In this document: piece after piece, positions 1 through 64,000 of the stretch | How positions within the stretch are numbered: position 1 is the first letter of the stretch | How the letters are laid out: each line of letters starts with the position of its first letter | DNA from: an uncultured Bacteroidota bacterium | GTDB taxonomy: Bacteria; Bacteroidota; Bacteroidia; Flavobacteriales; Flavobacteriaceae | DNA: 64,000 bases | Reading direction: 5' to 3' | Assembly: GCA_902510415.1 (NCBI GenBank) | Contig: CABXBH010000003.1 | Coordinates: 1-64,000, forward strand | Notes under the pieces: generated by a model | What the model saw: only the letters and a program-made list of their open reading frames with translations | Databases searched by the model: none | Told to the model about the DNA's origin: nothing | Translations under genes and position numbers: made by a program

Positions 1-1
1 A

Positions 2-1087
2 AATGCTCACTTAAGAACTAGAACAAATACTTTTAGTGCTGTGATGAGAATACGTTCAAGCTTATCTTTTGCAATTCACGAATATTTCAACAAAAATGGC
101 TTTTATTATGTTCACACGCCAATAATAACAGCCAGTGATGCTGAAGGTGCAGGTGAACAATTTAGAGTTTCCACTTTAGATCCGAAAAATCCAGCTCTTA
201 ACAAAAATGGAGAAGTGGACTATAAAGAAGATTTTTTTGGTAAAGAAACAAATCTAACTGTTTCAGGGCAACTAGAGGCTGAGGCCTATGCTATGTCAAT
301 GGGTAAAGTATATACATTTGGACCAACTTTTAGAGCTGAAAATTCAAATACTTCTAGACATTTATCAGAGTTTTGGATGATTGAACCTGAAGTTGCATTT
401 ATGGATATAAATGATAATATGAAATTAGCTGAAGATTTTTTAAAATATGTTTTATCCTACTTAATTAATAATAACATTGAAGATTTAAAATTTTTAGAAA
501 ACAGATTAATTACCGAAGAAAAGCAAAAACCTCAAAAGGAGAGAAGTGAATTAAGTCTAATAGAAAAATTAAACTTCGTAATTGAAAATAAGTTTAAAAT
601 TATAACTTATACAGAAGCTTATGAGATTTTGAAAAATTGTAAACCAAATAAAAAGAAAAAATTTAAATATTTAATTACTGAATGGGGGGCTGATTTACAG
701 AGTGAACACGAAAGATTTTTAGTTGAAAAAGAATTTAAGTGTCCTGTTATTATTTACAACTATCCTGCAAAAATTAAATCTTTTTATATGAGATTAAATG
801 AGGATGGAAAAACTGTGAGAGCAATGGATATTTTATTCCCAGGAATAGGAGAAATTGTGGGTGGTTCACAAAGGGAAGAAAGATTGGATATTTTATTAAA
901 TAAAATTAAAGAAGTGGGAATAGAAGAAGAAGAATTGTGGTGGTATTTAGAGCTTAGAAAATTTGGAACTGCTATTCATTCTGGATTTGGATTAGGCTTT
1001 GAAAGGCTTGTAATGTTTGCAACTGGCATGTCAAATATTAGAGATGTAATTCCTTTTCCAAGAACTCCACAAAACGCAGATTTTTAA
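2..1087 (+). CDS. asnS: Asparaginyl-tRNA synthetase, 5'-truncated by window edge
   Basis: Open frame continues upstream of the listed ATG ([29 protein letters not shown]). Class II aaRS motifs [26 protein letters not shown] and [29 protein letters not shown]. Confidence 0.97.
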
Positions 1088-1092
1088 TATCA

Positions 1093-2517
1093 ATGAAGCA
1101 ATATTTAAAATTAAAACTATCTCAGAAATTATCTCCACAGCAAATTCAGCTTATGAAGTTAATTCAGCTTCCTACATTAGATTTTGAACAAAAAATACAG
1201 AGAGAAATCGAAGAAAATCCAGCTCTTGAAGAGGGTAAAAATTCAAAAGATGAAGATCAACAAGATAGTCAGGAAGATTATTCTGAGGATGATATTAATA
1301 TTGACGATTATATAAATTATGATGATACTCCTTCATACAAGTTAAATTCAAATAATTCAGGAAGGCTAGAAGACAAAAATATTCCTTTTTCATCAGGTAT
1401 TTCTTTTACCCAACATCTTTTATCTCAATTAAAACCAATAAGTCTAAGTGAAAAAAAAATGAAAATTGCTGAATTTCTTGTTGGAAGTATAGATGAGTCT
1501 GGCTATATAAGATTAGAAATAGAGGAAATAATTGATGATTTAGCATTTACTCAAAACCTTATTGTACATGAAGATGAGTTAAAAGAAATATTGAATATTG
1601 TTCAGGATTTTGATCCCCCAGGAGTGGGAGCATTATCACTCCAAGAATGTCTCATAATTCAATTAAGAAGAAAAAAAAGAAATAAATATATAGATTTAGC
1701 AATTGATATAATTGAGAATTCTTTTGAACAATTTTCAAAAAAACATTTTGAAAAATTGATGAATAAATATTCAATTGAAGAAGAGCAATTAAAAGAAATA
1801 ATTAATTTAATCTCTAAACTTAATCCAAAACCTGGGGGGTCATATTCAGGTGGAGGTAAGCCTATAGAGCAGGTTATTCCAGATTTTAGAATCTCTATAG
1901 AGAATGATGAATTAACACTAGATCTTAATTATAGAAATAGTCCAGTTCTAAATATTTCAAGAGATTATGATGAAATGCTTAGAGGCTATAAATTAGAAAA
2001 AAACAAATCTAAATCACAAAAAGAGGCTATACAGTTTATTAAACAAAAGCTGGATTCTGCAAAATGGTTTATTGACGCTGTAAAACAAAGACAACAGACA
2101 CTAATGATTACTATGCAGGCAATAATGAATTACCAAAGTGAATATTTTCTTACAGGCGATGAAAGAAAAATTAAACCTATGATTTTAAAAGATATTGCCA
2201 ACGAAATAGAAATGGATATTTCTACAATTTCAAGAGTAGCAAATAGTAAATATGTTGATACACCTTATGGAACAAAGCTATTAAAAGAATTTTTTAGTGA
2301 ATCCATGAAAACTACAAGTGGGGAAGAAATTTCAACTATAGAAATTAAAAAAATCTTAGAAAAAGTTGTTCGAAATGAAAACAAAAGAAAACCTGAAACA
2401 GATGAAAAACTGGTTAAAATTTTAAATGAAAAGGGGTACAAAATCGCAAGAAGGACAGTAGCAAAATATAGAGAACAACTTAATATTCCAGTTGCAAGGT
2501 TAAGAAAAGAAATTTAG
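1093..2517 (+). CDS. rpoN: RNA polymerase sigma-54 factor
   Basis: N-terminal LKLSQKLSPQQIQLMKLIQLP. C-terminal RpoN-box-like region IARRTVAKYREQLNIPVARLRKE. Confidence 0.97.
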   Translation: MKQYLKLKLSQKLSPQQIQLMKLIQLPTLDFEQKIQREIEENPALEEGKNSKDEDQQDSQEDYSEDDINIDDYINYDDTPSYKLNSNNSGRLEDKNIPFSSGISFTQHLLSQLKPISLSEKKMKIAEFLVGSIDESGYIRLEIEEIIDDLAFTQNLIVHEDELKEILNIVQDFDPPGVGALSLQECLIIQLRRKKRNKYIDLAIDIIENSFEQFSKKHFEKLMNKYSIEEEQLKEIINLISKLNPKPGGSYSGGGKPIEQVIPDFRISIENDELTLDLNYRNSPVLNISRDYDEMLRGYKLEKNKSKSQKEAIQFIKQKLDSAKWFIDAVKQRQQTLMITMQAIMNYQSEYFLTGDERKIKPMILKDIANEIEMDISTISRVANSKYVDTPYGTKLLKEFFSESMKTTSGEEISTIEIKKILEKVVRNENKRKPETDEKLVKILNEKGYKIARRTVAKYREQLNIPVARLRKEI

Positions 2518-2520
2518 CTT

Positions 2521-3003
2521 TTACTTTTTATTTAAAGAAACATCTCCAATTCTGGTGGTATAATTTATCTTAAGAGCATTTACCTTCCTTAATTCCTGTT
2601 TAATATCTCCAACAATACCCATATTGGTTTCTTTATCAACCTTAAGAGCAGTTGTTAAAAAAGGTCTTAACTCCTCTCTTTTAGACTCTCTTTCGGCATA
2701 AATAAAGGCGGGGATGTCTGAGACTTCTGAGAATTTATCGTTTAACTGGAGACGAGCTTCGGTTCCAAATTTTGATTGATATCCAAAATTAGGTTTCCCA
2801 GCATAGATATACATTACAAGTTCCTTTTTATCTAATTTTTCTACCTCGTTTGCTGCAGGCAACTCATTTTTTATCTTCAATTCGTTATCTCTCATTACGG
2901 TAGCAACCATAAAAAAGAATAAAAGCATAAAAACAATATCTGGAAGTGAGGCTGTATTAACAGCAGGCAAATCTCCTTTTTTCTTTTTGTTAAATTTTGA
3001 CAT
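2521..3003 (-). CDS. exbD: ExbD/TolR-family biopolymer transport protein
   Basis: Single N-terminal TM (LPDIVFMLLFFFMVATVM) in an ExbD context. Downstream of a second ExbD and an ExbB. Confidence 0.9.
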   Translation of the reverse strand: MSKFNKKKKGDLPAVNTASLPDIVFMLLFFFMVATVMRDNELKIKNELPAANEVEKLDKKELVMYIYAGKPNFGYQSKFGTEARLQLNDKFSEVSDIPAFIYAERESKREELRPFLTTALKVDKETNMGIVGDIKQELRKVNALKINYTTRIGDVSLNKK

Positions 3004-3018
3004 AATAAAATATTATAA

Positions 3019-3615
3019 TTACTGTACTTCAGATAATTTCTGAGGGTACTCTTTTCTTAGTCTATTAATATTTTCTTTTAGTTTATCTTTATTGCCAGGC
3101 CAATTAACATCTTTATAATTCTTCATCATTTCAGAATAACTATCTCCGAACAATTCTTGAGCTCTTACATTTCTCAAATGAGTGTATGCAGCTACTAACT
3201 CATTTTGGACAGAAATATAGGTTGCATAAGATGTTTCCCTCTCATTCTTAAGAGAAATAATTGCTTTATCAGGATTATCTGATGATTTAGAATCTCTTTT
3301 TCCCTTACAATAATTACAAGCATCTTCACCAGTTCCACCTCCATTATCTAAAAATTCAATCGCTGATGTTCGTAAATCTTCTAATTCCATTAATTCATCT
3401 TCTACTAAAAGTTGATCTTTACCGTTTAATAGAACAGTGAATATATTTTTCTGCTTGATTACCACATCCTCTTCAGATTCTTCCATAGGAGGAAGTTTTC
3501 TACTAATACCTGAATCCGTTTCAATTGTTGTAGTTACCAGAAAAAATATTAACAAAAGAAAAGCAATGTCAGCCATTGATCCTGCATTAACCTCTGGTGA
3601 TGATCTTCTTGCCAT
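3019..3615 (-). CDS. exbD: ExbD/TolR-family biopolymer transport protein
   Basis: SMADIAFLLLIFFLVTTTIETDSGISRKLPP is a typical Bacteroidetes ExbD N-terminus. Confidence 0.92.
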   Translation of the reverse strand: MARRSSPEVNAGSMADIAFLLLIFFLVTTTIETDSGISRKLPPMEESEEDVVIKQKNIFTVLLNGKDQLLVEDELMELEDLRTSAIEFLDNGGGTGEDACNYCKGKRDSKSSDNPDKAIISLKNERETSYATYISVQNELVAAYTHLRNVRAQELFGDSYSEMMKNYKDVNWPGNKDKLKENINRLRKEYPQKLSEVQ

Positions 3616-3621
3616 AATTAT

Positions 3622-4029
3622 TTATTTTCTGTTTTTAAATCCAAAGAACAACATTGTTCCACTTGCAATAAGTATAAGTGAATAAAACATGAATAATGCT
3701 GCTCCAATAAATTTTGAACTAGTTGCTGATAGGATTTTTCCTTCTCTCATTAGTGTTTCTTCACCCGAAGCAATAAGGAAACAAACAACAAATAAGCCTA
3801 AAAATGAACCGATTCCCTTTAAGGTATTCATAAGACTTGATTTATTACCAATCATATTTTTTATTCCAAAATACATTACAGATGAAACAATGATGAAAAG
3901 AACAAAATATGCATTGTATAAAATCATATCAATTCCTACAAGATTATCAAGTAAGATGACAAGAACAAAGATTATTCCTAATAGGGATAAACCGATAGCT
4001 GTGTATTTAAGTATATTATAAAAATTCAT
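3622..4029 (-). CDS. Multi-TM hypothetical membrane protein encoded between exbB and exbD
   Basis: ORF track. About four hydrophobic helices; conserved operon position. Confidence 0.75.
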   Translation of the reverse strand: MNFYNILKYTAIGLSLLGIIFVLVILLDNLVGIDMILYNAYFVLFIIVSSVMYFGIKNMIGNKSSLMNTLKGIGSFLGLFVVCFLIASGEETLMREGKILSATSSKFIGAALFMFYSLILIASGTMLFFGFKNRK

Positions 4030-4034
4030 ATTTA

Positions 4035-4838
4035 TTATTTCTTATTGTTTACTAAAATATCCATAAGATCTATAGAGGCATTTTCCATATCGTTAACGAT
4101 ACTATCTATTTTGGCTATAATGTAGTTGTAAAAAATTTGAAGAATAATAGCTACAATTAACCCAAACACCGTAGTCAATAAGGCTACTTTAATACCTCCT
4201 GCAACAAGAGATGGTTGCATATCCCCGGCAGCTTCAATTTTATCAAATGCTTGAATCATACCTATTACTGTTCCCATGAAACCAAGCATCGGAGCAAGCG
4301 CAATAAACAGGGAAATCCAAGAAACATTTTTCTCTAATTGACCCATTTGTACACCTCCATATGCAATTACAGCCTTTTCAGCAGATTCGATTCCTTCACT
4401 AGATCTATCCAATCCCTGATAAAAAATAGATGCAACAGGTCCAGGAGTATTTCTACAAACTTCTTTTGCAGCATTTATACCACCTGATTTCATTGCAGCT
4501 TCAACTTCACTAGTTAATTTACTCGAGTCGGTTGAAGTAGAAAGGTTTAAATAAATAATTCTTTCTATAGCAATTGCAAGACCAAGAATAAGACATAATA
4601 AAACAATTCCCATAAAACCAGGTCCACCTTCAATAAACCTCTTTTTCAGTTCTTGGTGAAAGTTTAACTGCTCTTCCTCTACAGGCTCTTCCATAACAGG
4701 CTCTTCCATTTCAACAGCATCTGTTTGAACAGTATCTTGTTGCTCAGACATTTCCATTTCATCCTGTAAAGGAAATGCTTGATTCGATTGAACAAATATT
4801 AACGATAATATTGCTAATAAACTAAATAATCTTTTCAT
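4035..4838 (-). CDS. exbB: MotA/TolQ/ExbB proton channel family protein
   Basis: ISLFIALAPMLGFMGTVIGMIQAFDKIEAAGDMQPSLVAGGIKVALLTTVFGLIVAI core; N-terminal signal/acidic region. Confidence 0.95.
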   Translation of the reverse strand: MKRLFSLLAILSLIFVQSNQAFPLQDEMEMSEQQDTVQTDAVEMEEPVMEEPVEEEQLNFHQELKKRFIEGGPGFMGIVLLCLILGLAIAIERIIYLNLSTSTDSSKLTSEVEAAMKSGGINAAKEVCRNTPGPVASIFYQGLDRSSEGIESAEKAVIAYGGVQMGQLEKNVSWISLFIALAPMLGFMGTVIGMIQAFDKIEAAGDMQPSLVAGGIKVALLTTVFGLIVAIILQIFYNYIIAKIDSIVNDMENASIDLMDILVNNKK

Positions 4839-4906
4839 CTTTTTTTTGTTTAATATTTTTGAGTGTTAAAGATATAAAAATATATCACATAAATTACATA
4901 ATATGC

Positions 4907-4993
4907 AGAGAGGAAGGGATTCGAACCCTCGATACACTTTTGGTGTATACACACTTTCCAGGCGTGCGCCTTCGACCACTCGGCCACCTCTCT
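4907..4993 (-). tRNA. tRNA-Ser (GGA)
   Basis: Reverse complement AGAGAGGTGGCCGAGTGGTCGAAGGCGCACGCCTGGAAAGTGTGTATACACCAAAAGTGTATCGAGGGTTCGAATCCCTTCCTCTCT. It has paired acceptor ends, a long variable arm, GGTTCGAATCC T-arm and anticodon loop CTGGAAA. Confidence 0.97.
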
Positions 4994-5062
4994 AAGCACA
5001 GTTAACAAATAAAGAGAAAAAAAATTAATTATGAAATTTAATCAATAATTTTTTAGGCCAAT

Positions 5063-5827
5063 TTAAACCTTAAAAACCTCCTTTGAATTATGGGTAGTTA
5101 TTTTTGCAATTTCATTAAGTGAGAGATTGTATATGTCACAAAGCTTTTCTGCTATAATTTTAATGTTAGCGCTCTGATTTCTTTTACCTCTAAGCGGGGC
5201 TGGTGATAAATATGGGGAATCTGTTTCGAGAACAATATTTTTTATATCAATTTGATTCAAAAATTTATCAATCTTTCCGTTTTTAAAGGTTACTACTCCT
5301 CCAATTCCTAATTTCATATCTAACTCAATAATCTTATTTGCTTGTTCCAAATCACCCGAAAAACAATGAAAGACACCTCCATTTAATGGTTTATTATTAA
5401 TCAGAACATTATAAATTTCATCAAATGATTCTCTGCAGTGTATAACAATAGGTAGGTGATTATTATTAGCAATCTCAATTTGCATCTCAAATGCCTTAGT
5501 TTGCATGCTCAAATTAGATTTATCCCAATATAAATCAATTCCTATTTCTCCTATAGCTACTATATGGTTGTTTTTTAATATATTTTGTACTAACGATATT
5601 TCATCTGAAAAATCTTTCCCAACATAACATGGGTGTAATCCTGACATCAAAAAAATATTTTCTGGGTATTTTTTTTGAAGATTAAACATCGATGAAGAAT
5701 ATTTAGAATTTATTGCGGGGAAAAATAGTCTTTTTACATTGTTGAAAAATGCATTCTCAATAACAATATCTATATCATTACTGAACTCATCAAGATAAAG
5801 ATGGGTGTGAGTATCTGTAAATACCAT
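5063..5827 (-). CDS. tatD: TatD family metal-dependent DNase
   Basis: DTHTHLYLDEF, GEIGIDLYWD, VIHCRES, FHCFSGD, LETDSPYLSP motifs. Confidence 0.95.
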   Translation of the reverse strand: MVFTDTHTHLYLDEFSNDIDIVIENAFFNNVKRLFFPAINSKYSSSMFNLQKKYPENIFLMSGLHPCYVGKDFSDEISLVQNILKNNHIVAIGEIGIDLYWDKSNLSMQTKAFEMQIEIANNNHLPIVIHCRESFDEIYNVLINNKPLNGGVFHCFSGDLEQANKIIELDMKLGIGGVVTFKNGKIDKFLNQIDIKNIVLETDSPYLSPAPLRGKRNQSANIKIIAEKLCDIYNLSLNEIAKITTHNSKEVFKV

Positions 5828-5835
5828 TTTAGAAA

Positions 5836-7041
5836 TTAACTAATTTCAAGAGCTTTTTTAATATTATTATTCATTAAAGTTTCTGTAGGATTTTCTAAAG
5901 CTTCTTTAATATGAACCAAAAAACCTACACTTTCTCTACCATCAATAATTCTGTGATCATAAGAAAGGGCCAAATACATTACAGGTCTAATTTCAACTTT
6001 TCCACTTACCGCAACAGGTCTTTGAACTATATTATGCATACCAAGAATTGCGCTTTGAGGTGGGTTAATTATTGGCGTTGAAAGCATACTTCCAAAAACA
6101 CCTCCATTTGAGATAGTAAAAGTACCTCCCGTCATTTCGTCTACAGTGATTTGTCCATCTCTTGCTCTTTCAGCAAGTCTTTTAACCTCAAGTTCAACTC
6201 CTTTAAATGTAAGTTCTTCAGCACTTCTAATAACCGGAACCATCAAACCTTTTGGGCCGGAAACTGCAATACTTATATCACAATAATTATATGAAATCAT
6301 TTCAGATTTATCTATCATTGAATTGACTGCTGGAAATTCTTGTAATGCTCTAACGCTAGCTAAAGTAAAAAAAGACATAAAACCTAAATTCACTCCATGC
6401 TTTTCTTTAAAAGTTTCTTTATATTTTTTTCTTAATTCAAAGATAGCGGACATATCTACTTCGTTAAAAGTTGTGAGCATAGCGGTTTCATTTTTTACCG
6501 AAACAAGTCTTTCCGCTACTTTTCTTCTTAACATTGAAAGCTTAGCTCTTGTTTGAGATCTTTTAGCATTATCTACATTTCCCATAGCAGGTTTGCCTAA
6601 CAATATATCTTGCTTTGTAATTCTTCCCGCTTTACCTGTTCCTTTAATTTGAGATATATCAACATCTTTCTCAGCAACTAGCTTTCTAGCTGCAGGACTT
6701 AAAAAATCAGATTTTGAATTATCAGTTGAATTTTCATTTCTGGACTCTGGCTCTATAACTTCTTTAATTTCTTTTACCGCTGAACTAGCTTTTGAAACAC
6801 CTTTAGCTGAAGTATCAATATGACATACAACTTGTCCAACTTGAACAACATCTCCCTCCTCAGCTTTAAGAAGAATAACCCCTGATTGTTCAGCGGGTAA
6901 TTCTAATGTTGCCTTATCACTATCAATCTCTGCAATAATTTGATCCTTTTCAACATATTCGCCATCTGAGACTAACCACTGAGCAATTTCAACTTCTGAA
7001 ATTGATTCACCTGGGGATGGTATCTGCATTTCTAAAATCAT
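5836..7041 (-). CDS. sucB: 2-oxoglutarate dehydrogenase E2, dihydrolipoyllysine-residue succinyltransferase
   Basis: Lipoyl domain ...[12 protein letters not shown], peripheral-subunit-binding domain, catalytic [15 protein letters not shown]. Confidence 0.96.
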
Positions 7042-7100
7042 AAGATTAACATTTTTCTTTTTTAAAACTTGTGTTCTTAACCGTCTTCTAATATAGCAAT

Positions 7101-8042
7101 TTAGTCAATAAATCCATTTAAATCATAATGAGAAAAAAATTCCCAAATCAATTCAGATGAGTTAATATCTTCCGTCATAAACCAAACATGTTCTCCTCCA
7201 TTAACTTTATAATGATCAACAACAGAACCATTGATTCCCCCATCAAATAAAAGTCTTTCAATAGAAAAATCATCATTAGGGTTTGAGTCATTTAGTTGAG
7301 TAGTTTCAACATCGTTACAATAGTTATTGGAACTCCAATAAGTTAAAACCTCAGGGATTCCAATAGAACCAATTGATGAATTACCATTATAGGTTACAAT
7401 AGAGTCATCTGTGCCATGTATTTGTAAAATAGGTAATTCTCTTTCAGGGTTACATTCATTAAATGTTTCAGTTGTCATTGAACCTGTAACAGATGCGACT
7501 GCCGCAAACTTATTACTAATTTGACAACCTAACAGAAAACTAAAAAACCCTCCATTTGACATGCCAGTGGCATATATCCTATCTTGATTTAAATTGTAAT
7601 CCTGAGAAATAAGTTGAATTAAAAAATCAATTAAACTAACATCGTCTGTTGTACTACTATTAGTCCATCCTCCAACATTCCAATGTGGAAATCCAAAAAA
7701 ACTTGAGCCTTGTGGATATACAACTATGAAATTTTCTCTTTCAGCAATAGAATTAAAATCTGAATAGTACATCATTTGATTATTACTCCCACCAAAACCA
7801 TGAAATACAAATAAAATTGATGATGAAGATTCGTGCGTATAGGATTCTGGTATATAAACTATAAAATCTCTGACTAAACCTTGAAAAGTTATTTCATATT
7901 CGCCTATACCGTATTGAATTTCACCATACTGATTTTCATCCTCCTGATCATTTCCTGGATTTATTGGCTGTTCATTATCATAAATAGATGAACAAGAAAA
8001 AGCCATTATCAGTATTAATATTCTAAAATAAATTTTTGTCAA
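7101..8042 (-). CDS. Lipoprotein alpha/beta hydrolase, polyhydroxybutyrate depolymerase / CE1-like esterase (LpqC-type)
   Basis: [11 protein letters not shown], nucleophile elbow [33 protein letters not shown] at 8042 gives signal peptide [16 protein letters not shown] with a lipobox. The longer ORF to 8096 would overlap sucA. Confidence 0.85.
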
Positions 8043-8043
8043 A

Positions 8044-10809
8044 CTATGATTTTTCTGGTAGTTGATTGTTCTTGGTTTTGTCAAAAATAAAGTCAATTAC
8101 TTCCTTGTGTCTTTTAAGATATCTTGTAGAGCTACCTGCTGCCGTAGCAGCATAAAATCTTCTTGATGCAACTCTAAATGAATGCGCTTCCTTTAAATTA
8201 ATTAATAAATGTGCGTAAGCTCCCATATTAATAGGCTCCTCTTGTGCCCAAACAATATCATCAACATTTTTATATTTTTGAATAATAGATCTTATATGCT
8301 CCTTTGGTAGAGGAAATAACTGTTCTATTCTGACAAGTGCAATATCGCTTCTTCCTAATCTTTCTCTTTCTTCCAAAATATCATAATAAAATTTTCCTGT
8401 TACAAAAACTAAAGATTTTGCATCATCTACAGATATTTTAGAATCATCGATAATTAAATTAAATTCACCATTGACGAATTCTTCAACAGAGGAATATACC
8501 ATTGGGTGTCTTAATAAACTTTTAGGTGTAAAAATGATAAGTGGCTTTCTGAATTTAGCTTTTAATTGTCTTCTTAGAATATGAAACATATTTGCTGGTG
8601 TTGTACAGTTTGCAACAAAAACATTATCCTTAGCGCAAAGTTGTAAATACCTTTCAATTCTTGCAGATGAATGCTCTGCACCTTGACCCTCATAACCATG
8701 TGGCAAAAACATAACTAAACCGTTTTGAGTTTTCCATTTGTCTTCTCCTGAAAATAGATATTGATCAATAATTATTTGCGCGCCATTACTAAAATCTCCA
8801 AACTGAGCTTCCCAAATAGTTAAGGATTTAGGGTCTGCCATTGCATACCCATATTCAAAACCTAAAACACCATATTCTGAAAGCAGTGAATTATATATTG
8901 TAAATTTTCCCTGATTCTCATCAATATGATTTAACAAGGATATTTCCTCTTCACTTTCTTCAACCTTAATAATCGCATGTCTATGTGAAAAAGTTCCTCT
9001 TTCAACATCTTGCCCAGAAATTCTTACATTATAACCCTCTTCTAGCAAACTTGCATATGCTAAATGCTCACCCATTGACCAATCAAGTTTGTCATTGTTA
9101 TACATTACCTGTCTATTATTCACAAGTTTTTTTATTTTATTTATAAACTTTTTATCGGAAGGTAAGTTTGAAATTACTTCAGCTATTTTATCAAGTTTTA
9201 ATCTTGGATAAGTAGTGTCAATAGGCTTAATCATTATTTCTTGATTAACCCTTTCATAATCAGACCACTCGTCACTCATAAAATCAGTTATTCTTGTTTT
9301 TTCGTTCTTTTTAGAATCCTGTAATTGATTTTCAAGCTTTAACCTATATTCAGATTCAATATTTTTAATTTCATCATCTGTCATTAAAGAATCTTTAATC
9401 AACTTAGAAGCATAGATATTTTTTGGGTTTGGATGTTTTGATATGAGTTTATAAAGTTTTGGTTGTGTAAATCGAGGTTCATCTCCTTCGTTATGACCAT
9501 ATTTTCTATAACCTAGAAGATCTATAAATACGTCTCTTTTAAACTCAAGTCTAAAATCAAGAGCAAATAAAACTGCGTGAACAACAGCTTCAACGTCATC
9601 AGCGTTTACGTGTAAAACAGGTGATAATGTAACCTTACCGACATCCGTACAGTATGTGCTTGATCTTGCATCCAGGTAATTTGTTGTAAAACCAATTTGA
9701 TTATTTACAACAATATGAATTGTACCTCCAGTTTGATAGCCTTCTAATCTAGCCATCTGAACTAATTCATATACTAAGCCTTGTCCAGCAATGGCTGCAT
9801 CTCCATGAACAATAATAGGAAGTACTTTGTTTGAATTGTTTTCAAAATATTTATCAAGTTTTGATCTAGATATTCCCTGCACAACAGAGCCAACGGTCTC
9901 TAAATGAGAGGGATTAGGAGCTATATTTAAATTTATTTTTTTTTCGTTTTCCGTTACTCTTTCACTTGTCCATCCTAAATGATATTTTACATCTCCATCA
10001 AAAATCTTTTCCTCATAATCTTTTCCTTCAAACTCACTAAAAACACTTTTTGCAGATTTTCCAAAGATATTAACCAAAGTACTTAGTCTTCCTCTATGAG
10101 CCATTCCCATCACAAATTCTTTAACCCCTTTATTGGCTGCTTCCTCGATTAAAATATCCAATGCTGGTATTAATGATTCACCTCCCTCCAAAGAAAATCT
10201 TTTTTGTCCAACATACTTTGTATGAAGAAAATTTTCAAATGAAACAGCTTCAATTAACTTAGTCATCAGTTTTTTCTTTTGAAGACTTGTAAAATTTGGT
10301 TGATTATTATTTATGTTCAATTTATTTTGAATCCATGAAATAATTTCAGGTTTTCTTATATACATATATTCAACCCCAATACTTTCACAATAGATATCCT
10401 CTAAATGTGAAACAATTACACTGAGAGGTTGAGGGCCTAAACCAATAATTTCACCAGCATTAAATACTGTACTCAAATCATCTTGTTCAAGACCAAAATT
10501 ATTTATTGAAAGTGTGGGTCTATATGTTCTTCTCTCACGAACTGGATTTGTGTTTGTGAATAAATGACCTCTAGATCTATAACCGTTAATTAAATTAATA
10601 ACCTTAAATTCTTTTTGAACATGTTCAGGTATTTGAGGGCTTATCCCTTCAAGAATTTCATCCTTCAAAAAATCACTATTAGCAAAATCATAGCCCTGAA
10701 AAAAAGCCTTCCAGCTAGGCTCTAAAGAGTCAGGATCTTTTAGATATTGGTCATAGAGATCTGAAAAATATCCTGCATGCGCAGCGTTGAGAAAAGAAAA
10801 GTTATCCAC
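8044..10809 (-). CDS. sucA: 2-oxoglutarate dehydrogenase E1 component
   Basis: FLNAAHAGYFSDLYDQYLKDPDSLEPSWKAFFQGYDF, MGMAHRGRLSTLVNI, HGDAAIAGQGLVYE, HNEGDEPRFTQP, EAQFGDFSNGAQIIIDQY. Confidence 0.98.
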   Translation of the reverse strand: MDNFSFLNAAHAGYFSDLYDQYLKDPDSLEPSWKAFFQGYDFANSDFLKDEILEGISPQIPEHVQKEFKVINLINGYRSRGHLFTNTNPVRERRTYRPTLSINNFGLEQDDLSTVFNAGEIIGLGPQPLSVIVSHLEDIYCESIGVEYMYIRKPEIISWIQNKLNINNNQPNFTSLQKKKLMTKLIEAVSFENFLHTKYVGQKRFSLEGGESLIPALDILIEEAANKGVKEFVMGMAHRGRLSTLVNIFGKSAKSVFSEFEGKDYEEKIFDGDVKYHLGWTSERVTENEKKINLNIAPNPSHLETVGSVVQGISRSKLDKYFENNSNKVLPIIVHGDAAIAGQGLVYELVQMARLEGYQTGGTIHIVVNNQIGFTTNYLDARSSTYCTDVGKVTLSPVLHVNADDVEAVVHAVLFALDFRLEFKRDVFIDLLGYRKYGHNEGDEPRFTQPKLYKLISKHPNPKNIYASKLIKDSLMTDDEIKNIESEYRLKLENQLQDSKKNEKTRITDFMSDEWSDYERVNQEIMIKPIDTTYPRLKLDKIAEVISNLPSDKKFINKIKKLVNNRQVMYNNDKLDWSMGEHLAYASLLEEGYNVRISGQDVERGTFSHRHAIIKVEESEEEISLLNHIDENQGKFTIYNSLLSEYGVLGFEYGYAMADPKSLTIWEAQFGDFSNGAQIIIDQYLFSGEDKWKTQNGLVMFLPHGYEGQGAEHSSARIERYLQLCAKDNVFVANCTTPANMFHILRRQLKAKFRKPLIIFTPKSLLRHPMVYSSVEEFVNGEFNLIIDDSKISVDDAKSLVFVTGKFYYDILEERERLGRSDIALVRIEQLFPLPKEHIRSIIQKYKNVDDIVWAQEEPINMGAYAHLLINLKEAHSFRVASRRFYAATAAGSSTRYLKRHKEVIDFIFDKTKNNQLPEKS

Positions 10810-10850
10810 TCAATTTAATTTACTTAACAAATGTATATAATATAAATTTT

Positions 10851-11825
10851 TTAAATGTTCCTTTTCATCAGAGAATTGCCAAAATCACGCAAAAAATCTT
10901 TCTTTTCTTCGCTTATTTGTAATTCATCTAACATTTTGAAAGAAATATTTGTAAAATTTTGAATTTCTGAATTTATAATACTAGGAATATTACATTTTTT
11001 AAATAATTTTCTTACCTCTTGTATTTTTCTTTCATTATCACCTGATTTTGAAGAATATAATTTTGTTAGACTTTCGCAATCTTCAAAATTTAATAGTTGT
11101 TTAGCCTTAATGAAAAGCAAGGTTTTTTTATTTTCAAGAATATCACCACCTATTTTTTTACCAAATTTTGCTTCTTCACCAAATGTGTCTAAAAAATCAT
11201 CCTGAATCTGAAATGCCAATCCTAAATTTTTGCCAAATTCGTAAATATTATTTTGATCTTTGACTGAAACTCCAGCAACAATCGCTCCCATTTTCATTGA
11301 AGCTCCAATTAAAACAGCTGTTTTGTATTCAATCATCTTTAGATATTCATCAGCAGAAACATTATCCTTCTTAGAAAAATCTATATCCATCTGCTGACCC
11401 TCACAAACCTCTATAGCTGTTTTGCTAAAAAGCTTAGCTAGTGAAACAAAAGTGTCCCCTGTGTAATTTTCAAAAAGCTGATATGCTAATATTAGCATTA
11501 CATCCCCAGAGAGGATGGCTGTACTCAAGTCCCATTTTTTATGAACAGTTACATTTCCTCTTCTAAGAGGGGCTTCATCCATTATATCATCATGCACCAA
11601 TGAAAAATTATGAAATACTTCAACCGCAAGGGCAGCATCAAAAGCTTCTTCATGATTAGCATTAAAAATGTCACAGGTTAGTATTGTTAATATTGGTCTA
11701 ATTCGTTTTCCGTCTAAACCAAGAATATATGAAACAGGATTATACAAATTTTCTGGTTTATTTGGAGACTGAAAATTATCCAAATAACTCAAAAATTGAG
11801 AGCGATATTCTTCTACTGTTAACAT
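10851..11825 (-). CDS. Polyprenyl diphosphate synthase (trans-isoprenyl synthase)
   Basis: GKRIRP, first aspartate-rich motif DDIMD, second DDFLD. Confidence 0.95.
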   Translation of the reverse strand: MLTVEEYRSQFLSYLDNFQSPNKPENLYNPVSYILGLDGKRIRPILTILTCDIFNANHEEAFDAALAVEVFHNFSLVHDDIMDEAPLRRGNVTVHKKWDLSTAILSGDVMLILAYQLFENYTGDTFVSLAKLFSKTAIEVCEGQQMDIDFSKKDNVSADEYLKMIEYKTAVLIGASMKMGAIVAGVSVKDQNNIYEFGKNLGLAFQIQDDFLDTFGEEAKFGKKIGGDILENKKTLLFIKAKQLLNFEDCESLTKLYSSKSGDNERKIQEVRKLFKKCNIPSIINSEIQNFTNISFKMLDELQISEEKKDFLRDFGNSLMKRNI

Positions 11826-11947
11826 ATGACAAAAATACTAGTAATATGATAATTTAATACTACATTTTTAAAAATTGTAGCATTTAATTTGCTGAAGCAG
11901 AAAATTATAATAATATCTTACTAAATTTGTGTGCAGAACAATATCTA

Positions 11948-13696
11948 ATGTACAGAACTCATAATTGTGGTGAATTAAGAAATAGCGACTTAACCAAACA
12001 GGTTGAACTTTCTGGATGGGTTCAAAAAATTCGTGATAAAGGGTTTATTTTGTGGGTTGATTTAAGAGATCGTTATGGAATTACTCAATTAATTTTTGAC
12101 CAAGAAAGAACTTCTAAAGAAGTTATAGAATTAGCAAAAACTCTTGGAAGAGAATTTGTTATTAATATTAAGGGGACTGTAATAGAACGGGCTTCAAAAA
12201 ATTTGTTAATTGAAACCGGTGAAATCGAAGTTTTAGTTTCAGATTTAAAAATATTAAATGCTTCAAAAACTCCTCCTTTTACAATTGAGAATGAATCTGA
12301 TGGGGGTGAAGAATTGAGAATGAAGTACCGATATTTAGACATTAGGAGAAATCCTATAAAAGACAACTTAATCCTACGTCATAACATTACACAAGAAGTA
12401 AGAAAATACTTGTCTGATAATTCATTTATTGAAGTTGAAACTCCATATTTAATAAAATCAACTCCTGAAGGAGCCAGAGATTTTGTTGTTCCTTCAAGAA
12501 TGAACTCAGGGGAATTTTATGCTTTACCTCAATCGCCGCAAACTTTTAAACAGTTATTAATGGTTGCAGGCATGGATAAATATTTTCAGATTGTAAAATG
12601 TTTCCGAGACGAAGATTTAAGAGCTGATAGACAACCTGAATTCACGCAAATTGATTGTGAAATGGCATTTGTTAAACAACAAAACATACTAGATACTTTT
12701 GAAAATTTAGTGAAACACCTTTTCTTAAATGTTAAGCAAATTAAGCTTGATAAATTTCCGGTGATGACATATGACCAAGCAATTGAAAAATATGGAACTG
12801 ACAAGCCTGATCTAAGATATGGGATGACATTTATTGAGTTAAACGAGGTTGCTAAACATAAAGATTTCAATGTGTTTAATAAATCTGAACTTGTAGTTGG
12901 ATTTATAATTAAGGGGGGTGATAGCTTAACAAGAAAAGAGATTGATAAATATACAGAATGGGTGAAAAGACCTCAGATAGGTGCTGGGGGACTTGCTTAT
13001 ATGAGATTACAAGATGATGGTTCTTACAAATCATCAGTTGATAAATTTTATGATCAATCTGACCTAGCTAATTGGGCGAAAATTTCTGGTGGTGAAAAAG
13101 GTGATATTTTATTTATACTAAGCGGAGAAAAAGATAAAGTTAGAACTCAACTAGGCGCTTTAAGGGTCCATGTAGCTAATGAACTAAATTTAAAAGACTC
13201 AAATGTTTTTAAGCCTCTTTGGGTTGTTGATTTTCCTCTACTACAATGGGATGAAGAAACAAAAACTTTTCATGCAATGCATCATCCATTTACATCACCA
13301 AAATCAAAGCATATTGATTTAATTAACACTGAGCCTGCAGCTGTTAGGGCTGATGCTTATGATCTCGTTTTGAATGGGAATGAGATTGGAGGTGGGTCTA
13401 TTAGAATTCATGATAAAGAAATACAACAAAAAATGTTTGATTGTTTAGGCTTTACAAAAGAAGAGGCTAAAAAACAATTTGGCTTTTTAATGAATGCCTT
13501 TGAATATGGTGCTCCCCCTCATGGTGGTATTGCATTTGGACTAGATAGGCTGGTTGCAATAATGGGAGGAAATGAGATTATTCGTGACTTTATTGCTTTT
13601 CCAAAAAACAACTCTGGTAGAGATGTAATGATTGATTCTCCATCACCAGTTTCAGAAGAACAACTAAAGGAAATAAATCTTAAGACTAGACAGTAG
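11948..13696 (+). CDS. aspS: Aspartyl-tRNA synthetase (bacterial type)
   Basis: [11 protein letters not shown] start; [57 protein letters not shown]. The ORF-track start at 11927 is a TTG; the ATG at 11948 is preferred. Confidence 0.97.
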
Positions 13697-13700
13697 ATAA

Positions 13701-13928
13701 TTGAAAAAAATCATTTTTATTTTTTTTATAATTTCTTTTTCTATGATTACCTATGGAGTATTCTTTGAATCCGAGTACTATCAAAAATTTATTGGGTTTG
13801 GGATTTTGATATTGTTTTTTATAGTTTTTCCATTATTCTCCTATTATAGATGGAAAGACAAAAAAATGGAAGACTACTATCTTAACAAAGAAAACCTGAA
13901 AAAATTTAGAGAAAATAGTGATCTTTAA
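13701..13928 (+). CDS. Small hypothetical membrane protein
   Basis: 75 aa with two hydrophobic segments, TTG start, immediately after aspS. Confidence 0.6.
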   Translation: MKKIIFIFFIISFSMITYGVFFESEYYQKFIGFGILILFFIVFPLFSYYRWKDKKMEDYYLNKENLKKFRENSDL

Positions 13929-14374
13929 TTTAGATTTCTTCTTGAAATAAAAAATTTATCTAATAAATTCTTACACTCATTTTGAAGTATTCCTCCAAAA
14001 AATTTAGTCTTAGGATGTAATTTAGTTCCCATTTTTTTAAAACCTCTTTTTGGATCATCAGCACCATAATAAATTTTTGAAATTCTACTCCAATATAATG
14101 CTCCAGCGCACATTTGACAGGGCTCCAAAGTCACATAAATAGAGCAGTTTTCTAAATATTTTCCACCTATATAATTTGACGCTGAAGTAATAGCTAATAT
14201 CTCTGCATGAGCAGTCACATCATTTAGAGCTTCAACCATATTATGTGCTCTTGCAATTATTTTATTGTCAGCTACAATTACTGCACCGATTGGGACCTCA
14301 CCTTTTGACAATGCAATTTTTGCTTCATCAATTGCTTTAGTCATGAAATAATTATCGTCAAATTCGATTTTCAT
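13925..14374 (-). CDS. tadA: tRNA-specific adenosine deaminase / nucleoside deaminase
   Basis: TAHAEILAI and VTLEPCQMCAGAL zinc motifs. Confidence 0.92.
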   Translation of the reverse strand: MKIEFDDNYFMTKAIDEAKIALSKGEVPIGAVIVADNKIIARAHNMVEALNDVTAHAEILAITSASNYIGGKYLENCSIYVTLEPCQMCAGALYWSRISKIYYGADDPKRGFKKMGTKLHPKTKFFGGILQNECKNLLDKFFISRRNLN

Positions 14375-14380
14375 ATAATT

Positions 14381-15715
14381 CTATTGGTACTCTACACCTG
14401 TTATTTTATTATATACATTTAAAGCTTTTCTGTCTGAAAGAGAGGCCACATAGTGACAAATCTCCAGTAATCTAGAGTAAAGGTTTTCATGGTTTAAATT
14501 TGTTGTTACAGGTAATAATTTAATGATTAAATCATCATAACTAGTTTGAGAACCTTCATAAAATCTATTAATTGAACTAATGAAAGTATCGAGTAACTTA
14601 TTAATTATATTATACCCTGCTACTTCTTTTTCAATCACGTCATTTGATTCATAAATTTTCTCTACACTAATTTTAATGATATCCGAAATTTGTGGTTTAA
14701 ATTTACTAGTCTTAAGTAATGATGTATTAAAGTTTCCGTTTAATATATCCTTTTCATTTTGAATAAAGATTTGAACTGCTTCGTTGATTAAGGTATTAAT
14801 AGACAAAGCCCTTAAGTAACTAACTCTATCAATAGTATTATTTAGTGAATTGTAATTTTCTGTATTAATAGAATCTCTTACTAAATTTATTAGGTATTCT
14901 AAGGCGTATTCCTCCTCTATTAAACCTAGATTAATACCATCTTCAAAATCAATGATAGTATAACATATATCATCAGCAGCTTCAACTAAAAAGGTCAAAG
15001 GATGTCTATTATATCCTCCGCTAGCTTTTAATAATCCAAGCTCTTGGGCAATATCAGAATAAATTTCTTTTTCATTTTGAAAAAAACCATATTTTTTATC
15101 AGCCACATTATTTGTGGGTTTGACAGGTAATGACTCTTTAGGATATTTAACAAATGTACCTAGAGTTGCATAACTCAATCTTAGTCCGCTCTCTCGCCCT
15201 GGGCGTGATTGGGTTAAAATTTTAAATCCATTGGCATTGCCTTCAAAATCACATAAATCTTGAAATTCCTTTTTGTTCAATAAATCTCCAAATTTTTTTC
15301 CGGGTCCTGAAATAAAATACTGACCTATAGATTTTTCACCGGAATGACCAAAAGGCGGATTACCAATATCATGTGCCAAAGAAGCAGAAGCTACTATAGC
15401 TCCAAAATCATTTGAATGGTAGCCTAATTCATTTTTTAAATATGGGTATTTTTTTAGGATCTCTACTCCCACTCTTCGTCCCAAGGATCTTCCCACTACA
15501 CTAGTTTCCAAACTATGTGTTAGTCTTGTATGAACAAAATCCCCTTGGGAAAATGGAACTACCTGAGTCTTGTCTTGAAGACTTCTAAACTCCGAGGAAA
15601 AAATAATTCGATCATAATCTACATCAAAACCAAGTCTTGTTTCATCTTGATCTATTCTTTTCCTTTTAAAATCGTCTCCATGTCTCTTTAAAGACAATAA
15701 TTTTTCCCATTCCAT
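14381..15715 (-). CDS. dgt: Deoxyguanosinetriphosphate triphosphohydrolase (dGTPase)
   Basis: EFRSLQDKTQVVPFSQGDFVHTRLTHSLETSVVGRSLG; HD motif LAHDIGNPPFGHSGE. Confidence 0.95.
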   Translation of the reverse strand: MEWEKLLSLKRHGDDFKRKRIDQDETRLGFDVDYDRIIFSSEFRSLQDKTQVVPFSQGDFVHTRLTHSLETSVVGRSLGRRVGVEILKKYPYLKNELGYHSNDFGAIVASASLAHDIGNPPFGHSGEKSIGQYFISGPGKKFGDLLNKKEFQDLCDFEGNANGFKILTQSRPGRESGLRLSYATLGTFVKYPKESLPVKPTNNVADKKYGFFQNEKEIYSDIAQELGLLKASGGYNRHPLTFLVEAADDICYTIIDFEDGINLGLIEEEYALEYLINLVRDSINTENYNSLNNTIDRVSYLRALSINTLINEAVQIFIQNEKDILNGNFNTSLLKTSKFKPQISDIIKISVEKIYESNDVIEKEVAGYNIINKLLDTFISSINRFYEGSQTSYDDLIIKLLPVTTNLNHENLYSRLLEICHYVASLSDRKALNVYNKITGVEYQ

Positions 15716-15721
15716 AAAAGC

Positions 15722-16492
15722 CTATAATATCCCCAATAATAATAAAAAAGCAATTAATAAAATCATAATTGCAACTAAATTTCTGATATAATTAAGAGTA
15801 ATCTTTTTTAAAGATTTAAATCCCAAAAATGAACCAGCTATCGCAGAAACGATTGCTGCTATTCCAAGTACAATATAATTTGAAATATCAAAATCCTTTA
15901 TGTTTGTAAAATATACACCTATCCTAGTCATATCAACAAAAAATGATATTACTACAGTCGTTGCGATAAAAACGGTTTTATCTAAATCTAACTTAATTAA
16001 AAAGGCACTTCTTAGTGCGCCTTGATTTCCGGTTAGTCCACCAAAAAAACCGCTCAATATTCCACCCATTGGTAATATGGATTTATTAAACTTTAGGTTT
16101 TTAAAATATGGTAATAAGTCAATTAGTGCAAAAGCAATTAAGATAATTGCTATTATAAATTGCAAGTATGAAACATTTGTTTCTTTAATAAATAAACTAT
16201 GAGTAAAGAGTGTGTCATTACTAATAAAGAATAAGGCATATGATCCAACAAAAGCAAATACAACTGCTGGGATTCCGAATTTGATTAAGACCTCTTTATT
16301 GAATTGTTTACCAATAATTGAAAGCTTAAATATATTGTTGCAAAAGTGAACAATTCCAGTAAGTGATATGGCAATTTCAGGAGGAAAAAAAATAAGCATG
16401 ACTGGAGTTAGTATTGTGCCTAAGCCAAAGCCAGAAAAAAAAGTTAGCAGTGCAGCTACAAATGCAACTGTTGAAATAATTAAAATTTCCAT
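15722..16492 (-). CDS. TSUP / TauE-SafE family permease
   Basis: Multi-TM; GFGLGTILTPVMLIFFPPEIAISLTGIVHFCNNIFK and GGILSGFFGGLTGNQGALRSAFL. Confidence 0.88.
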   Translation of the reverse strand: MEILIISTVAFVAALLTFFSGFGLGTILTPVMLIFFPPEIAISLTGIVHFCNNIFKLSIIGKQFNKEVLIKFGIPAVVFAFVGSYALFFISNDTLFTHSLFIKETNVSYLQFIIAIILIAFALIDLLPYFKNLKFNKSILPMGGILSGFFGGLTGNQGALRSAFLIKLDLDKTVFIATTVVISFFVDMTRIGVYFTNIKDFDISNYIVLGIAAIVSAIAGSFLGFKSLKKITLNYIRNLVAIMILLIAFLLLLGIL

Positions 16493-16554
16493 TTTTAATT
16501 TTAAATTCTTTTATAATATAATATTCATTTATATTTATTTAAAATTATTTTCAA

Positions 16555-17232
16555 ATGAAAATCAAACTATCATTATTATTTTTTCTTTTGTCATTCTTTG
16601 CAATAGTTGGTCAAAATGAAGATGTGTATGAGAATTGGTCTAGTATCGAAGTTGATTATGGATTAACAAAAAATATCGATATCTACGCCGGTGGACAATT
16701 AAGAATTAAGTCCGTTGGTGATTCGTACAATAAATCCTTTTATGAATTAGGTGCAAAAATTAAAATTAATGACTATCTGAGCTCTGGATTTGGTTACAGA
16801 AGAATTGATGAATTAGATGATGTAGGAAATATTCAAGGTCATGAAAAATTTAACAGATACCACGCTTTTTTAACCGGCGTATATGAATATAAAAAAATTG
16901 ATTTTCGATTGAGGCTTCAATTTCAAAGAAAGAATGAGGTTGGAAATTCTTCTTTAAATAATGATTTTTTTAGAACAAGATTTGAGGTTAGATACGATAT
17001 TAAAGGCTGGAAAGCTGATCCAAGAATTGGAATAGAGTTCTTTACAAAAGATAATTTAAATTTTGATGATAACTATAAAAAATACAGATTTTCATTTGGC
17101 ACAAAACTCAACTTAAAAGGACCAAATTCTCTAACAATAAAATATATACTTCAAGAAGAGGTTAGAGTTGATTCACCGGTTTCTCATCACATATTAAGAT
17201 TAAACTATAATTACTCAATTAAAAGAAAATAA
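16555..17232 (+). CDS. DUF2490-type outer-membrane beta-barrel protein
   Basis: Signal peptide; alternating beta strands; ends with terminal aromatic strand HILRLNYNYSIKRK. Confidence 0.75.
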   Translation: MKIKLSLLFFLLSFFAIVGQNEDVYENWSSIEVDYGLTKNIDIYAGGQLRIKSVGDSYNKSFYELGAKIKINDYLSSGFGYRRIDELDDVGNIQGHEKFNRYHAFLTGVYEYKKIDFRLRLQFQRKNEVGNSSLNNDFFRTRFEVRYDIKGWKADPRIGIEFFTKDNLNFDDNYKKYRFSFGTKLNLKGPNSLTIKYILQEEVRVDSPVSHHILRLNYNYSIKRK

Positions 17233-17235
17233 TTT

Positions 17236-17263
17236 TTAATCATAAGTTAACATTGAGTTAACA
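17236..17263 (+). promoter_or_regulatory. PhoP-box-like direct repeats upstream of porin/PiT genes
   Basis: TTAATC-ATAAG-TTAACA-TTGAG-TTAACA: two perfect TTAACA units with N5 spacing (11-bp period) plus a degenerate third in phase. Confidence 0.5.
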
Positions 17264-17309
17264 TTGGGGGCAAATTGTATTTGGATATTTGTTTTAGATA
17301 AAATTTATC

Positions 17310-18308
17310 ATGAATACAAAAAACTTAATCTTATTACTTCTTTTATTTCCTTTTTTTGCATTCACTCAAAATTCTGAAAGCGAGTCTAAAGGAGAGCCTC
17401 ATTTCAAAGTGTTTTGGAACTACAATTATGATTTTTCCGATGATGTTACTCAAACTAGTGCCTTTGAGCTTGACCGAGTATATCTAGGATATAAATACAA
17501 ATTCAATGACAATGTTTCAGCTAAAATTACTTATGACGTTGGAAAAAATGATGCAGGAAGTAATTACACTGCCTTTGTTAAAATTGCACAACTTGATTAC
17601 AAGCTAAGTTCAAAAGTAAAACTTAGTATGGGTATGATTGGAGGAAAACAATTTAACGATCAAGAAAAAGTTTGGGGATACAGATATATCTATAAAACTT
17701 TACAAGACGAAAACAAATTTGGGTCTAGTGCAGACTTAGGTGTTAACGCAGAAATAAAATTAAGTGATAATTTAACCACTAATATTTTTGCTTTAAATGG
17801 TGAAGGATATAAAAATCCACAAGATACTGATGGTAACCAAAGGATTGGTTTAAATCTTATATATGATATTTCTGATAAATTAAAAATGAAATTTTACTAC
17901 GATACTCAAGCTTCAGAATCATCAGAATCCTTAAATAATATCGGATTATTTGCTGGTTATAAATCAGGTAGTTACAGTATTGGAGCAGAATACAATAAAA
18001 TGGAAAATGGGACAACATATAAAAACCCTGTAGACAATCATAATTTATATGGGATCTCAATTTATAACAGATATTCTATAAATGACAAGTATGAAGTTTT
18101 TGCAAGATTTGATCAAATTAGCTCTAATACTTTAGACGGAGCTACAAATTCATGGAACTATAATGAAGATGGCTCTCTAATAATTATTGGAACTCAATAC
18201 AAAGCTAATGATGGGGTGAAGTTTTCTTTAAATGCAAGAAGCTTTAGTTATGAAAACTTAGACACTAATTTGTTTGAGGTCTTCTTTAATGTTGAATTTA
18301 AATTATAA
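17310..18308 (+). CDS. Outer-membrane porin (beta-barrel), probably phosphate-related by context
   Basis: Signal peptide MNTKNLILLLLLFPFFAFTQ, repetitive amphipathic strands, C-terminal FFNVEFKL. Ends 9 nt before the PiT gene. Confidence 0.78.
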   Translation: MNTKNLILLLLLFPFFAFTQNSESESKGEPHFKVFWNYNYDFSDDVTQTSAFELDRVYLGYKYKFNDNVSAKITYDVGKNDAGSNYTAFVKIAQLDYKLSSKVKLSMGMIGGKQFNDQEKVWGYRYIYKTLQDENKFGSSADLGVNAEIKLSDNLTTNIFALNGEGYKNPQDTDGNQRIGLNLIYDISDKLKMKFYYDTQASESSESLNNIGLFAGYKSGSYSIGAEYNKMENGTTYKNPVDNHNLYGISIYNRYSINDKYEVFARFDQISSNTLDGATNSWNYNEDGSLIIIGTQYKANDGVKFSLNARSFSYENLDTNLFEVFFNVEFKL

Positions 18309-18317
18309 AATTAATTA

Positions 18318-20612
18318 ATGGAAAATATATATTTATTAATGTTAGTTGCCTTGGTTGCTCTTGCAGTAGCTGATTTGGTTGTTGGGGTAAGTAATGATGC
18401 TGTAAACTTTTTAAATTCAGCTCTTGGTTCTAAAGTTCTTTCGTTTAGAACCATTATGATTGTTGCGAGTATTGGAATATTCATCGGATGTGTCTTTTCA
18501 AGCGGAATGATGGAGGTTGCAAGAAAAGGTATTTTTAATCCTGGTGAATTCTATTTTAATGAAATCATGATCATCTTCATGGCAGTAATGATTACCGATA
18601 TTTTACTTTTAGAATTTTTCAACTCCGTTGGAATGCCAACATCCACAACTGTATCAATTGTTTTTGAACTTTTGGGCGCTTCGGTTGCAATGGCATTGAT
18701 AAAAATCGGAATGGATAATGGATCTTTTGGGGATGTTGTTAATTATATTAATACTTCAAAAGCTACCCAAATTATTGGAGGAATTCTCTTATCCGTATTT
18801 GTTGCATTTTCCATTGGAGCAATAGTCCAGTGGATTTCTAGACTTTTATTATCCTACAATTTTGACTCCAAACCCACTTGGGTTGGTGCCCTATTTGGGG
18901 GTGTTGCTCTTACAGCACTGACATATTTTATTTTAATGAAGGGTATTAAAGGAACATCTTATGCTAAAGAAAGTTTTGATTTAATAGGTGGAGTAACGAT
19001 TAAGGATTTCTTAGAAAATAATGTCTTTCAAATCGTAATGTATACTTCTGCATTCATGTCTTTACTTTCTTATGCCTTTATTCAGTTTTTTAAATTTAAT
19101 ATTTATAAAATAATTATTGGGGTGGGTACATTTGGTCTAGCGCTAGCATTTGCTGGAAATGACCTTGTTAACTTTATTGGTGTACCAATAGCAGCTTGGC
19201 AGTCGTATGAGGCATGGGTTGCATCAGGTCTAGCAGCAAACGAATTTGGAATGGGAGTATTAGCAACTAAAGTTCCTACACCAAACCTTCTTTTATTCGC
19301 TGCTGGTGTTATTATGGTGTTAACTCTATGGTTTTCAAGTAATGCTAAAAAAGTTGTTAAAACTTCACTTGACCTTTCAGATCAGGGAAGTATTGATGAA
19401 AGATTTGAACCTAATTTTTTGTCTAGAACATTAGTAAGATTAGCAACAAACACATCAGATTTAATATCAAAAATAATACCTAATTCATTAAACAATGAAA
19501 TTGAAGAAAGGTTTAGAGTACCCGAAAAATTCACGAAAGAAATTGCAAAAGAAGATAGACCTAACTTTGATGTTATTAGAGCATCTGTAAATTTAATGGT
19601 GGCTGGCGTGTTAATTTCAATTGCTACTTCCTACAAGCTGCCTCTTTCAACTACATATGTAACTTTTATGGTAGCCATGGGAACATCTCTGGCGGATAGA
19701 GCATGGGGTAGTGAAAGTGCAGTATATAGAGTTGCTGGTGTTTTAAATGTAATTGCTGGATGGTTTGGAACAGCTATAATTGCATTCACAGCTGCAGGAA
19801 CAATTGCATATTTAATTAACATCAGTGAACTAATGATTGCGGTATTAATATTCTTTGCAATCTTACTACTCATAAGAAATTACATAAACGGAAAAAAGAA
19901 ATCAACTAGCGGAATAATTGAAGACGGATTGGTGCAAGCGGAAAGTAGTTCTCTTCAGGGGGTTATTCATGAAAGTGCTAAGAATATTTCAAAAGTTCTT
20001 GGAAGATCTAGTAAGATTTATAATAATGTTATTAAGGGTCTTTCCAGACATGATTTATCTGAACTTAAAAAGAATAAGAAACAAATTAACAAGCTTTCTA
20101 ATGAGGTTGAAAAATTACAGGATAAATTATTTTACTTCATCAAAAACTTAGACGAATCTAGTCTAGGTGCTAGTAATTTTTATATTAATCTTTTAGGCTA
20201 TCTTCAAGACATTACTCAATCTATTGAGTATATCTCAAAAGTCAGTCATAAACATATTAATAATAATCATAGCAAGTTGACTCTGAATCAAATAAGAGAC
20301 TTGCTGTCGATTCAAAAAGTGATTACCGAATTATTTGAAAATATTTCATCTGCGTTTAGTAATAAATCATTTGAAGAAATTAAGATTATTTTAAAGGATA
20401 AAAACAAAAGTATCGGATTACTAGAAGAAAAGATTGAAACTCAGATTTCGAGAACCAGATCTTCAGAGGAAAAAAGTCCTAAAAATGCAGCTCTGTACTT
20501 TAGTATTTTACAAGAGTCAAAAGACTTAATGAAAGAAGTTATGAATCTTATTGAGGAATATTATGTTTCATATGATAAGTCTGTGAAACCAGCAAAGCCA
20601 AAGAATGAATAA
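18318..20612 (+). CDS. Inorganic phosphate transporter, PiT family, with C-terminal PhoU-like helical domain
   Basis: GVSNDAVNFLNSALGSK and SVGMPTSTTVSIVFELLGASVA; AGNDLVNFIGVPIA; KLPLSTTYVTFMVAMGTSLADRAWG. C-terminal ~230 aa helical PhoU-like region. Confidence 0.93.
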   Translation: MENIYLLMLVALVALAVADLVVGVSNDAVNFLNSALGSKVLSFRTIMIVASIGIFIGCVFSSGMMEVARKGIFNPGEFYFNEIMIIFMAVMITDILLLEFFNSVGMPTSTTVSIVFELLGASVAMALIKIGMDNGSFGDVVNYINTSKATQIIGGILLSVFVAFSIGAIVQWISRLLLSYNFDSKPTWVGALFGGVALTALTYFILMKGIKGTSYAKESFDLIGGVTIKDFLENNVFQIVMYTSAFMSLLSYAFIQFFKFNIYKIIIGVGTFGLALAFAGNDLVNFIGVPIAAWQSYEAWVASGLAANEFGMGVLATKVPTPNLLLFAAGVIMVLTLWFSSNAKKVVKTSLDLSDQGSIDERFEPNFLSRTLVRLATNTSDLISKIIPNSLNNEIEERFRVPEKFTKEIAKEDRPNFDVIRASVNLMVAGVLISIATSYKLPLSTTYVTFMVAMGTSLADRAWGSESAVYRVAGVLNVIAGWFGTAIIAFTAAGTIAYLINISELMIAVLIFFAILLLIRNYINGKKKSTSGIIEDGLVQAESSSLQGVIHESAKNISKVLGRSSKIYNNVIKGLSRHDLSELKKNKKQINKLSNEVEKLQDKLFYFIKNLDESSLGASNFYINLLGYLQDITQSIEYISKVSHKHINNNHSKLTLNQIRDLLSIQKVITELFENISSAFSNKSFEEIKIILKDKNKSIGLLEEKIETQISRTRSSEEKSPKNAALYFSILQESKDLMKEVMNLIEEYYVSYDKSVKPAKPKNE

Positions 20613-20630
20613 TATATTCGTTTATTAATA

Positions 20631-20663
20631 AAAAAGCCTCGAATTAAATTCGAGGCTTTTTTG
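20631..20663. terminator. Bidirectional rho-independent terminator between PiT gene and nrdA
   Basis: AAAAAAGCCTCGAA-ttaaa-TTCGAGGCTTTTTT between convergent genes. Confidence 0.93.
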
Positions 20664-20682
20664 TTTAAATAAGTTTTGTTGA

Positions 20683-22461
20683 CTATCCTTCACAACTTTC
20701 ACAATCTTTCTTCTGTTTGAATTTCTGAGCAGCATTCATACTATGTTGATAGTATAAAGATTTAAGACCCAGCTTCCATGCTGTGACATGAATCTTGTTA
20801 ATCTCTTTAGTAGATGTGTCAGGGTGAATAATAATATTGAGTGATTGACCTTGGTCAATATGGTTTTGCCTATTTGCGGCTTGATAGATAATTGCCATCT
20901 GGTCAATTTCAGAATATGTTTTGAATACCTCTTTTTCGTTATCAGAAAGAAAATCTAAATCTTGAACTGAACCATCTCTATCTCTTATTTGTTTCCAAAC
21001 TTCAGGCGTATCCATTCCCTTTTCTTCAAGGAGCTTTACCAAAAATGGATTCTTTATTGTTGTTTTAATTTTAGCAATATCCTTAACATATATGTTTGAC
21101 CAAATTGGTTCTATTCCTTGTGATACTTGACCAAGAATAAACGCAGAAGATGTAGTAGGTGCTACAGCATTCAAAGTTGTATTTCTTCTACCATACCCTT
21201 TTAGTAATTCTGGCTCACCAAACTTTTCAGCTAAATCTCTTGAAGCTTTATTTGAGTGTTCTTTTATATTTTTGAAAACTTCACTATTTAAATCGTAAGA
21301 TCCCTGACTATCGAAAGGTAGCATTTTGGATTGAAGTAGTGAATGCCATCCAAGTACACCCATTCCTAATGCTCTATTTTCTTTTGAAAAATTATAGGCA
21401 CGCTCCATGAAAAGGAATGTTTGTTGATCGTCTCTGTCATCTGAGTTTTTATAAACCTCAAGCTTTTCAAGGAATTCTGTTATAACAGCATCCAAAAAGT
21501 AGATCATTGTTTCTACAGCATCAGTATCTTTCCATTTATCATAATGCAATACATTGATGCTCGATAAGACACAAACAAAAGACCAATTATGATCTGATGG
21601 TAACATGATTTCTGTACACAAGTTACTAGCATAGATTGGTAAGTTTTTGTCTTTGTAAACATCAGCGGCACCATTGTTTGCATTGTCTGTGAAGAAAATA
21701 TAAGGATAGCCCATCTCTCCACGACTTTGTAAAACTTTTGCCCAAACAGTTCTCTTTTCTTCATCACCATCAATCATTTTTTGCATCCAATCATCTTTGA
21801 CTGTAACGCCATGAGTTAGCTCTTGAATTGGGTTACCTTCGGTTCCTATTTCTAGAAACTCCATAATATCTGGATGATCTATTGGAAGATATGGTGAGAA
21901 ACGCCCTCTTCTAACTGAGCCCTGACTAACAACATCTACCATAGACTCAAATAGTCTCATAATATGTACTGCGCCGGAAGCTTCTCCATTATCCTTAATG
22001 GCAGCTCCACGATGCCTAATTTTACCGAAATATCCGGATGTTCCTCCTCCAAGTTTAGACATCATCCCAACCTCAGATTGAGAATATAATATATTTCCTA
22101 TGTCATCATCAATATGAGATCCAAAGCAGCTTATAGGTAAACCTCTTTCTTTTCCAAAATTTGACCAAACAGGGGATGCTAACGAGTAATATCCTTCCGA
22201 CATATAATGATAGAATTTTTTAGCAAACCCAGGCATTTCTAAAAGTTCCTCTGCCCTTTCTGCGATATCTGCAATTCTTTCTTCTGCAGAAACACTATCT
22301 CCTAAATATCCAGCAGCAAGAAACTTTCTACTGTTTTCATTAAGCCACTCAAACTGTTTTTCAGAGCCTTCATTAAATTTCTTCATTGATTCTTTCCTTG
22401 CTTGAATTAAATCTTCGTTAGCGTTTATTGTTTTCTTTTTAGTAGTTAGTTTTTTCTCCAT
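20683..22461 (-). CDS. nrdA: Ribonucleoside-diphosphate reductase class I, alpha subunit (no N-terminal ATP-cone)
   Basis: LPISCFGSHIDDD, radical-site ASNLCTEIMLPSD, FVCVLSSINV, C-terminal redox CESC. Starts directly in the core without an ATP-cone. Confidence 0.95.
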   Translation of the reverse strand: MEKKLTTKKKTINANEDLIQARKESMKKFNEGSEKQFEWLNENSRKFLAAGYLGDSVSAEERIADIAERAEELLEMPGFAKKFYHYMSEGYYSLASPVWSNFGKERGLPISCFGSHIDDDIGNILYSQSEVGMMSKLGGGTSGYFGKIRHRGAAIKDNGEASGAVHIMRLFESMVDVVSQGSVRRGRFSPYLPIDHPDIMEFLEIGTEGNPIQELTHGVTVKDDWMQKMIDGDEEKRTVWAKVLQSRGEMGYPYIFFTDNANNGAADVYKDKNLPIYASNLCTEIMLPSDHNWSFVCVLSSINVLHYDKWKDTDAVETMIYFLDAVITEFLEKLEVYKNSDDRDDQQTFLFMERAYNFSKENRALGMGVLGWHSLLQSKMLPFDSQGSYDLNSEVFKNIKEHSNKASRDLAEKFGEPELLKGYGRRNTTLNAVAPTTSSAFILGQVSQGIEPIWSNIYVKDIAKIKTTIKNPFLVKLLEEKGMDTPEVWKQIRDRDGSVQDLDFLSDNEKEVFKTYSEIDQMAIIYQAANRQNHIDQGQSLNIIIHPDTSTKEINKIHVTAWKLGLKSLYYQHSMNAAQKFKQKKDCESCEG

Positions 22462-22464
22462 ATT

Positions 22465-23739
22465 CTAAAAAAGATCATCACTAGTTATACTTTGACTTCT
22501 TTTGCTATAATTTATTGAACGTTTCACAAAAAAGTCTCCATGTTTGGTCCCAATAATTTCATCATCAAACCATTCAGTTTCCAAAACTAAATTTTGATCA
22601 ATGTCAAATATTTTATCAATTCCAATACTTTCTAAAGAATTGTTAAATCTATTTTTTAAAAATTCATTAACCACTGCTTTTGGTAAAAAATCAAGCTCTC
22701 CATCTTCAAAAATCCAATCAACAACTTCTTTCTCCGCTTCGAAAGCTTCTTTACACATTTCCTGTATGCTTTTGTGGTATTCATCCGTAAACCACTCAGG
22801 GTTTTCTTCTTTAAGAATTTTTATTAGGTCAATTCCAAAATCTCCATGGATTTGCTCTTCCTTGGATGTAGCTTCAACCACATTAGAAATACCTTTCAGC
22901 ATATTTTTATGTTTGTTGAAAGCCATGATGATTAAGAATTGTGAGAAAAGAGAAACATGTTCGATGAACAATGAAAACAGAAGAACCGATTCTGCATATT
23001 CTCTATCATCTTCGCTTCTAGAATTTTTGAGTGCTGTTTCTAAATAGCGAACTCTTTTCATAATCGCTGGTTTTTTCTTGAGTTCTTTAAACTCTGAGTT
23101 CAGTCCCAGTATCTCAAGTAGATGAGAATAAGCATCAGCATGACGAACTTCACTCTCTGCAAATGTTGATCCGACAGAGCCAATTTCTGGCTTTGGGATT
23201 CTGTGGTACAAGTCTCCCCAGAATGATTTTACAGCAACCTCTATTTGAGAAATTGCTAACATAGTATTTTTAATAGCGCTTCTTTCGGTATCTGATAATC
23301 GTGATTTAAAATCTTGAATATCACTTGTAAAATTAAATTCAGAATGAATCCAATAAGAATGTCTTATAGCAGGGACATATTCATAAAGATGAGGATATTC
23401 ATACGGCTTTAAATTAATTCGTTTTTCAAACAAGTCTGATTGTCTTTTTTCAGATTGTTTATTTCTATATAGAATGTATGCTTTAGCAGCCTCTTTAAAC
23501 TTACTTTGCATAAGTTCGGTCTCAACAATATCTTGAACCTCCTCAATAGTTGGGACATAATCATTGTCATTATTTTTCCTATCAAGAAGTGTTTGATAAA
23601 CAGAAAATGCAACATCCTGTGCATTTTGTTCACTACCAGTTCCAACTGCATCCATTGCTTTTTGGATGGCTCCACTAATCTTCTCCAAATGGAATGGTTT
23701 AGTACTGTAATCTCTCTTAAGTATATGTTTAATCTCCAT
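22465..23739 (-). CDS. nrdB: Ribonucleoside-diphosphate reductase class I, beta subunit with N-terminal ATP-cone
   Basis: Residues ~1-95 (IKHILKRDYSTKPFHLEKISGAIQKAM...EEVQDIVETELMQSKFKEAAKAYILYRNKQSE) are ATP-cone-like. The core has SEVRHADAYSHLL, FIEHVSLFSQF, EEQIHGDFG metal/tyrosine motifs. Confidence 0.94.
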   Translation of the reverse strand: MEIKHILKRDYSTKPFHLEKISGAIQKAMDAVGTGSEQNAQDVAFSVYQTLLDRKNNDNDYVPTIEEVQDIVETELMQSKFKEAAKAYILYRNKQSEKRQSDLFEKRINLKPYEYPHLYEYVPAIRHSYWIHSEFNFTSDIQDFKSRLSDTERSAIKNTMLAISQIEVAVKSFWGDLYHRIPKPEIGSVGSTFAESEVRHADAYSHLLEILGLNSEFKELKKKPAIMKRVRYLETALKNSRSEDDREYAESVLLFSLFIEHVSLFSQFLIIMAFNKHKNMLKGISNVVEATSKEEQIHGDFGIDLIKILKEENPEWFTDEYHKSIQEMCKEAFEAEKEVVDWIFEDGELDFLPKAVVNEFLKNRFNNSLESIGIDKIFDIDQNLVLETEWFDDEIIGTKHGDFFVKRSINYSKRSQSITSDDLF

Positions 23740-23786
23740 GTTTTTAAAAAAATTTCTATAGTGAATAGTAAAAATTTAATTTAACG

Positions 23787-23794
23787 CAAACGTA
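23787..23794 (-). promoter_or_regulatory. Candidate Bacteroidetes -7 element upstream of nrdB
   Basis: Minus-strand TACGTTTG matches TAnnTTTG, about 50 nt upstream of the nrdB ATG. No clear -33 TTG at 19 nt. Confidence 0.35.
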
Positions 23795-24036
23795 AAGTTC
23801 TCATTTATTTCATCATCTTTCGTAGGCGTATGCTTATAAGTTTTTAACAACTTTTTAACATAAATTTTTTAGTAATAAAGTGGCCAAAAAACAAAATTAT
23901 TGAGCCAAAAATTTATAAAAAATTAAAGCATTGGTAATCGAAAAATTCAGTGATCATAACAAAATCTGAGAACTTTAACAGGTTGATTTTCTTATGATTG
24001 GCTTATAAAAAACAACAGTTTTAATTGTCGTATTCG

Positions 24037-24068
24037 AATCTTATTTTTTTAAAATAAGATTTTTTTTT
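24037..24068 (+). terminator. Orphan terminator-like hairpin plus T-tract
   Basis: AATCTTATTTT-ttt-AAAATAAGATT followed by seven more T, with no + strand ORF upstream. The stem has only one G:C pair. Confidence 0.4.
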
Positions 24069-24300
24069 CAGCCTGAATCTATCTACAAAAAATTGATTAT
24101 TTTTTTAACTAAAAAATAAAATTTAAAAACTCTATGATAAAAAGTAGTATTTCTAGAGTCTAAAATTATTACCATTTAATTAAAATTTTTAAAAAATTTA
24201 TTTATAGATTCGAACTAACAAATATTGGAAATAGTTACCGTAATTAAAAGTCTATTTTATTAACAATGATGTTAAGTTTTTAACAAAAGCAGACAAAAAA

Positions 24301-24501
24301 ATGAAAGCACTTATTTATTCTATATCAATTTTAGCGATATCAATTATTATATTCAATTTGACACAAATTAATTTCGAAAATTTTTTTTCTTATGAAAATT
24401 TTATTTCTGGTATATTAATTTTAGCAGGACTTAGCTGCTTAATAATAATGAGGATCATGTTATTGAATGAAAGAATAAAAAAAATTAGAAAAAATAAGTA
24501 G
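24301..24501 (+). CDS. Small membrane protein (66 aa)
   Basis: Two hydrophobic helices and a basic C-terminus (LNERIKKIRKNK). Short, but shaped like a real small membrane protein. Confidence 0.55.
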   Translation: MKALIYSISILAISIIIFNLTQINFENFFSYENFISGILILAGLSCLIIMRIMLLNERIKKIRKNK

Positions 24502-24505
24502 AAGA

Positions 24506-24928
24506 TTAAATTTCAATTTGACAAACCTCCACTCCAGCTTTTTCAAGAAACTCTAAACCTGAAGTATCTTTATACTGCTCTCCGTAAACTACTCTTTTTA
24601 TTTTTGCTTGATGGATTAATTTACTGCAATCCCGGCAAGGAGATAGAGTCACGTATAATGTTGACCCTTCACTAGACTGAGTGGATGCTGATACTTTTGT
24701 TATTGCATTTGCTTCAGCATGTAAAACATACCATTTAGTGTAATTATTTTCATCCTCACAAAAGTTTTCAAAACCAGATGGAGTTCCGTTGTACCCATCA
24801 GAAATAATCATATTATTTTTAACTATAATAGCACCAACTTGACGTCTTTCACAATACGAAAGTTTACCCCACTCTCTGGCTATTTTTAAATAAGCTTCAT
24901 CATATTTTTTTTGTTTCTCTTTTGTCAT
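24506..24928 (-). CDS. dCMP deaminase family protein
   Basis: HAEANAITK and VTLSPCRDCSKLI zinc motifs; CERRQVGAIIVKNNMIISDGYNGTPSGFENFCE. Confidence 0.93.
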   Translation of the reverse strand: MTKEKQKKYDEAYLKIAREWGKLSYCERRQVGAIIVKNNMIISDGYNGTPSGFENFCEDENNYTKWYVLHAEANAITKVSASTQSSEGSTLYVTLSPCRDCSKLIHQAKIKRVVYGEQYKDTSGLEFLEKAGVEVCQIEI

Positions 24929-24946
24929 AAAAAACTAAAGTAAAAA

Positions 24947-27007
24947 TTATTTTTGTTTTATTGATTTAAATTCCGATAAACCACATTCTAAAAATGATAT
25001 ATATTGATTTGCATCGGGTAAATAACCAACTGGAGCATTTAATGTTTGATAATTATTTGGATCCATTATCAAATAAAATGGCTGGGAATTCACTCCAAAA
25101 TATTGAGCTTGAAAATGCGCCCACTTGTGTCCATAATTTTGAAGCTTTCTCAATCCTTTTCCAGAAGTCCTTTTAACAAAGAGTTGTTCTTCTGCTGGCA
25201 ATTCTTTTTTATCATCAACATAAAGAGATATTAATATGAAATTTTCCCTCAATAGTTTATCTACATTTGGAAGAGGCCAAATATGTTCTTCCATTTTTCT
25301 ACAATTTACGCAAGCATAACCTGTAAAATCAAGGAGGATAGGCTTATTCACCTTTTGTGCATAATCAATTCCTGATTTTAAATCTTTGAAACAATTTAAG
25401 TCATTTGGACAATCTTTTGGTGAAAAATAACTGTACCCAAGAGGTGGGGCTAAACCACTTAGCAGAGATAATGCATTATAAGATTGTTTGTCTTTATTAT
25501 ATATAAGTCCCGTAGCCAAATAAACTGAAAATCCAAAGGCTATAATAGCACTAAATAATCTGACATTAGAAATTTTTTCAAGCTTAACTTCTTTTGGAAA
25601 CCTGATTTTACCCAAAAGGTAAACTCCCATTAAAAAGAAAATTATAAACCATAAAACTAAGAATAGTTCAATTTTTAAAATACCCCAATGCGCAACTAAA
25701 TCGGCATTTGATAAAAATTTAAGTGCTAAGGCAAGCTCGATAAAACCTAATGTTACTTTAACTGTATTTAGCCACCCGCCAGATTTTGGAAGCTTGTTTA
25801 AAAAATTGGGAAACATTGCAAACAATGCAAATGGTAAGCCTAATGCCAAACCAAAACCACCCATTCCGGCTGTTAATTGCCATGCGCCGGAATCACCGGA
25901 AAGAGATCCCGCTAAAAGAGTTCCTAGTATAGGACCTGTACACGAAAAAGATACAATAGCTAAAGTTAATGCCATAAAAAATATTCCTATAAATCCTGTG
26001 CTAGATTCCTTGCTAGCAGATTTATTGGTCCAAGAAGAAGGTAGAGTTAGTTCAAAATAACCAAAGAATGAAAATGCAAATACAAGAAATACTGCAAAAA
26101 ATAAAACATTCAGATAAACGTTAGTGGAGATGTCGTTTAAGATATCAGGATTGATACTATCCAATAAATGGAAAGGTATACTTAAAACTAAGTATACAAG
26201 AAATATAAAAAACCCATATAATAGCGCATTAAAAATCCCTTTACTATTTTCATTCTTCTTTGTAAAAAAACTGACAGTTAAAGGAATCATAGGAAAAACA
26301 CAAGGAGTTAAAAGGGCTAGAAAACCACCAATAAGACCAAGAAGAAAAATACTGATAAGTGATTTATCTTCATTTTGTATAACAGTGTCATTTTCATTAT
26401 TACAATCAGAATTTTCATCTATAATTTGTTCGGGCAATAAGCCATAAAGTGACAAGTTAGTTTGAGTAAAATTTTGGACATGAGCCATTTTATTTTCTGA
26501 ATCTTTTTTATTTGATTGTCCAAAACTGAAAACGAATTCAACATCAGTAGGTGGTAGACATTTAGTGTCGTCGCAAACCATAAATGTCAAGTAACCTGTA
26601 ACATCAATATCATTTGTATCAATCTCAATAATTTGTTTGAAAGTGGCTCTGTCAGTAAACTTTGTTACTTCCATTAAAAATATCGGGTCTTGAGAAGTTT
26701 TCTTATTTTCATCAACTTCAACAATATCTCCCATTAAACGAAAATATCTTTCTTGCTCATTATTTTTATTAAATTCAAAAGAAACAGGGATAGGGCAAAT
26801 TTCTACATCACAATCTACCCCATTATCATAAATGTCGTTAGAATACATAGCCCATCCAGAATCAATATCTGCAGTAAAAATTAATTCATAAGTATTGTCA
26901 GAAATTTTTTGTTTTGAAAAATTCCAATCAACAGGGTTATATATTTGACTTATACCTGAAAAAGGTAAAAACAAAAAAGTGAATATAATAGCATATAAGA
27001 ACCTCAT
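24947..27007 (-). CDS. dsbD: DsbD-type thiol:disulfide interchange protein
   Basis: N-terminal secreted domain, GFLALLTPCVFPMIPLTVSFF, FSCTGPILGTLLAG, C-terminal thioredoxin-like DFTGYACVNCRKMEE. Confidence 0.94.
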   Translation of the reverse strand: MRFLYAIIFTFLFLPFSGISQIYNPVDWNFSKQKISDNTYELIFTADIDSGWAMYSNDIYDNGVDCDVEICPIPVSFEFNKNNEQERYFRLMGDIVEVDENKKTSQDPIFLMEVTKFTDRATFKQIIEIDTNDIDVTGYLTFMVCDDTKCLPPTDVEFVFSFGQSNKKDSENKMAHVQNFTQTNLSLYGLLPEQIIDENSDCNNENDTVIQNEDKSLISIFLLGLIGGFLALLTPCVFPMIPLTVSFFTKKNENSKGIFNALLYGFFIFLVYLVLSIPFHLLDSINPDILNDISTNVYLNVLFFAVFLVFAFSFFGYFELTLPSSWTNKSASKESSTGFIGIFFMALTLAIVSFSCTGPILGTLLAGSLSGDSGAWQLTAGMGGFGLALGLPFALFAMFPNFLNKLPKSGGWLNTVKVTLGFIELALALKFLSNADLVAHWGILKIELFLVLWFIIFFLMGVYLLGKIRFPKEVKLEKISNVRLFSAIIAFGFSVYLATGLIYNKDKQSYNALSLLSGLAPPLGYSYFSPKDCPNDLNCFKDLKSGIDYAQKVNKPILLDFTGYACVNCRKMEEHIWPLPNVDKLLRENFILISLYVDDKKELPAEEQLFVKRTSGKGLRKLQNYGHKWAHFQAQYFGVNSQPFYLIMDPNNYQTLNAPVGYLPDANQYISFLECGLSEFKSIKQK

Positions 27008-27029
27008 ATAAATCTGTCAATTAGGGATG

Positions 27030-27365
27030 CTAATATAGTAAATGTTTTTTCTCTTTGCTTTGCCATCCAGCCTGTGACTTGTAGTCTACAAAAAAGATTT
27101 TCAAATCTGCCTGGCTTTTATAGTCTACAAAATAAATATTAAAATCTGCCTGGCTTTTATAATCAACAAAATACCATAAACCTTCATTGCCTTTTGCTTG
27201 ACTTTTATAGTCAACTTTATAAACCAATAAATCTGCTTGACTTTTATAATCAACTACATACAAACTGATATCTGCTTGACTTTTATAATCAACCGAAAAA
27301 AGAGTCTGAGCGTTTGAGTAAAAAGCGCTCAGGAAAAATATTAAAACTAACTTTTTCATATTCAA
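27030..27365 (-). CDS. Secreted VDYKSQA-repeat protein, 7(1) septoil-knot-like family
   Basis: Signal peptide then six copies of VDYKSQA alternating with short beta strands; ends GWQSKEKKHLLY. Confidence 0.85.
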   Translation of the reverse strand: MNMKKLVLIFFLSAFYSNAQTLFSVDYKSQADISLYVVDYKSQADLLVYKVDYKSQAKGNEGLWYFVDYKSQADFNIYFVDYKSQADLKIFFVDYKSQAGWQSKEKKHLLY

Positions 27366-27428
27366 ATTTAATCAATAGTTATGCCACGAGCATATTTAAT
27401 AAAAATCATTAGCTTTATTGATTATATT

Positions 27429-28043
27429 ATGGAAAATAAACTTCATTGGGAAAAGATATATCAAACCAAAAAAATTGATGGAGTAAGTTGGTATCAAGAA
27501 ACTCCATCCGAATCAGTTGAACTAATTAAAAAATTTTCAACCACTAATTCCGATATAATAATTGATATTGGTTGCGGAAAAGGGTTTTTGGCCGATAATC
27601 TCTTAAAATTAAATTATAAGAATATTACCCTAGTTGATATTTCTAAAAATGCATTAAACGAAGTTAAAGAGAGGGTAAATAATAAAAGCCTAAATTTTAT
27701 TGAAACTGATGTGCTAAATCTAAAATCCGAACAGACGTTTGATATTTGGCATGACAGAGCAGTATTTCATTTTATTACCGAGAAGGAAGGTATTGAAAAA
27801 TATATTTCCCTTTGTAATAAATATATTAGTAAAGAAGGTAAATTAATTATCGGAACCTTTGCAGAAGACGGACCTTTGAAATGTAGCGGTTTAGAAATCA
27901 AAAGATATTCAATTAACGATTTAAAAGAGTTGTTTAAGGAAAATTTTGAATTTATTGAAGGGTTTAAAAAATTACACAGCACCCCATTTGATACTCAACA
28001 AAGTTTTACGTTTTGTGTTTTTAAAAAGGTTACTAATCGTTAG
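27429..28043 (+). CDS. Class I SAM-dependent methyltransferase
   Basis: IIDIGCGKGFLADNLL motif I; VDIS; DIWHDRAVFHFI. Start taken at MENKLHWEKIYQ. Confidence 0.88.
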   Translation: MENKLHWEKIYQTKKIDGVSWYQETPSESVELIKKFSTTNSDIIIDIGCGKGFLADNLLKLNYKNITLVDISKNALNEVKERVNNKSLNFIETDVLNLKSEQTFDIWHDRAVFHFITEKEGIEKYISLCNKYISKEGKLIIGTFAEDGPLKCSGLEIKRYSINDLKELFKENFEFIEGFKKLHSTPFDTQQSFTFCVFKKVTNR

Positions 28044-28428
28044 TACAACAAGTTTCATCCTTACATTGGCAATATTTCAAATTGTAAATATGCAAAGCTG
28101 AAAGTGAAAATGCAGAAATAAAGGTGAAGGTCTCAGCAACATGAAAGACTCCAAATGATTCATTTAGAATTAAAAAAAGAAGAGAACCCCAAAAAAGAAA
28201 AAATAACACTTTAACTATGTTATTAGTAGTATTTAGAGCAGATCTATAAACAGCAAAAAATGATATGAGCAAAAAAACATATCCAATAAACTGTAATGCA
28301 AATAGTGTTTGCTTTGTTGCCAATTCAGCATTAATAAGAAATAACAAAGGAGTAATTATGCAATGAATAATACACAAAACACCTGAAATTGCACCAATGT
28401 AATCCGAATTTTTTGTTGTTAGTACCAT
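28033..28428 (-). CDS. MerC domain-containing membrane protein
   Basis: DYIGAISGVLCIIHCIITPLLFL with Cys pair, four TMs, C-terminal CQCKDETCC. Confidence 0.82.
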   Translation of the reverse strand: MVLTTKNSDYIGAISGVLCIIHCIITPLLFLINAELATKQTLFALQFIGYVFLLISFFAVYRSALNTTNNIVKVLFFLFWGSLLFLILNESFGVFHVAETFTFISAFSLSALHIYNLKYCQCKDETCCTND

Positions 28429-28474
28429 AATTTGATGTGCGAAAATAAAAATTTATTTCTAAAACTATGTTCTT

Positions 28475-31400
28475 TTATAAAATATTTAATTGCTTTTTTA
28501 AGCTTTTTATTTCTTTCTGTTGTTCTTTAATCGCGTTGATTAGTATCGGAACAAAGCCTTGATAATTTACAGAAAGAGTTCCTTTTTTATCTCCCGATTG
28601 CTTCACTAATGCTGGAAACACTTTTTTAATATCCTGGGCTAGTAGTCCAATTTTCTTAATTGACTCTTGTGATTCCAATGTATATATTTTTCCGTCAATC
28701 AATAATAATTTTGAAAGTATATTACCAAGAGAAGTAATGTTAGCTTTTAGTCTAGCATCAGATTCTACAGTAAGCTCCCCAGACAGAGTTGCTGAACCAT
28801 CATAGTTAACAATAAATGCATTGGATGGATTACTTCCTGCTCCTCCAGTTGCAGAGTCTATATCACCATTCCCAACAACAAAAGCAACTCCTGGATTTGA
28901 ACCTGTATAATTACCATCGGCATAATAATAACCCCCATAATCATTGGGGTCTGCTGTCGTGTCTCCAATACCTGCAGCATTATTTACTCCCACTGCTAAC
29001 ATTCCAAAATTGTCTGATGTTGTTCCGATTCCTAAAGAAGCAGAAGCCTGATTGTTTGCAGTAGTATATTGATTCGCTGCAAAAGAACTTCTACCTTGTG
29101 CGAAGGTGCCATGACCAATAGCAGTAGCACTTCCTCCAGTACCCTCACCTGCACTCGTATCTCCAGCTACAGTTTGATAGCCAGCTGTAAAATTCGTAGT
29201 TCCCCATGCTACAGATTCCTTACCCATGGCTACTGATCCACCACCAGCTGCATGTGCTTTTTCTCCCATTGCTATTGTACTAGCTCCTTGTGCCCAATTC
29301 TCTTTACCCATGGCGATAGAAGAATCCCCCGTAGCGTAATTATAATTACCCATAGCTACTGAAGCTTGTCCTGAAGCTGTATTTCTAAATCCTGTTGCTG
29401 TAGAGATATTACCAATCGCTCTAGATGCCCATCCTAAAGAAAGCTGACCGACATTACCTCCGTCAATACCTCCTGCTTCAGATGTTTGTGGACCAGCGAT
29501 AGTACTAAAACCCATAGATACAGATCCTAATCCTGATGCTCTATTGTATGCATTTGCTGTAAATGAACCCCAGCCAACAGCACCCATTCCACTATGTAAT
29601 AATGTCCAGTTTCCATCTCCTTGATTGTACAAAGGATGACCTTGTTCTGTAAAGCCCCCATGATTCTGGGCAGCCTGCAATGGAGTCTTTTCAGATACCG
29701 TAAAATCTACACTCCAGTCACCTGGATTACCAAAAGCATCGTTTGAATTTCCATTTCCATTCCTTGATGCACCTCGAACTGAAGAAGCATAAATCTTTCC
29801 ATTATATGGATTGCCGCTGCCGTCCTCAACAAAAATAACCGCAGCCTTCTTATCCTGGTCACTATCAACTCCTCCTCCATTTTCATCACAGTTTCCTGAA
29901 ATACAGTAATAACTAAAAGGTACTATTTCAATACCATTTGAATTGGTAATATTATCTTCTAAATTGTTAAATAAACCAATCAATGAAAGTCTTGCTTCAC
30001 TTCCAGGGTTACCACTAAGAGTCAAGGACAAAATATTATTATTAATTGAAAAATTAGTGATTGTAACCGGATTCCCATTGGTAAATAAAAAGTCACTATT
30101 TAATTTACTTAAAATATTACTTTGATTACTAGAATTAGTCATTAAAGATTCAGCTGTAGTAGAAATATTTAGTTGTGTATTTTGATTTGAAAGAGAAATA
30201 CTAGAAATCATAGGGGCATTAATATCCTGCTCAAATGACATACCATAAATATCACTCAGTACAGGATTGATAATTCTTAATCCAAACTTTTCATATCCAT
30301 TTGTAAAAGGATAATGACAATAGTCTGAATGTAAGGTCATCCCAGTAGTTGGCATAATTGATACATTGTTATTTTCAACAGCCAATAGTCTTTGAGCTTC
30401 TTTCACAGCAAGTCTTCCAGATGAACTAGTACCACAATTACATTCTCTCGTTTGAAATATATAATAATGTTCAATATTAGGATAGTCCTCTTGCCAAAAA
30501 GTCATCAGGTTTTCAAAATAACTTTTGTATTGTTCAGTAGAAAGAGTATTTGAAACTCCTGAATTTGACTCACCTTGAGACCAAAGTATTCCTCTGACAT
30601 TGTCTTTTAGTCCAGTCTTTTCTAAACGGTAAAAAAGTCTTCCATAATTGGAGTCCGTTGAGGTTTGATAATTACTTGGTCTTTGAAAAAATTCTATTGG
30701 CTGACCGCCATGTGCACCATTAAATATAGCTATAGGAATACTTAATTCATCAATTAGTTTTTTTGCAAGCACAAGACCCCATTGACCTGTATTACCATTT
30801 GTATTTTCATTTCCATCACCTTGTCCGTAATACCATTGTTCATTGTTAATTAATCCCGAAGAGCTGGTAGCGCCTCCAGCATAAACTCTTACATAATCAC
30901 TATTGTAAGGCGAAGAAGTTCCGCTATACTGAACTGCAGCTGCATTGGATTGACCCTGAACAATAAAAACATCACCACTAACAATATCATTGACTTCTTT
31001 GATTAGCATTGATTCGTTTTGTGAGTCAGCATAGATTTTAATATCATATTTAGACAATTCAGCATTTAAACTAATATCAATATCAAATTGTGAATTGTTA
31101 TTTGTAAAATTTAAATTCTCCACGAATGTATCTTGTAAAGCGCCTGACTTGTATACTTCTACAGTAATTGATTCAAATGAAATTTCTTCATCTGTGGGCT
31201 CAACCCATTTCCAGCCTTGGCTAGGTTCACTGTAATTCTGAGAAGATGTGTCCTGATACAAACCAATCCAACCTCTAAAATTGCCCATTTCAGCTACTGC
31301 ATTATTTTCTTCTATCGTTTGATGGGATGACAAGTATGCTCCTAAGCTTAGAGCATCAGATTTTGCAGATTCCCAGTCCAAACTTTGTGGATTTTTAAAA

Positions 31401-31780
31401 TAACTATGTCCGTTGTATTGTCCCAGAAACTCATAATTACCTAAAGAATTAATAAGACCATTGTATTCAACATAAGATGGATTTAATGAATTTGCAGAAG
31501 CATCATTCCATTGACCAACTAATATTGTTGTATTTCCAAACATTTCAACAACATCTTCTGGTGGAGGATTATTATTTGGTTCACCGCTTTTCCAATTAGT
31601 ATACGCAAGATCAAAATAAGGCCCATTAGTCACAGAGCCGCTAATATTGAGAACTCCTTGATTTGTTGATAAATCTCTTGCTATTAACTGTTTATTTTCA
31701 GGAATTGAAGAAAAAGAAACTTGTCCATTTGTAATTACGTATGTAAAAAAAAGTAATAGAAATACTATAAAATTTTTCAT
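28475..31780 (-). CDS. Secreted multidomain protein: SASA (SGNH) esterase with inserted C-type-lectin-like segment, YadA-like head repeats and C-terminal S74 intramolecular chaperone
   Basis: Signal peptide MKNFIVFLLLFFTYVITNGQ. CTLD-like WKSGEPNN...GQWND and YNGHSYFKNPQSLDWESAKSDALSLGAYLSS. SASA GQSNA...GILWSQGESNSG. YadA-type AxGxxSxAxG repeats. S74 motif SDARLKANI and C-terminal coiled coil. Confidence 0.9.
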   Translation of the reverse strand: MKNFIVFLLLFFTYVITNGQVSFSSIPENKQLIARDLSTNQGVLNISGSVTNGPYFDLAYTNWKSGEPNNNPPPEDVVEMFGNTTILVGQWNDASANSLNPSYVEYNGLINSLGNYEFLGQYNGHSYFKNPQSLDWESAKSDALSLGAYLSSHQTIEENNAVAEMGNFRGWIGLYQDTSSQNYSEPSQGWKWVEPTDEEISFESITVEVYKSGALQDTFVENLNFTNNNSQFDIDISLNAELSKYDIKIYADSQNESMLIKEVNDIVSGDVFIVQGQSNAAAVQYSGTSSPYNSDYVRVYAGGATSSSGLINNEQWYYGQGDGNENTNGNTGQWGLVLAKKLIDELSIPIAIFNGAHGGQPIEFFQRPSNYQTSTDSNYGRLFYRLEKTGLKDNVRGILWSQGESNSGVSNTLSTEQYKSYFENLMTFWQEDYPNIEHYYIFQTRECNCGTSSSGRLAVKEAQRLLAVENNNVSIMPTTGMTLHSDYCHYPFTNGYEKFGLRIINPVLSDIYGMSFEQDINAPMISSISLSNQNTQLNISTTAESLMTNSSNQSNILSKLNSDFLFTNGNPVTITNFSINNNILSLTLSGNPGSEARLSLIGLFNNLEDNITNSNGIEIVPFSYYCISGNCDENGGGVDSDQDKKAAVIFVEDGSGNPYNGKIYASSVRGASRNGNGNSNDAFGNPGDWSVDFTVSEKTPLQAAQNHGGFTEQGHPLYNQGDGNWTLLHSGMGAVGWGSFTANAYNRASGLGSVSMGFSTIAGPQTSEAGGIDGGNVGQLSLGWASRAIGNISTATGFRNTASGQASVAMGNYNYATGDSSIAMGKENWAQGASTIAMGEKAHAAGGGSVAMGKESVAWGTTNFTAGYQTVAGDTSAGEGTGGSATAIGHGTFAQGRSSFAANQYTTANNQASASLGIGTTSDNFGMLAVGVNNAAGIGDTTADPNDYGGYYYADGNYTGSNPGVAFVVGNGDIDSATGGAGSNPSNAFIVNYDGSATLSGELTVESDARLKANITSLGNILSKLLLIDGKIYTLESQESIKKIGLLAQDIKKVFPALVKQSGDKKGTLSVNYQGFVPILINAIKEQQKEIKSLKKQLNIL

Positions 31781-31811
31781 TATTTGTGGCCTTAAATAAG
31801 AATTGGACAAA

Positions 31812-31849
31812 AAATAATAACCCTGCTGAATTCAGCAGGGTTATTATTT
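31812..31849. terminator. Perfect 38-bp palindromic terminator between paralogous surface-protein genes
   Basis: AAATAATAACCCTGCTGAA|TTCAGCAGGGTTATTATTT. Confidence 0.85.
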
Positions 31850-31866
31850 AAATATTAAATCAAATA

Positions 31867-33303
31867 TTAATTATTGATTAAAGCTTTCAGCTCATCAATT
31901 TGTTGTTGCTGTTCTTTAATAGCGTTGATTAGAACAGGTATCATACCTTGGTAGTTTACCGAAAGTGTTCCTTCTTCATCACCAGCCTCTTTTACTAATT
32001 CTGGGAAAGCTTTTTGAACTTCCTGAGCTAGTAAACCAATCTTTTCGATTGCTTGATTCGTTTTCATTGTGTATGATTTACCGTCTATCATTAATAGCTT
32101 AGAAATAGTATTTCCTAAAGAAACAATATTAGACTTAAGTCTCATATCAGAATTAACCGTTAGGTCTCCCGCAAGAGTTGCGCTACCATCATAATTGACT
32201 ATAAATGCATTAGAAGAATTAGTTCCAGCTAAACCATTAGAAGAATCGATATCTCCATTTCCAACAACAAAAGCAACACCTGGGTTTGAACCTGAATATG
32301 CGCCATCAACATAGTAGTATTGCTGTTCAGTATCTCCAATGCCGGCAGCATTATTAACACCAACTGCAACCATACCTACATTATCAGCTGTTGTACCTAA
32401 TCCCATTGAAGTAGCAGCTTGATTAGTTGCGCTAGTTCCTCTGTTTAATGCCATTGATGCATCACCAGATGCAGTATTGTATTTACCCATTGCTGTTGCA
32501 CTACCTCCAGTTCCAACACCTTGACTAGTATCTCCAGCAGTATTCTGGTACCCAGTAGTAAAGTTTGTTGTTCCCCAAGCTACATTTTCTTGACCAAGAG
32601 AAACAGAACCTGCACCAGCTGCATGATTTTTAAATCCAATAGCAATTGTGCTAGCACCTTCTGCCCAGTTTTCTTTTCCTAAAGAAATTGAAGAATCACC
32701 TGTAGCATAGTTGTAATTCCCCATTGCAACAGTTGAAGTACCAAGAGCAGAGTTTCTAAATCCAGAAACAAAAGAAATATTTCCTAAAGCTCTAGATCCC
32801 CATCCAAAAGAAGCTTGACCTACATTACCACCATCAATTCCACCAGCTTCAGATGTCTGTGGTCCAGCAATTGTATTAAAACCCATTGCTACTGAACCTA
32901 ATCCAGCTGCTCTATTATAAGCATTGGCTGAAAAAGAACCCCATGCAACTGAACCCATTCCATTATGAATCTGTGATAAATTTCCATCACCTTGAGAATA
33001 TAATGGATGACCTGATTCGGTAAAGCCACCAAAAGATTGCGCTGCATCTTGAGGCGATTTCTCAGAAACTGTTAGATCAACACTCCAGTCTCCAGGATTA
33101 CCAAAGGCACCGTTAGAGTTTCCATTTCCGTTTCTTGATGCTCCTCTAACTGATGAAGCATAAATTTTTCCGTTATATACGTTTCCGTCACCGTCCTCGA
33201 CAAAAACGATTGCAGGCTTTTTATCTTGGTCAGCCGCTTGACCAAATGTATTAGCAATTCCAAATAAAAAAGCAATTGCAAAAAGTAAAGTTATTTTTTT
33301 CAT
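31867..33303 (-). CDS. Secreted YadA-like head repeat protein with C-terminal S74 peptidase/chaperone domain (tail-fiber-domain protein)
   Basis: Signal peptide, YadA-type repeats (GSVAMGFNTIAG...ATGDSSISLGKENWAEGASTIAIG), SDMRLKSNI S74 motif. Close paralogue of the C-terminal half of the 28475-31780 product. Confidence 0.9.
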   Translation of the reverse strand: MKKITLLFAIAFLFGIANTFGQAADQDKKPAIVFVEDGDGNVYNGKIYASSVRGASRNGNGNSNGAFGNPGDWSVDLTVSEKSPQDAAQSFGGFTESGHPLYSQGDGNLSQIHNGMGSVAWGSFSANAYNRAAGLGSVAMGFNTIAGPQTSEAGGIDGGNVGQASFGWGSRALGNISFVSGFRNSALGTSTVAMGNYNYATGDSSISLGKENWAEGASTIAIGFKNHAAGAGSVSLGQENVAWGTTNFTTGYQNTAGDTSQGVGTGGSATAMGKYNTASGDASMALNRGTSATNQAATSMGLGTTADNVGMVAVGVNNAAGIGDTEQQYYYVDGAYSGSNPGVAFVVGNGDIDSSNGLAGTNSSNAFIVNYDGSATLAGDLTVNSDMRLKSNIVSLGNTISKLLMIDGKSYTMKTNQAIEKIGLLAQEVQKAFPELVKEAGDEEGTLSVNYQGMIPVLINAIKEQQQQIDELKALINN

Positions 33304-33321
33304 AATAATTAATTTTTAAGT

Positions 33322-34017
33322 TTATTCTTTGATTATTTTAAAGTTTGTTGAATTATTTGATTCAAGATTTTGAACGATTAAAATATATGTTCCTCTCTCA
33401 AATCCTGAAATATCAATTTGTTTATCGTTTGTTTCTAATAATTGCTGACCTAACATGTTATAAATTGAAAGGTTTAAATCCCCATCAAAATTTATATTTA
33501 AAATTGATGATGTTGGGTTTGGAAAAACAGAAATTGACATTTCGCCATCAACTGTTTCAACGCTTAAAGTCGCATCTCCAGCTGTAACAATTGAAAAACT
33601 TCCAGGGTCTTGAAATTCTGAAGTTACTTGATAGTCTAATTCATCCGTATCCTCATATTCCATAGAGTTTCCAGACGCATCAACTACAACCATCTTTGCG
33701 TTGTGTGTTATTCCATTCATGTCAGCATCTTCATAGTTATATACCAGGACAGCGCTTAAGTTTTCTGCACTTGCATCTAGGTAGTATGACCTTAACATAC
33801 TGTCACCGTTAGGTAAAACGATAGATGTATTAGATTTTTGAATAGTTACTCCAGGACTAATATTATAGTCACTAATTGGGGTAATTTCTAAACCTGCTAC
33901 ATCAAGTGTTGCTCCTGTTTTAACTTCAATATTCCCATTTTCTCCAACAGACACTTGTGCATGTGAAGAAAAAGAAAAAGAGAAGATCAAGAGAAGAAAT
34001 AATGTAATTTTGTTCAT
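33322..34017 (-). CDS. Secreted protein with type A T9SS C-terminal sorting domain
   Basis: Signal peptide; C-terminal SVFPNPTSSILNINFDGDLNLSIYNMLGQQLLETNDKQIDISGFERGTYILIVQ...FKIIKE. Confidence 0.88.
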   Translation of the reverse strand: MNKITLFLLLIFSFSFSSHAQVSVGENGNIEVKTGATLDVAGLEITPISDYNISPGVTIQKSNTSIVLPNGDSMLRSYYLDASAENLSAVLVYNYEDADMNGITHNAKMVVVDASGNSMEYEDTDELDYQVTSEFQDPGSFSIVTAGDATLSVETVDGEMSISVFPNPTSSILNINFDGDLNLSIYNMLGQQLLETNDKQIDISGFERGTYILIVQNLESNNSTNFKIIKE

Positions 34018-34108
34018 AAGCTTGATTTTTGTGGTTTGTACTATTTTAAATTTAAATAAATAATAATTTAACTATATATTATTAGTTAGTTATTATAATG
34101 TCTTATAA

Positions 34109-34142
34109 AATTCACAACTATTTTGATAAAAAGTTATGAATT
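34109..34142. promoter_or_regulatory. Imperfect palindrome upstream of susC
   Basis: AATTCACAACTATTT-tgat-AAAAAGTTATGAATT, 13 of 15 arm positions pair. Confidence 0.4.
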
Positions 34143-34204
34143 GTTGATATTTTAATTCAAATTATAATAAATTAACAGAAAAATAGCCATTTTTTTTAAA
34201 AATT

Positions 34205-37200
34205 ATGAAATTACTACATGGTTTAATCAGTAAAAAAATTATTACAGTTTTTTTAATTGGTGTTTTTTTTAATGCTTTTGGTCAAAGTGAAATTATTACT
34301 GGAACTGTAACGGATAAAACTGGGACGCCTGTGCCCGGGGTCAATATTTTAGAAGATACGGATTCGTATAATGGAGCCGTAACAGATTTTGACGGTAACT
34401 TTATTATTAAGTCTAGTCCAAATGCTACACTTATAATTAGCTACGTAGGTTTTATTACACAAGAGATTAGATTAAATGGTCAAACAAATCTTAATATAGT
34501 TCTTGAAGAGGATTTATTTGGGCTAGAAGAGGTAACAGTTGTAGCCTATGGAGAACAAAAAAAGGAAAGTGTAATTGCTGCCGTTACATCAGTTGACCCG
34601 ACTGAATTGAGAATTCCAACAAGTAATCTTACTACGTCCTTAGCAGGAAGAGTTGCTGGGTTGATTTCTTATCAAAGAAGTGGTGAACCAGGAAGGGACA
34701 ATGCTGAATTTTTCATTAGAGGAGTTAGTACATTTGGGTATGCAAGATCCCCTTTAATATTAATAGATGGAATTGAAACAACTTCCACCGATCTTGCTAG
34801 GCTTCAGCCTGATGATATTGCTAGTTTTTCAATTATGAAAGATGCAACAGCTACGGCTCTTTATGGTGCTAGAGGTGCAAATGGAGTAATAATGGTAACC
34901 ACCAAAGAAGGTAAGCAAGGTAAGGTAAAATTGAATGTTAGATACGAAAAAGCATATACTACAGCTACGAAAAAAGTCTCAATTGCTAATCCAATTACCT
35001 ATATGCTATTGCATAACGAAGCATTAGCAACAAGAAACCCGTTAGGGGGTAGAATATATTCATTAGAAAAAATATTAATTTCTCAAGACCCAAACAGAAA
35101 TCAAATGGCTTATCCAACTGTTAATTGGTTTGATGAATTATTAGAGGATTACACATTAAATAGTAGATTTAATTTCAATGTTAGTGGAGGAGGTAAAATA
35201 GCAAGATATTATCTTGCAGCAACGGTAAACACAGACAATGGAAATCTTAAAATTGAACCCCAAAATAATTTTAACAATAATATAAATTTTAACAGAATAT
35301 CACTTAGATCAAATGTCAATATAAATCTTACCCCAACCACAGAAGTTGCCGTTAGATTTAACGGAAATTTTGACGATTATAATGGCCCGTTAAATGGTGG
35401 AGAAGAAATTTATAAACAGGCTATGCAAACCAATCCAGTATTATATCCAAAATACTATAATCCTGATGCAAACTATATAAACACTACGCATATTTTATTT
35501 GGTAATTATGGACAATTTGGAGATTATTTAAATCCATATGCAAATATGGTGCGAGGCTATAAAGACGAGAGTTATAATAATGTTTTAGCAACTGTAGAAA
35601 TTAAGCAGAATCTAGATTTTATCACTAAGGGTTTGAAAGCTCGTGGATTGATCAATACCTCTAGATACTCATTTTATAATCTTGAAAGAAAATACAATCC
35701 ATTTTATTATACACTAGCTAATTATGATTTTCAAAGTGATGTATATTCATTAATAGCCTTAAACCCTAATCAAGGAACCGAATATCTTGAGTATAATGAG
35801 GGGGCTAAAGTAATATCAAATTCTGTTTACTTTGAAGGCTCTCTTAATTACAATAGAATTATTAAGGATAAGCACAATATTTCTGGAATGTTAGTTGGTA
35901 TAATCCGAGAACTAAAATATGCTAATAACGGTAATTTACAAACATCTCTTCCTTACAGAAACCTTGGTCTTTCTGGAAGATTTACTTATGCCTTAGACAG
36001 TAAATACTTTGCTGAATTTAATTTTGGATTAAACGGTTCTGAAAGATTTGCAAGAAGTGAAAGATTTGGATTCTTTCCTTCTTTTGGTTTTGGATGGTAT
36101 CTATCCAATGAAGATTTTATGGATAAATATGAAGATACTATAACAAAATTAAAATTTAAAGGAACATATGGTTTAGTAGGTAATGACCAAATTGGTAGTG
36201 CTTCAGACAGATTCTTTTATATTTCTCAAGTCAATCTGAATGACGGATCAATGGGGTCAATGTTTGGTCAGGAATTTAGCAACTGGGTTAATGGAGTTAG
36301 TATAGATAGATACGCTAATGATCAAATAACGTGGGAAAAAGCACGAATGATGAATCTTGGATTTGAATTAGGTCTGTTTGGAATGGTTGATATTCAAGCT
36401 GATTATTTCACGGAATATAGATCTAATATACTAATGGATAGAGCCCAAACTCCTTCAACTTTGGGGTTACAAGCACCTATAAGAGCTAATGTTGGTGAGG
36501 CATCATCAAAAGGTTTGGAATTTACAATTGATTACAAACAAGATTTTAGAAATGATCTTTTCATTTCAGCAAGGGCTAATTTTTCTTACGCTACTAGTAA
36601 GTTTGAGGTTTATGATGAATTAGACTATGTTTCTGCTGGACTTCCGTGGAGATCTAGGATTGGGCTAAATCTTTCTCAGCCTTTTGGATACATTGCCGAA
36701 AGATTATTTATCGATGAAGCTGATATTGCAAATTCTCCACTACAAACATTTGGAGAATATATGCCTGGAGACATAAAATACAAGGATATTAATGGGGATG
36801 GTATTATTGATATAAATGATGAGGTTCCAATCGGTTACCCGACAACTCCAGAAATTATTTATGGATTTGGTGTATCTAGTAGTTATAAGAACTTTGATTT
36901 ATCTTTCTTCTTTCAAGGTTCAGCAAGATCATCCTTTTTTATTGATGCATACAGAACTTCACCCTTTATAGATACAAGTGGAAGTGCAATTGGGAACAAT
37001 GCACTTTTAACAGCTTGGGCAAATGATTATTGGTCAGAAAACGACAGAAATCTTTATGCTGCATGGCCAAGACTTTCTGACCAAGTTGTTGATAATAATA
37101 ATAGAAATAGTACTTGGTGGTTAAGAGATGGGGGCTTTCTAAGACTAAAATCATTTGAAATAGGATATTCAATAGACCCAGAAGAGATTGAAAAATTTAA

Positions 37201-37345
37201 AGCTGAATCTTTAAGAATATATATCAGTGGCACAAACCTTTTGACGTTCAGTAAATTTAAAATATGGGATGTAGAAATGGGTGGAAATGGACTTGGATAT
37301 CCGATTCAAAGAGGTATTAATTTAGGACTAAATATGAACTTTTAA
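34205..37345 (+). CDS. SusC/RagA family TonB-linked outer membrane transporter
   Basis: N-terminal carboxypeptidase-D-like plug domain (GTVTDKTGTPVPGVNI), LIDGIET, SIMKDATATALYGARGANGVIMVTTKEGK, C-terminal barrel. Confidence 0.97.
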   Translation: MKLLHGLISKKIITVFLIGVFFNAFGQSEIITGTVTDKTGTPVPGVNILEDTDSYNGAVTDFDGNFIIKSSPNATLIISYVGFITQEIRLNGQTNLNIVLEEDLFGLEEVTVVAYGEQKKESVIAAVTSVDPTELRIPTSNLTTSLAGRVAGLISYQRSGEPGRDNAEFFIRGVSTFGYARSPLILIDGIETTSTDLARLQPDDIASFSIMKDATATALYGARGANGVIMVTTKEGKQGKVKLNVRYEKAYTTATKKVSIANPITYMLLHNEALATRNPLGGRIYSLEKILISQDPNRNQMAYPTVNWFDELLEDYTLNSRFNFNVSGGGKIARYYLAATVNTDNGNLKIEPQNNFNNNINFNRISLRSNVNINLTPTTEVAVRFNGNFDDYNGPLNGGEEIYKQAMQTNPVLYPKYYNPDANYINTTHILFGNYGQFGDYLNPYANMVRGYKDESYNNVLATVEIKQNLDFITKGLKARGLINTSRYSFYNLERKYNPFYYTLANYDFQSDVYSLIALNPNQGTEYLEYNEGAKVISNSVYFEGSLNYNRIIKDKHNISGMLVGIIRELKYANNGNLQTSLPYRNLGLSGRFTYALDSKYFAEFNFGLNGSERFARSERFGFFPSFGFGWYLSNEDFMDKYEDTITKLKFKGTYGLVGNDQIGSASDRFFYISQVNLNDGSMGSMFGQEFSNWVNGVSIDRYANDQITWEKARMMNLGFELGLFGMVDIQADYFTEYRSNILMDRAQTPSTLGLQAPIRANVGEASSKGLEFTIDYKQDFRNDLFISARANFSYATSKFEVYDELDYVSAGLPWRSRIGLNLSQPFGYIAERLFIDEADIANSPLQTFGEYMPGDIKYKDINGDGIIDINDEVPIGYPTTPEIIYGFGVSSSYKNFDLSFFFQGSARSSFFIDAYRTSPFIDTSGSAIGNNALLTAWANDYWSENDRNLYAAWPRLSDQVVDNNNRNSTWWLRDGGFLRLKSFEIGYSIDPEEIEKFKAESLRIYISGTNLLTFSKFKIWDVEMGGNGLGYPIQRGINLGLNMNF

Positions 37346-37346
37346 T

Positions 37347-39287
37347 ATGGCAAATAAAAAATATTTTATACTAGTTTTATTTTTCTGGTTATCAGCCTGC
37401 GAAAAGGATTTTTTGAATGTTGTGCCTGATAATATTGCAACAATTGATCTAGCTTTTAATAATAGAGCTACCGCAGAAAGATTTTTATCTACTTGTTACA
37501 CATATATTCCCGAGCATGCTCATATTGAACAAAACTTCTCACTGATTGCTGGAGATGAAATTTGGTATTATGCTGAAAATGATTTTTATATGAACAATGA
37601 AACCAGTTTTAGAATTGCTAAGGGACTACAAAATTCATCATCTCCTTATTTAAATTATTGGGAAGGTGGTCGTGGTGCCCCGCATAGTTTATTTGTTGGT
37701 CTCAGAGATTGTAACATATTTTTAGAAAATCTTGTTTCGGTTCCTGGGCTAGAAGAAGAAGAAAGACAAAGATGGTTAGCTGAAGTAAAAGTTTTAAAAG
37801 CATTTTACCATTTTTGGCTTCTTAGAATGTATGGTCCAATTCCTATTATTAGGGATAATCTCTACGTAGGTGCTTCATTAGAAGAAAGTCAAGTGCCAAG
37901 GGATTCTGTCGATGATATTGTAGATTATATTGTTGAATTAATAGATGAGGTAATTGCTAGTGAAGCGTTACCTGGAATTATAAACTATATATATACTGAA
38001 CAAGGAAGAATAACCTTACCGGCAGCTAAAGCAATTAAAGCCAAAGCTCTTGTTCTTGCTGCAAGTCCTATTTTTAACGGTAACTCTGATTTTAGTGAAT
38101 TGGTAGATTCTGATGGAAATTCATTAGTGAATCAAACATATGACCAAAACAAATGGGTAAAAGCTAGAGATGCATTAGCTGATGCAATAAATGAAGCTCA
38201 TTCCAATGGTCATGCTTTATATCAATTTACAGACCAAGTGCCAATTAATGGTGATATAAACGAAACTATTAGACAAGAATTAACTCAAAGAGCTGGAATA
38301 ACAGACCCTTTTAATACAGGTATAGTTTGGGCTTTTGAACCAGCTTGGACAGGTGATTTACAACAATGGAGTCAGCCAAGATGGACTGCAGATCATCAAG
38401 CGTTGTTTAATTATACTAAAAAGTCTCATGCACCTACATTAAATATGGTAGAAACATTTTACACCAAAAATGGAGTTCCCATTAATGAAGATATAAATTG
38501 GGATTATGATAATAGATTTAATGTTACATCTTTAAACACAGATGACGAGTACCATAAATATTATATCGAAAGTGATTACAGCACAGCTAAACTTCATTTA
38601 AATAGGGAACCGCGTTTTTATTCAACAATAGGCTTTGATGGAGGTAAGTGGTTTTCTTTAGAAACTCCAAATGTTGAACAAATCCCATATTTGAATGCTA
38701 AGGCTGGGGCACCTTCAGGAAAAAATGGTTTTGAAATATATTCAATCACTGGATATTTTGCCAAAAAACTAGTCCATTTTGAAAATATTATTTCTTTACA
38801 AGGTTCAACAATTAAAGGATATTCATTTCCGATTATAAGAATGGCTGACTTGTATTTAAATTACGCTGAGGCACTAAATGAAGTGAAAGATAGTCCTGAT
38901 AATGAAGTCTATGAATATATTCAAGCTGTAAGACATAATGCAGGATTGGATCTAGGAGGTGACCTATTAAATACCTGGTCTCAATTTTCAAATAATCCTA
39001 GTAAACCAACTACAAAAGATGGAATGAGAGATATAATTCAACAAGAAAGAATGGTTGAATTGGCATTGGAAGGATACAGGTATTGGGATTTGAGAAGATG
39101 GAAGCTGGCAGAGGACTATTTTAGTAGACCCATAAGAGGTTGGAATATTTTTAGGTCTGATGTAGAAGGATTTTATGAAGTAGAAAACATATATTACAGA
39201 AATTTTTTAAAGAAAGATTATTTATGGCCAATTAGTCAAAATGAGCTTCTAAGAAACCCTAATCTAATTCAAAATCCTGGATGGTAA
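37347..39287 (+). CDS. SusD/RagB family surface glycan-binding lipoprotein
   Basis: Lipoprotein signal LFFWLSACEKDFLNVVPDN; LRMYGPIPII; LALEGYRYWDLRRWKLAEDYF; C-terminal LRNPNLIQNPGW. Confidence 0.96.
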   Translation: MANKKYFILVLFFWLSACEKDFLNVVPDNIATIDLAFNNRATAERFLSTCYTYIPEHAHIEQNFSLIAGDEIWYYAENDFYMNNETSFRIAKGLQNSSSPYLNYWEGGRGAPHSLFVGLRDCNIFLENLVSVPGLEEEERQRWLAEVKVLKAFYHFWLLRMYGPIPIIRDNLYVGASLEESQVPRDSVDDIVDYIVELIDEVIASEALPGIINYIYTEQGRITLPAAKAIKAKALVLAASPIFNGNSDFSELVDSDGNSLVNQTYDQNKWVKARDALADAINEAHSNGHALYQFTDQVPINGDINETIRQELTQRAGITDPFNTGIVWAFEPAWTGDLQQWSQPRWTADHQALFNYTKKSHAPTLNMVETFYTKNGVPINEDINWDYDNRFNVTSLNTDDEYHKYYIESDYSTAKLHLNREPRFYSTIGFDGGKWFSLETPNVEQIPYLNAKAGAPSGKNGFEIYSITGYFAKKLVHFENIISLQGSTIKGYSFPIIRMADLYLNYAEALNEVKDSPDNEVYEYIQAVRHNAGLDLGGDLLNTWSQFSNNPSKPTTKDGMRDIIQQERMVELALEGYRYWDLRRWKLAEDYFSRPIRGWNIFRSDVEGFYEVENIYYRNFLKKDYLWPISQNELLRNPNLIQNPGW

Positions 39288-39304
39288 AATTTTTAATAAA
39301 TAAA

Positions 39305-40501
39305 ATGAATAAAATAAAGTATATAATTCTTTTAATGATCTTTCTGATAAGCTGTGTTGATGACTCAGAACATGGACCATATGGAAGTGACAGTACTCCT
39401 CCAGGTCCAGTAGCAATTAATGAAGTAGTTAATACACCTGGTGGTGCTGTTATTTATTTCACCCCTCCTTCAGATGAAGATCTTTTATATGTTAAAGCTT
39501 CTTTTGAAGATGAAAATGAAATCGAAAGACAAGTCATTGTTTCTTCAGTTATCGATTCTCTAAGTATAGTTGGATTTGCTCAAGAAGGGACATATCCTGT
39601 AGACGTAATTGCTGTTGATCGTGGAGAAAACGAATCTATTCCAACAACAGTAAATATTAACCCTATGGAAGCACCAATTCATGCAATTTTAAATTCAATG
39701 GTTGGAAATGATGATTTTGGCGGAATTAATATTGCATATGAAAATCCTACAAGGGCTGAAGTTTCACTAAATCTTTCAACTATTGACGGAGATGGAAATT
39801 TGGTTTTTAGAGAGTCATTTTATACAAGTCAAGCAAGTAGTTCATATAGCTTTAGAGGTTATGATCCCGTTCCTACAGTATTTGTAATATACGTTGAAGA
39901 TAGATGGGGAAATCAAACGGATACTAGAAGTTTTGAAGCAACCCCACTGGAAGATATATTTATGGACAAAGCATATTGGGCTATAGAATCAATGCCTGGT
40001 GATGAAAGTTTTAGTGAATATGGTTTTACAGCTAATCAAATTTGGGATGGGTACTGGAGTAATCAATGGAATTGTGGACACACAAATTTTTTACCTCTAC
40101 CACATCAGCTAACTCTAGACTTAGGACAAACAGCCAAACTTAACAGATTTAAATTATATCAAAGAGGTGGGTCTGAATTATATAAACATGGTAACCCTAA
40201 AGTATTCGAAATGTATGGAAGAGAAAATCTTGAAAGCCTTCCAATTTATGACCCTGATGACCCAGGTGATGGATGGATTTATTTAGGAACGTTTGAATCT
40301 TTTAAGCCATCTGGATTGCCTCCAGGATCAAACACAGCCGAGGATTATGAATATCAAGATAACGGAGAAGATTTTGTTTTCGGGTATGATGCGAGACAGT
40401 ATGATATTAGATACATAAGATTGGTCAATGTTGAATCTTGGAATAATCAAATGGTTACGGTAATTGGAGAATTATCATTCTGGGGAAGTATTATAAATTA
40501 A
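39305..40501 (+). CDS. DUF4959/DUF5000-type surface lipoprotein with discoidin-like C-terminal domain
   Basis: Lipobox LISCVDD; Fn3-like repeats; C-terminal PHQLTLDLGQTAKLNRFKLYQRGGSELYKHGNPKVFEMYG...RYIRLVNVESW. Confidence 0.85.
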   Translation: MNKIKYIILLMIFLISCVDDSEHGPYGSDSTPPGPVAINEVVNTPGGAVIYFTPPSDEDLLYVKASFEDENEIERQVIVSSVIDSLSIVGFAQEGTYPVDVIAVDRGENESIPTTVNINPMEAPIHAILNSMVGNDDFGGINIAYENPTRAEVSLNLSTIDGDGNLVFRESFYTSQASSSYSFRGYDPVPTVFVIYVEDRWGNQTDTRSFEATPLEDIFMDKAYWAIESMPGDESFSEYGFTANQIWDGYWSNQWNCGHTNFLPLPHQLTLDLGQTAKLNRFKLYQRGGSELYKHGNPKVFEMYGRENLESLPIYDPDDPGDGWIYLGTFESFKPSGLPPGSNTAEDYEYQDNGEDFVFGYDARQYDIRYIRLVNVESWNNQMVTVIGELSFWGSIIN

Positions 40502-40505
40502 TAGT

Positions 40506-42269
40506 ATGAGTATAAATTATAGTAGACATTTTTTAAAAGTTTTAGTTCTAATTGGGTTTTTTACTAATTATTCTTGTGGAGATATGGATTCAATTCATGA
40601 AGATTATTTACAGGGAGAGCAGGTTTATGCTGGAAAACTTGACACTTTAAAAATAAGGCCTGGATATTATAGAGCTCAGCTAGAAGGCCAAACCCAATTT
40701 CTTGGGAACTCTAATCAAATTATCATCGAATATGATGATCAGACAGAAGTGTATGATATAAATCCTGATAATATTGAAAATGGAATTTATACTATGATTC
40801 TTCCTAATCTTGAAGAAAAGTCATACGAATTCAATGTTACTACCCAAGATGAGTTAGGAAACCTTTCAGTTTCTCAAATTGTAGCGGGTAGTGCTGTTGG
40901 GGATATTTTTGTTTCAGATCAAGACCCAAGAGAAATTGATAATTTCACTTTTGAGGACGATGGAACATATGCTAATTTTTTTGGGAATGCTCAATCAGAA
41001 AATGTAATATTTACAATAGTAGATTATGAGAATGAATCTGAAGGAATTTCAAAAGACACCTTATTTTATGATGATAATAGAATTAATATTGACCAGTATA
41101 AGCCTTTGGGTAATCTTCAAACTACATCTGTAATACAATCAGGATTAGATGGAATTGACTCAATTTCTTTAGTTTCTTTAGACTATACAATGCCTGAACT
41201 TCCCTACTCTATTCTAAATAAAAACTACATCAGACTTGTAAATATGCCAAGTGATAACCCTGGTACATTTAACAATGCGAATCCTAGCGAATATCTTTTT
41301 GACAATATTTCTGATTGGAATGGTGATGACACCTATACTTACAACTCTGGGCCAAATAGTATTCCCCATCATTTTACTATTGACCTCGGGGTAAATACCA
41401 TTTTAAGAAGAGTTGATATTGATATGCTGGACCCTAATATTGATTCTTCATCAAATGCTACAGCTATTCAGGTCTGGGGTAGAGATAATTTAGATTTTGC
41501 TCAAACAGCATCAAGCGATGAAGAACTATTTATCGACGCTGGGTGGGTATTATTACATGAAGAGCAAATAGATGGAGAAAATCTTAATCGGGCTAGTTTT
41601 GTTATTGATCCTAATTTTTCTCCGAAAAGATTTATAAGATTAAGGACCACTTCTTCTGTGAATAATGATAATGTAAAATTTACTGAGCTTACATTTTACG
41701 GAGAAGAAATCGAATCAATCCAATTGGATAAATCAATATTTGTTTTACAAAACATGCCGAGTGATAACCCTGGAACATCTTATGGTGCTGATCCTGCAAA
41801 TTATTTATTTGATAATAATACATTATATTCTGGAGATATTTATGGTTATCATTCAGGTGAAAATGCTATTCCAGGTCATCTTACTATAGACTTGGGAACT
41901 TCAACATATCTTAGCAATGCAAGATTAGATTTTAGGCCTACATGGAGTTTCAACGGTAACACACCAAATCAAATCGAAATATGGGGTAGATTAGATTTAT
42001 TAAATGCTGAAACATATCCAGAATTTGAAAGCTCTGGGAATACTGTAATTTCTAATCCAGTATCAACAGAGTCATTTGAAAATGCAGAATGGGTATTACT
42101 ACACTCCCAAGCTATAGATGGTCAAAACTCTAGCAATATTGAATTTGAAATTGATAATTTGGTTAAATCTAGATTTATAAGGTTAAGGTATGTAAATACT
42201 GTTCAAAATAGTGCTTGTCAATTTATTGAAATTAGTTTTTCTGGTTATGGTTCATTTCCAATAGATTAA
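40506..42269 (+). CDS. DUF4998-type lipoprotein with two tandem discoidin-like domains
   Basis: Lipobox FTNYSCGD; two copies of NMPSDNPGT...LFDN...HxTIDLG...IxxWGR...RFIRLR. Confidence 0.83.
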   Translation: MSINYSRHFLKVLVLIGFFTNYSCGDMDSIHEDYLQGEQVYAGKLDTLKIRPGYYRAQLEGQTQFLGNSNQIIIEYDDQTEVYDINPDNIENGIYTMILPNLEEKSYEFNVTTQDELGNLSVSQIVAGSAVGDIFVSDQDPREIDNFTFEDDGTYANFFGNAQSENVIFTIVDYENESEGISKDTLFYDDNRINIDQYKPLGNLQTTSVIQSGLDGIDSISLVSLDYTMPELPYSILNKNYIRLVNMPSDNPGTFNNANPSEYLFDNISDWNGDDTYTYNSGPNSIPHHFTIDLGVNTILRRVDIDMLDPNIDSSSNATAIQVWGRDNLDFAQTASSDEELFIDAGWVLLHEEQIDGENLNRASFVIDPNFSPKRFIRLRTTSSVNNDNVKFTELTFYGEEIESIQLDKSIFVLQNMPSDNPGTSYGADPANYLFDNNTLYSGDIYGYHSGENAIPGHLTIDLGTSTYLSNARLDFRPTWSFNGNTPNQIEIWGRLDLLNAETYPEFESSGNTVISNPVSTESFENAEWVLLHSQAIDGQNSSNIEFEIDNLVKSRFIRLRYVNTVQNSACQFIEISFSGYGSFPID

Positions 42270-42280
42270 ATAAATTTAGT

Positions 42281-44422
42281 TTGAAAAAAATATTCATTTT
42301 TTATTTTTTAGTATTAATCTCAGTACAAATCAATGCACAAGAGTACTCAAGATTAGTTGATACAAAAATTGGATCTAAAGGTGAAGGTTTAGCATGTGGG
42401 TATAATTTTATAGGAGCAACCTATCCTTTTGGGATGGTTCAATTTACTCCAACCTTTTTCTCAGCTCATAAAGGTTTTGTTATAACTCAACTGAACGGAG
42501 CCGGCTGTTCAAATTTGGGAGATTTTCCAATATTACCAATAAGCGGAATTATTGAAAAGTCTCCAAATGATATGAATTCATATAAAAAGTTTGAAGAGAT
42601 TAAAATGGCACAAGCTGGTTATCTTTCATTAAAAATGAATGAAAAAATTGATGTTGATTTAACCGTTACGAAAAGGTCTGGAGTCGGTAAATTTAATTTT
42701 AATAATTCTGATTATGGAACGTTAATAATTGGAACTGGGATAAATTCCTCTCCCTCTGAAAAAATTAAAGATGCGTTTGTGGAGGTCACTTCTCCTTTGA
42801 GCTGTGAAGGTTTTACAAGAGGTGGAGATTTCTGTGGGACTGAGGTAGATTATAAAATTTATTTTGCAGCAGAATTTGATAGACCATCAGAATTTAACGG
42901 GACTTGGAAAGGCAATAAACTTTCAACAAAAAAAAGCAGTGTAGGGAAAAATAGTGGAGCTTACTTCACTTTTAACACAGATGATATCAGCAAAGTAAAC
43001 TACAGAATTGCTATATCTTTTGTTTCTATTGAAAATGCAAAGGAAAATCTAAAAACCGAAAATAAATATATCAACTTTGAAGATTATAAAAAGCAAACTT
43101 CCCAGGTATGGGATGAATATCTTTCAACTATTAAGATTAAGTCCGATAATAGCGATAGACTAAAACAATTTTATACTCATTTTTATCATTCATTAATTCA
43201 CCCAAATATTGTTAGTGATATTAATGGTGAGTATATGGGTGCTGATTTTAAAGTTCACAGAGTAGAAGAAGGTCGTGAACAGTATAGCTCCTTTAGTGTC
43301 TGGGATACATACAGAACACAAGGACAACTTTTAGCAATGTTATTTCCAAAAAAGAGTAGTGATATGATGCAATCTTTAGTAGATTTCGCTGACCAGGCTG
43401 GAGGATATGGTAGATGGATATTAGCCAATATTGAAACTGGAATAATGCAAGGTGACCCAACTCCAATTTTAATTTCTAATTCGTATGCATTTGGGGGAGA
43501 TGATTTTGATATAGATAAAGCTTATCATTATATGAGAAAAGGGGCGCTAATTCCTAGAGTATATTCTCAAAAGCAAGAAATTAGACCCTACCTTGAAGAA
43601 TATATTAATCATGGACATACTTTTGCATCGATGTCTCTTGAGTATGCTTCATCCGATTTTGCTATTGCGCAATTTGCTTTAAACGCCTTAGCGAATGAAA
43701 ATGATTATGATTTTTTTAAAAAAAGATCTCAAAATTGGAAAAACAATTATAACCCAAAAACAAAGTGGTTAAATTCAAGATTTCCAAATGGCATCTGGAA
43801 GGATAAAACACATGATTGGAGAGAAGGAACATATAAAAATTATTTTTGGATGGTTCCTCATAATTTGAATAAATTAATAGATACTATAGGGGGTCCTAAA
43901 TTTGCTGAAAAAAGACTTGATTCATTATTTGTAAAGCTAGATGCTGAATATGAAGAAGACTGGTTTGCTGCTGGGAATGAACCAGATTTTCAGGTTCCCT
44001 GGGTTTATAATTGGATAGAAAAACCCGAAAAAACTTCAAAAACAATCGAACGAATCCTTAATGAAATGTATAGTAGTAATGAAAATGGCCTGCCTGGAAA
44101 TGACGATTTAGGTACTATGGGTGCTTGGTATGTTTTTGCTTCAGTCGGACTTTATCCTTTGATTCCTGGTGTTGGTGGATTTTCGTTAAACATTCCTCAA
44201 TTTAATTCAATTGACATCAAGCTTCCTGATGATAAAATTTTAAAAATTAGAAAAAAGGGGGGTAAAAATTATTTCATAAATTCATTAAAATTTAGGGAAA
44301 AACCTTACTATTCAACGTGGATAAATTGGGATATGATAAAAAAAGGAGGAGTATTAGATTATCATATTTCTGATCAAAAAAATGATAAATGGTTTTTAAA
44401 TGCTCCGCCTAATTATAACTAA
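42281..44422 (+). CDS. GH92 family alpha-mannosidase
   Basis: SVWDTYRTQGQLLAMLFP, WREGTYKNYFW, AGNEPDFQVPWVYN, LPGNDDLGTMGAWYVFASVGLYPLIPG. Confidence 0.92.
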   Translation: MKKIFIFYFLVLISVQINAQEYSRLVDTKIGSKGEGLACGYNFIGATYPFGMVQFTPTFFSAHKGFVITQLNGAGCSNLGDFPILPISGIIEKSPNDMNSYKKFEEIKMAQAGYLSLKMNEKIDVDLTVTKRSGVGKFNFNNSDYGTLIIGTGINSSPSEKIKDAFVEVTSPLSCEGFTRGGDFCGTEVDYKIYFAAEFDRPSEFNGTWKGNKLSTKKSSVGKNSGAYFTFNTDDISKVNYRIAISFVSIENAKENLKTENKYINFEDYKKQTSQVWDEYLSTIKIKSDNSDRLKQFYTHFYHSLIHPNIVSDINGEYMGADFKVHRVEEGREQYSSFSVWDTYRTQGQLLAMLFPKKSSDMMQSLVDFADQAGGYGRWILANIETGIMQGDPTPILISNSYAFGGDDFDIDKAYHYMRKGALIPRVYSQKQEIRPYLEEYINHGHTFASMSLEYASSDFAIAQFALNALANENDYDFFKKRSQNWKNNYNPKTKWLNSRFPNGIWKDKTHDWREGTYKNYFWMVPHNLNKLIDTIGGPKFAEKRLDSLFVKLDAEYEEDWFAAGNEPDFQVPWVYNWIEKPEKTSKTIERILNEMYSSNENGLPGNDDLGTMGAWYVFASVGLYPLIPGVGGFSLNIPQFNSIDIKLPDDKILKIRKKGGKNYFINSLKFREKPYYSTWINWDMIKKGGVLDYHISDQKNDKWFLNAPPNYN

Positions 44423-44432
44423 ATAAAAAAAA

Positions 44433-46685
44433 ATGCAGAAAAAAATATATTTAATAATCGCTGTTGTATTTATCTCATGTGCAACATATTTAGGAAAGAG
44501 TGATAAATTAATAAATTATGTGGATCCGTTCATAGGCTCTGGTGGTCACGGTCATGTGTTTGTTGGAGCAAATGTGCCATTCGGAGGTGTTCAGGTTGGT
44601 CCTACGAATTTTAATAAAGGTTGGGACTGGTCTTCTTCTTATCATCACACAGACAGTATCGTCAAAGGATTTTGTCATATAAATGTAAGCGGTACAGGAA
44701 TGTCTGATTTAGGTGAGTTAACAATTATGCCTGCGACCGGAAAATTAATGACTGGTGCTGGTACGCAAAATAATCATATGGCAGGATATTCCTCACTTTA
44801 CTATAAAGACAAAGAACATGCAAGTGTAGGATATTACAAGGTGCATTTAGAGAGATATGATATTGATGTCGAACTTACAGCAACTGAAAGAGTTGGATTA
44901 CATAAATATAGATTTCCCAAATCTGATCAGTCCAGAGTTATTATTGATCTAGGTGAAGGAAGTGCAGATAGGCCAACAGAAACATATTTAAAAAAAATTA
45001 ATGATACTCTTTTTCAAGGACACAGATTTTCCTCCGGATGGGCTAGAGACCAAAGAGAATATTTTAGTCTTATAATTTCGAAACCTGTAGATGATTTTAT
45101 TCTTTACGATAGGCATAAAAAATTTAAAGGTGAAGAAAGAAAAGGAGATTACGTGAAAGGGTTTTTAGAATTTTCAACAAGAAGCAATGAGAATATTATG
45201 GTTAAAATGGGAATATCTACAGTAAGCTCAAAAAATGCATTAGAAAATATGATGATTGAGCTACCTCACTGGGATTTTTCGAAGGTTAAAAAAGATGCAG
45301 AAAAAAAATGGGAGAAAGAACTTTCTAAAATCAAAATTAAAACTGATGAAATAAAGAAAAAAAGAGTCTTTTATACGGCAATGTATCACACGATGATTGC
45401 TCCAAACCTATATCATGATTTAAATGGAGAATACAGAGGGACTGACAAAATAGTTTACAAGGACTCTTCCTTCACTAATTATACATTATTTTCTCTTTGG
45501 GATACATATAGAGCAGCTCACCCTCTATACACGATAACCCATCCTGAAAGGGTGAGTGATTTTGTTAATTCTATGGTTAAGATATATGAACACCAAGGCA
45601 AATTACCCGTTTGGCATCTTCGCGGAAATGAAACCAACACAATGCCTGGCTACAGCGGTATCCCGGTTGTTATCGATGCTGCTTTAAAGGGGTTTGAAAA
45701 TATTGATCTTGAAAAAGTATATGAAGCAGCAAAAGTAAGCGCCACAGGGGATTTTGAGCCTGGAGTTAAAGATTTAATGGAAAGAGGATATATACCTGCT
45801 GATTTTATGGTTGAATCTGTAGCAAGTAGCATGGAATATGCAATTGGAGATTGGGGTGTAGCACAATTGGCAAAAAAACTTGGTAAAACAGAAGATTATG
45901 AATATTTCTTGAACCGATCTAAGGCTTACAAACAGTACTTCGATCCCGAAACTAGATTTATGAGAGGTAAACTTTCTGACGGTTCGTGGAGAACTCCATT
46001 CAATCCAGTTTCAGCTGAACATCGAGTAAATGATTATTGTGAAGGAAATGCATGGCAATATCTTTGGCTTGTGCCTCAAGACCCAGAAGGGTTAATAGAA
46101 TTATTAGGTGGAGATGAAGCATTCAATGAAAAATTAGACGAATTGTTTAGTATGTCTTCAGAATTAGGGGATGAAGCCTCAATGGATATTACAGGTTTAA
46201 TAGGTCAGTATGCTCATGGTAATGAACCTAGTCATCATACTACTTACATGTATGCATATTCTGGTGAACATTACAAAATAGCTGATAAAGTTAGATATAT
46301 AAACAATGAATTATATACTGATGAGCCTAACGGGCTTTCTGGTAATGAAGATTGTGGACAAATGTCCGCATGGTATATATTATCTTCAATGGGATTCTAT
46401 CCTGTAAATCCATCTAATGGAGCATATGTGTTTGGATCACCTCTTTTTGATGAAGTCTCTTTAAATATTCCTGGTCAAAATAAATTTAAAATTTCGGCTA
46501 AGAATAACAGTGACAAAAATATTTATATTCAATCCGTTTCACTAAACGGAGAGGATTACAAATATTCTTACATTACTCACAAACAAATTTTAGAGGGAGG
46601 TAAGCTTGAATTTGTGATGGGTCCGAATCCAAATAAAAATTTTGGTACAGAAAAAAAATACAGACCTAAATCTATAGTTTATTAA
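44433..46685 (+). CDS. GH92 family alpha-mannosidase
   Basis: YVDPFIGSGGHGHVFVGANVPFGGVQVGP, SLWDTYRAAHPL, YCEGNAWQYLW, HGNEPSHHTTYMY, GLSGNEDCGQMSAWYILSSMGFYPVNP. Confidence 0.96.
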   Translation: MQKKIYLIIAVVFISCATYLGKSDKLINYVDPFIGSGGHGHVFVGANVPFGGVQVGPTNFNKGWDWSSSYHHTDSIVKGFCHINVSGTGMSDLGELTIMPATGKLMTGAGTQNNHMAGYSSLYYKDKEHASVGYYKVHLERYDIDVELTATERVGLHKYRFPKSDQSRVIIDLGEGSADRPTETYLKKINDTLFQGHRFSSGWARDQREYFSLIISKPVDDFILYDRHKKFKGEERKGDYVKGFLEFSTRSNENIMVKMGISTVSSKNALENMMIELPHWDFSKVKKDAEKKWEKELSKIKIKTDEIKKKRVFYTAMYHTMIAPNLYHDLNGEYRGTDKIVYKDSSFTNYTLFSLWDTYRAAHPLYTITHPERVSDFVNSMVKIYEHQGKLPVWHLRGNETNTMPGYSGIPVVIDAALKGFENIDLEKVYEAAKVSATGDFEPGVKDLMERGYIPADFMVESVASSMEYAIGDWGVAQLAKKLGKTEDYEYFLNRSKAYKQYFDPETRFMRGKLSDGSWRTPFNPVSAEHRVNDYCEGNAWQYLWLVPQDPEGLIELLGGDEAFNEKLDELFSMSSELGDEASMDITGLIGQYAHGNEPSHHTTYMYAYSGEHYKIADKVRYINNELYTDEPNGLSGNEDCGQMSAWYILSSMGFYPVNPSNGAYVFGSPLFDEVSLNIPGQNKFKISAKNNSDKNIYIQSVSLNGEDYKYSYITHKQILEGGKLEFVMGPNPNKNFGTEKKYRPKSIVY

Positions 46686-46687
46686 AA

Positions 46688-48985
46688 ATGAAAAAAGCTG
46701 TTATTTTTTATTCGTTATTTTTTATTTTTTTAATCACAAAAAAAACAATAGCAAGCGAAGATTATGTGAAATATGTAAATCCGTTAATAGGAACCGATAC
46801 TTCATTTGAACTTTCTAACGGTAATACATATCCTGCAATTGCAAGACCATGGGGAATGAATTTTTGGACACCTCAGACTGGAAAAATGGGAGATGGATGG
46901 GGATACACTTATAAAGCAGAGCATATAGTTGGGTTTAAGCAGACCCATCAGCCAAGTCCGTGGATAAATGATTATGCTGCATTTTCATTGATGCCTTCTG
47001 TTGGAAAATTAGCAGTTCTAGAAGACGAAAGAAGAGCAAAATTTAATCATGATAATGAGTTAGTAGAACCGCACTTTTATTCGGTAATTCTTGATGAAAT
47101 TGATACTAAAGTTGAGTTTACAGTAACTGAAAGATCTTCGTTTTTTAAATTCCACTTCCCTAAAACTGAAAATGCAAATATTATAATTGATGCATTTTTT
47201 AAAAATTCTGAAATAAAAATTATTCCAAACGAAAATAAAATAATTGGTATTGCAAAAAATAATTCTGGAGGTGTGCCAGAAAATTTTGCCAATTATTTTG
47301 TAATTGAATTCAATCGACCATTCAAAAAATCTGGTGTTTGGGATGGAAAAGGTAATATAATTTTAAAAAATCAACTCAAAGGGAAACACGTAGGTGCTTA
47401 TGTTTCATTTAATACTAATCCAAATGATGTAATTGAGGTAAAAGTATCGTCTTCTTTTATAAGTCATGAACAAGCTTGGATAAATCTAAAAAGAGAACTT
47501 CCTGAAAATAAAAACTTTGACGAAATTTTAGCAGAAGGTCGTAAATCGTGGAACGATGAATTGTCAAAAATAAAAGTTGAAACAGAAGATACTCCTTACG
47601 GAATTTCAAATAAAACTAAATTTTATTCAAGCTTTTATAGAACAATATTATTCCCAAGGCAATTCCATGAATATAATGAAAAAGGTAAGCAAATTCATTA
47701 CAGCCCATATAATGGAAAAATCTTAGCTGGCCCTCTGTACACTGACAATGGATTTTGGGATACGTTTAGAGCTGTATTTCCGTTTTATACAATATTATAT
47801 CCTGAAAAACTTGGAGAAATAATGCAAGGTATTATGGTAAACCCATACAAAGAAAGTGGGTGGTTACCAGAATGGTCAAGTCCAGGACATCGTGATTGTA
47901 TGATTGGTTCTAACTCAGCTTCCATTATTGCAGAGGCCTATCTTAAAGGAATAAAAAATTTTGATATAGATACAGCATATAGTGGGATTATCAATAGTTC
48001 AGAAAACGAAGGCCCTTTAAGCTCTGTTGGTAGAAAAGGTGCTTTTGAATATAATAAATTAGGATATATCCCCTTTGATTCTTCAATCAATGAAAACGTA
48101 GCTAGGACATTAGAATATGCTTACAATGACTTTTCAATTTGGAAATTAGCAATTGAATTAGGTCGTCCAAAAACTGAAATAGATTTGTTTGAAAAAAGAG
48201 CTAATAATTATAAAAATGTATTTGATTCGTCAACAAATTTCATGAGAGGAAAATTGAAAAATGGAAATTTTCAATCTCCTTTTGTTCCTGATGCTTGGGG
48301 AGGTGCATTTACGGAAGGAAGTTCTTGGCATTACACATGGTCTGTTATTCATGACCCACAAGGCCTAATTAATTTAATGGGTAGCAGAGAAGATTTTGTA
48401 AAAAAGCTTGATGAAGTATTTACATCAGAGCCAACATCAGATTTTTCTTATTATGGATTTAAAATTCATGAAATATTAGAAATGGAATTACTAAACATGG
48501 GACAATATGCACATGGTAATCAACCAATTCAACATGCAATTTATTTTTATAATTATGCTCAAGAACCCTGGAAAACTCAGGAAAAAATAAGATACGTTCT
48601 AGATAATCTGTATGGGGATGAAGCTGATGGTTATTGTGGTGATGAGGATAATGGTCAAACTTCAGCTTGGTTTTTATTTTCCTCTTTAGGATTCTATCCA
48701 GTAGCGCCCGTTACAATGGAATATATTATTGGTAGCCCACTGTTTAAGCGTGTAGAAATTTCATTACCTAATGGAGAAAAATTTATTATAGATGCGTCAC
48801 AAAATAATAAAGAAAACATATATGTTAATGATGTTAAGTTTAATGAAATTAGATATAATAAAAATTGGCTACATCATAAAGAATTGATGAAGGGTGGAAG
48901 ACTAAAATTTAACATGAATAAAACACCAAATTATGAATGGGGTTCAGCTAAAAATAGTATTCCTTATTCAATGACAAATGAATAA
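46688..48985 (+). CDS. GH92 family alpha-mannosidase
   Basis: YVNPLIGTDTSFELSNGNTYPAIARPWGMNFWTPQ, GFWDTFRAVFPFYTILYP, FTEGSSWHYTW, HGNQPIQHAIYFYNY, GDEDNGQTSAWFLFSSLGFYPVAP. Confidence 0.95.
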   Translation: MKKAVIFYSLFFIFLITKKTIASEDYVKYVNPLIGTDTSFELSNGNTYPAIARPWGMNFWTPQTGKMGDGWGYTYKAEHIVGFKQTHQPSPWINDYAAFSLMPSVGKLAVLEDERRAKFNHDNELVEPHFYSVILDEIDTKVEFTVTERSSFFKFHFPKTENANIIIDAFFKNSEIKIIPNENKIIGIAKNNSGGVPENFANYFVIEFNRPFKKSGVWDGKGNIILKNQLKGKHVGAYVSFNTNPNDVIEVKVSSSFISHEQAWINLKRELPENKNFDEILAEGRKSWNDELSKIKVETEDTPYGISNKTKFYSSFYRTILFPRQFHEYNEKGKQIHYSPYNGKILAGPLYTDNGFWDTFRAVFPFYTILYPEKLGEIMQGIMVNPYKESGWLPEWSSPGHRDCMIGSNSASIIAEAYLKGIKNFDIDTAYSGIINSSENEGPLSSVGRKGAFEYNKLGYIPFDSSINENVARTLEYAYNDFSIWKLAIELGRPKTEIDLFEKRANNYKNVFDSSTNFMRGKLKNGNFQSPFVPDAWGGAFTEGSSWHYTWSVIHDPQGLINLMGSREDFVKKLDEVFTSEPTSDFSYYGFKIHEILEMELLNMGQYAHGNQPIQHAIYFYNYAQEPWKTQEKIRYVLDNLYGDEADGYCGDEDNGQTSAWFLFSSLGFYPVAPVTMEYIIGSPLFKRVEISLPNGEKFIIDASQNNKENIYVNDVKFNEIRYNKNWLHHKELMKGGRLKFNMNKTPNYEWGSAKNSIPYSMTNE

Positions 48986-48991
48986 AATTGT

Positions 48992-49065
48992 CGGGATGAC
49001 AGGATTTGAACCTGCGACCCCACGGCCCCCAGCCGTGTGCGCTAATCGAACTACGCCACATCCCG
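48992..49065 (-). tRNA. tRNA-Pro (GGG)
   Basis: Reverse complement CGGGATGTGGCGTAGTTCGATTAGCGCACACGGCTGGGGGCCGTGGGGTCGCAGGTTCAAATCCTGTCATCCCG. Complementary 7-bp acceptor; anticodon loop CTGGGGG. Confidence 0.96.
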
Positions 49066-49089
49066 CTTTAATGAATTTAAATTATCGTT

Positions 49090-49413
49090 ATGATTAAAAA
49101 GTTAAATATAAAAAATTTAGAACAACGAGAAATAATGCCCGGGTTTCACGGTAGATTTGTAAACGGAGAAAATATTACATGGGCATTTTGGGAAATAGAA
49201 AAAGGCTCATCCATACCAGACCATAATCACATACATGAGCAAATCATGCATGTTTTAAGTGGAGATTTTAGCTTTACTATTAATGGAATACCTAGTATAT
49301 TTACAAAAGGTGATACAATAGTAATTCCATCAAATACACCACATAGAGGAACTGCTTTGACGGATTGTAAAATAATGGATGTTTTTAGTCCTAAAAGAGA
49401 AGAATATATATGA
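49090..49413 (+). CDS. Cupin domain-containing protein
   Basis: IPDHNHIHEQIMHVLSGDFSFTING...GDTIVIPSNTPHRG cupin motifs. Confidence 0.88.
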   Translation: MIKKLNIKNLEQREIMPGFHGRFVNGENITWAFWEIEKGSSIPDHNHIHEQIMHVLSGDFSFTINGIPSIFTKGDTIVIPSNTPHRGTALTDCKIMDVFSPKREEYI

Positions 49414-50195
49414 AAATAAATCTTAAAAGTAAAAAAGCTCTGGTTGGCGGAAGTAGTAAAGGGCTGGGATATGCTGTAGCAAAACAGCTTGCTATATGTG
49501 GAGCTCACGTTACATTAGTTTCTAGAAATGAATCATTATTAAAAAGTAACATTTTAGAGTTGAAAGAACTCACAGGAATTAAACACGATTACTTAGTTGT
49601 TGATTATGATAACAATCTAGAATACAAAAAAATAATCAATAAGTTTTTTTCTAAAAATTCTGTAGATATTTTGATAAACAACACTCAAGGTCCACCAGCT
49701 GGAGACGTATTAAGTGTTAGCGAAGTAGATTATGAAAATTCATTTAATCTATTATTTCAGAATACTGTAAATACATCAATGGCTGCTATTAGAGGAATGA
49801 AAAAAAAAAACTGGGGTAGGATAATTAATATGACATCCGTTTCAGTAAAGGAACCATTGGCATATCTGGCACTTTCAAATACGATTAGATCTGCAGTAAC
49901 AAGTTGGGGGAAAACCTTGTCAATAGAATCTGGAAAAAATAATATAACAGTTAATAATATTCTAACTGGGTTTTTTAACACTAAAAGACTGAATCAGCTT
50001 AATAGTGAAAAGGCAAAAAAATTTAATATCAAAATTGAAGATGTATTTAATAAAATGTCTGAAATGGTACCCCTAAAAAGAATTGGTGAACCAGAAGAAT
50101 TTGGATATTTAGTTGCTTTTTTATCTTCAGAATTTGCCAATTATATAAACGGGGCAAATATTCCAATCGATGGAGGTTTGCTTAAATCAATGTGA
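49410..50195 (+). CDS. Short-chain dehydrogenase/reductase (SDR)
   Basis: GGSSKGLGYAVAKQLA nucleotide-binding motif; INNTQGPPAG; C-terminal YINGANIPIDGGLLKSM. Overlaps the cupin gene by 4 nt. Confidence 0.92.
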   Translation: MKINLKSKKALVGGSSKGLGYAVAKQLAICGAHVTLVSRNESLLKSNILELKELTGIKHDYLVVDYDNNLEYKKIINKFFSKNSVDILINNTQGPPAGDVLSVSEVDYENSFNLLFQNTVNTSMAAIRGMKKKNWGRIINMTSVSVKEPLAYLALSNTIRSAVTSWGKTLSIESGKNNITVNNILTGFFNTKRLNQLNSEKAKKFNIKIEDVFNKMSEMVPLKRIGEPEEFGYLVAFLSSEFANYINGANIPIDGGLLKSM

Positions 50196-50199
50196 TTTG

Positions 50200-50907
50200 C
50201 TATTCCAAAATTACAGTTCTTTCTGAAGGATTAAATGGAGTATCAATTAAAGATCCTGATGAATCTATTAGTTCAAGTTTAATTTTAATTTCCCCTTTAG
50301 GTAATCCCTCTATGTAATAAGGTGCCCATTCATCAATTATAAATTCACTATCCTGAATTGTAGCTTTTACTTTATTTCCATTAGCTGAAATCTCAGTGTT
50401 AATTAAATAAAAGTCAAGTAATAATTTTTGTGTGTCAACTCCCTTATAAGTACCTTTTGGTCTACTGTAGAATAGAAATTCATTATTTAGATCAATTTTG
50501 TTATCTCCAATTTGGGTTAAAATAAAAGCATTAGGGTTTTTAACTGATTCATGATATGATCTAGATAAAAATGCTAATATGACATTATTTTCTTTTTCTA
50601 GATTCTTTGTAAAATTATCTTCATAGTGAGCTGAATAAGGGCCATTATTTACAATAAAATGGATGTGTTGACCTTTTGCAGAATTTGCTAATTGATAATC
50701 GAAGTCTTTTAGTGTCTGCATCCCAAGTTCATATTGATTCACATTAAAAGAAAATTTATAGCCTCCGTCAATACTTATTGGGTCGTTCATTTTAAGAACT
50801 GAATTAGAATATTCAGGAGATCCTTCAACCTTAGTGACAGAAATTTTATTAGGATTATTACAAGAAACCAACAAAATGGCAGCGATAAAAAAATATAGTT
50901 TATTCAT
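50200..50907 (-). CDS. Hypothetical lipoprotein
   Basis: MNKLYFFIAAILLVSCNNPNK lipobox; beta-rich remainder. Confidence 0.75.
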   Translation of the reverse strand: MNKLYFFIAAILLVSCNNPNKISVTKVEGSPEYSNSVLKMNDPISIDGGYKFSFNVNQYELGMQTLKDFDYQLANSAKGQHIHFIVNNGPYSAHYEDNFTKNLEKENNVILAFLSRSYHESVKNPNAFILTQIGDNKIDLNNEFLFYSRPKGTYKGVDTQKLLLDFYLINTEISANGNKVKATIQDSEFIIDEWAPYYIEGLPKGEIKIKLELIDSSGSLIDTPFNPSERTVILE

Positions 50908-50931
50908 GGTATAATTTAAAAATACTAAACA

Positions 50932-50960
50932 AAAAAACACCCCATTTAGAGGTGTTGTTT
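50932..50960 (-). terminator. Rho-independent terminator-like hairpin
   Basis: AACACCcc-attta-gaGGTGTT flanked by A-rich/T-rich tracts, after the 50976-51488 gene on the minus strand. Confidence 0.7.
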
Positions 50961-50975
50961 TAAAATTTTAAGAAA

Positions 50976-51488
50976 TTACTCTACCGGAGGAGATCCAGGA
51001 GGGGGTGGAGGTAACATCATATCATAAACAAAAAATCTGTTAACTAATCCGTCAACAATTTCTGCATCAATCATAGAATTCTTTTTTACCTCTTGTCCAT
51101 CAACTGTTAAGGTCATGCTATGACCAACTACAATCCAAGTTGATCCGCTACCTACAGCTTCATATGGAAGTGCCCAATAAATATCCCACATTGGGTTTTC
51201 AGCCTCGAACCATGCAGTGAGAGCCTCAGCATGCATTTCTTTACCGTTTATTGTGCTTCCATCTGGACCAGCAATTGAAATTTTATCTGTTTCCATAGAC
51301 ATAATCGCTTCCATATCTCTTTCATTATGAGCTTTTATATAGTTTACCCACACGTCTGTGATATCATCTGACCCCACAACGTATTTCTCACCTTCTGCTC
51401 CGGTGAAAAATCCTGCTCCTACTTGGTCAGCAGGTGAATTACAAGCTGTAAATGTTACAGCTAAAATTAAAATAAATAGTTTTTTCAT
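50976..51488 (-). CDS. SnoaL-like / DUF4440 NTF2-fold lipoprotein
   Basis: Lipobox TFTACNS; AHNERDMEAIMSMETDKISIAGPDGSTINGKEMHAEALTAWFE. Confidence 0.78.
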   Translation of the reverse strand: MKKLFILILAVTFTACNSPADQVGAGFFTGAEGEKYVVGSDDITDVWVNYIKAHNERDMEAIMSMETDKISIAGPDGSTINGKEMHAEALTAWFEAENPMWDIYWALPYEAVGSGSTWIVVGHSMTLTVDGQEVKKNSMIDAEIVDGLVNRFFVYDMMLPPPPPGSPPVE

Positions 51489-51517
51489 AGTTTATAATTT
51501 ATTGTGTTAGTATTAAT

Positions 51518-51916
51518 TTATTCTTTGTTTTCTCTTCCGATTAACTTGTTGAAAGTTTCAACATCAAATTCATTTCCGTATAGTAATGTAGAAAATCTCT
51601 GTATCTCGGCAGCAATTTGAATTGCAGCTTTAATTTCTTCATCGTTAGCTCCAGCTTTTTTGGCAAATTCAATCTGAGCTGCTATGCAATATTCGCATCT
51701 AATTGCGGCTGAAACAGCAATAGCAACCAATCTACCTTCTTTGGCATCAATTGGGCTTTCATCAGACCAAAGCATATTAAACTCATCGAAATATTCCGCT
51801 GCCTCTTGAGCCATAAATTCAGGATACATTACATTCCAAGGCGCTTCTTTTTTTTCTTGTTCTTGACTAAAACTAAAGGTCGTAATTAAGAAACATATTA
51901 AAGTTAATTTTTTCAT
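51518..51916 (-). CDS. Carboxymuconolactone decarboxylase / AhpD-like secreted protein
   Basis: AIAVSAAIRCEYCIAAQIEFAKKAGANDEEIKAAIQIAAEI. Start at MKKLTLICFLITTFSFS. Confidence 0.83.
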   Translation of the reverse strand: MKKLTLICFLITTFSFSQEQEKKEAPWNVMYPEFMAQEAAEYFDEFNMLWSDESPIDAKEGRLVAIAVSAAIRCEYCIAAQIEFAKKAGANDEEIKAAIQIAAEIQRFSTLLYGNEFDVETFNKLIGRENKE

Positions 51917-51977
51917 AGTTTGTATATTAAAAATAAAGAATTTACAATATAGTGAATTAGCTTTTATTTTTAACAAA

Positions 51978-52002
51978 AAAACACCCCATAAAGGGGTGTT
52001 TC
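51978..52002 (-). terminator. Rho-independent terminator downstream of FAS1 gene
   Basis: AAAACACCCC-ataaa-GGGGTGTTT with a T-rich minus-strand tail. Confidence 0.85.
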
Positions 52003-52028
52003 AAATTAAACTGGAAATATTAAATAGT

Positions 52029-53000
52029 TTACGGTAATACTACAGTATCAATTGCATGTATAATTCCATTATCGGCTTGAACATCAACTAAAATAATATT
52101 ACTTGTTCTATCATTATTATCAGTTAATATTCCTTGGCCATTGTCACCGACATTAAATGTCAAATTTCCTCCTCCAGCAGTGCTAAATTCCATGCCGTCA
52201 GATAAATTTATAGATAACTGATTTGCACCAGCAATTACATGATAAGCTAATACAGCTGATAAAGTTGGTTCGTCTATGTCATTTAAACTACTTAGACCTA
52301 GTTCTGAAAGGAGATTTTCAAATGCACTATTAACAGGTGCAAATACTGTAAATGGTGAAGATGAAGTTCCTGAAGGTATACTTAATAAACCGACAAAATC
52401 TTGTGTAAGATCTTCTCTAGTTAATGCCTGAACTAAAATATCAAAATTTGGGTCAGCCAAGGCAAATGTTACTACTGAGGGTAATCCAATCACTCCATCA
52501 ACAATGTGTACAACTCCATTACTAGCAATTACATCAGCAGTTGTAACTGATGAAACTCCGTTAAAGGAAACTCCATTATCTGTATTAATGTAGATAGACA
52601 TATTGGTTTGAGATGCTGAGCTGATTGCCTGAGTATTTGCATATCCATTGGTCAAAGAGCCTGATTGAACTTCACCACTAATAACATGATTTAATAAAAC
52701 ATTAGTTAATACATCAACAGGGACATCCTCTAAACTTGAGGCATTTATGCTAGTCAAAAAAGAATCAAATGCATCGTTCGTTGGAGCCAAAACAGTAAAT
52801 GCGCCAGGTGAACTTAGAGTAGCATCTAATCCAGTTACTTGTAATGCTGAAACTAATGTACTTAAACTCTCTGTTTGAGAAGCTAAATCAACGATAGAAG
52901 AACCCGCACAACAAAGACCATCATCATTATCATCACTATCACATGAAATAATAAATAGAGATAAAAATAATATTGGTAAAATTTTAAAATAATTTTTCAT
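52029..53000 (-). CDS. Fasciclin (FAS1) domain lipoprotein, two domains
   Basis: Lipobox LFIISCDSDD; two FAS1 blocks (GAFTVLAPTNDAFDSFL..VLLNHVISGEV.. and SPFTVFAPVNSAFENLL..VLAYHVIAG..). Confidence 0.93.
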   Translation of the reverse strand: MKNYFKILPILFLSLFIISCDSDDNDDGLCCAGSSIVDLASQTESLSTLVSALQVTGLDATLSSPGAFTVLAPTNDAFDSFLTSINASSLEDVPVDVLTNVLLNHVISGEVQSGSLTNGYANTQAISSASQTNMSIYINTDNGVSFNGVSSVTTADVIASNGVVHIVDGVIGLPSVVTFALADPNFDILVQALTREDLTQDFVGLLSIPSGTSSSPFTVFAPVNSAFENLLSELGLSSLNDIDEPTLSAVLAYHVIAGANQLSINLSDGMEFSTAGGGNLTFNVGDNGQGILTDNNDRTSNIILVDVQADNGIIHAIDTVVLP

Positions 53001-53083
53001 AATAAATTTTAATGTTAAAACATTCAACAGTCAAATGCCATGCCACAAATTGATATTAATTTTAAGATTATGAAAATTAACTT

Positions 53084-54106
53084 TTAATTAAGATTAATAC
53101 TATTTCTTATTTGATTTCTATTAATCTTGCCATTGTTTTTAGGAAAAGTATCAAGAAGAAAAACTTTTTTTGGAACTTCGTATTTATCAAGTTTTTTAAA
53201 CGCATCTTTGTAATTTTCTGGGATATTTTCTTTAAAAACTATAACTACTTCATCACCAAGTTTATCATTGCTTAATGAACTAATTATAAAATCTGAAGAA
53301 TAGTATTTTGATAATTTTTGTTCTACAGTTTCAGGATTAATTTTTATTCCTCCAGAATTTATAATAAAATCCTTCCTCCCTAAAAGGATAAATTTATTGC
53401 TACTGGTTAAATGAACTACATCATTTGTTTGAACAAAATCAATTGAAAGATGACCTGGCTTAATTAATAAACAATTGTTTTTTTCATAAATTTTAATTCC
53501 AGGCAATAAAGTGAATTCACTCTGGTTCTTCGATAGATTTTTTATCGCAATATGAGTAATGGTCTCTGTCATTCCATATGTTTCAAATACATTTGAATCA
53601 ATAGATAAAATTTTTTCTCTTAGAGCTTGATTTACAGCGCTTCCACCTACAATTACATTTTTTATTTTTCCAATATATTTTAAAGAGTTTTCTAACTGCA
53701 TTGGAGTAAGGCCAACAAAATCAAAATCATTTTTTAAATTTAAAAGGGGTGTGCTATTAACCGGATATAAATAGATGTCTAAACCTAAAACTAAAGCTCT
53801 AACAAGCATCATTTTACCAGCGATATATTTTATTGGCAAACAATTTATCAATCTATCGCCTGGACTTAGATTAAAGTATTTAGCTGTTAATTTAGCTGAC
53901 GCAATTAAATCTGTTTTCTTCAATTTAATTTTTTTTGGTTTCCCCGTAGAACCAGATGTATTCGCGTGTATAAAATCACTCTTATCAAACCAAGAAATCA
54001 AGAAATCGTAATAGTCTTTTTTATCTTTTAACTTATTTAAAAGACTTGATTTAGAATTCGATTCTCCTTCAAATTTGAATTTATTATGTATTAGTATATC
54101 TGTCAA
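53084..54106 (-). CDS. menE: O-succinylbenzoate--CoA ligase
   Basis: AMP-binding HANTSGSTGKPKKIKLKK, FETYGMTETITHIAIK; position in men cluster. Confidence 0.9.
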   Translation of the reverse strand: MTDILIHNKFKFEGESNSKSSLLNKLKDKKDYYDFLISWFDKSDFIHANTSGSTGKPKKIKLKKTDLIASAKLTAKYFNLSPGDRLINCLPIKYIAGKMMLVRALVLGLDIYLYPVNSTPLLNLKNDFDFVGLTPMQLENSLKYIGKIKNVIVGGSAVNQALREKILSIDSNVFETYGMTETITHIAIKNLSKNQSEFTLLPGIKIYEKNNCLLIKPGHLSIDFVQTNDVVHLTSSNKFILLGRKDFIINSGGIKINPETVEQKLSKYYSSDFIISSLSNDKLGDEVVIVFKENIPENYKDAFKKLDKYEVPKKVFLLDTFPKNNGKINRNQIRNSINLN

Positions 54107-55142
54107 TTTTGTTTAAAAAAAAATTTAAATCCCATTTTTTATTTTCATTTAGAAAAATAGTGTCCCTATGAATTTCTAGGGGAGAAATGATATTGTTTTT
54201 AAAAAGCATTCCTGTACCTAAACCCTGCCTCATATTATTACCTTTTGTATACACCCATTGAGAAATTACATTTAGGCCAACATTACTTTCTAATGCACTT
54301 GTAGCCCACCATTTAATGTTTCTCTTTTCTGCTAAATCTATCCATCGATTTGATTCTTCTATACCACCCAATAAGCTAGGTTTTATAATTAAAAATTGAG
54401 GATTAATGGTTTCTAATAAAACATCCTTTTCTGAAACTTTAATCAACTCTTCATCTAACGCAATTGGAATTGGGGACATTTGGCATAATTGAGCCATTTC
54501 ATACCACTGATTGGGTTTTATAGGCTGCTCTAAAGAATGAATTGAAAAATTGCTTAATCTCTTGATTTTTTCTAAAGCGTTATCTTTTCTAAATGCGCCA
54601 TTTGCGTCTAGCCTAATTTCCAGATCCTTTTCTGAATATTTTTTTCTGATTTTTTTAATCATTTCAAACTCAGATTCAAAATCTAAAGCACCAACCTTTA
54701 TTTTAATACAGTTAAATCCATCATTGATTTTACTCCTTATTTGAGTTTCCATATATTCAATATCACCCATCCAAACCAAACCATTTATTCGAATACTGTC
54801 ATTGAAATTTGAAAAAGAAGAATCAAATAATTTAAAATTTTCATCATAAGTAAGATCCCTCAAAGCAGTTTCTATTGCAAATTTTATCGCTGGATAATCT
54901 TCAATTTCTTTATCTTCAATAATTTTACCGGATGAAATTTTTTCACAAACTTGTTTAAGCTTTAAATTAATATTTTTAATATTATCTATACTAAGTCCTG
55001 GAATTATACTGCACTCACCTATTCCAATTTTATTTTCATTTTCGATTAATAAAAACCAACTAGGTTTTTCATTTAAAACATCTCTTGATGTTTTTCCTGG
55101 GATTTTAAATTTTAGGTTATGTTTAAAATAAGATGCTTTCAT
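54084..55142 (-). CDS. menC: o-Succinylbenzoate synthase (enolase superfamily)
   Basis: CIKIKVGALDFESEF, RLDANGAF, LEQPI, ALDEELI, IIKPSLLGGIEES. Confidence 0.92.
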   Translation of the reverse strand: MKASYFKHNLKFKIPGKTSRDVLNEKPSWFLLIENENKIGIGECSIIPGLSIDNIKNINLKLKQVCEKISSGKIIEDKEIEDYPAIKFAIETALRDLTYDENFKLFDSSFSNFNDSIRINGLVWMGDIEYMETQIRSKINDGFNCIKIKVGALDFESEFEMIKKIRKKYSEKDLEIRLDANGAFRKDNALEKIKRLSNFSIHSLEQPIKPNQWYEMAQLCQMSPIPIALDEELIKVSEKDVLLETINPQFLIIKPSLLGGIEESNRWIDLAEKRNIKWWATSALESNVGLNVISQWVYTKGNNMRQGLGTGMLFKNNIISPLEIHRDTIFLNENKKWDLNFFLNKIDRYTNT

Positions 55143-56043
55143 ATGCCAAAAAAATAGAAATTAAAATTGAATATATAAAGGTTGAAATGGCTAGTTGTTT
55201 TAATAGAGGTTTAAATTTCTCTGGAGAAATTGCAAGTCTTACTCTATAAATATGAAAAACTATAGGAAAGATTGCTGCAATAATAAAAAAATATCCAATT
55301 GAAATTTCAAAATTTGCTGACCATAAAAAAGTTATTAATATTGGAATGGACATTAAAGTATAATGATAAATTTTAGAGTTTTTGAAACCAATTCTAGTTG
55401 GGATTGTTTTTTTATTCATTTTAGAATCGTTTTCTATATCTCTTATATTATTAAGATTCAGTACTCCCACACAAAGCAATCCTAAAGAAATTGCAATAGG
55501 CAATAATATAAAATCCAGTTTGAGGGTATAAAGGAAAGATGAACCCATAACACTAATTAAACCAAAAAAAATAAAAACAAATATATCCCCCAATCCTTTG
55601 TATCCATAAGGTGATTTCCCCATGGTATATTTAATTGCAGCAGCAACAGAAAAAATGGATAGAATTAAAAAAATAATTAATAAATAATAATTTGTTCCAA
55701 AGGAATATTTGATTAAAAAATAAGAAAGTGAAACAGAAATAAATATATTAATTAATATTGCTTTTTTTAATTCTGAAGTTGAAATTTCACCCGAGGCAAT
55801 TGATCTCTTTGGACCAATTCTATTATCATCTGTTCCTAAAACTCCGTCACCGTAATCATTCGCAAAATTTGATAAAATCTGATAAGAAATTGCTGTTAGG
55901 AGTGCTAGTGTAAATATTATAATATCAAATTTTTGTGAAAAAAAAGAGTAAAAAGAACCTATTATAATTCCTGAAATTGACAAGGGTACAGTTTCAAGCC
56001 TGGCAGTACCAATCCAGTTTTTTAATTTCTTTTTTGAATTCAT
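55123..56043 (-). CDS. menA: 1,4-dihydroxy-2-naphthoate polyprenyltransferase
   Basis: SNFANDYGDGVLGTDDNRIGPKR prenyltransferase motif; NNIRDIENDSKMNKKTI; multi-TM. Confidence 0.94.
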   Translation of the reverse strand: MNSKKKLKNWIGTARLETVPLSISGIIIGSFYSFFSQKFDIIIFTLALLTAISYQILSNFANDYGDGVLGTDDNRIGPKRSIASGEISTSELKKAILINIFISVSLSYFLIKYSFGTNYYLLIIFLILSIFSVAAAIKYTMGKSPYGYKGLGDIFVFIFFGLISVMGSSFLYTLKLDFILLPIAISLGLLCVGVLNLNNIRDIENDSKMNKKTIPTRIGFKNSKIYHYTLMSIPILITFLWSANFEISIGYFFIIAAIFPIVFHIYRVRLAISPEKFKPLLKQLAISTFIYSILISIFLAYESILF

Positions 56044-56067
56044 TTTCTGATAAAATGATTTATATAT

Positions 56068-56886
56068 TTACGGAAATTTAGGATATTTTTTAAAGTTTGG
56101 GTCTCTCTTTTCTAAAAATGCTTCCTTGCCTTCTTGTGCTTCTTCGGTCAGATAATATAATAATGTTGCATCCCCCGCTAATTGCATTAAACCGTGTTGC
56201 CCGTCAAGCTCGGCATTTAGGCTTCTTTTAATCATTCTCAAAGCTAAAGGACTTCTTTTTTGCATAATTAAACACCATTCTAAAACTGTTTCTTCTAATC
56301 TTTCTAAAGGCACTACTTTGTTAACCATACCCATTTCAAATGCTTCTTTTGCAGAATATTGCTTACATAGGAACCATATCTCTCTAGCTTTTTTCTGACC
56401 TACGTGTCTTGCTAAATAAGACGACCCAAAGCCTCCGTCAAAACTACCAACCTTAGGTCCTGTTTGGCCAAATATTGCATTTTCACTTGCGATAGTTAAA
56501 TCACAGACGACATGTAAAACATGACCGCCACCAATAGCATATCCATTAACCATCGCTATGACCGGCTTGGGTAATTCCCTTATCCTTTTATGTAAATCTA
56601 GCACGTTTAATCTTGGCACACCGTCGTCCCCAATATAACCACCAGTGCCTTTAACATTCTGGTCACCTCCACTACAAAAAGCTTTATCCCCAATTCCAGT
56701 AATAATTACAATATCTATATCGTTTCTCTCCCTACAAATTTCAAATGCATCAAGCATTTCAATATTAGTCTCAGGTCGGAAAGCGTTATAAACTTTAGGT
56801 CTATTAATTGTAACTTTTGCAACTCCATTATAAAAGTCAAAATTTATATCAGTGTATTTCTTTATTGTAGTCCAGGATACTTTCAT
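56068..56886 (-). CDS. menB: 1,4-dihydroxy-2-naphthoyl-CoA synthase
   Basis: [88 protein letters not shown]. Confidence 0.97.
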
Positions 56887-56903
56887 CTTAATTTTTTATG
56901 TGT

Positions 56904-58670
56904 TTATGGCTTAGACAAATATCTAAAATAATCCTTTAATATTTTTGCACTTTTTGTGCCGGAGGTTTTAATTTCCAAAATCTTAGGTCTTTTTGAGTTC
57001 CTAAAAAACGTAGTCAAGACTAAATTAAGACCAAATTTTGAAGAAACCCTTGTATATCTAAATCCAAACATTTTAGCCAACAATCTCCCCGATAAATTAT
57101 GTTTTGTTTCGATAAATTCAGAGAATAAATCTGTTTCCCTAAATCCGGGTAATATTCTAAAAATAGCTCCACCTGAATTATTTATAATTATTATTCTAAA
57201 ATTTGTAGGGATATTTTTATTCCATAGAGCACTCATGTCATAAAGAAAACTTAAATCTCCTGTTACGAGAACTACAGGCAACTCATTTTTTACCGAGTTT
57301 CCAATTGCAGTTGAAGTGCTACCGTCAATTCCACTTGTTCCTCGATTAGCAAACATTTTATTATTATTTTTTAAATCAAATAATTGAAAATACCTTACAG
57401 GCGTGCTATTAGCAACCTGAATGTCATAATTTTTTGGAATGTTTTGACTTAAAATTTCGAAAACCTTGAGATCTGAGAAATTTGAGATTCTCAAAAATCT
57501 GTTATGCAATTCTAGCTTAGATTTATTTAACGATTGCCAGACATTAAAATAATTTGAGTCGATATTTTTTAAATGAATATTTTCAAAAAATTCATCAGCT
57601 GATATTTTTAGATGAGAGAGCCCAGAGTAAAATGTATCTTTTGGAATATTAGTTCCTACGTGCACATGCTTTTTTGCCTTATAGTTTCTTAGATAGGATT
57701 TGATTTTTTTTGAAATTATCATCCCTCCTACTGTAATAATAATTTCAGGTGATAACTCTTCGAAAATATCATTTGCATTTTCTTGTAATTCAATTGGCCC
57801 AATCAATCTATCAATATTTGAAATAAAAAAATCATTAAAAACATTTGAAGTGTGCTCTTTTAAAACAACCATTGAAGGGAAGGAATTTATTTTTTCAATT
57901 GATTTTTTTGAGAGTAAATTCTCACCTGCAACTCCAATTAGAATTAATATTTTTTTTGCTTTATAAATTTCATTAAAATAGTCATTAATATTCTCTAATT
58001 TCTTGATTTTATTTATTTTTTTCTGGACATTAACTTTAATAGAGGGTGAATTTTCAAAATCATATAAAGGCTCTTCCATAGGGACATTTAAGTGAACAGG
58101 TTGCATATTGTTTAACGAAAGATTAAAGGCTTTTTCGATTATTTTTTCGTTTTCCATTTGAATAAAATCCTGTAATTTTTTCAAATTTGAGTATTCAGTT
58201 TTACCTTTGATTATCGATTGTGAATTGCTTTTAATTATCTCCGAGGTACCATGTATACAGTCCTGCTTTAATGAATCTGAAAAGAGAATATTTTCTTTAA
58301 AAACGAAAGGTTGATTAATTGTCTGACCATCTCCAATATTAATTTTGTATTCCGGCCGGTCAGCTGATAAAATAATTAAAGGTATTTCACTGTAATAAGC
58401 CTCAGAAATTGCAGGATAATAATTTAAGAGAGCTGATCCTGAGGTGCAAATTAGTATAGTTGGCTTCTTTGATTTTTGAGATAATCCTAGAGCAAAAAAC
58501 CCTGCAGATCTTTCATCGACTATACTATAACAATTGAAATTTTGATTAGAAGAAAAGCCTATTGCTAAAGGAACATTTCTAGACCCAGGAGAAATAACAA
58601 CATCAATAATTTCTAAATTTATACAGGATAAAATTAATGTCTGAGCAACAGGAATTACTGGGTATTTCAT
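56904..58670 (-). CDS. menD: SEPHCHC synthase (TPP-dependent)
   Basis: VVISPGSRNVPLAIGF, DERSAGFFALGLSQKSKKPTILICTSGSALLNYYPAISEAYYS, ANRGTSGIDGSTSTAIG. Confidence 0.96.
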   Translation of the reverse strand: MKYPVIPVAQTLILSCINLEIIDVVISPGSRNVPLAIGFSSNQNFNCYSIVDERSAGFFALGLSQKSKKPTILICTSGSALLNYYPAISEAYYSEIPLIILSADRPEYKINIGDGQTINQPFVFKENILFSDSLKQDCIHGTSEIIKSNSQSIIKGKTEYSNLKKLQDFIQMENEKIIEKAFNLSLNNMQPVHLNVPMEEPLYDFENSPSIKVNVQKKINKIKKLENINDYFNEIYKAKKILILIGVAGENLLSKKSIEKINSFPSMVVLKEHTSNVFNDFFISNIDRLIGPIELQENANDIFEELSPEIIITVGGMIISKKIKSYLRNYKAKKHVHVGTNIPKDTFYSGLSHLKISADEFFENIHLKNIDSNYFNVWQSLNKSKLELHNRFLRISNFSDLKVFEILSQNIPKNYDIQVANSTPVRYFQLFDLKNNNKMFANRGTSGIDGSTSTAIGNSVKNELPVVLVTGDLSFLYDMSALWNKNIPTNFRIIIINNSGGAIFRILPGFRETDLFSEFIETKHNLSGRLLAKMFGFRYTRVSSKFGLNLVLTTFFRNSKRPKILEIKTSGTKSAKILKDYFRYLSKP

Positions 58671-58697
58671 CTTATGTAAATTTACTAAATATATATG

Positions 58698-59741
58698 TTA
58701 AACCTGGCGAAATACTCTAAGCATTGTCTGAGATTTATTTAAAATTTCATTCCACTCATCCAAAGGTTTACTATCTCTTGTAATTCCACCTCCCACATAT
58801 ACTGATAAATTGTTATCTGTAATTTTAGCACATCTAATATTAACATAAATGTCACATGAATGATTATCAATTATACCCATATAACCGGTATAAAAAGACC
58901 TGTCATAATTTTCATTCTCATTAATATAATTAATTGCCTCTTTTTTTGGTGTACCTGCTACAGCAGGTGTAGGGTGTAATATGTTTATTAAATCAAATGG
59001 ATGGGTTTTTGTTTTTGCCTTTAAAACAGATTTTAAGTGATAAATACTGCCAGCTTTAATCGTTTGTAAAGCACCCTTTTCTATAGAATTGCAATATTTT
59101 GATAAATCATTTGTTATTTGTTCTTCAACAATCTTTTGCTCTCTGAATTCTTTATCTGTCCAATTTTGATTGATTTCTTTTTTTGTAGCAGCTAAAGCAT
59201 AAGTAGTAACTAATCCTTTATTTAAACTGATTAATTTTTCAGGTGAAGCTCCCATCCAAATCCCAATTTCTGGGTGAAAAAACAAGTAACAAAAAGCGTC
59301 ATTATTATATTGAAGGAGATTTTTAAAATAGGCCATTATAGAAGAAGAATCAATTTTTACACTAAAATTCGAAGAGCAAACAATTTTTTCCAAATTAGAA
59401 TTATCAATATCCTTTATGGTTCTTTTAACATAATTAATGTAAGATGATTTTTGAGCAATAAAATCCTTTGTAGAAACCTCATGTTGATTATTTATTTTAA
59501 AATCTAAATAAAATTCAGTTTCAAAAGTCTTTTTAGGAGTTAATAAATAACCTTTTGAATTTATATTAAATGGCATAAATAAAAATCCTTTTTTTCCATT
59601 CATTGCAGAAATAACACCACTAACTACTGTGCCTTGATGACATATTATTTTATTGTAACTAGGTTTTTTGAAAACTATAAATGATTCATTATTCGTCAGA
59701 AAGTAATTTAATTCACTGAAAAATTTTAAGTCTGATATCAT
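58698..59741 (-). CDS. menF: Isochorismate synthase
   Basis: Chorismate-binding fold: GASPEKLISL, HPTPAVAGTPKKEAINYI, YDRSFYTGYMGII, YVNIRCAKI, YVGGGITRDSKPLDEWNE. Confidence 0.93.
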   Translation of the reverse strand: MISDLKFFSELNYFLTNNESFIVFKKPSYNKIICHQGTVVSGVISAMNGKKGFLFMPFNINSKGYLLTPKKTFETEFYLDFKINNQHEVSTKDFIAQKSSYINYVKRTIKDIDNSNLEKIVCSSNFSVKIDSSSIMAYFKNLLQYNNDAFCYLFFHPEIGIWMGASPEKLISLNKGLVTTYALAATKKEINQNWTDKEFREQKIVEEQITNDLSKYCNSIEKGALQTIKAGSIYHLKSVLKAKTKTHPFDLINILHPTPAVAGTPKKEAINYINENENYDRSFYTGYMGIIDNHSCDIYVNIRCAKITDNNLSVYVGGGITRDSKPLDEWNEILNKSQTMLRVFRQV

Positions 59742-60457
59742 TTTGATGCAATATATATGGTTGAAGAGCCAAAAAATTTTGGTCTAATTTTTACATCGTT
59801 AAATCCCACAGATTTTAAAATGTTTCTGAAATTTTCTCCACAAGGAAACACTTCTGCAGAATTTAATAAATAGTTATAAGCTGTTAGATCTTTCGAAAAT
59901 AAACGGGCCATTAAAGGAATGTAAGTCCGGGTAAATAAAGAATAAAAAAAGCGTATAATTATATTTTGAGGAACTGAAGTTTCTAGAATAATTAAAGTTC
60001 CTTTAGGCTTTAAAACCCTAAAACTTTCATTTAGACCTCTTTTCAAATCTTGAAAATTTCTTACACCAAAACCAATAGTAATTAAATCAAAATAATTATC
60101 GTCAAACCTTAAATTCTCAGCGTCCCCAGTTTCTAATATAACTGAATTTGTGAGATTGTTTTTAATTATTTTTTCCCGACCAATATTTAACATTTTTTTT
60201 GAAATATCTACACCTGTAACTATACAGTCCGAAATACTTCCAAGATTAATTGCGATATCAGCAGTTCCGGTTGCTATGTCAAGTGCTCTCTTTGGATTTG
60301 TTTTTCTTGCCAATTTTAAAATATGTTTCTTCCATCTCTTGTGATTATTGAAAGTCATGATTCCATTAACTAAATCATACTCAATGGAAATGGAATCAAA
60401 CATTTTTTCAACTTGAATTTTTTTTGAACTATTTAATTTTTGATTCGGTTTCAACAT
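59738..60457 (-). CDS. ubiE: Demethylmenaquinone methyltransferase
   Basis: MFDSISIEYDLVNGIMTFNNHKRWKK, ALDIATGTADIAI, ITIGFGVRNFQDLKRGLNESFRVLKPKG. Confidence 0.96.
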   Translation of the reverse strand: MLKPNQKLNSSKKIQVEKMFDSISIEYDLVNGIMTFNNHKRWKKHILKLARKTNPKRALDIATGTADIAINLGSISDCIVTGVDISKKMLNIGREKIIKNNLTNSVILETGDAENLRFDDNYFDLITIGFGVRNFQDLKRGLNESFRVLKPKGTLIILETSVPQNIIIRFFYSLFTRTYIPLMARLFSKDLTAYNYLLNSAEVFPCGENFRNILKSVGFNDVKIRPKFFGSSTIYIASK

Positions 60458-60557
60458 CGATATTTTAGCTCAGCAAATTTAAAAAATTAATGTAGATTAA
60501 GTTTAATATTTAATTAACAAAAATCATGCTCAAAAAATCAAAGAAGAAGCTAAATTT

Positions 60558-61220
60558 GTGAAAAAATTCAATATGAGATATTATTTAGTTTTAATATATA
60601 TAATTTTTTTCAACCAGTTGTTCAGTCAAGATATTCAACAAGTTGAAGTCATAAAAAATGACAAACAAGTCGAAGAATTATTTGATGAACTAGGAGATTC
60701 TGAAATGAAATTGGACGTTATAGATTTATTAAGCCAGCCTGCTTTAAATATTGGATATGAAAAAATAATTGATTCATATTCATCTTATGGGGCAGATATA
60801 TTTTTAAATTTTAATGATAATAATGCTTCAAGAACTTGGTCTGAAAAATTTTCCTTAAACCCTTTTTACAGATTTTATTTTTTAAACAAAACCGATTTCG
60901 GTGGTGAGGGCTATTTTGCTGAAGTGTTCATTAAATTTTCTAATATAGAATATAATAGAAATACTTACAATTACGATTCATTTCCTGATGAACCATTAGT
61001 AACAAGTGATGAAATTAAAGCATGGGATATTGCCCCTGGAGTTGGTGTTGGTAGAAAATGGGTAAATAAAAAGGGTTGGACTTTTGAATATATGATAGGC
61101 ATAGGTAGGTATCTTTTTGCTAGTAGTGAAAATGATGACGTACCTGATGGAGGTAGTGTAAGTGACTACAGGCCCGAAGCAACCTTTAAAGGAGGTGTTT
61201 CAATTGGAAAGAGATTTTAA
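60558..61220 (+). CDS. Outer-membrane beta-barrel protein, DUF3575-like
   Basis: Signal peptide ending QLFSQ; FSLNPFYRFYF, GVGVGRKW, C-terminal GVSIGKRF. Confidence 0.7.
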   Translation: MKKFNMRYYLVLIYIIFFNQLFSQDIQQVEVIKNDKQVEELFDELGDSEMKLDVIDLLSQPALNIGYEKIIDSYSSYGADIFLNFNDNNASRTWSEKFSLNPFYRFYFLNKTDFGGEGYFAEVFIKFSNIEYNRNTYNYDSFPDEPLVTSDEIKAWDIAPGVGVGRKWVNKKGWTFEYMIGIGRYLFASSENDDVPDGGSVSDYRPEATFKGGVSIGKRF

Positions 61221-61397
61221 TTATTAGATTTCTCTTCGTTGATTACTGCTGACAATCAGAACTTAACCGTCATAGTTTACCGGTATTTTCAGAAAGTGTT
61301 ATGCCCAATAACCATAATAAATATTCAAAAAAACTAAATTAATAGCTTTTTGGTTTTAATTTGGAAATATTAATTGGGTTAAATGCTATAGAGATAT

Positions 61398-61589
61398 CTA
61401 TGCAAGTTCTACTTTTGTAGCAGCTTTTCCTTTTCTACCTTCACCTTCTTCATACTCTACCTTGTCACCTTCTTTGATAGTAAGATTACCAAGTGCTGAA
61501 TAATGAACGAAAAGGTCTTCTCCTGTTTCGTCGTTTGTAATGAATCCATAACCTTTAGATTCATTAAAAAATTTTACTGTTCCTTTCAT
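61398..61589 (-). CDS. Cold-shock domain protein
   Basis: [33 protein letters not shown] with RNP1/RNP2. Confidence 0.97.
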
Positions 61590-61659
61590 TATAAATTATA
61601 AATTTCAGCAAATGTAATCTATATTATTAAAGAAATTGATGTTTTTTTCATATTATTTT

Positions 61660-61968
61660 TCAGTTTTTATAATTATCATACAAATAAAGAGGCATTGAAA
61701 GCGAAAATCCTACCAAAAATAATGATGACAAATATTTGAGAAACCTTTTTGAATCAATTTTTTTATTTAAAAATTGGTATATAATAAAAACTAGATATGA
61801 TGTTGCAGCTACTGTAATATCCATAGTAATCATAGATATTGCGTGATTTGAATATATCTCAGCCCAAAAACCATTCATTGACCAATTATTATCTAGTAAA
61901 AAATAGTATAATTGATAATAAGGGAGAATAACACCAAGGATACAAAGTAAAAAAAATAATTTTTTCAT
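61660..61968 (-). CDS. DUF2834-like small membrane protein
   Basis: FLLCILGVILPYYQLYYFLLDN...MITMDITVAATSYLVFIIYQ; three TMs. Confidence 0.7.
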   Translation of the reverse strand: MKKLFFLLCILGVILPYYQLYYFLLDNNWSMNGFWAEIYSNHAISMITMDITVAATSYLVFIIYQFLNKKIDSKRFLKYLSSLFLVGFSLSMPLYLYDNYKN

Positions 61969-62049
61969 AATTTTTCATTAATATTTATCTATGAATTTAA
62001 TAAATCATCACATTCTTTGTCATAATATTGTAAAATAATATTCAGTTTT

Positions 62050-62232
62050 ATGCTTGAGGAATATTTCGATTGTCCATATTGCTGGGAAAATCAATTAAAA
62101 ATGGTAGACCCCTCAATAAAAAATCAAAATTTTATCGAGGATTGTGAGGTTTGCTGCAATCCTATAGATTTTAATATTTCTGTTGAAAATAATGAAGTTG
62201 TATTCTTTAAACCTAATAAAATTGATCAATAA
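62050..62232 (+). CDS. CPXCG motif-containing cysteine-rich protein
   Basis: EEYFDCPYCWENQLKMVDPS...YEDCEVCCNPI-like double CxxC layout (FDCPYC / CEVCC). Confidence 0.82.
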   Translation: MLEEYFDCPYCWENQLKMVDPSIKNQNFIEDCEVCCNPIDFNISVENNEVVFFKPNKIDQ

Positions 62233-62241
62233 ACTTTAAAC

Positions 62242-63450
62242 ATGTCAAATCAAAATAAACTAGACTTAATTATTTGGGGGGCTACTGGTTTTACCGGACA
62301 ATTAGTTTGTGAGTATATTAACAAAACATATTCTAGTAGTAACCTTAGATGGGGTATTGCCGGAAGAAATAAAGAGAAAATTTCGGATATTGGAAAAAAT
62401 TTAAAAATCGGTAATGAAAAAGTTTTTATTGCTGATAGTAATGATTTAGAAAGCCTCATAAAACTAACTTCCAAGACTAAAGTAATATGTACAACTGTCG
62501 GCCCATATGCTAAATATGGGACTAATTTAATTGAGGCTTGTATTAAAACAGGAACAAATTATTGTGATATTACAGGTGAAACGCAGTGGATAAGACAAAT
62601 CATTGATAAATACCATAGCAGTGCTATAGAAAATAAGATAAAAATTATTAATTCATGCGGGTTTGATTCAATTCCGTCTGATATGGGAGTTTTCTATTCT
62701 CAAAAAAGAATTTTTGAAAAAACGGGCAAATATGCTACCAAGATAAATATGAGAGTAGCTGGAGCAAAAGGTGGTATAAGTGGAGGAACTTATAATAGCT
62801 TATCCAATGTTTTAGAGGAAGCGCGTGTTGATAAAAATGTGCGAAAAACTTTGACAAACCCTTATGGTCTCAATCCAATTGATAAACAATTTGGTCCGGA
62901 TAAACCAGATTTACAAAAAGTAATTTTCGATAAAATATCTAATTCATGGATTGCACCTTTTGTGATGGCAGGTATAAATACAAAAATTGTGAGAAGAAGC
63001 CATGCGTTAATAGACTTTAAATACGGTGCAGACTTTTGTTATGATGAAGCTACATTAACTGGTAAAGGAATTTTTGGTCAAATAAGAGGTTATATGAGTT
63101 TGATACCTATCTTTCTGGCAACAAGAAAAAAAGGAAGTATCATAAAAAATATTGTTGACTACGCCTTGCCTAAATCAGGTGAAGGACCATCTGAAAAAAC
63201 AAGAATTAGTGGTTACTATAATCTGCGATTCTATTTAACGCACCAAAATAAAACATACATAAGTAAAGTAATTGGCGATAGGGATCCTGGATATGGATCT
63301 ACATCTAAAATGTTGGCTGAAAGTGCTGTTTGTCTTGCCTTAGATAAAACACCTGAAACTTACGGGATCTTAACTCCATCAGTAGCATTGGGTGATCCAC
63401 TTTTAAAAAGACTACAGGAAAATGCAGGATTAACTTTTATTTTTGATTAA
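62242..63450 (+). CDS. Saccharopine dehydrogenase-like / trans-acting enoyl reductase family protein
   Basis: IIWGATGFTGQLVCEYI Rossmann motif; CTTVGPYAKYGTNLIEACIKTGTNYCDITGE; SCGFDSIPSDMG. Confidence 0.9.
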   Translation: MSNQNKLDLIIWGATGFTGQLVCEYINKTYSSSNLRWGIAGRNKEKISDIGKNLKIGNEKVFIADSNDLESLIKLTSKTKVICTTVGPYAKYGTNLIEACIKTGTNYCDITGETQWIRQIIDKYHSSAIENKIKIINSCGFDSIPSDMGVFYSQKRIFEKTGKYATKINMRVAGAKGGISGGTYNSLSNVLEEARVDKNVRKTLTNPYGLNPIDKQFGPDKPDLQKVIFDKISNSWIAPFVMAGINTKIVRRSHALIDFKYGADFCYDEATLTGKGIFGQIRGYMSLIPIFLATRKKGSIIKNIVDYALPKSGEGPSEKTRISGYYNLRFYLTHQNKTYISKVIGDRDPGYGSTSKMLAESAVCLALDKTPETYGILTPSVALGDPLLKRLQENAGLTFIFD

Positions 63451-64000
63451 CTCCCAATTCTAAAAGTAGCTTTAACTAAAAAGGTATTTTCAGGTCTGGA
63501 GTCTTTGATATTTTCAATCAAATTGCCGAATAAATTATTATTGATATCAGTAAAATTATTTATCCCTTGAGCCCAAACAAAATACAACTCAGATCCAGCC
63601 TTATATTCCCACCTCAACACCAGATTGGATTTAAATTGTACGCTCGTAAAATCTGGATTACCAAAACTATAATCAATATTATTATCTAAGTCCTCATCAA
63701 TATAGTATCTGCCATTTTCAAATAAAATTTGCTGAGAATTATATTCGGAAAATCTATCATTTAATTTTTTTGCTGTTGAATTAGTTACATGTTTGAACTG
63801 ATCATAATTAGCTTTAAATATGAATGGCTGACCATAATATTGAATGGATAAATTTGGATTTATTAAGTAATTTAATCTAATTGATGTTGATATACTTTCA
63901 TTATCTATTCTACCTAAAACATATCTACTGTTATCTCCAAATTCTTTTGTAGTTAGATACTGTGACAGGTTAGGATTGGTTCTGTACTGAGGAGAAATTG
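63447..64000 (-). CDS. DUF5916-type outer-membrane beta-barrel protein, N-terminally truncated by window edge
   Basis: Minus-strand frame read by eye: ...FKSNLVLRWEYKAGSELYFVWAQGINNFTDINNNLFGNLIENIKDSRPENTFLVKATFRIGS-stop. Not in the ORF track because it runs off the window. Confidence 0.75.
   Translation of the reverse strand, partial: ISPQYRTNPNLSQYLTTKEFGDNSRYVLGRIDNESISTSIRLNYLINPNLSIQYYGQPFIFKANYDQFKHVTNSTAKKLNDRFSEYNSQQILFENGRYYIDEDLDNNIDYSFGNPDFTSVQFKSNLVLRWEYKAGSELYFVWAQGINNFTDINNNLFGNLIENIKDSRPENTFLVKATFRIGS

Follow-up and report, generated by a model that had tools for sequence, protein, structure and literature searches.

A predicted exported six-repeat DUF6150 protein from a Flavobacteriaceae genome: turn residues that change together and a plausible 7_1 knot

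A short gene within the window, a 64,000-nucleotide stretch of DNA from an uncultured member of the Flavobacteriaceae, encodes a signal peptide followed by six repeats so uniform that their central residues are the same in every copy. The question raised by this locus is what holds the repeats alike: copying at the level of DNA, a binding function of the repeated turns, or a fold in which the turns depend on one another, possibly one of the most complex protein knots.

Gene architecture and family assignment

The gene lies on the reverse strand at positions 27030 to 27359 and encodes a protein of 109 amino acids, likely translated from the ATG at 27359-27357 and ending in a stop codon at 27032-27030; the open reading frame list gives it as 27030 to 27365 (-), with a TTG start that adds two residues relative to the ATG. 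The signal peptide (residues 1-18, MKKLVLIFFLSAFYSNAQ; 27306 to 27359, reverse strand) is predicted from sequence to be of the Sec/SPI type without a lipobox cysteine and ends in SNAQ. Homologues were collected as 172 unique sequences, 162 of which align over all six repeats, and a simple pattern finds a signal-like stretch ahead of repeat 1 in 156 of these 162. Neither a lipobox nor a type IX sorting tail was found in the window protein, which is therefore predicted to be periplasmic or freely secreted.

The remainder of the protein divides into six units, SVDYKSQADISLY / VVDYKSQADLLVY / KVDYKSQAKGNEGLWY / FVDYKSQADFNIY / FVDYKSQADLKIF / FVDYKSQAGWQS, followed by the tail KEKKHLLY, and the core VDYKSQA is identical to the letter in all six. 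Sequence and repeat alignment place repeat 1 (VDYKSQADISLYV) at 27255 to 27293, repeat 2 (VDYKSQADLLVYK) at 27216 to 27254, repeat 4 (VDYKSQADFNIYF) at 27129 to 27167 and repeat 5 (VDYKSQADLKIFF) at 27090 to 27128, all on the reverse strand. Regularity is broken in only two places: by the lengthened loop AKGNEGLWYF, which follows repeat 3, and by the tail GWQSKEKKHLLY, which follows repeat 6. Repeat 3 (VDYKSQAKGNEGLWYF; 27168 to 27215, reverse strand) has a loop three residues longer than the others, with a G and a W that are nearly constant among the aligned homologues (158 and 161 of 162, respectively). Repeat 6 and the C-terminal tail (VDYKSQAGWQSKEKKHLLY; 27033 to 27089, reverse strand) were delimited by repeat alignment and homologue conservation; the W after repeat 6 is kept in 156 of the 162 homologues, and the K, L and Y of the K..HLLY tail in 142, 132 and 123. 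The recurrence of the same six-repeat architecture in 162 homologues indicates that the window gene is real and not a chance reading frame. A six-repeat VDYKSQA protein with a signal peptide is what the earlier note had described, correctly apart from the two-residue difference in start codon.

A Pfam scan assigned the protein to DUF6150 (PF19647) with an E-value of 1.9e-23 and 82.7 bits, three times the curated cut-off of 27, over residues 12-108 (model positions 3-98 of 98). This agrees with the earlier note, which had recognized an exported Bacteroidota repeat family and proposed an HMM search against its Pfam model; NCBIfam has no corresponding model. The layout of the collected DUF6150 members, consisting of six repeats, a G-x-W loop after repeat 3 and a GW...HLLY tail, is present in the window protein, and nothing essential differs. 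Judged by its sequence, the protein is an ordinary member of the family with unusually uniform repeats. The Pfam copy used here gives the name DUF6150; newer releases probably list this family as '7(1) septoil knot'. A literature search found no paper naming DUF6150, a Bacteroidota family that is known and widespread but unstudied.

Within the same taxonomic family, Pfam model searches identified DUF6150 in 25 of 201 and in 50 of 400 genomes; the figures were 73 of 395 for an order sample, 37 of 245 for a class sample, and 18 of 299 and 21 of 398 for two overlapping phylum samples. None of the 14 control genomes gave a match in any of these searches. Genomes of 1-2 Mb are among the positives, and phage and plasmid records gave no match. 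The gene is absent from one genome of the same genus (G901), which is uninformative as a sign of gene loss because the neighbouring gene is also missing there. Diverged paralogues with W-D-A-D or W-N-A-D turns and a degenerate middle stand beside a regular copy in three genomes (L169 in G821, L096 as the second gene of G747, and one on contig C79 of G607), and L168 of genome G812 resembles them.

Genes for a DsbD-like protein and a dCMP deaminase adjoin the DUF6150 gene in only four close genomes; elsewhere the contexts differ, suggesting that the gene has no operon partner. In the window (region 27360-27429) it is divergent from a methyltransferase gene (27381 to 28043, forward strand), with only about 20 bases between the called starts; if the methyltransferase began further in, at the ATG at 27429 (MENKLHW...), a promoter could fit between the two genes. 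Elsewhere in the window, the small chain of a ribonucleotide reductase (22465 to 23739, reverse strand) carries an ATP-cone (PF03477, E-value 1.4e-20), placing this regulatory domain on the small subunit, and the large chain adjoins it (20683 to 22461, reverse strand). The products of two neighbouring genes on the reverse strand (28475 to 31810 and 31867 to 33303) each combine YadA-head repeats with a Peptidase_S74 chaperone at the C-terminus, and the first has an additional sialate O-acetylesterase (SASA) domain; both are predicted to be fibre-like surface proteins in this Bacteroidota genome.

Fixed repeat number and coordinated change of turn residues

The number of repeats is constant at six across the 157 homologues in which it was measured. 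In 141 of these, successive repeats start at intervals of 13-13-16-13-13; 12 have 13-13-15-13-13, and the remaining four show two further patterns. Slippage therefore does not alter copy number in this set, at odds with the suggestion in the earlier note that it could. Two signal-less, uninterrupted forms fall outside the 162-homologue set. L041 (genome G239, contig C1, about 45204-45398) has five 13-residue repeats followed by a Ser-rich stretch, a transmembrane stretch and an SH3_3-like domain, and L170 (genome G560, contig C50, 3376-3570) is a 65-residue protein of approximately five repeats in which VDREYKA recurs. Both are probably cytoplasmic, and of all the forms they may come closest to the solved cytoplasmic knot described below.

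Numbering the core as V1 D2 Y3 K4 S5 Q6 A7 D8, strict conservation of D, K and Q, as first proposed for this protein, holds for every turn of the window protein but not across DUF6150, where D occupies position 2 in 45%, K position 4 in 14% and Q position 6 in 73% (162 homologues). Replacement of this Q, by R, K, E or D, affects most or all repeats of a protein simultaneously. Such coordinated replacement is the part of the finding worth following. Among the 162 homologues, residues at position 5 agree in 88% of comparisons between repeats within a protein and in 45% of comparisons of the same repeat between proteins; the corresponding values are 82% and 63% for position 3, and 76% and 55% for position 6. 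At all three positions, none of 500 shuffles of a 34-protein set reached the observed value, in a shuffle that ignores relatedness. In a tree from which these columns were left out, whole-protein state switches number at least 23 at position 5 and at least 8 each at positions 3 and 6, counts that may be inflated by tree error since the tree is built on a short protein and is rough. The residue types that alternate across proteins are S, N, Y and H, and Q, R, K, E and D. Individual homologues show six-fold switches to SRA (L023), HQA (L018), KSEA (L035), NQAYA (L188), SKYDA (L184), ADYKA (L116) and KSDA (L192), and mixed S, T and N intermediates (L028, L036, L033 and L009) speak for stepwise change. 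The coupling is flat with separation up to four repeats, the pooled difference between separations of 3-4 and 1 being -0.005 (95% interval -0.028 to 0.016), and at position 3 it weakens at the largest separation, between repeats 1 and 6.

Predicted fold and alternative explanations

We favour, with a probability of roughly 0.6, the reading that this protein is exported through the Sec pathway by way of its signal peptide and forms a single compact domain, all-beta and made up of six repeats and a closing tail, most probably a double-wound torus knot of the 7_1 type with turns that depend on one another. The reference for such a fold is Q9PR55, an 89-residue protein of Ureaplasma urealyticum (PMC13352647, PMC9278004). 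It was earlier predicted to form a 7_1 knot, with extra crossings arising from one more winding than in its 5_1-knotted homologue P73136 (PMC9278004), and its 7_1 topology is reported as confirmed by crystallography in PDB 8IWA (PMC13352647; PMC11223836), so the earlier note's description of the fold as predicted is out of date. AlphaFold is blind to topological barriers, and 5_1 and 7_1 knots are among those that may be real (PMC10672856).

Sequence searches of PDB chains, by phmmer with the window protein, with three family profiles and with the two uninterrupted variants, gave no match, including to 8IWA; in profile A3 the repeat-3 loop was omitted from the rows. Single-sequence AlphaFold modelling of the mature protein gave seven strands at low confidence (pLDDT 60), and the core without the tail was likewise of low confidence (pLDDT 54). 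The best PDB fold match in Foldseek searches with these low-confidence models had an E-value of 0.41, which is not meaningful, and 8IWA was absent among the 50 matches listed. In these searches the window protein showed no detectable sequence similarity to Q9PR55 or any other PDB chain; it resembles Q9PR55 in being small, single-domain and of about the same size, and the two are probably linked by family name. The Knotted Solenoid of Brevundimonas shares with the window protein a repeat-built beta structure and a knot, putative in the latter, but is described as a solenoid with a 3_1 knot that is nearest to the pentapeptide repeat proteins and exclusive to one bacterial group (PMC13123833). 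A 7_1 knot in the window protein is plausible.

Among the alternatives, a linear beta-solenoid or curli-like stack without a knot, in which six rungs would align their ladder residues along one axis, survives best, although we regard it as unlikely. The repeats are short and regular and carry residues of the stacked type (S, N, Q and Y); solenoids and curli use Asn, Gln and Ser ladders, and the model of the mature protein is all-strand. However, the repeat number of six, the extended loop that follows repeat 3 and the tail are all fixed, the coupling does not decay up to four repeats apart, and the Pfam scan of the window protein, read to an E-value of 1, found no curlin or solenoid repeat family. 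The flat coupling, measured in DUF6150 alone, is easier to reconcile with a closed or double-wound arrangement than with a linear stack, a suggestive rather than diagnostic result.

Repeats might also be kept alike by slippage or gene conversion in the DNA, with no structural meaning, which we consider improbable. The earlier note had remarked that the repeat is visible at the DNA level, and two tandem arrays of period 39 are indeed found (27082 to 27171 and 27195 to 27293, 85-88% matches). Within the window gene, repeats 1-3 share AGT CAA GCA and repeats 4-5 share AGC CAG GCA, and silent identity is 0.68 within halves and 0.43 across them, so occasional recent conversion is possible. Across the homologue set, however, the silent excess is almost nil: codons are identical in 51.4% of pairs at the same position and in 48.2% at different positions, and likeness is no greater between adjacent repeats (51.3%) than between distant ones (51.4%). 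Of the 91 genes with six serines, 51 use both AGY and TCN codons, repeat number never varies, and a pattern of recently homogenized copies with identical synonymous sites, recurring in several lineages, was not seen. Since the turns switch together while silent sites are barely homogenized, the repeats are on the whole coupled by selection on the protein and not by DNA copying. The least probable explanation is the repeated metal- or ligand-binding face put forward in the earlier note. In its favour, every turn of the window protein carries the same D, K, S and Q. Among the 162 homologues, however, the turns change type and charge: Q gives way to R, K, E or D, S to N, Y or H, and K to E, A, S or Q. 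No common ligand chemistry is therefore kept, and a conserved face of this kind, with the turn chemistry wholly replaced between relatives, is unlikely.

Returning to the knotted reading, each repeat would form a strand of about 8 residues (xIYFVDYx) followed by the turn S-Q-A-D, with the winding as solved for Q9PR55. The six turns would occupy equivalent, mutually dependent places, which would explain why positions 5 and 6 tend to the same residue type in all six copies; we infer this link from coupling to knot, and any symmetric repeat fold could give such coupling. The repeats would serve as a scaffold, combining a stacked side-chain ladder with closure of the knot, and we likewise infer the knot, the ladder geometry and the stability of the window protein. 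Our best guess at the role is a protease- and unfolding-resistant, hyperstable exported module, structural or binding. Any family-wide specificity would come from the G-x-W loop that follows repeat 3, which is invariant, and from the GW...K.HLLY tail, not from the repeated turns. A broader and doubtful proposal is that of a torus-knot family in which closed double-wound geometry makes the six turns cooperative, so that a residue is replaced throughout, and in which knot type follows repeat number; the five-repeat L041 and L170 and the six-repeat exported form would then be different torus knots.

Significance for the DUF6150 family

The surprise in this family is that relatives exchange a key residue of the repeat across all six copies, with hardly any trace at silent sites of copying between repeats. 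DUF6150 allows selection on the protein to be told apart from concerted evolution of the DNA within a short repeat gene, and 162 aligned homologues with many concerted turn switches make the constraint of a knot on sequence testable. If the knot is true, six copies of a 13-residue unit would be among the simplest genetic recipes for a protein knot that ranks with the most complex known.
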